IMG/VR virus record: IMGVR_UViG_3300042731_003022
Span: 1 to 23,672 of that record
Length of the DNA: 23,672 nucleotides
Direction: 5' to 3' (one strand)
From: a virus
The notes below the pieces were generated by a model, which saw only the letters and a program-made list of their open reading frames with translations, was not told where the DNA came from and made no database searches. The position numbers and the translations under genes were made by a program. This document shows positions 1-23,672 of this stretch, piece after piece. Position 1 is the first letter of the stretch; the number at the start of each line of letters is the position of its first letter.

Positions 1-1
1 C

Positions 2-1006
2 AAAGAGAACAGACAGTCTGTGACTGCTGAGCTTCGCGAAGAATTTGCTAAGAAATATGAGCATGATAAATCTACAATGGTAGAAGCTATCGATGCTATG
101 GTTTCAGAGCGTTTAGAGTCAGAAATTGCAGAGTTTGCGGATGACCGTAAGCAACTAGCAGAAGCCAAAGCAAAGTATGCAGTAGCACAGCGTGAAAATG
201 CTGATCTACTTAAAAACTTTGTAATGGAATCGCTAAAGAAAGAAGTTTCTGAACTACATGAAGATCAAAAAGCAATGGCTGATAAATTCACTATGCTTGA
301 GAACTTCATTGTTGACGCACTATCAAAGGAAATTGCAGAGTTCCACGAAGACAAAAAAGATTTAGCTGAAACTAAAGTAAAACTTATTAGAGAAGCTAAA
401 AATAAATTTGCAGAAGTCAAAAAAGACTTTATTGCGAAAAGTGCCGATAAAGTATCTTCAATTGTAGAAAAAACACTGAAAGGTGAAATTACAGGATTGA
501 AAGAAGATATTGAGGAAGCACGTAAAAATGATTTTGGTCGTAAGATGTTTGAAGCGTTTGCAGCCGAGTATGCAACAAGTCATCTGAATGAAAAGTCAGA
601 GACTGCAAAACTTATTAAGGTTGTAGCGGCAAAAGACAAACAACTAGCAGAAGCAAAAGCATTTGCTGTAAAAGCAAAGAACTTAGCAGAAGCTAAAGAT
701 ACCGAAGTCAAGCGTATGGCACAGATCGCTGAACGCAAACAAAAAATTGATTCATTAATTGAGCCTTTAAACAAGGGTCAAAGAGATATCATGACAGATT
801 TACTGGAATCAGTTCAAACAAACAGACTACAGTCTGCGTTTGATAAGTACCTACCGGCAGTTATCGACGGTAAAACTCCAGCGAAGCAGAAGGCAGTAAT
901 TACAGAAGGCACAGAAGTAACAGGCAACCGAAACACAGAAACTAACGTTAGTTCAAAAGCAGATGATAATGTCGTTGACATTAGACGTCTTGCTGGTTTA
1001 AATTAA
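2..1006 (+). CDS. 22: T4 gp22-like prohead core scaffold protein, 5'-truncated by window edge
   Basis: This is the probable internal scaffold of the prohead, around which the major capsid protein assembles; in T4 it is later destroyed by the gp21 protease. The frame is open from base 2, and the GTG at 20 has no ribosome-binding site in front of it, so the true start lies upstream of the window and only the last 334 codons are visible. The protein is almost entirely charged and predicted helical/coiled-coil. It has four loose repeats of the form (K/E)EIAEF-x-(E/D)D, centred near bases 130, 250, 340 and 500. The C-terminus is a short, probably ordered segment ending RRLAGLN. The identification rests on this composition and on the position 10 bases ahead of gene 23, the conserved T4 order. 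Direct sequence signature is weak, as is usual for scaffolds. Confidence 0.88.
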   Translation, partial: KENRQSVTAELREEFAKKYEHDKSTMVEAIDAMVSERLESEIAEFADDRKQLAEAKAKYAVAQRENADLLKNFVMESLKKEVSELHEDQKAMADKFTMLENFIVDALSKEIAEFHEDKKDLAETKVKLIREAKNKFAEVKKDFIAKSADKVSSIVEKTLKGEITGLKEDIEEARKNDFGRKMFEAFAAEYATSHLNEKSETAKLIKVVAAKDKQLAEAKAFAVKAKNLAEAKDTEVKRMAQIAERKQKIDSLIEPLNKGQRDIMTDLLESVQTNRLQSAFDKYLPAVIDGKTPAKQKAVITEGTEVTGNRNTETNVSSKADDNVVDIRRLAGLN

Positions 1007-1016
1007 GGAGAAAACT

Positions 1017-2189
1017 ATGTCAGAACTATTAGAAAGTCGCTGGCAGGATACAAAAAGCGCACTTCTTGAAGGCCTACAAGGCACAAAGAAATCTGTAATG
1101 GCAGCTACTCTAGAAAATACACGCAAGTATTTGTCAGAGACTGCAACAGCAGGCGCAACATCTGCCGGTAATGTCGCAACACTTAATCGTGTTATCCTAC
1201 CCGTTATCAGACGTGTAATGCCAACAGTTATAGCAAACGAGCTAGTTGGTGTACAGCCGATGACAGGTCCAGTGGGTCAAATCCACACATTGAGAGTACG
1301 CTACTCAGATACAGCTGGCTCAGGCGCAAGCGGAGCAGTAGCTGGTGAGGAAGCACTTTCACCATTTAAAATTGCTGAAGCATATTCAGGTGCAACAGGC
1401 GGAACAGCAGAAGCAACTGCCGCTCTTGAAGGTTCAGCAGGTAACAGACTAAGCATCCAGATTCTAAAGCAAACTGTTGAAGCTAAATCACGTAAGCTAT
1501 CAGCACGTTGGACTTTTGAGTCAGCTCAAGACGCTCAGTCACAGCATGGTATCGATGTAGAAGCAGAAATCATGGCCGCTTTGGCTCAAGAGATTACTGC
1601 TGAGATCGACCAAGAGGTCCTAGCATCTCTAAATACACTTGCTGGTACAGCAGTAGAAACATATGACCAGGCAGCGGTATCTGGTACAGCAACTTTCGTT
1701 GGTGACGAACATGCGGCATTAGCAGTTCAAATCAACAGAGCGGCTAACCTAATCGCTCAGCGTACACGTAGAGGCGCTGGTAACTGGGCAGTTGTTAGCC
1801 CACTTGCGCTAACAATTCTACAGTCTGCTACAACATCAGCATTTGCACGTACAACAGAAGGTTCGTTCGAAGCTCCAACTAACACTAAAATGGTTGGTAC
1901 ATTGAACAATGCAATGAAAGTGTACGTAAACACATATGCTGGCGACAGCGCAAACGTAATTGTTGGTTACAAGGGATCAAGCGAATCAGACGCGGCAGCG
2001 TTCTATTGCCCATATATCCCACTAATGTCAAGCGGTGTTGTATTAGATCCGTCAACATTTGAACCAGTCGTATCATTCATGACACGTTATGGTTATGTTG
2101 AGCTATCAAACACAGCTTCGTCACTAGGTAACGCGGCTGACTATCTAGCTAACGTTGCTATCACAAACGGTAACGTAAGCTTCAGCTAA
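1017..2189 (+). CDS. 23: T4 gp23-like major capsid protein
   Basis: This protein forms the hexameric shell of the phage head. The family signature is clear at residues 63-96: PVIRRVMPTVIANELVGVQP followed by MTGPVGQIHTLRVRY, close to the T4 motif. The start is the ATG preceded by AAGGAG (1005-1010), and the stop of gene 22 overlaps this Shine-Dalgarno. At 390 residues it is shorter than T4 gp23 (521), so the family's extra insertion domain is probably reduced or missing (inference). Candidate gp21-type processing sites of the form (L/I)xE lie at L16-L17-E18 and L39-S40-E41; cleavage at the latter would leave about 349 residues. Codon third positions are less AT-rich than in the downstream fibre genes, as expected for a highly expressed product. 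A strong terminator follows the gene. Confidence 0.97.
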   Translation: MSELLESRWQDTKSALLEGLQGTKKSVMAATLENTRKYLSETATAGATSAGNVATLNRVILPVIRRVMPTVIANELVGVQPMTGPVGQIHTLRVRYSDTAGSGASGAVAGEEALSPFKIAEAYSGATGGTAEATAALEGSAGNRLSIQILKQTVEAKSRKLSARWTFESAQDAQSQHGIDVEAEIMAALAQEITAEIDQEVLASLNTLAGTAVETYDQAAVSGTATFVGDEHAALAVQINRAANLIAQRTRRGAGNWAVVSPLALTILQSATTSAFARTTEGSFEAPTNTKMVGTLNNAMKVYVNTYAGDSANVIVGYKGSSESDAAAFYCPYIPLMSSGVVLDPSTFEPVVSFMTRYGYVELSNTASSLGNAADYLANVAITNGNVSFS

Positions 2190-2208
2190 GTTTAGCTTTA
2201 CACTTATT

Positions 2209-2237
2209 AAAATAGGCCCTACGGGGCCTATTTTTTT
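2209..2237 (+). terminator. Intrinsic terminator after the major capsid gene
   Basis: Bases 2211-2219 (AATAGGCCC) pair perfectly with 2224-2232 (GGGCCTATT) around the loop TACG. Two more A-T pairs can form outside, and the hairpin runs into seven T residues at 2231-2237. It lies 20 bases after the gene 23 stop and separates the head genes from the next unit. Confidence 0.95.
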
Positions 2238-2272
2238 GACTGAATTTTCTTGACTTCTGTTTCCAAATAATA

Positions 2273-2280
2273 TATAAATA
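2273..2280 (+). promoter_or_regulatory. T4-type late promoter TATAAATA
   Basis: This is an exact match to the T4 late promoter box TATAAATA, recognised in T4 by the gp55 sigma factor. It sits just after the gene 23 terminator. The next ATG begins only 10 bases further on, so a transcript from this promoter would have a leader of about 5 nt. Similar boxes occur at 3210, 6085, 9529 and 19843. Confidence 0.85.
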
Positions 2281-2290
2281 GACTCAATTT

Positions 2291-2662
2291 ATGAAACATA
2301 AACATTTAATAATACGAGCTGAAGTAAGTAATCCTCCAAGGTACGAGCAAAATATTATTGATTGGACAAAAAATCTTATCCAAGACATTGGCATGAAAAT
2401 TTTGTTAGGTCCGTATGCAACTTATTGTGATAAATTGGGTAACAAAGGATTTACTTGTGCTACTATTATAGAAACTTCACACGTTGTTGTGCATACATGG
2501 GATGAAAAACGCCCTTGCTTAGTGCAACTAGATGTTTATACATGTAGTGAGCTTGATCCGCAGACTGTTTTTGATGCTTTAGATAGATGGGATCCAATCA
2601 AAATAGATTACAAGTATCTTGATAGAGAATCTAATCTTACAGATGTTTTAGATACTAAATAA
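2291..2662 (+). CDS. speD: SpeD-like S-adenosylmethionine decarboxylase family protein
   Basis: This is a 123-residue protein of the prokaryotic AdoMet decarboxylase family, the pyruvoyl enzymes that supply decarboxylated AdoMet for spermidine synthesis; speD genes are common in marine T4-like phages. The motif ETSHVVVHTWDE (residues 61-72) aligns with the classical ESHxxxHTWPE. Ser63 (pyruvoyl precursor), His68 (processing) and Cys85 in DVYTC (catalytic cysteine) are all kept. The residue before the cleavage serine is Thr instead of the usual Glu. Length matches the Thermotoga/Bacillus type (about 120-130). The ATG is fixed by an in-frame TAG at 2279-2281 and there is no Shine-Dalgarno. The family assignment is firm, but activity and self-processing are not proven. 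Confidence 0.85.
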   Translation: MKHKHLIIRAEVSNPPRYEQNIIDWTKNLIQDIGMKILLGPYATYCDKLGNKGFTCATIIETSHVVVHTWDEKRPCLVQLDVYTCSELDPQTVFDALDRWDPIKIDYKYLDRESNLTDVLDTK

Positions 2663-2665
2663 TAA

Positions 2666-2712
2666 TACGTTCAGCCCAATGGCCGGAAGTAGCATAATGC
2701 GAAGGAACGCAC
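2666..2712 (+). promoter_or_regulatory. Glutamine-riboswitch-like aptamer (glnA / Downstream-peptide RNA class)
   Basis: Bases 2668-2672 (CGTTC) pair with 2705-2709 (GAACG) as P1. A short P2 is GCC-CAAT-GGC (2674-2683), and P3 is GCA-TAA-TGC (2692-2700). Between them lie the hallmark segments CGGAAGTAG (2684-2692) and GAAGGAACGC (2701-2710), which from memory match the conserved core of the cyanobacterial glutamine riboswitch. It starts four bases after the speD stop and is followed by a ribosome-binding site (AAGGAGA, 2724-2730) and a very short gene, exactly the arrangement that gave the Downstream-peptide class its name. Expression would therefore be expected to respond to glutamine. Whether it switches on or off cannot be read here. 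Confidence 0.85.
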
Positions 2713-2735
2713 TCAACTGTAAAAAGGAGAGTGAT

Positions 2736-2888
2736 ATGAACTACAAAGACTTTGAATTAGCTCGCAGAAAACGCAAGACTGAAGAATCACATAAAGCGAT
2801 TAAGCGTAAGCAAATGGTTAGAGCATCAAGACCAAGAGCTAAAATAAACTACTTTGCAAAAAATAATCCACAATTACAAGGAATATAG
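2736..2888 (+). CDS. Small, very basic riboswitch-controlled peptide (50 aa)
   Basis: This short gene follows the glutamine-riboswitch-like element. I chose the ATG at 2736 because AAGGAGA lies six bases upstream; an in-frame ATG at 2679 falls inside the aptamer. The peptide has 8 Lys and 7 Arg against 4 acidic residues. It starts MNYKDFELARRKRKTEE and has a helical basic centre followed by a less charged tail ending NNPQLQGI. No transmembrane or signal segment is visible. Function is unknown. In cyanobacteria, glutamine riboswitches control small basic glutamine-synthetase-inactivating factors (IF17) and other short peptides, so a nitrogen-regulatory inhibitor is a reasonable guess, but there is no convincing sequence identity. 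A nucleic-acid-binding role is an alternative. Confidence 0.8.
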   Translation: MNYKDFELARRKRKTEESHKAIKRKQMVRASRPRAKINYFAKNNPQLQGI

Positions 2889-2908
2889 ACATTTTGGTAA
2901 AAAAGTGG

Positions 2909-2937
2909 TTGACTTTTACATTTAATTTTGCTATATT
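2909..2937 (+). promoter_or_regulatory. Sigma70-type promoter for the structured RNA
   Basis: The -35 box TTGACT (2909-2914) and the -10 box TATATT (2932-2937) are separated by exactly 17 bp. Transcription would begin near 2944, which is the first base of the closing stem of the RNA described at 2944-3207. It is unlike the surrounding late boxes and suggests transcription by unmodified host RNA polymerase. Confidence 0.85.
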
Positions 2938-2943
2938 AGTAAC

Positions 2944-3207
2944 ATAAGCAATAAAAGAGTAATTAACTTTTATTTTTTAGTGCAAGGAAGAGGCGTTTAC
3001 CAGAGCGTCGAACTTGACTGCTTAGGGGTGGTACCCAGGCTTGGTAGTAGAAATACGCTGAGTCACATCGCTCTACCGAGCGGAAGTAGGTTCCCTGGAT
3101 TTGAGAATGGCATCTCGGTCGAGGGGTTGTAGGTATAACCGAGTCCTACCTAAAATTGCTTATTCTATTAAAGGTGTACAAGTTTACTTGTATGCCTTTT
3201 TCCTTTT
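2944..3207 (+). ncRNA. Free-standing structured non-coding RNA of unknown class (~260 nt)
   Basis: This RNA gene has its own sigma70 promoter and intrinsic terminator. Its ends are joined by a perfect 9-bp stem, ATAAGCAAT (2944-2952) with ATTGCTTAT (3155-3163). Inside, helices can form between 3002-3007 and 3069-3074 (AGAGCG/CGCTCT), 3015-3019 and 3061-3065 (TGACT/AGTCA), 3020-3040 (hairpin around GGTA), 3075-3080 and 3114-3119 (ACCGAG/CTCGGT), and 3129-3133 and 3145-3149 (GTAGG/CCTAC). The body is much richer in G and C than the flanking DNA and holds no credible reading frame. I could not match it to tmRNA, RNase P RNA, 6S RNA (it is branched, not rod-like), a group I intron or a known riboswitch. 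The gene is well supported; its function is unknown. Confidence 0.85.
3170..3207 (+). terminator. Intrinsic terminator of the structured RNA
   Basis: Thirteen consecutive pairs, including two G-U, form between 3170-3182 and 3187-3199 around the loop TTTA, followed by a T-rich tract at 3197-3207. It ends two bases before the next late promoter. Confidence 0.93.
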
Positions 3208-3209
3208 GT

Positions 3210-3217
3210 GATAAATA
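3210..3217 (+). promoter_or_regulatory. T4-type late promoter GATAAATA
   Basis: This is a one-base variant of TATAAATA, followed by C. The same GATAAATAC appears at 9529 and 19843, each in an intergenic gap, which supports it as the late box variant of this phage. It would transcribe the structured leader and the 3312-6082 gene group. Confidence 0.75.
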
Positions 3218-3232
3218 CATGTGTCAGATAGT

Positions 3233-3304
3233 GTGCCGCAAGGCGGACTTATGCTGTACCCACAGCGTAGCCCATAGAACGGGCATCGGACTTCTATAAA
3301 GGAG
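3233..3304 (+). promoter_or_regulatory. Three-hairpin 5' leader of the 3312 late unit
   Basis: Downstream of the late box the leader folds into three consecutive hairpins. These are GCC-GCAA-GGC with a GNRA loop (3235-3244), ATGCTGT-ACCC-ACAGCGT (3251-3268), and GCCC-ATAGAAC-GGGC (3270-3284). The heptamer CGGACTT occurs twice, at 3244-3250 and 3287-3293, bracketing hairpins two and three. AAGGAG (3299-3304) then serves the ATG at 3312. The structure is seen directly. Its function (stability, translational control or ligand sensing) is unknown, and I recognise no riboswitch class. Confidence 0.65.
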
Positions 3305-3311
3305 AAAACAA

Positions 3312-3761
3312 ATGGGAAGACCACTCAATAAAAGGTTATTCGGAGCGCCAACAGCGGCTGGCAACGAAATTAAAGTAAACTTTCATAACGGCACAGCAGT
3401 TAAAGAAGGTTACATTGTAAAGCAAAAAGGTTCAAAAAAATTCGTATGTGAAGAAATTGAAACAGCAGGCGAATTTACATGTACACTAAAAACAGGTGTA
3501 CTACCTGCGGCTTTATCAGCAGGTGAAATGGCAATTTCATTCAAAATGGACGACGGTGAAACTTACGGTGTAAGTAAAATTACAGGACGTAAGGCAACAT
3601 TAGTAGCACCAAGTGCAACAGGTTCAAACGCATATGACGGTTCGTCAGTGCCATGGAACTTTAGCACAAGTACTGCTGATGGTGCGGCACAAGTTGAAGA
3701 AGCTGGTGATGATAACACATTAACCGGTACTGATGATGACGATTTCACAGATGACGCATAA
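3312..3761 (+). CDS. Small virion-associated protein of marine T4-like phages (149 aa)
   Basis: The protein begins MGRPLNKRLFG, has a basic N-terminal half containing the segment GYIVKQKGSKKFVCEE, and ends in a strongly acidic tail with TDDDDFTDDA. Proteins of this plan sit near structural genes in marine T4-like phages and are usually annotated only as hypothetical or structural. It is the first gene after the late promoter and structured leader, with an excellent AAGGAG, which points to abundant late expression. No catalytic motif, signal peptide or membrane segment is visible. A capsid-decoration or neck role is possible but not shown. Confidence 0.85.
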   Translation: MGRPLNKRLFGAPTAAGNEIKVNFHNGTAVKEGYIVKQKGSKKFVCEEIETAGEFTCTLKTGVLPAALSAGEMAISFKMDDGETYGVSKITGRKATLVAPSATGSNAYDGSSVPWNFSTSTADGAAQVEEAGDDNTLTGTDDDDFTDDA

Positions 3762-3771
3762 GGCATAATTT

Positions 3772-4140
3772 ATGAAACGTCCTATAAACGTCTTTTTTGA
3801 TATACTACAACATCTTAAAGATTTAATAGTAAGTGTGAAAATAGGAACAGCAAAACCATCTTTGTTTGGTAAAATTGTTGCTCAAATTTCACCTAACACT
3901 TTTAAAGTTAAAGATCATGTAGGAAATCAAGGCGTTTGTACATTAGTAAATAAAGAAGCTGATGACTTGGACAAAAATGAAATGAGTGTGAAGGGATATG
4001 TTGACGAAACTATGTCCTTCACATTCATAGAAAAAATTATTTACAACATTGTTGAGGATTTCAAAGGTATATGTTATAGTTGGACAATACAAAATGATTC
4101 AACAACAAATGTTGTAGTTTTAAAGTATAAGGAAGTGTAA
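3772..4140 (+). CDS. Hypothetical protein (122 aa), coupled to the next gene
   Basis: I do not recognise this protein. It starts 10 bases after the previous stop with only a weak AAGG ahead of it. The stop overlaps the next start as TAATG, implying translational coupling. The N-terminal 30 residues are hydrophobic and basic (FFDILQHLKDLIVSV), and the centre (GKIVAQISPNTFKVKDHVGN) looks like a short beta-barrel fold. The C-terminal half is beta-rich and ends VVVLKYKEV. Base composition and codon use match its neighbours, and its place in a late virion operon suggests a structural or assembly role. Confidence 0.75.
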   Translation: MKRPINVFFDILQHLKDLIVSVKIGTAKPSLFGKIVAQISPNTFKVKDHVGNQGVCTLVNKEADDLDKNEMSVKGYVDETMSFTFIEKIIYNIVEDFKGICYSWTIQNDSTTNVVVLKYKEV

Positions 4141-5192
4141 TGTCAAAAATAGTTAAAGTAACTGATGGAAATTACAAAATTGTTGTTGCAAATGGTGCCA
4201 CTGGTACTATCACATTGGATACAACAGCAGGTGCTTCTGGAATACAAGGTAAAACAGTTATTAATGGTGACTTAGAAGTAAAAGGTACAACAACAACTGT
4301 TGAATCTACAGTAACAACTATTGCAGACAACATTATTACACTTAATGAAGGCGAAGCTGGTGCTGGAGTAAGTGCATCACTAAATTATATTGCAGGTATA
4401 GAAATTGACAGAGGCAGTTTGCCTGCGGCAAGATTAGTATTCAACGAACAAACAGCATATATTACAGGCGGTAGCAGTGGAACTGGAGCATTTAGGTTCC
4501 AAGATATCAACGGCGATATAATGCCAATTACCACAAACAGTATTAACGCAGAAAGCACATTATATATTACAACCCCAGCAAGTGTTATTAATGTTGCCGG
4601 AACAGTTAATTATGAAAGAAATGTTTTTAATTACACTTTCGATGCGGTACAAAATGATTTTATTATAACAGATCCTGGAGGAGGTCCTACACTACAAGCG
4701 GATGGCCTTGTAAATGCAAAGGCTGTTGTAGATTATGTAACATACAGCCAATCAAATCTTTTACAACCAGGTATTGAAGACGGTGACACTAGTGTTAGAA
4801 CTAAAGATTTTGATACTACTGCTGTTGAAAGCACAGTTGAAATTACAGTAGACGGAACTCTTATTGCAAATGCATATTCAAATAGATTTGAAGTAGGTGA
4901 TATCAAAATACAAGATAATGAAATATCAACTACAACATCAAATCAAAGTTTAAAATTATCTGCTCCGGGTGTTGGTTCGGTAATTGTTAAAGACGGACTA
5001 ATATTAGAAGCAACACCTTGGGACGAAGATGTAGGATCAAATCCTAGTGCTCCAACAGATGGAATAAAATTTTACAGCAGGAACACTGCCAACACAGAAG
5101 GAAATACCGGATTATTTTATGTAAATAGTAATAGCGATAGAGATGAAATAATAAGTAACAATAGAGCATTACTTTATAGTATGCTTTTTTAA
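4140..5192 (+). CDS. Beta-rich virion/tail-fibre-like structural protein (350 aa)
   Basis: This is a Thr/Ser/Asn/Gly-rich protein of repeated short beta strands. Residues 41-70 contain GDLEVKGTTTTVESTVTTIADNIITLN in outline (quoted as GDLEVKGTTTTVEST plus IADNIITLN), a motif widespread in marine phage tail-fibre and baseplate appendage proteins. Near the C-terminus a variant of the SN-DLELR-NGTG repeat occurs (EISTTTSNQSLKLSAPG), linking it to the giant proteins at 6111 and 9653. It ends in a short hydrophobic tail, LLYSMLF, comparable to LWSLLLG and LQALMFG at the ends of those proteins. Its start overlaps the previous stop. The exact virion position is not known. Confidence 0.87.
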   Translation: MSKIVKVTDGNYKIVVANGATGTITLDTTAGASGIQGKTVINGDLEVKGTTTTVESTVTTIADNIITLNEGEAGAGVSASLNYIAGIEIDRGSLPAARLVFNEQTAYITGGSSGTGAFRFQDINGDIMPITTNSINAESTLYITTPASVINVAGTVNYERNVFNYTFDAVQNDFIITDPGGGPTLQADGLVNAKAVVDYVTYSQSNLLQPGIEDGDTSVRTKDFDTTAVESTVEITVDGTLIANAYSNRFEVGDIKIQDNEISTTTSNQSLKLSAPGVGSVIVKDGLILEATPWDEDVGSNPSAPTDGIKFYSRNTANTEGNTGLFYVNSNSDRDEIISNNRALLYSMLF

Positions 5193-5201
5193 GGAAAACA
5201 A

Positions 5202-5546
5202 ATGGCAATAGCAACATTAACTTTAAGCACAGGGGCACAGCAAGATATAATAACAGTGCCAGCAGGTAAAAGATATGCAATAACAAACATCATGGTTTGT
5301 AATACATACGATCCAGGCGGCGCAAGTCCAGAAGCTGAAACTGCTTTATTTGATATGCATTTGTTGCCTAGCGGAGAAGCATTGTCAACTACATTAAATT
5401 GTGTTGTTAGACAACTAAGTTTGCCTGCAGGTGAAACATTTACATTTGACTCAGAAAGAATTGTACTTGATGCAGGTGATAAACTTTCGTTTGTTGGAGA
5501 TGTAAACGGTAATTTGGCAGCCGTTGTAAGTTATTTGGAAGTGTAA
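5202..5546 (+). CDS. Small beta-sandwich virion protein (114 aa)
   Basis: The protein is compact and nearly all beta, with alternating strand and turn segments such as TVPAGKRYAITNIMVCN and a C-terminal AAVVSYLEV. It resembles in plan the 109-aa product at 13476 (also VSYVEI at its end): each sits directly next to a large fibre gene, so they may be distant paralogs. AAGGAAAA provides the ribosome-binding site, overlapping the previous stop. Small proteins with this plan in phages often cap or decorate larger appendages, but no specific role can be assigned. Confidence 0.85.
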   Translation: MAIATLTLSTGAQQDIITVPAGKRYAITNIMVCNTYDPGGASPEAETALFDMHLLPSGEALSTTLNCVVRQLSLPAGETFTFDSERIVLDAGDKLSFVGDVNGNLAAVVSYLEV

Positions 5547-5548
5547 TA

Positions 5549-6082
5549 ATGAGATTAATGAAAGCTCAAAATACAAACTTGCGTAATATTTACGGTAATG
5601 GTGTAAAGTATGACATAAATGGTCAGGTTATATTTGACAGTACAAACACTATATTAGTTCCAAAAGGAACAGAAGCACAACGTCCTACTAGCCCTGCAAA
5701 CGGTCATTTAAGATATAACACAGACGATGATCAATTTGAAGCGTATCAAAATGGTGCGTGGAGAGAATTACGATTTAAAGAACCAAACCAAGATCCTGGC
5801 ATCACACAACAAAACTTAGGTAATGGCGATGCTACAGAAACAGTGTTTGGTCCATTAGCAAGTGGTGATGCAGACTTTCCGGTTCCGGCAGCCGCCCAAA
5901 ATGTTCTTGTATTAGTAGAAAATGTTTTTCAAATATCAACAACAAACTACACACTTGAACAAAGCACTAGCGGCAACTTAGCAGGTCCTAATTCACCATA
6001 TGCGGACGGCTGGTATATAAAATTCACATCAGCACCTGATGTTGGCAAACCGATTACTGTCCTACATAACTTTGACAAATAA
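5549..6082 (+). CDS. Short tail-fibre-like protein with PKGT-AQRP/RYNT module (177 aa)
   Basis: Residues 37-74 hold the module VPKGTEAQRPTSPANGHLRY followed by NT-x4-FEAY-x2-GAW, found near the ends of many phage tail fibres. Four more copies occur in the two giant proteins downstream. The second half, around NVLVLVENVFQISTTNYTL, resembles a beta-sandwich domain common in phage adhesins. The ATG at 5549 has GGAA eight bases upstream; an in-frame ATG at 5558 is an alternative. It ends the first late gene group, just before another late promoter. Confidence 0.87.
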   Translation: MRLMKAQNTNLRNIYGNGVKYDINGQVIFDSTNTILVPKGTEAQRPTSPANGHLRYNTDDDQFEAYQNGAWRELRFKEPNQDPGITQQNLGNGDATETVFGPLASGDADFPVPAAAQNVLVLVENVFQISTTNYTLEQSTSGNLAGPNSPYADGWYIKFTSAPDVGKPITVLHNFDK

Positions 6083-6084
6083 CC

Positions 6085-6092
6085 AATAAATA
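6085..6092 (+). promoter_or_regulatory. T4-type late promoter AATAAATA
   Basis: This box lies between the stop at 6082 and the ATG at 6111 and differs from TATAAATA only in its first base. AAGGAG follows at 6100-6105, so the leader is short and unstructured, unlike those at 3233 and 9541. Confidence 0.7.
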
Positions 6093-6110
6093 CTACTGCA
6101 AGGAGTAGTT

Positions 6111-9100
6111 ATGGCTGTAGGTAGAATATCCGGACCTTTATTACAAGAAAATTTATTACGAAATAATATAAATCTAAATTTCAAAAACACTGTATCTGAT
6201 ACAGCATTGATTCATCTTGATGTAGTAAATGGTAAAATTGCTATCGCAGGTAACACTGGCACAGATGATTTACATGTTCTTGGAACTACAAAAGGTGTTA
6301 TATTTGGCATCAATAATCAATTAACAACTGGTGATTTAGAATTTGGTGTAGGACCTAACGGAGATACAATTAATGCTCCAGTTGGTCCAATCAATTTAAA
6401 CTCGTCAGAGGCTATAGTTCTAAGTGCATTACAAACAGATAATATCAATATAGACGATAATATTATTTCTAGTTACAATACAAATAGTAACATAGATTTA
6501 TTACCAAATGGAACAGGAACAGTTGAAGTTTCAAACGGCTTAGAAGTATTTGGTAATTTACATTCAACAGCAAACATAACAGCCGACGGTAACATTACAA
6601 TTGGTAATGACGATCAAGATAATTTAGTGCTGAATGCAGATATAGCAACTGATCTTATTCCTGATCAACCAAACACATACAACATAGGTGCTACAGGTAA
6701 AAAATGGGATAGCCTTAATATAGATACAATTGAATCTGCAACAGTCACAGCACAAGGTGTAACATCAGGAACAACAAGTTTCCATGTACCACAAGGAAAT
6801 ATTTTCTATGTAGCCAAAGGAGGTAACGATACCAACGTTGGCGATAATATGTATGCACCTTTGCTTACAGTAAAGCAAGCACTTGCAAGGGCAGATGCTA
6901 GTGTACAAGGTCCTGTAACAATTTACATATATCCTGGAGAGTACGAAGAAATATTTCCTTTGGAAATTCCAACAAATGTCACAGTAGCTGGATTAGATTT
7001 TAGAAACACAATAATTAAACCAACTTCTGCTACAAACACAAACAACTGTTTCTTAATGAATGGAGAAACAACTGTACAAAATCTAACAATCAAAGACTTT
7101 TACAGTCCAGGACACGGATTTAGTTTTGCTAGTAACGCAACCGTAACGTCTAGAAGTCCATACATAAAGAACGTAACTGTAATTACAAAAGGTAGTGTTG
7201 TAAGTGCAAGTGATCCAAGAGGCTTTGACGAAGGCGATGCAGGTAAAGGTGCATTGGTTGACGGAGCAAGCGTATTAAGCACAAGCCAAGAAGCAAGCAT
7301 GTTATTCCATTCAGTAACATTCATTACGCCAGGTGTTGACGCACTAACAATGACAAACGGAGTCAGAGTTGAATGGCTTAATTCGTTTACATACTTTGCA
7401 AATAGAGGATTATATGCAACAAATGGAAGTACAGGACATTTATCTACAGACGGAAGTACAACTGTATTTGGTGCTGAATTACGTTCTATAGGTAGTGCTT
7501 GTGTTTACGGTAATTTCGGTGCAGTAGGAGATGGATCTGGAGTACTATTTTACCTAATACAACATAACATGGCATACGTAGGGTTAGGTAAAAACGTAGA
7601 AAATGATCCAAGTCAAGTAATACAAAGCCAAGAAATAAGCAAAGCAAACAATGCAAAGATTTACTATCAAACAGTTGATCACAGGGGCAACTATCGTGTT
7701 GGCGATCAGTTTTTCATTAACCAAGACACTGGCGAAACAACAATTACAATTACCGAAGCAGAAGTAGATGCACTAAACGGTTTAACGCTTACTACAAACG
7801 GAAATACAACAATTATTGACGGAGAAAGAATATTAGTAGGTAATTTTTTATTCCAAGGTAATATAATAAGCACATCACCAGGCCCTATTAATGTTGACAG
7901 TTTCAACGGGCAAATTAATTTCCTAGACAACACAAATGTAACTGGCAATGTAAGCATGACTGGAAATTTTACAATCGGCGGCAGTGCTATAGGCTTTGGT
8001 AACGAACCAGGAGATACAATAGATTTCAATACTCCTTTTAGTCAAAATTTAGTTCCAGATGTAAGTGGATTATACAGTTTAGGTACTGCTTCTAAAACTT
8101 GGAGCAAAGCGCATTTAGGATCAATCCAAGCAGACGATTTATTATTTGAAACAAACTATATTACCACTACAGAATCAAACAGTGACTTTGAATTACGTGC
8201 TAACGGAACTGGCAGAATATTACTACCTAACAACAATCTAGAAATAACAAATGCTACTACAATAGTTGGAGCAACAACAATAAGAGATACAGGTATTACT
8301 GGTACTTTGACACATGTTGGAGATAGAACACAAACTGGTAACAACACAGTAACAGGTAATGTAACAGCAACAGGAAATTTTGTAGGAGCAACAAATGCAT
8401 CTTTTGAAGAAATAAACTTTGAAGGTAATGCATTATACACAACAACAGCAGATAGAGATTTAAGTCTACGTGCAAATGGAACAGGGCTTGTTATACTGCA
8501 AGAAGATGTAGATATTACAAACAATCTACAAGTAGGAACTATTACTTCTACAAGTAATATTTTTACAAACCAAGATGTTACAGCAGAAGCATATTCAACT
8601 GGTGATATTTTTATTGAAAACAACTACATTACAACAACAAATTCAAACTCAAATTTAGAATTGAGAGGCCAAGGTACTGGACACGTTTATTTAGAAAATA
8701 TAGGAGTAATAGACGAAACTATTACAACAAGGCAAGGAGATAGCACACTACCAGATATAAGTTTTACTACTGATGCAAACTTCTCAGTGACTAGCACAGG
8801 AAGCATACAGTTACCTAAGGGGACTACTGCTCAAAGAGTAGCAACAGCAGGTAACATAAGATTCAATACAGACAGCAATAGTTTTGAAGGATATGCAACT
8901 GATAATGTATTCTTTGGAGGTATTTTTTCAGCAGACGGACAAACAAGTATTACAGCTGATGCAACTGCAAATAATATTTTGCTTACAGTAAATGGTGCTA
9001 TTGGCACAACTGACAGTACAAAAATAGTAGGCGAGATAAACGGCAATGGTCTTACAATACATAGACTAGATGTAGACGACATATACCTAGACAATAGCAC

Positions 9101-9506
9101 AATACGTACAAGTGTATCTAATAGCGATTTAGAACTTAGAAGAGATGGAACAGGTAAAGCAGTATTTGGTGATATTAAATTAAGTTCTAATTCATTTCTA
9201 AATGACGGAACAGGCAAAGCGTCATTTGCAGGATCATTTGCATTATCTGGAACAGGAAATCAAACTGGACGTGGGGGTTGGTATAAATTTGTAGGCGGCA
9301 CAGGTATTGTTGTTCCTTACGGCGACGATTCTACAAGAGGATCATTGGGTATTGCAGGAGATCTTAGATGGAATACAAATTCTACTATACTTGAAGTTTA
9401 CGACGAAACTACAAATGCCTGGATTCCAGCCTCAGGAGACATTGGCGGAGTTGACGAAGCATACATGGAAGAAGAAGGTCAGCTTTGGAGCCTTTTACTA
9501 GGCTAA
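6111..9506 (+). CDS. Giant tail fibre/spike protein with beta-helix domain (1131 aa), paralog of the 9653 gene
   Basis: This is a probable host-recognition appendage. The N-terminus MAVGRISGPLLQENLLRN is nearly the same as that of the next gene and is likely the virion-attachment end. Residues about 232-500 are a right-handed beta-helix, opening YVAKGGNDTNVGDN and containing RSPYIKNVTVITKGS and EWLNSFTYFANRG. The module HRGNYRVGDQFFINQDTG follows at about 523. Five copies of the SN-DLELR-NGTG type repeat are spread along the chain, and two PKGT/RYNT-type modules lie at bases 8811-8915 and 9309-9430. The protein ends with the hydrophobic tail LWSLLLG. Adhesin function is inferred from family plan; no depolymerase active site can be pointed to. 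Confidence 0.92.
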   Translation: MAVGRISGPLLQENLLRNNINLNFKNTVSDTALIHLDVVNGKIAIAGNTGTDDLHVLGTTKGVIFGINNQLTTGDLEFGVGPNGDTINAPVGPINLNSSEAIVLSALQTDNINIDDNIISSYNTNSNIDLLPNGTGTVEVSNGLEVFGNLHSTANITADGNITIGNDDQDNLVLNADIATDLIPDQPNTYNIGATGKKWDSLNIDTIESATVTAQGVTSGTTSFHVPQGNIFYVAKGGNDTNVGDNMYAPLLTVKQALARADASVQGPVTIYIYPGEYEEIFPLEIPTNVTVAGLDFRNTIIKPTSATNTNNCFLMNGETTVQNLTIKDFYSPGHGFSFASNATVTSRSPYIKNVTVITKGSVVSASDPRGFDEGDAGKGALVDGASVLSTSQEASMLFHSVTFITPGVDALTMTNGVRVEWLNSFTYFANRGLYATNGSTGHLSTDGSTTVFGAELRSIGSACVYGNFGAVGDGSGVLFYLIQHNMAYVGLGKNVENDPSQVIQSQEISKANNAKIYYQTVDHRGNYRVGDQFFINQDTGETTITITEAEVDALNGLTLTTNGNTTIIDGERILVGNFLFQGNIISTSPGPINVDSFNGQINFLDNTNVTGNVSMTGNFTIGGSAIGFGNEPGDTIDFNTPFSQNLVPDVSGLYSLGTASKTWSKAHLGSIQADDLLFETNYITTTESNSDFELRANGTGRILLPNNNLEITNATTIVGATTIRDTGITGTLTHVGDRTQTGNNTVTGNVTATGNFVGATNASFEEINFEGNALYTTTADRDLSLRANGTGLVILQEDVDITNNLQVGTITSTSNIFTNQDVTAEAYSTGDIFIENNYITTTNSNSNLELRGQGTGHVYLENIGVIDETITTRQGDSTLPDISFTTDANFSVTSTGSIQLPKGTTAQRVATAGNIRFNTDSNSFEGYATDNVFFGGIFSADGQTSITADATANNILLTVNGAIGTTDSTKIVGEINGNGLTIHRLDVDDIYLDNSTIRTSVSNSDLELRRDGTGKAVFGDIKLSSNSFLNDGTGKASFAGSFALSGTGNQTGRGGWYKFVGGTGIVVPYGDDSTRGSLGIAGDLRWNTNSTILEVYDETTNAWIPASGDIGGVDEAYMEEEGQLWSLLLG
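7291..7418 (+). repeat. Diverged direct repeat, copy 1 (within the 6111 gene)
   Basis: This segment encodes the core of the beta-helix (SMLFHSVTFITPGVD to FANRGLYA). It aligns without gaps to 11067-11194 with 22 mismatches in 128 positions by my hand count. Several runs, for example GAATGGCTTAATTCGTTTAC, are identical at the DNA level. Confidence 0.85.
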
Positions 9507-9528
9507 CACCATACATTTTTACAATAAC

Positions 9529-9536
9529 GATAAATA
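9529..9536 (+). promoter_or_regulatory. T4-type late promoter GATAAATA
   Basis: This box is the same GATAAATAC variant as at 3210 and 19843. It lies in the 146-base gap between the two giant fibre genes, 116 bases before the next ATG, leaving room for the structured leader. Confidence 0.78.
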
Positions 9537-9540
9537 CTAT

Positions 9541-9652
9541 TAATGCAGTAACAGCGACCATTGTTCTGCAGGTACAAACCGTGGTCAACCAGCGATAGAG
9601 ACATAAGTCTGAACAGGTTGGAGGCACAGGATGCCCGTATTGAGGAGAGAAG
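9541..9652 (+). promoter_or_regulatory. Structured 5' leader with possible pseudoknot before the 1270-aa fibre gene
   Basis: Hairpin A pairs TGCAG (9544-9548) with CTGCA (9566-9570) and AACA with TGTT inside. Its loop bases GACCA (9556-9560) are complementary to TGGTC (9582-9586), an H-type pseudoknot. Hairpin B pairs CAACC (9586-9590) with GGTTG (9616-9620) and contains AGAC-ATAA-GTCT. Hairpin C is GGCA-CAGGA-TGCC (9623-9635). A GGAG ribosome-binding site (9644-9647) follows. This is the only large fibre gene in the window with such a leader. I recognise no known riboswitch. Confidence 0.65.
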
Positions 9653-12600
9653 ATGGCTGTAGGTCGCATATCCGGTCCGCTCTTAAAGTCAAATCTATTG
9701 CGAAACGGCATAGATCTGGCATTTGAGACAGACCTGCTATATTTAGATGTTAATAACCAGCGTGTCGGTATAAAAACCACAACCCCTCAATATGAATTAG
9801 ACGTTAACGGCACAATCAGAACAACTAATCTTATAGTCGATAATAGTGTTCAAATCAATAGTATTGACATCACAGGTAACACTATTAGTTCTACTACAGG
9901 TACACTAAACTTAGGTACACTTGATAATGTTGTCTATCAAAACAAAGCAAGAATAGATTCAATTGACATTGAAGGCAATGTAATCAGCACAAATGACAGT
10001 AATGCTAATTTAGAATTACGTCCTAATGGCACTGGTACTGTTGATGTACATTCTGATATGAATGTTACAGGTAATATACATGCAACAGGAAATATCACAG
10101 CAGATGGTGATATTACACTAGGTGATGCTGATACTGATAACATTGTAATTAATGCTGATTTAGCAAGTGATATTATACCCGATCAAAATAATACATACAA
10201 TTTAGGTAGTGCAACAAAAAACTGGGCAACTGGTTATATTAATGACGTTGTTGCTACAACTATTAATACACCAAATCTAACTGTTGGTGGAGTTGATCTT
10301 ACGCTTAGAGCAGGCAACATAATTTATGTTGCAGAGAACGGTGATGACACTCACACAGGAACGCACCCACAAGATCCGGTAGCGTCAATTACACAAGGTT
10401 TAAGTTTGGCAACATCAGGCGATACAGTTATGGTATTCCCAGGTGTCTACACAGAAGCATTTCCTTTAACAATTCCAGTAGGTGTAACACTCAAAGGCCA
10501 AGGAATTAGAACTGTTACAATACAACCTACAACAGCAACACGCTATAATGATGCTGTATTATTAAATGGCGAAACAACAGTTGAAGATCTAACACTAACA
10601 GGTTTTTATAGTGGTGGTAACTTTTTTACAACAACAAGTTCTGCGAACGGCGGAGTTATTGTAAATGTAGGAACAACAACTGATGCTCACACTTATGTAA
10701 GTGGAGGAACAATCACATTTGGAGGTAGTACATATAATATTACCGGAGCTGTTTATGTAGAAAGCACAGGTGTATTAACTGTTTTCCATAGCGGTACAAG
10801 TGTAGATGCAGGCACAGGTGTAGATGTATTTTTATCAGGATTAACATTTAGCTGTAATGGAGGAACAAGAGTATTTCCAGACAATGGATATTCATTCCGT
10901 TTTGCAACAGACTTTGAAGTTACAACACGCTCACCATACATTAAAAATATTACAGTTATCACACAAGGTAGCACAACAACAGCAGAAGATCCTAGAGGAT
11001 TCAATGCCGGTGATGCTGGTAAAGGTCCTTATGTAGATGGTGCATATGCTACAGCAAATTCCAAAGAAGCAAGTATGCTATTCCATTCAGTAACATTTAT
11101 TACTCCTGGTGTTGATGGTTTAACAGCAACCAACGGTGCTAGGATTGAATGGCTTAATTCGTTTACATATTTTGCAAATAGATCAGTATATGCATTTGAT
11201 AGCAATGACGGTATTAAAGGTAATGGTAAAACAAGAGTAAGAGTAAGTGGAATTACTAACGGACCAATAGTTGCTAGTGGACAAAATGTTGTTTTCACTT
11301 CTACTGACAGTAGCACAGTAATTACAAAACAATTAGTTGGTGTTGAAGGCGCTAATAATGATATTCTTGTATTTGACGGCAGACAAACAGATTTTGTTGG
11401 ATTTGATACTACACCAGCTTCAATACAGATAGGTCCAACTAGGACAGCAACTACTATTGAAAACGTAGACCTACAGGACTTTGGCGCAGAAATAAGAATG
11501 ATTGGTTCGGCTAGTGTTTACGGTAACCAAGGACTGGTAGGCGATGGTGCTGGAGTAATTGTATACGCTATCGGACAAAACCTAGCATACATAGGCAACG
11601 GCAAAGAAGTTACCAATGATCCAGGTACTGTTGATCAAGCAGACGAAGTTATAGAATTAAATGATGCTAAGATAAGATATAATTCAGTAGACCACAAAGG
11701 TGATTTTAGAGTTGGTGATTTATTCCGTGTTAATCAAGCAGATGGTACTGTAAACTTTGTAGCAAGTGATTTAAATATCAATCTTACAAACGGTGCAACA
11801 TTCACAACTAACGGCCAAAACACATTTATTAACGGTGAAAGAATTGACACAGGCAATTTACGGCTTACTGGAAATACAATATCAAGCACAGCAGGCGCAA
11901 TAAACTTTGATAGCGCAAGCGGTGTAATAAATTTACAAGATAATGTAGATATTACAGGAAACTTAGATGTCAGCGGCGATGTTACTATCGGAGGAAATAT
12001 TACAATAGGTGACGAAGCTACTGATAACATTACTATTGTTGCAGGTATAGCAAGTAATCTAGTACCAGACACAACAGACACTTATAGTTTAGGAACAAGC
12101 ACAAATATTTGGAGCAAACTTTGGGTAAGTGAAATTGCAGTTGATGATATAGAGATAAACACAAATTATATAACAACAACTGTTTCAAACAGTGATCTTG
12201 AGTTACGTGCAAACGGCACAGGTAAAATTTTAATTCCTAATAATAATCTTGAAGTTACAAACAATCTACAAGTTGATGGAACAACAACACTTGCAGATAC
12301 AGGAATAACAGGAACAGTTACACATGTAGGTGACTACAATCAAACAGGTAACACAATAATTACAGGAAACTTAACTGCTACACAAAATTTAGACATCAGT
12401 GGCTCAGCTCAATTTGAAGAAATACTAGTAGATGACAACTTTATTACAACTACAACTTCTAATGCTAATTTAGAATTAAGAGCGAACGGAACAGGTAAAA
12501 TTATTGTTCCAAACAATGATGTACAAGTTACCGGTAATTTAACAGTGAATGGAACGTTTACAGTAAGCGATGTGAATAGTACAGGCGATATTACTGCAAA

Positions 12601-13465
12601 TAGTTTTAGCACTGGTGATATTCTAATAGATGATAATTTTATAACAACAACCAACAGTAACAGCGATTTAGAACTTAGAGCCGCAGGTACAGGAGCAGTA
12701 CAAGCAGAAGGATTTACGTTTCAAGTAAATGATATAAGCACAACAGGAGATATGACATTTTCTCCAGGCAGTGAAAATGTAATTTTTGCTTCAACTGGTG
12801 CTATAAAATTGCCATCAGGTACTACAGCGCAAAGACCAACAGCAGTAGCAGGACAACTGAGATATAACAGTGAATTGAACAGATTTGAAGGCTACAACGG
12901 CGCAAACTGGATTAATATCAAAGGAGTTGAAGATTTAGACGCAAACACCAAAGTTACAGCAGAAAATACCGAAGGTGGCAACGACGATGTTATTAGATTT
13001 GTAGTAAACAACAACACTATAGTTGATGTAGATTCTACTAGGTTGAATGCTCCGAGAGTAACCGTAGATGATATACAGATTGACGGAAATGTGATAAGTA
13101 CTGTAACAACTAATGCTGATTTACAGTTTACAGCAAACGGCACTGGTAGTGTTATAATTGACAACTTTGCTATCAAAGATAACACAATTACCAACACAGT
13201 TGCAGATGCTGTAACATTGTTTGAAAAAACAGGTGCAGATGCGTATTGGAAGTTTGATGGTACTTACGGATTTGTTATTCCATCAGGCGACGGTAGTGCT
13301 AGACCAGTTGCACCAGAAGTAGGAATGATGAGATATAATACTTTTGATTCAAGGGTAGAAATATTTGATGGCATACAATTTACAGGTGTTGCAGGCTCTG
13401 CGGCAGGTGTAAACCAACAAGAAGCAGAGGATATAGGAATTTTACAAGCTCTTATGTTTGGATAA
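9653..13465 (+). CDS. Giant tail fibre/spike protein with beta-helix domain (1270 aa)
   Basis: This is a paralog of the 6111 product and probably a second receptor-binding appendage. It opens MAVGRISGPLLKSNLLRNGI. The beta-helix spans about residues 223-660 (YVAENGDDTHTG at the start) and carries extra inserted strands after GFYSGGNF and after FDSNDG that the paralog lacks. HKGDFRVGDLFRVNQADG follows at about 680. Five SN-DLELR-NGTG repeats and two PKGT/RYNT modules (bases 12807-12920 and 13278-13390) fill the rest, and the protein ends LQALMFG. GAGGAGA precedes the start. The paralogy is seen directly; receptor binding is inferred. Confidence 0.92.
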   Translation: MAVGRISGPLLKSNLLRNGIDLAFETDLLYLDVNNQRVGIKTTTPQYELDVNGTIRTTNLIVDNSVQINSIDITGNTISSTTGTLNLGTLDNVVYQNKARIDSIDIEGNVISTNDSNANLELRPNGTGTVDVHSDMNVTGNIHATGNITADGDITLGDADTDNIVINADLASDIIPDQNNTYNLGSATKNWATGYINDVVATTINTPNLTVGGVDLTLRAGNIIYVAENGDDTHTGTHPQDPVASITQGLSLATSGDTVMVFPGVYTEAFPLTIPVGVTLKGQGIRTVTIQPTTATRYNDAVLLNGETTVEDLTLTGFYSGGNFFTTTSSANGGVIVNVGTTTDAHTYVSGGTITFGGSTYNITGAVYVESTGVLTVFHSGTSVDAGTGVDVFLSGLTFSCNGGTRVFPDNGYSFRFATDFEVTTRSPYIKNITVITQGSTTTAEDPRGFNAGDAGKGPYVDGAYATANSKEASMLFHSVTFITPGVDGLTATNGARIEWLNSFTYFANRSVYAFDSNDGIKGNGKTRVRVSGITNGPIVASGQNVVFTSTDSSTVITKQLVGVEGANNDILVFDGRQTDFVGFDTTPASIQIGPTRTATTIENVDLQDFGAEIRMIGSASVYGNQGLVGDGAGVIVYAIGQNLAYIGNGKEVTNDPGTVDQADEVIELNDAKIRYNSVDHKGDFRVGDLFRVNQADGTVNFVASDLNINLTNGATFTTNGQNTFINGERIDTGNLRLTGNTISSTAGAINFDSASGVINLQDNVDITGNLDVSGDVTIGGNITIGDEATDNITIVAGIASNLVPDTTDTYSLGTSTNIWSKLWVSEIAVDDIEINTNYITTTVSNSDLELRANGTGKILIPNNNLEVTNNLQVDGTTTLADTGITGTVTHVGDYNQTGNTIITGNLTATQNLDISGSAQFEEILVDDNFITTTTSNANLELRANGTGKIIVPNNDVQVTGNLTVNGTFTVSDVNSTGDITANSFSTGDILIDDNFITTTNSNSDLELRAAGTGAVQAEGFTFQVNDISTTGDMTFSPGSENVIFASTGAIKLPSGTTAQRPTAVAGQLRYNSELNRFEGYNGANWINIKGVEDLDANTKVTAENTEGGNDDVIRFVVNNNTIVDVDSTRLNAPRVTVDDIQIDGNVISTVTTNADLQFTANGTGSVIIDNFAIKDNTITNTVADAVTLFEKTGADAYWKFDGTYGFVIPSGDGSARPVAPEVGMMRYNTFDSRVEIFDGIQFTGVAGSAAGVNQQEAEDIGILQALMFG
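11067..11194 (+). repeat. Diverged direct repeat, copy 2 (within the 9653 gene)
   Basis: This is the partner of 7291-7418, encoding the equivalent beta-helix turns. The conservation at the DNA level, including third codon positions in several runs, is stronger than in the surrounding alignment and suggests recent duplication or gene conversion. Confidence 0.85.
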
Positions 13466-13475
13466 GGAAAAATAG

Positions 13476-13805
13476 ATGGCAACATTTTTTAGAAACACAG
13501 TAGTAAAAAACGTAGGCAAAGTTCCAGTCAAAGTATTGGAAACTACAGCATCTCAAAGAGCAACAGTGTTAGGTATAAGTTTTACCAACCTAACAGATAA
13601 GTTTGTTTATTGTGATGTAGAAATACAAAGTGACGATAGTGTTAGAGGTTATTATTTGAAAGATTCTGTTTTACCTTCAGGTACAAGTTTAAGAGCTGTA
13701 TCAACAGGTGAAAAATTAATATTAGCACCCAGTAATCAAATGTGGGTGAGTTGTAGCTTGAATGATGCTGTTGACGTCATAATAAGTTACGTGGAGATTG
13801 TATAA
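13476..13805 (+). CDS. Small beta-rich virion protein (109 aa)
   Basis: This protein follows the fibre gene by 10 bases, with AAGGAAAA as ribosome-binding site. It is all-beta, with segments such as RATVLGISFTNLTDKFVYCDV and a C-terminal VDVIISYVEIV that parallels AAVVSYLEV of the 5202 product. Its stop overlaps the next start as TAATG, so the two are probably translated in a coupled way. A role as a cap, chaperone or linker for the adjacent fibres is plausible from context only. Confidence 0.85.
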   Translation: MATFFRNTVVKNVGKVPVKVLETTASQRATVLGISFTNLTDKFVYCDVEIQSDDSVRGYYLKDSVLPSGTSLRAVSTGEKLILAPSNQMWVSCSLNDAVDVIISYVEIV

Positions 13806-14242
13806 TGAGTTATTACATAGGTACTACACCAGCTGAGGTAGCCGCAGGTTTTATTAAAAGATATTTTTACGGACTTCGAAGAAATGAAGATGGTGAATTA
13901 TTTTTAGTTGTATTAGATCAACTTAGGGGTGGCGACCAAAACGTAGTTATTGTTAACGACCTTGGTATTGCGTCAGAAAACTATCCAGACTTTGAAGAAG
14001 GTATTGACTTCTTAGATGGTATAGACGTTGATCATGAGCAACTTTATCCTAACTTAAGATATCAACAGTTTAAGTGGGAAAACAGAAGTTTGTTATATTA
14101 CATTGAAGAAGACACAGGATTTTTTGTACAACGGATTTCCGAAGCGTATGAATATCCAGATAAAGTAAGTACACCTGGTTACGGTGCAGGTGTTGATAAC
14201 CAAGTATTAACCAAATACAGTTCAGAAACGATAGGATACTAA
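13805..14242 (+). CDS. Virion-associated protein of unknown function (145 aa)
   Basis: The protein begins MSYYIGTTPAEVAAGFIKRY, contains an acidic middle section (PDFEEGIDFLDGIDVDHEQL), and ends GVDNQVLTKYSSETIGY. It is rich in Tyr, Asp and Glu and has no membrane segment or enzyme motif. Its start overlaps the previous stop by one base, and the next gene follows after one base, so it is locked in the fibre operon. The YYIG-TP opening is a pattern I associate with small structural proteins of marine T4-like phages, but I cannot name a function. Confidence 0.83.
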   Translation: MSYYIGTTPAEVAAGFIKRYFYGLRRNEDGELFLVVLDQLRGGDQNVVIVNDLGIASENYPDFEEGIDFLDGIDVDHEQLYPNLRYQQFKWENRSLLYYIEEDTGFFVQRISEAYEYPDKVSTPGYGAGVDNQVLTKYSSETIGY

Positions 14243-14243
14243 A

Positions 14244-17200
14244 ATGGCAGAATTTAGATTAGACAGGTTTAAGTATAATTGGCGAGGCGAATGGTTAGAG
14301 AGTACAGTCTACAAAAAAGATGATATTGTATACAACGGTGGTAAAAGTTATGTTTGTATAACTGCACACACAAGTTCATCAAACTTTGCTAATGAAGCCG
14401 CTAGAATACTGCCTGGATCAAATCCACCACAACCAGATCCATACTGGATTGTAATGGTAAGTGGTAAAACTTTCAGCGGAGCATACACACCAGGAGAAGA
14501 TTATGCACCTGGCGAATTAGTATTTTACCAAGGTACCTTACACTTATGTACAATTCCTCATACTGCAACAAGTTTCGGAGCGCAAAGTAACTATTGGGAA
14601 GACTTTGTTGACGGAATCGACTTTGTAGGTGATTGGGTAAGTGGATTGGATTATGGCGAAGGCGCACTTGTAAAATACAATGGTAATGTGTATCGCTGTG
14701 TAAAAGCGCATAGTGCTGGATCTACATTAGAAGAAAATATTTTTAACAGCCCTTCAGATAATTGTTGGGACGTTTTTCATCCTGGCATAGAATGGAGAGG
14801 TGCTTGGGCAACATCAACTGTTTATAGAAAGGGCGACCTTGTAAGTTTTGGTGGAGCAATTTACGAATGTATTACAACTCATAATTCTTCAGGCACACAA
14901 ATATCAGCAACAGAATTTAGTATAAGATTTACAGGAACAAGTTATAAAAATTATTGGGATTCTACAACAGTATACTCAATTGGAGATATTGTTAGATATG
15001 GTGGATATATTTACAGCGCAACAGCCACAAACCAGGATAGCCAGCCATCAGTTGTAACTACATTAGATGCAAATGGTAATGTAATCAGAGAAGCAGTAGG
15101 TGGAGATTCTACTAAAAATTGGATGATACTTGCTAAGACTAGTGACTTTGTAGGCGATTGGGCAATTAACAAAGAATTTAGAACAGGTGATATTGTACAA
15201 CGTGGTGGATTTTTATACGAAGCAGTAAGAGATGTTAATTTACAAGACGGAGATGACAGTTCATCAACTGATTTAGATCCAGAAGTTTGGAATCTAATAG
15301 CAAAAGGTCAAAGATGGCGCGGACAGTGGCAAGCAGATAGCACAATAACTTATTCAAGAGGTGATGTTGTTTATTACTTAGGTAGTTCTTATACTTGTAA
15401 TTTTGAACATTCTCCAACATATCAAAATGCACCAGGAGATTTTGCAACAGGACTTTATAGTTACTGGGATTTAAATATTCAAGCAGGACGTCCTGCGGCG
15501 CTTACTGAGAAAGGTGATTTACTAACCTATGATTATTGGAGATTAGATAATTACGGGGATGACAGTACGTTAGGTGATGGAAGATTAGGGATTGGTGAGC
15601 AAAATCAAATACTTAGTATCACAGCAGATCAAGAAATATTCTGGCGTAACAGAGATTACGAGAGCCAACTGGTATATGTTGCAACAAATGGTAAAGATGA
15701 AGATGGTTATGGTAGAGAATGGGAAACACCATTCAGAACAATTAGACACGCTTGCGAATGGATTGAAGATAACTTTGATCCTCTAGTACCAACTAAAGTT
15801 GCAGTAGCCGCAGGTAATTTTGAAGAAATAGGTCCAATTAGTATTCCAGCAGGTTGTGTTGTAATGGGTGATGAACTTAGAGCAACTACAATTACTGCTA
15901 CAGGTCCTAGACCTGAATACCAAGATGATTATACATTCCATACAGCTATACTACAAAGATTTATTACACTTTCACAAAACCTAGTTCAAAATATACCTGT
16001 AGTTGTGTCAGCTGGTAATACAGTTGAACAGAAACGCACATTACCTGCAGGTTCGAATGATGCATTTGTATTGATGTCATCACAATTTGTAACTTACAAA
16101 AACAGAGTTTTATATCTCTCACAAAGTGGAGATACAAATCCTGCAATGACAGGAACAAATACAAAAACTACTGACACTGGTTTAACAAATGCGGCGGCCA
16201 TTATAAACCAAAACAAAGAGTTTATTGTGCAAGATTGTTTTGCTTATATTAACAATGTGTTTCCAGCATTTGACGGAGACTTAGTTCGTATTAGAAATGA
16301 CATACAAAGTTTTATCCGTGCAATGATTAGAGATTTGGAATATCCAGGAAACTACGGCACACTTAAAGCCGCAGACAGATATGCTAGAGCTGTAACAGGA
16401 TCTACAACCACTGACATGTTCTATTGCAGAGACACCACTGGCTTAAGAAACTGCACAATCGAAGGATTGTCAGGCGGACTAAACCCTCCAGGTGTTTATG
16501 ACATTTATCAGCGTCCAACAGGCGGTGCTTGTGTTAGCTTAGATCCCGGTTGGGGACCAGATGATGATCGTATGTGGATTATGAAAAGATCTCCATATAT
16601 CCAGGGTGTTACAAATATTGGAGAACGCTGTTACGGAAAAGTTGTGAACGGTGCGCTACACAACGGTGGTAATAAATCAATGACATCAAATGACTTTACA
16701 CAAGTTTTAAGTGATGGTATTGGTGCTTATATCACAAACAACGCAAGAGCAGAACTTGTGTCTGTATTTACATACTATTGTGCTGTAGGATATCTAGCTG
16801 AGAACGGCGGGGTGATACGTGCAACCAATGGTAACAATTCTTACGGAAGTTTTGGATCAGTTTCAGATGGTAACGATCCTTTGGAAACTCCAGACGCTGT
16901 TACAGTGAACAATAGAGAAAACGAAGCACTAGTAGACAGCGCATTTGCTGGTGGTACATCAGATGAACTATTCATATTCCAATATGAAAATTGCGGAGAG
17001 CAATATACATCAGCCGATGCTACCATTACAGGAGCAGGTGACGATGCAGATATTGAATTTACAGATTTTAGAGATGGTGGCGTGTTTGAGCCTAGACTAA
17101 TTAACACAAAAGGTTCTGGTACAGAAGGCGGAAGTGGATTTAAAGTAAATGCAAACTCAGCACAAATAACAGTAGATGCAACAAGTACAATTAGATTGAA

Positions 17201-19832
17201 CGCAAACGATCCTACACAATTTTTATCAGATATTCAAGGAATGCGTATTATTATAACAACAGGTAAAGGTGCAGGACAGTATGCATATATTACAGGTTTT
17301 GATGTAATTACAAGAGATACTACAGTTGCTAAAGAATCAGATAATACAGCAGGATGGGATCATATTATTCCGGGAACAGATTTAGTTGCAGACTTTGATT
17401 CGACAACAAACTATAGAATTGAACCAAGAATAGCTTCAACACATCCAGGATTTGTTGCTGTAAACGGAGAAGTTCCGGCGGCTAGAGAATGGAGAGGTGC
17501 AGACTGGGGATATCAAACTGTAGAATATACAAATATAGAAATAGGAAATGGAACAGGTGATACGTTTGATGATGATCCTGTACCAGCAAGATTTAATGTA
17601 ACTAGAAAAGGTCAAAATTATAATCTAACAAAAACTGTTTCAGGAGCTGGTTATGCTGTAGGTGATACATTAACAGTTCTAGGAACACTGTTAGGCGGCA
17701 CAACTCCAGCGAACGATTTATCCATTACAGTTACAGAAGTTACACAAGACAGTACAAATGCTATTGTAACATTTACAAGTTCAGGAACACCAAGAGGCAA
17801 GCGCATGGTGGCAATTGCAGATCCTAACTTTAGTGCATACTCAGACGACGGAATAAGTTGGGTAGAAAGCAATCTTAGTTACATTGGTGATTTTAGAAAA
17901 GTTGTAGCAGGTGAAGATGCATGGGTTGCTATGAGTAATAACACAAACACTGTAAGTTTTTCATATGATGGAGAAAATTGGATAACAAGAAGTATTCCTA
18001 CCACAGACAATTGGGTTGATATTGCTTACGGTAATGGTACATTTATTATGATAGCCGAAGGAAGCAACAATATTGTTTATAGCTCAGACGGCTTAAATTG
18101 GACAGCAGGAACTATACCTGATAGCGATGACTCAACTACAGCACAATGGCAAAAAATACAATACGGTAGAGGAAGATTTGTAGCTATATCAGGAAGCGGA
18201 AATCAATCAGCAAGAACAACAAATGGTACTAGTTGGACATTATATCTAAATAGCCTTCCTGCAGGAGATTATGATTTTGCAGGACTTGCATACGGTGACA
18301 ATAGATTTATTGCAGTTACAAGGAACGGTACAACATTATATTCTTTAGACAGAGGTGAAACATTCAAATCGGGAACAAATATTCCTCAATTAGCTGGAGC
18401 AGATTTACACGTGAAAGATTTTAAATATTTGCAAGGTGTGTTCATGGCAGTAGGAGATCAATCAGATGCACTAACAGGAGGCGCACCATCAGCAGGACAA
18501 GATGAAATAGACAGATGTGCTACAACTGAAGACGGTCTAATCTGGACAGAACGTAATCTAAACAACAATGCTAGATTGTATAGCACTATTGCCGCAGGCA
18601 ACTGGAGTAATGTCGGAACATTTGTTGTTCTAGGAGACGGTGCGACATCTAATGCAACTGCAAGAGTGACCACAGGTAAACAAGCAAAATTCAAAGCTGA
18701 TGTATTCCAAGGTGCATTTAGAAAAATTATTATATGGGATCCGGGTAGTGGTTATTCAGAATCTAATCCTTGTGACTTAACTATTACAGATACAACATTT
18801 GTTGTGCCTTTGGAAATAGAAATGCGCTATGGCAATGGTGTATTATCACAGCCTGATTTTATAAACAGAGGTGCTGGTTATAGAACATCTAGCTCGACAA
18901 TTACTATTAGTGGAGATGGGTATGCTGATATTATTCCGGAAACAAACGAAGTTGTTTTAGATGGAGTGGCAGTAGTACCAGGTCCTGGAGTGCAAATTAG
19001 ATTTTCAACATTGCCTGATTTAGAAACAGAAGATCCAAATGATTTGAAACTTTATACAGGAGTAAAAATTACTGACCTTGGAGATGATGGTAGTGGTACA
19101 GGATCTAGAAAAGTTAGATTTACTATTAGTCCAAGACTACGTAATGAAAATAACATGCGTCATGGTACATCCGCAACACTTAGAAGTGGATATAGCCAAT
19201 GTAGAATCACAGGACACGATTTCCTAGATATAGGTACAGGAAACTTTGTAGAAACAAACTATCCTGATTTGTATGCAGGCGGAAGATACTTTACCAGCGC
19301 ACCAGAAAATGAAGTTGAAGAACTTAATGGCGGTAGAGTGTTCTATGTTAGTACAGACCAAGATGGTAACTTTAGAGCAGGTGAGCTGTTTAGTGTTCAA
19401 CAGGCAACAGGTATTGTTACAATTAGTGCTGAATTCTTTGACTTAGATGGATTGAGTTCATTGTCATTGGGCGGTGTTAGACTAGGTGGATCAGGAGCTG
19501 TTATTAACGAATTTAGTACAGATCCAACATTTAGTGCAGATAGCAACAATATTGTACCAACACAAAAAGCTATTGCAACATTCTTAGCAGATAGACTGTC
19601 AGTTGGTGGTTCAGATCTAGAAACCAATGGTATTGTTGCAGGTACAGTGAAAATTGGTACAGACACTAATGAAATAAGCACAACCAATGATGGCTACTTA
19701 TATTTTAACAGAGTAGTAGATTTTAGCGGTAAAGATGCTAACAATAATCTAACAGGAATATCAGGTACAATTCTCAGCCAGATGTTAGTCACAATGGAAT
19801 ACATACCCGAAGTTCAAGGTGGATCAAGTTAA
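14244..19832 (+). CDS. Giant mosaic adhesin: CBM-like repeats, beta-helix, Asp-box propeller (1862 aa)
   Basis: This is a probable host-surface-binding tail appendage. Residues about 12-400 hold seven modules of the form WRGEW-x4-VYKKDDIVYNGG-x-YVCITAH, resembling CBM5/12 chitin-binding modules. A KGDLLTYD linker follows at about 423. The beta-helix opens at about 477 (YVATNGKDEDG, then VMGDELRA), and an FI-x-QD helical module lies at about 650-720. A GAGYAVGDTLTVLG domain lies at about 1090-1180. Residues about 1185-1466 form a beta-propeller with Asp-box motifs (SDDGISW, SYDGENW, SSDGLNW, TTNGTSW, SLDRGETF, TEDGLIW). DQDGNFRAGELFSVQQATG lies at about 1700. AGGA precedes the ATG. The sialidase-type catalytic residues are not evident, so binding is likelier than cleavage. 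Confidence 0.92.
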   Translation: MAEFRLDRFKYNWRGEWLESTVYKKDDIVYNGGKSYVCITAHTSSSNFANEAARILPGSNPPQPDPYWIVMVSGKTFSGAYTPGEDYAPGELVFYQGTLHLCTIPHTATSFGAQSNYWEDFVDGIDFVGDWVSGLDYGEGALVKYNGNVYRCVKAHSAGSTLEENIFNSPSDNCWDVFHPGIEWRGAWATSTVYRKGDLVSFGGAIYECITTHNSSGTQISATEFSIRFTGTSYKNYWDSTTVYSIGDIVRYGGYIYSATATNQDSQPSVVTTLDANGNVIREAVGGDSTKNWMILAKTSDFVGDWAINKEFRTGDIVQRGGFLYEAVRDVNLQDGDDSSSTDLDPEVWNLIAKGQRWRGQWQADSTITYSRGDVVYYLGSSYTCNFEHSPTYQNAPGDFATGLYSYWDLNIQAGRPAALTEKGDLLTYDYWRLDNYGDDSTLGDGRLGIGEQNQILSITADQEIFWRNRDYESQLVYVATNGKDEDGYGREWETPFRTIRHACEWIEDNFDPLVPTKVAVAAGNFEEIGPISIPAGCVVMGDELRATTITATGPRPEYQDDYTFHTAILQRFITLSQNLVQNIPVVVSAGNTVEQKRTLPAGSNDAFVLMSSQFVTYKNRVLYLSQSGDTNPAMTGTNTKTTDTGLTNAAAIINQNKEFIVQDCFAYINNVFPAFDGDLVRIRNDIQSFIRAMIRDLEYPGNYGTLKAADRYARAVTGSTTTDMFYCRDTTGLRNCTIEGLSGGLNPPGVYDIYQRPTGGACVSLDPGWGPDDDRMWIMKRSPYIQGVTNIGERCYGKVVNGALHNGGNKSMTSNDFTQVLSDGIGAYITNNARAELVSVFTYYCAVGYLAENGGVIRATNGNNSYGSFGSVSDGNDPLETPDAVTVNNRENEALVDSAFAGGTSDELFIFQYENCGEQYTSADATITGAGDDADIEFTDFRDGGVFEPRLINTKGSGTEGGSGFKVNANSAQITVDATSTIRLNANDPTQFLSDIQGMRIIITTGKGAGQYAYITGFDVITRDTTVAKESDNTAGWDHIIPGTDLVADFDSTTNYRIEPRIASTHPGFVAVNGEVPAAREWRGADWGYQTVEYTNIEIGNGTGDTFDDDPVPARFNVTRKGQNYNLTKTVSGAGYAVGDTLTVLGTLLGGTTPANDLSITVTEVTQDSTNAIVTFTSSGTPRGKRMVAIADPNFSAYSDDGISWVESNLSYIGDFRKVVAGEDAWVAMSNNTNTVSFSYDGENWITRSIPTTDNWVDIAYGNGTFIMIAEGSNNIVYSSDGLNWTAGTIPDSDDSTTAQWQKIQYGRGRFVAISGSGNQSARTTNGTSWTLYLNSLPAGDYDFAGLAYGDNRFIAVTRNGTTLYSLDRGETFKSGTNIPQLAGADLHVKDFKYLQGVFMAVGDQSDALTGGAPSAGQDEIDRCATTEDGLIWTERNLNNNARLYSTIAAGNWSNVGTFVVLGDGATSNATARVTTGKQAKFKADVFQGAFRKIIIWDPGSGYSESNPCDLTITDTTFVVPLEIEMRYGNGVLSQPDFINRGAGYRTSSSTITISGDGYADIIPETNEVVLDGVAVVPGPGVQIRFSTLPDLETEDPNDLKLYTGVKITDLGDDGSGTGSRKVRFTISPRLRNENNMRHGTSATLRSGYSQCRITGHDFLDIGTGNFVETNYPDLYAGGRYFTSAPENEVEELNGGRVFYVSTDQDGNFRAGELFSVQQATGIVTISAEFFDLDGLSSLSLGGVRLGGSGAVINEFSTDPTFSADSNNIVPTQKAIATFLADRLSVGGSDLETNGIVAGTVKIGTDTNEISTTNDGYLYFNRVVDFSGKDANNNLTGISGTILSQMLVTMEYIPEVQGGSS

Positions 19833-19842
19833 TGAACAATCA

Positions 19843-19850
19843 GATAAATA
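19843..19850 (+). promoter_or_regulatory. T4-type late promoter GATAAATA
   Basis: This box sits in the 36-base gap before the next fibre gene. GGAG at 19858-19861 is the ribosome-binding site, and the leader is about 13 nt. Confidence 0.75.
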
Positions 19851-19868
19851 CAGTAACGGAGCAAATAA

Positions 19869-22121
19869 ATGGCAGAATTTAAGTTAGGTAGAATTAGATT
19901 TGTATGGAAAAGTAGTTGGACAACGGCTACAACATACTACAAAGATGACGTTGTTGAATACGGCGGCAAATTATATATTTGTGTAATTGGACACGATAGT
20001 TCTGCGGGTTTTTTCACTGACTTAGACGTAGTTCCTACCAAATGGAACTTAGTTAGTGATGGACAAAAATGGTTAGGCGACTGGCAACCACAGACAGCTT
20101 ATATTAGAGACAACATTGTCCGCTACGGTGCTACTGTTTACATTTGTAAAACTGATCATACATCTGCCGTTGATTCAAGCACAGGGCTAGAACCAGATAT
20201 TGCTAAATGGGAAGTATTTGCAACAGGACTAGATTATAAAGGTAATTGGTCTACAACATTTGATTACAAAGCAAATGACTTAGTAAAATATGGTGGTTCA
20301 ACATATGTATGTAATACATATCATATATCAGCCGCAACTGATGCATTAGGTTTAGAAGCTGATCAATCAAAATGGACTATTTTTAACCAAGGCTTTGATT
20401 GGTTAGGTGATTGGGCATCAGGTTATAGATACAAAGTAAATGATGTTGTTAAGTTTGGTGCAAGTTTATGGATTGTGAATACACATCATACTTCACAAGC
20501 AACGTTTGCCGCAGATAGTGCAAAATGGACAAAATTTGTAGAAGGATTCCAGTATGAAAACGGATGGATGCCTACTACAGGATATCAACCAGGTGATGTT
20601 GTAGAATTTGGTGGTAACAATTACATTGCAAGATTAGATAACACAGGAGTAAAACCAGGTGTTGTTGGAGGAGCAATGACAGGCGCAACAAATGCAAACC
20701 CAATTGTTGTTACAAGTAATTTACATGAATTATATAACGGCGCAAGAATATTAATTACTGGTGTTGTAGGAATGACAGAGCTAAACAACAACAAATATTA
20801 CGTTGGGGCAGTAACAGCTAACACATTTTCATTATATACTGATAGTGCATTAACTGCGGCCGTAAATTCAACTACATTTACTGCTTATTCTTCAGGCGGT
20901 AATTTTATTATTGAAGAAGATGATATTAGTGAATGGAGTTTATTTTCTAAAGGTTTAAGATTTAGAGGCGACTATGAAGAAGATAGTTCAACACAACAAT
21001 ATCTTCCAGGCGATGTTGTTAGGCTAGGTGGTTACACATACCGCTGTATTACTAGCCACAACAGCAAGCAACCGCCAAACACAATTTATTGGGAAAAACT
21101 TAACACAGGATTTAGTTGGAGAGGTACATGGTTAGATGACCAAGAGTACTATCTAGGTGATACTGTTCGTTACGGCGATAACAGCTATGTTTGTGTTCAA
21201 GGACATATTTCAGAAGGTGATGACGGATCATCAGGTGATCCAGATAACACAGGCGGGGTATCAGCGGCTAATTCAAGACCAGACTTAGACACCACAGGTA
21301 CATACTGGAATGTTATTGCAATTGGTACAGAGCAAAGTGTTCTTACTACAAAAGGTGATATGGTTTACTACAGTGGTGCGGCACCAGTCAGATTACCAGT
21401 AGGACAAGATGGCCAAGTTTTAACTGTAAGTTCAGACGGAGTCCCAAATTGGGAGTTCTTAGGTAAAAGCGTTGATGTATATCACGTCGCGGAACATGGT
21501 ACAGACAATCCTGCACCAATATACGGAAAAAGTTTAGATAGACCATTTAAGTCTATTAGATATGCGGCAATGCAAGTTGAGCGTGGTACAAAAGCACCAG
21601 ACGCAAGACGACTGCTTGAAATGAATAGAAGATTTATTCAAAGAGAAATTGTTGAATGGACAGAGTATCAAGTTGCAAATAATATTTCACCTTTCACAAC
21701 AAGTTTTACATACGATACAAAAAAATGTGAAAGAGATATGGGATATATCATTGATGCATTCATTTATGATTTAGCACACGGTGGTAATGTAAAATCAAGA
21801 GAAGCGGCACTAGAATATGTTACTAATCCTGGCAAATTTTATACATTAGGACAAGAAGCTGAAACTGTAGCAAGTATTAATTACGGTATTAGCTTAATAC
21901 AAAAGGTTCTTGCACAACAAGCACCTGCTGTAAATTATCAAGTTACAAACGGAGACAACTCAACTAGAGTTGTACCACAATATTTTGAAACGGCACTAGG
22001 AGCTCAAGACGCTGTTGAGTATGAGGGTGAAATCAGTGGAAGTAGTTCAGGAGGTACTTACTCTGATGGAACACCAGGTGGCGGTTATAACCCAGGCGGC
22101 GGCAATGGAGGAGGCTATTAA
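19869..22121 (+). CDS. CBM-repeat adhesin with Gly-rich end (750 aa)
   Basis: Its opening, MAEFKLGRIRF, parallels MAEFRLDRFKY of the 14244 product. Seven CBM5/12-like modules follow (for example WLGDWQPQTAYIRDNIVRYG and YKGNWSTTFDYKANDLVKYG). Between modules five and six lies an inserted beta domain at about residues 278-346 (GVVGMTELNNNKYYVG to TAYSSGGNF). KGDMVYYSGAAPVRLPVGQD and a beta-helix opening (YHVAEHGTDNPAPIYGKSL) come next, then an FI-x-C-x2-D module at about 578-655. The end is abrupt: a Ser/Gly-rich tail, GGGYNPGGGNGGGY. The matching rest of the beta-helix seems to lie in the next gene, whose ATG overlaps this stop. Confidence 0.9.
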   Translation: MAEFKLGRIRFVWKSSWTTATTYYKDDVVEYGGKLYICVIGHDSSAGFFTDLDVVPTKWNLVSDGQKWLGDWQPQTAYIRDNIVRYGATVYICKTDHTSAVDSSTGLEPDIAKWEVFATGLDYKGNWSTTFDYKANDLVKYGGSTYVCNTYHISAATDALGLEADQSKWTIFNQGFDWLGDWASGYRYKVNDVVKFGASLWIVNTHHTSQATFAADSAKWTKFVEGFQYENGWMPTTGYQPGDVVEFGGNNYIARLDNTGVKPGVVGGAMTGATNANPIVVTSNLHELYNGARILITGVVGMTELNNNKYYVGAVTANTFSLYTDSALTAAVNSTTFTAYSSGGNFIIEEDDISEWSLFSKGLRFRGDYEEDSSTQQYLPGDVVRLGGYTYRCITSHNSKQPPNTIYWEKLNTGFSWRGTWLDDQEYYLGDTVRYGDNSYVCVQGHISEGDDGSSGDPDNTGGVSAANSRPDLDTTGTYWNVIAIGTEQSVLTTKGDMVYYSGAAPVRLPVGQDGQVLTVSSDGVPNWEFLGKSVDVYHVAEHGTDNPAPIYGKSLDRPFKSIRYAAMQVERGTKAPDARRLLEMNRRFIQREIVEWTEYQVANNISPFTTSFTYDTKKCERDMGYIIDAFIYDLAHGGNVKSREAALEYVTNPGKFYTLGQEAETVASINYGISLIQKVLAQQAPAVNYQVTNGDNSTRVVPQYFETALGAQDAVEYEGEISGSSSGGTYSDGTPGGGYNPGGGNGGGY

Positions 22122-23672
22122 TGGCTACGGTATATGAAACAATACAGGATCTAGGAAAGATAATAACTGATGCTGTTACAGCAGGAAACAGTAATAACAT
22201 TCCTGCAAGAAGTATAAGAAAAACACTTATAAAAGTTGCAACAGGACAGTATAGAGAAGTTCTTCCAATTATTGTTCCGGCAGAATGTTGCATAATGGGC
22301 GACGAACTACGTGCAGTTAATGTACAGCCGCGTAAGTCAACAAACAGCACACTGACTGCAAGAAGTGATTACAAATACACAAGCAAAGCTCTTGAAAGAT
22401 TAGAAAAAGTTGTAGGTAACGTATCCGCCGGTTTAACTATGACTCCTACAACAGGAAACACACTTACTCAAACAGTAGCATATCCATACGCAGAAACTCC
22501 TCAAGTATGGGAAGGTGTTACTCGTCAAATGCGTGGTATAAGAAGAAGCATAGATGCACAACTAGGTGAGAAACTTTATGCAGAATTACCAAAAGCATGG
22601 GATATGACAAATACCAATGCTGGTAGAGGTCGTGATCTGTTTTTGCTAAACAGAGAATTTATTAAAGCTGAAACAACAGCATACATTGATGAAAATTATC
22701 CAAATCTATATTATGGAAGAACAAAATGTAAGCAAGATATTGGATTTTTGCTAGACGCAGTTGCATACGATTTAACATATGGCGGTAACTGGCAAAGCGT
22801 TATTGCAGGCGAAGCATATTACACAGGAACACAATTAAACATACCTGCAGACTCCAAAGCGGCAACTTTAGCGGCGTATGCTTTCCTAAAGCAGTTGGTG
22901 CAAACTGTACAGCGTAACATCACTGTTACTCCTTTACTACAAACTGACGTTGCCCAGATTGCTGGCACAGGTGGAACTGCAAGTGAATCAACTACAATTG
23001 GTAATTTGTTTGATGATATTATTGATATAATTGATAATGGTATAGGCACTGTATCAATTGTTTATCCTAGCGTTGCAAATACAAACACACTTACATTCGC
23101 AGATTCAAATGCTATAGACACAAACAAAGCACAAGTTGGTAAAGATACAATTGACTTTATAAACCTAAACTTTGGTAGCTTTAAATATGATTCAGGTATT
23201 TGTCGCAGAGATTTAGAAATACTATTTGAAGGCGCACAAAATGATGTGCTTACTGGTTCAAACTATCTAGCACTACAAGCAGGTAGAGCGTATCAAAGAG
23301 GCACAAGTGCTTACTTACTTGGCGCACAAAAAACACAAACAGTTGGAGCGATCAGAAAAGCAAGAGACGAAATTATAGACGATTTGACTGATGCTACTTA
23401 TATAACTAGAACACGTACTTTCTTTAATGAAGTAATTGATATTATTCAAAATGGCAGAAATGCGGCCAATACAGCAAGTTATCCTTCATACAATTCAGCA
23501 CAAGATAAGCAAGATGCAATGACTAACTTGACTGCAAACAAAGTGTTCATTGAAGATGATGTAATACAATATGTAGAAAATACTTACAACAACCCCCCAG
23601 GTAGTTTTGTCTACAATTCAGAAAGATTAAGAAAATATGTTGGCGATGCTGTAGAAGGTATGGCATTTGATA
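22121..23672 (+). CDS. Beta-helix/helical-repeat fibre protein, 3'-truncated by window edge
   Basis: The frame is open from the ATG in the TAATG overlap to the last base (517 codons). Residues about 27-70 (LIKVATGQYREVLPIIVPAE, CCIMGDELRA) match the beta-helix interior of the 14244 product (TKVAVAAGNFEEIGPISIPA, VMGDELRA). Three copies of a helical module follow: LNREFI to CKQDIGFLLDAVAYDLTYGGN (bases about 22640-22830), DTIDFI to CRRDLEILFEGAQNDVLTGSN (23114-23305), and KVFIEDDVIQYV to LRKYVGDAVEG (23525 to the end). It is probably the downstream half of a split adhesin, translated by coupling to the 19869 gene. The C-terminal domains lie outside the window. Confidence 0.87.
   Translation, partial: MATVYETIQDLGKIITDAVTAGNSNNIPARSIRKTLIKVATGQYREVLPIIVPAECCIMGDELRAVNVQPRKSTNSTLTARSDYKYTSKALERLEKVVGNVSAGLTMTPTTGNTLTQTVAYPYAETPQVWEGVTRQMRGIRRSIDAQLGEKLYAELPKAWDMTNTNAGRGRDLFLLNREFIKAETTAYIDENYPNLYYGRTKCKQDIGFLLDAVAYDLTYGGNWQSVIAGEAYYTGTQLNIPADSKAATLAAYAFLKQLVQTVQRNITVTPLLQTDVAQIAGTGGTASESTTIGNLFDDIIDIIDNGIGTVSIVYPSVANTNTLTFADSNAIDTNKAQVGKDTIDFINLNFGSFKYDSGICRRDLEILFEGAQNDVLTGSNYLALQAGRAYQRGTSAYLLGAQKTQTVGAIRKARDEIIDDLTDATYITRTRTFFNEVIDIIQNGRNAANTASYPSYNSAQDKQDAMTNLTANKVFIEDDVIQYVENTYNNPPGSFVYNSERLRKYVGDAVEGMAFD

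What the first reader, a model, noticed from the sequence alone, without database searches (positions are those of the whole stretch)
2909..3207. Independent structured RNA gene of unrecognised class between capsid and fibre modules
Seen directly: a TTGACT/TATATT promoter with 17-bp spacing, a predicted start that coincides with the first base of a perfect 9-bp end-to-end stem, several internal helices, and a 13-bp terminator hairpin with a T tract. The region is GC-rich against an AT-rich genome and lacks a reading frame. A host-type promoter inside late territory suggests expression by host polymerase, possibly from early infection. Size and branched shape do not match the standard RNAs I compared it to, so it may be a new phage RNA acting on host polymerase, ribosomes or mRNAs.
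Basis: partly seen in the sequence, partly recalled or inferred. Interest (0 to 1): 0.88.

Follow-up and report, generated by a model that had tools for sequence, protein, structure and literature searches.

The report
Stand-alone manA small RNA gene
A marine virus of bacteria carries its own small folded RNA gene, which belongs to a known but poorly understood RNA family (manA) filed as a gene-leader switch; comparison of about 90 related sites shows it is instead mostly a free-standing RNA, sometimes set flush among transfer-RNA genes and built with a transfer-RNA-like core.

Summary
In detail: 2909-3207 is a complete small transcription unit with a sigma-70 promoter, a ~220-nt structured RNA whose end-to-end stem starts at the predicted start site, and a 13-bp terminator. 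The class is not unrecognised: 2950-3159 is Rfam manA (RF01745, 58.7 bits, cut-off 55.2). Rfam types manA as cis-regulatory and the literature calls it a riboswitch candidate; the evidence here contradicts that. In about 90 distinct relatives the RNA keeps a promoter at a fixed distance (68 of 81 with at least 10/12 matches; shuffles 5.6%). In 50 of 88 it is followed by a terminator of unrelated sequence, and in 80 of 88 a terminator, late promoter, tRNA or convergent gene separates it from the next gene. In cyanophages it lies flush between tRNA genes (S-CREM1, ACG-2014f) or directly against one (S-SSM7). Covariation is overwhelming (32 of 42 pairs with two-sided changes). The core has cloverleaf linker lengths and invariant T-arm-like residues, without a free acceptor end. 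Best reading: an autonomous tRNA-like small RNA acting in trans. Its target is unknown and nothing here shows expression. Prior work noted manA next to tRNAs and a weak cloverleaf link, but dismissed the link.

The parts
2909..2937 (+). sigma-70-type promoter: TTGACT, 17 bp, TATATT, extended TG
   Evidence: conserved at a fixed distance 5' of the RNA in 68 of 81 distinct relatives, 5.6% in shuffles; also in cyanophages
2944..3163 (+). predicted RNA body: outer stem P0 (2944-2952/3155-3163) enclosing the manA fold; predicted start site about 2942-2944
   Evidence: compensatory changes in P0 across relatives (AUAAGCAA/UUGCUUAU, AUAUAGCAA/UUGCUAUAU, AUAAUGC/GCAUUAU, AUAAUAG/CUAUUAU)
2950..3159 (+). 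Rfam manA RNA (RF01745)
   Evidence: 58.7 bits, gathering score 55.2, E 7.9e-13; alignment
2975..2980 (+). closing (acceptor-like) stem, 5' strand; 3' strand at 3150-3155
   Evidence: two-sided changes with several Watson-Crick alternatives
2983..3016 (+). P2 (CAAG/CUUG, D-stem position) with hairpin P3
   Evidence: P2 99.5% paired; all five P3 pairs with two-sided changes
3018..3089 (+). P4 (anticodon-stem position) carrying further hairpins
   Evidence: six of six pairs with two-sided changes
3093..3126 (+). P8 (variable-arm position); its loop pairs with the P9 loop in many relatives
   Evidence: five of five pairs with two-sided changes; loop-loop contact moderately supported
3129..3149 (+). 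P9, T-arm-like hairpin: 5-bp stem, invariant G-C closing pair, invariant U and A in the loop
   Evidence: 53 of 53; 100% paired
3170..3207 (+). intrinsic terminator, 13-bp stem and T tract
   Evidence: position conserved and sequence not (46 distinct stem-loops in 50 loci)
3210..3217 (+). late-promoter-like GATAAATA of the next gene, lying 3' of the RNA and its terminator
   Evidence: conserved in relatives

Best explanation
The element is a free-standing small RNA gene of the manA family (RF01745). Host RNA polymerase reads it from its own sigma-70 promoter and stops at its own terminator; in some cyanophages the same RNA is instead cut out of a tRNA-cluster transcript. The RNA folds, from its first base to its last, into an outer stem plus a core with tRNA-like architecture: acceptor-like stem, 2-nt linker, 4-bp stem at the D-stem position, one purine, a stem at the anticodon-stem position, a variable-arm-like hairpin, and a T-arm-like hairpin joined directly to the acceptor-like strand. 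It most likely acts in trans by engaging a host protein or particle that recognises tRNA shape (a tRNA nuclease, a processing enzyme, or the ribosome), as a decoy or ligand. Shown by comparison: family, structure, independence from the next gene. Inferred: transcription, processing by tRNA enzymes, and the target. The confidence given is for the free-standing RNA gene with a tRNA-like core; the tRNA-mimic mode of action alone I put at about 0.3.
For: Rfam hit above the cut-off. A model built only from window relatives finds every manA RNA tested in 8 cyanophages and 4 Photobacterium genomes at E 1e-6 to 1e-20. Covariation: 86.7% of cells paired against 67.8% shuffled and at most 52% slid; 32 of 42 pairs with two-sided changes. 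Fixed promoter in 68 of 81, and TTGACA-type promoters directly 5' of the RNA in five of the seven cyanophage isolates, with a weaker one in P-HM2. Terminator 11-32 nt after the RNA in 50 of 88 against 0.7% in shuffles, 46 different stem-loops; no antiterminator pairing (own minus swapped +0.19 +/- 0.22 kcal/mol). 80 of 88 separated from the next gene by a terminator, late promoter, tRNA or convergent gene; convergent genes in L087/L089, L182, L149, L218. Flush tRNAs: ACG-2014f Arg/manA/Asn with 1-nt gaps, S-CREM1 Leu/manA/Asn, S-SSM7 manA/Gly with 0 nt, and near ones in L135 and L244. Diverse unrelated downstream genes. tRNA-like residues invariant in 53 of 53; two of the three best non-manA hits of the model in tRNA-rich loci are whole tRNAs in the matching register.
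Against: No expression or binding data. In 8 of 88 loci (for example Mosig, 25 nt before a rubrerythrin gene) nothing separates the RNA from the next gene, and about 15 gp32 loci have a late promoter but no terminator, so a leader role is possible there. L149 and L218 lack the promoter and sit behind gp32. The acceptor-like end is capped by P0 and P1, so it is not a tRNA. The tRNA hits of the model are weak (11-12 bits). About half of the phage records tested lack the RNA, so it is dispensable.
Confidence: 0.78

Rival explanations
1. manA is a riboswitch or other cis-regulatory leader, as filed by Rfam and proposed in 2010: it senses a metabolite and the terminator is its expression platform for the next gene.
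For: Rfam type Cis-reg; riboswitch rated probable in the source paper; promoter, aptamer, terminator, gene is the order of an attenuator; a few loci lie 25-35 nt before a start codon without a terminator.
Against: Terminators have unrelated sequences and no pairing preference for their own RNA; the next gene is convergent, a tRNA, or has its own late promoter 3' of the RNA; downstream genes share no theme; flush between tRNAs.
Confidence: 0.1
2. It is an antisense small RNA that pairs with host or phage mRNAs through its loops.
For: Own promoter and terminator are typical of trans-acting small RNAs.
Against: Loop sequences vary freely while the structure is kept, and the P8 and P9 loops tend to pair with each other; the invariant unpaired bases lie in junctions and the T-like loop, which suggests a shape recognised by a partner rather than an antisense seed.
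Confidence: 0.1
3. It is a cis-acting element of the DNA or of the late transcript (packaging, recombination or mRNA stability), and the promoter is incidental.
For: Sits next to gp23 or gp32 in several phages.
Against: Base-pair covariation, fixed promoter spacing, scattered genomic positions, and chromosomal copies in Photobacterium with a TATAGT -10-like motif about 245 nt from the next ORF.
Confidence: 0.03

Closest known systems
manA RNA, RF01745 (Weinberg et al. 2010, PMC2864571)
   Same: Sequence and structure family, marine T4-like phages and Photobacterium; reciprocal covariance-model hits
   Different: Filed as cis-regulatory and possible riboswitch; here an autonomous unit. The window's clade scores low (20 of 28 matching records below the cut-off) and has an outer stem P0 that the Rfam model does not include
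T4 small stable RNAs rnaC and rnaD (species 1 and 2)
   Same: Phage-encoded small stable RNAs of about 120-140 nt sitting almost flush in the tRNA cluster
   Different: No match of model R1 to rnaC or rnaD; manA is longer and mostly has its own promoter
Bacterial Y RNA tRNA-like module (YrlA) and the tmRNA tRNA-like domain (from memory)
   Same: A non-tRNA RNA that carries a tRNA-like module, in YrlA together with an outer stem formed by the two ends
   Different: No Rfam hit to either in the window or at the manA elements; no evidence of a Ro/Rsr partner or of a coding tag
Glutamine riboswitch RF01739 and freshwater-2 RF02980 (neighbours in the window)
   Same: Structured RNAs in the same intergenic stretch
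   Different: Separate elements: each directly precedes its own ORF; manA is cut off by its terminator and a late promoter

Membership tests
manA RNA (RF01745), as a sequence and structure family | Score above the curated gathering score | tested here: met
   58.7 against 55.2 bits, full length 1-192
manA RNA (RF01745), as a sequence and structure family | Consensus secondary structure kept with compensatory changes | tested here: met
   closing stem
manA RNA (RF01745), as a sequence and structure family | Reciprocal homology with known cyanophage and Photobacterium members | tested here: met
   R1, built without them, finds all at E 1e-6 to 1e-20
manA as cis-regulatory leader or riboswitch | RNA is part of the 5' UTR of the next gene | tested here: not met
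   In the window a terminator and a late promoter intervene; in 80 of 88 relatives a terminator, late promoter, tRNA or convergent gene does
manA as cis-regulatory leader or riboswitch | Expression platform: alternative pairing with the terminator | tested here: not met
   Own against swapped duplex energies do not differ
manA as cis-regulatory leader or riboswitch | Binds a small ligand | not testable with these tools
   needs in-line probing or SHAPE with metabolites
transfer RNA | Recognised as a tRNA with anticodon and free acceptor end | tested here: not met
   ARAGORN finds none in the window; acceptor-like stem is capped by P0 and P1
tRNA-like domain | Cloverleaf linker lengths, G53-C61, U54, A58 and Y60 equivalents, 0-nt T-arm to acceptor link | tested here: met
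   53 of 53 for U8, the 2-nt linker, G53-C61, U54, A58 and Y60; 52 of 53 for the one-nucleotide purine linker; same T-arm residues visible in the cyanophage RNAs
T4 rnaC and rnaD | Sequence or structure homology | tested here: not met
   R1, unfiltered, gives no match in rnaC or rnaD at E <= 1
6S RNA, RNase P RNA, SRP RNA, tmRNA | Rfam match | tested here: not met
   Only manA matches in the interval, also at E <= 0.1

The most novel reading that the evidence does not exclude
manA RNAs are a widespread class of phage-borne tRNA mimics: autonomous small RNAs with a capped acceptor stem and a T-arm-like hairpin held by a loop-loop contact, made early by host polymerase or cut out of tRNA transcripts, that occupy a host tRNA-recognising factor (for example a tRNA-cleaving defence nuclease or a translation factor) during infection.
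Probability: 0.3. Interest if true: 0.85.

Novelty: new member of a known kind. Interest (0 to 1): 0.55.

Why it matters
Papers of 2020-2023 still describe manA as a 5'-UTR or cis-regulatory RNA. If it is an autonomous tRNA-like RNA, a riboswitch candidate from 2010 stops being one, searches for its ligand are misdirected, and marine T4-like phages gain a widespread non-coding RNA whose target in translation or defence becomes directly testable in cultured cyanophage and pelagiphage systems.

Tried and rejected
(1) New RNA class: rejected, Rfam RF01745. (2) I first took the bracketed stem in the Rfam line for a pseudoknot (and the first notes); it is the nested closing stem of the multiloop. 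A separate loop-loop contact P8/P9 is only moderately supported (slide -1 scores almost as well). (3) Manipulation of host metabolism through mannose or sugar genes: downstream genes show no such theme. (4) Photobacterium hits of the DNA pattern are chance matches, not manA; the real Photobacterium manA genes were found with Rfam. (5) Homology to T4 rnaC/rnaD: none. (6) The isolates nearest by gp23 (Vibrio phage 2.275.O, PA5oct, Phosso) gave no manA match. (7) blastn of the second subfamily against isolate phages: no match. (8) Literature searches found no paper treating manA as a free-standing small RNA; the 2013 CMCompare paper (PMC3692125) notes that it often lies next to tRNAs and has a 13-bit cloverleaf link to tRNA, called presumably false. 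(9) The tRNA hits of R1 are too weak to prove common descent with tRNA.

Full report
WHAT IS THERE. The stretch 2909-3207 is a compact transcription unit: a TTGACT-17-TATATT promoter with extended TG, an RNA that folds end to end (z -3.82 against shuffles), and a 13-bp terminator. cmscan names the RNA: RF01745 manA, 2950-3159, 58.7 bits (cut-off 55.2), with a glutamine riboswitch (RF01739, 2666-2713) upstream and a freshwater-2 RNA (RF02980, 3232-3314) downstream. The promoter alone would not be significant (6 sites against 5 expected); its conservation makes it so.

SURROUNDINGS. gp23 major capsid protein (1017-2189) and an S-adenosylmethionine decarboxylase-like gene (2291-2662) lie upstream, then the glutamine riboswitch with a 50-aa ORF. 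All five ATAAATA late-promoter-like motifs of the window lie on the + strand within the 3.9% of bases that are intergenic. One of them, at 3211, lies after the manA terminator and before the freshwater-2 leader of the next gene (3312-3761). Late transcripts that start there do not contain manA.

RELATIVES. The downstream gene brought 80 viral contigs; 28 of 50 records searched carry RF01745 at E <= 0.001, 20 of them below the Rfam cut-off. After removing near duplicates, 81 to 92 distinct loci were analysed. They are related and were sampled through one conserved motif, so the percentages describe this clade, not the whole family.

PROMOTER. 68 of 81 have at least 10 of 12 consensus matches, most with the -10 ending 30-41 nt before the conserved UAGUGC; shuffles give 5.6%. 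Of the seven cyanophage isolates, P-SSM2, P-SSM4, P-SSM7, P-RSM4 and S-SSM7 carry a TTGACA-type promoter directly 5' of the RNA and P-HM2 a weaker one; S-CREM1 has a tRNA there instead.

3' SIDE. 50 of 88 have an intrinsic terminator 11-32 nt after the RNA (0.7% in shuffles), with 46 different stem-loop sequences. The terminator arm does not prefer to pair with its own RNA, so there is no sign of a riboswitch expression platform. In 80 of 88, a terminator, a late promoter, a tRNA or a convergent gene separates the RNA from the next gene. In L087/L089 the next gene is a convergent gene that looks Fis-like (my reading of its sequence; no family search was run on it); L182, L149 and L218 are also followed by genes on the other strand. 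Downstream genes include gp32, rubrerythrin, a cold-shock-type protein and unknowns, named here from their first residues or from isolate annotation. Eight loci, Mosig among them, could still be leaders, and some 15 gp32 loci lack a terminator but have a late promoter right after the RNA.

tRNA CLUSTERS. In Synechococcus phage ACG-2014f (about 45 genome records match; one was examined) manA lies at 2481-2691 of L309 between tRNA-Arg ending 2479 and tRNA-Asn starting 2693. In S-CREM1 it lies between tRNA-Leu and tRNA-Asn. In S-SSM7 it ends at the first base of tRNA-Gly. L135 and L244 have a tRNA 14 and 19 nt after the core. This is how a mature RNA gene is placed, not a leader. The 2013 CMCompare paper already reported, citing Rfam, that manA 'occurs often adjacent to tRNAs' (PMC3692125); what is added here is the flush spacing together with the promoter and terminator evidence.

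STRUCTURE. On 53 distinct sequences (A1), a 42-pair structure has 86.7% of cells paired (shuffled 67.8%, slid at most 52%), and 32 pairs show two-sided changes. The structure was partly derived from the same alignment, so the slid control is somewhat favourable to it. An outer stem P0, absent from the Rfam model, begins at the predicted start site and shows compensatory changes in subfamily A; it is weak in subfamily B. A model built from A1 alone (R1) finds the manA RNAs of P-SSM2, P-SSM4, P-SSM7, P-RSM4, P-HM2, S-SSM7, S-CREM1, ACG-2014f and four Photobacterium genomes at E 1e-6 to 1e-20, which confirms homology in both directions.

tRNA-LIKE CORE. Reading the structure in order gives: acceptor-like closing stem; invariant UG linker (U8, N9); 4-bp P2 at the D-stem position; a single purine (position 26; one sequence has two nucleotides); P4 at the anticodon-stem position; P8 at the variable-arm position; UU; then a 5-bp T-arm-like P9 with invariant G-C closing pair, invariant U (54) and A (58), U or C (60), joined with no linker to the acceptor-like 3' strand. 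The P9 loop has 11-13 nt instead of 7, and the inserted bases tend to pair with the P8 loop (moderate support). In tRNA-rich loci, two of the three best non-manA hits of R1 are whole tRNAs aligned in this register, but at 11-12 bits only. The outer stem and hairpin P1 cap the acceptor end, so this is not a tRNA.

MECHANISM. Most likely a trans-acting, shape-recognised RNA. The free-standing gene is well supported by comparison; the tRNA-like core is well supported as architecture; the partner (tRNA nuclease, processing enzyme, translation factor or ribosome) is inference. The RNA is dispensable: seven of 13 marine T4-like isolates carry it, while S-PM2, Syn19, S-ShM2, S-SM2, HTVC008M and Melnitz and several contigs over 90 kb give no match (Syn9 only a 20-bit hit).

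VERDICT. A new, divergent member of a known RNA family, in a context that argues against the family's cis-regulatory label.

Noticed in passing
2666-2888: Glutamine riboswitch (RF01739) directly before a 50-aa ORF with no family match, conserved near gp23 in many relatives; Melnitz has a similar riboswitch sequence at its tmRNA gene.
   Followed up: partly
3210-3314: freshwater-2 RNA (RF02980) lies between a late-promoter-like GATAAATA and the start codon of the 149-aa gene 3312-3761; a similar sequence is kept in nearly all 80 contigs found through that gene, so it looks like a true late-mRNA leader.
   Followed up: partly
2291-2662: S-adenosylmethionine decarboxylase-like gene directly after gp23 in a T4-like phage.
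   Followed up: no
L303:2085-2258, L307:2050-2154, L308:2142-2273: Annotated hypothetical proteins PSSM4_169.1, PHM2_011 and SSSM7_180 overlap the manA RNA and are probably not genes.
   Followed up: no
L124 and L205, just after manA: A shared structured-looking stretch (CCAGAGTAGATGCACCTGCTTTCCTGTGCATAGGACAAG...) with no Rfam match at the gathering threshold; possibly another small phage RNA.
   Followed up: no
L149 and L218: manA relatives without the promoter, directly behind gp32 and facing convergent genes; possibly transcribed as a 3' part of the gp32 mRNA.
   Followed up: partly
L310-L313: Photobacterium chromosomes carry manA in a long intergenic region about 245 nt before the next ORF, with a TATAGT -10-like motif.
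   Followed up: partly
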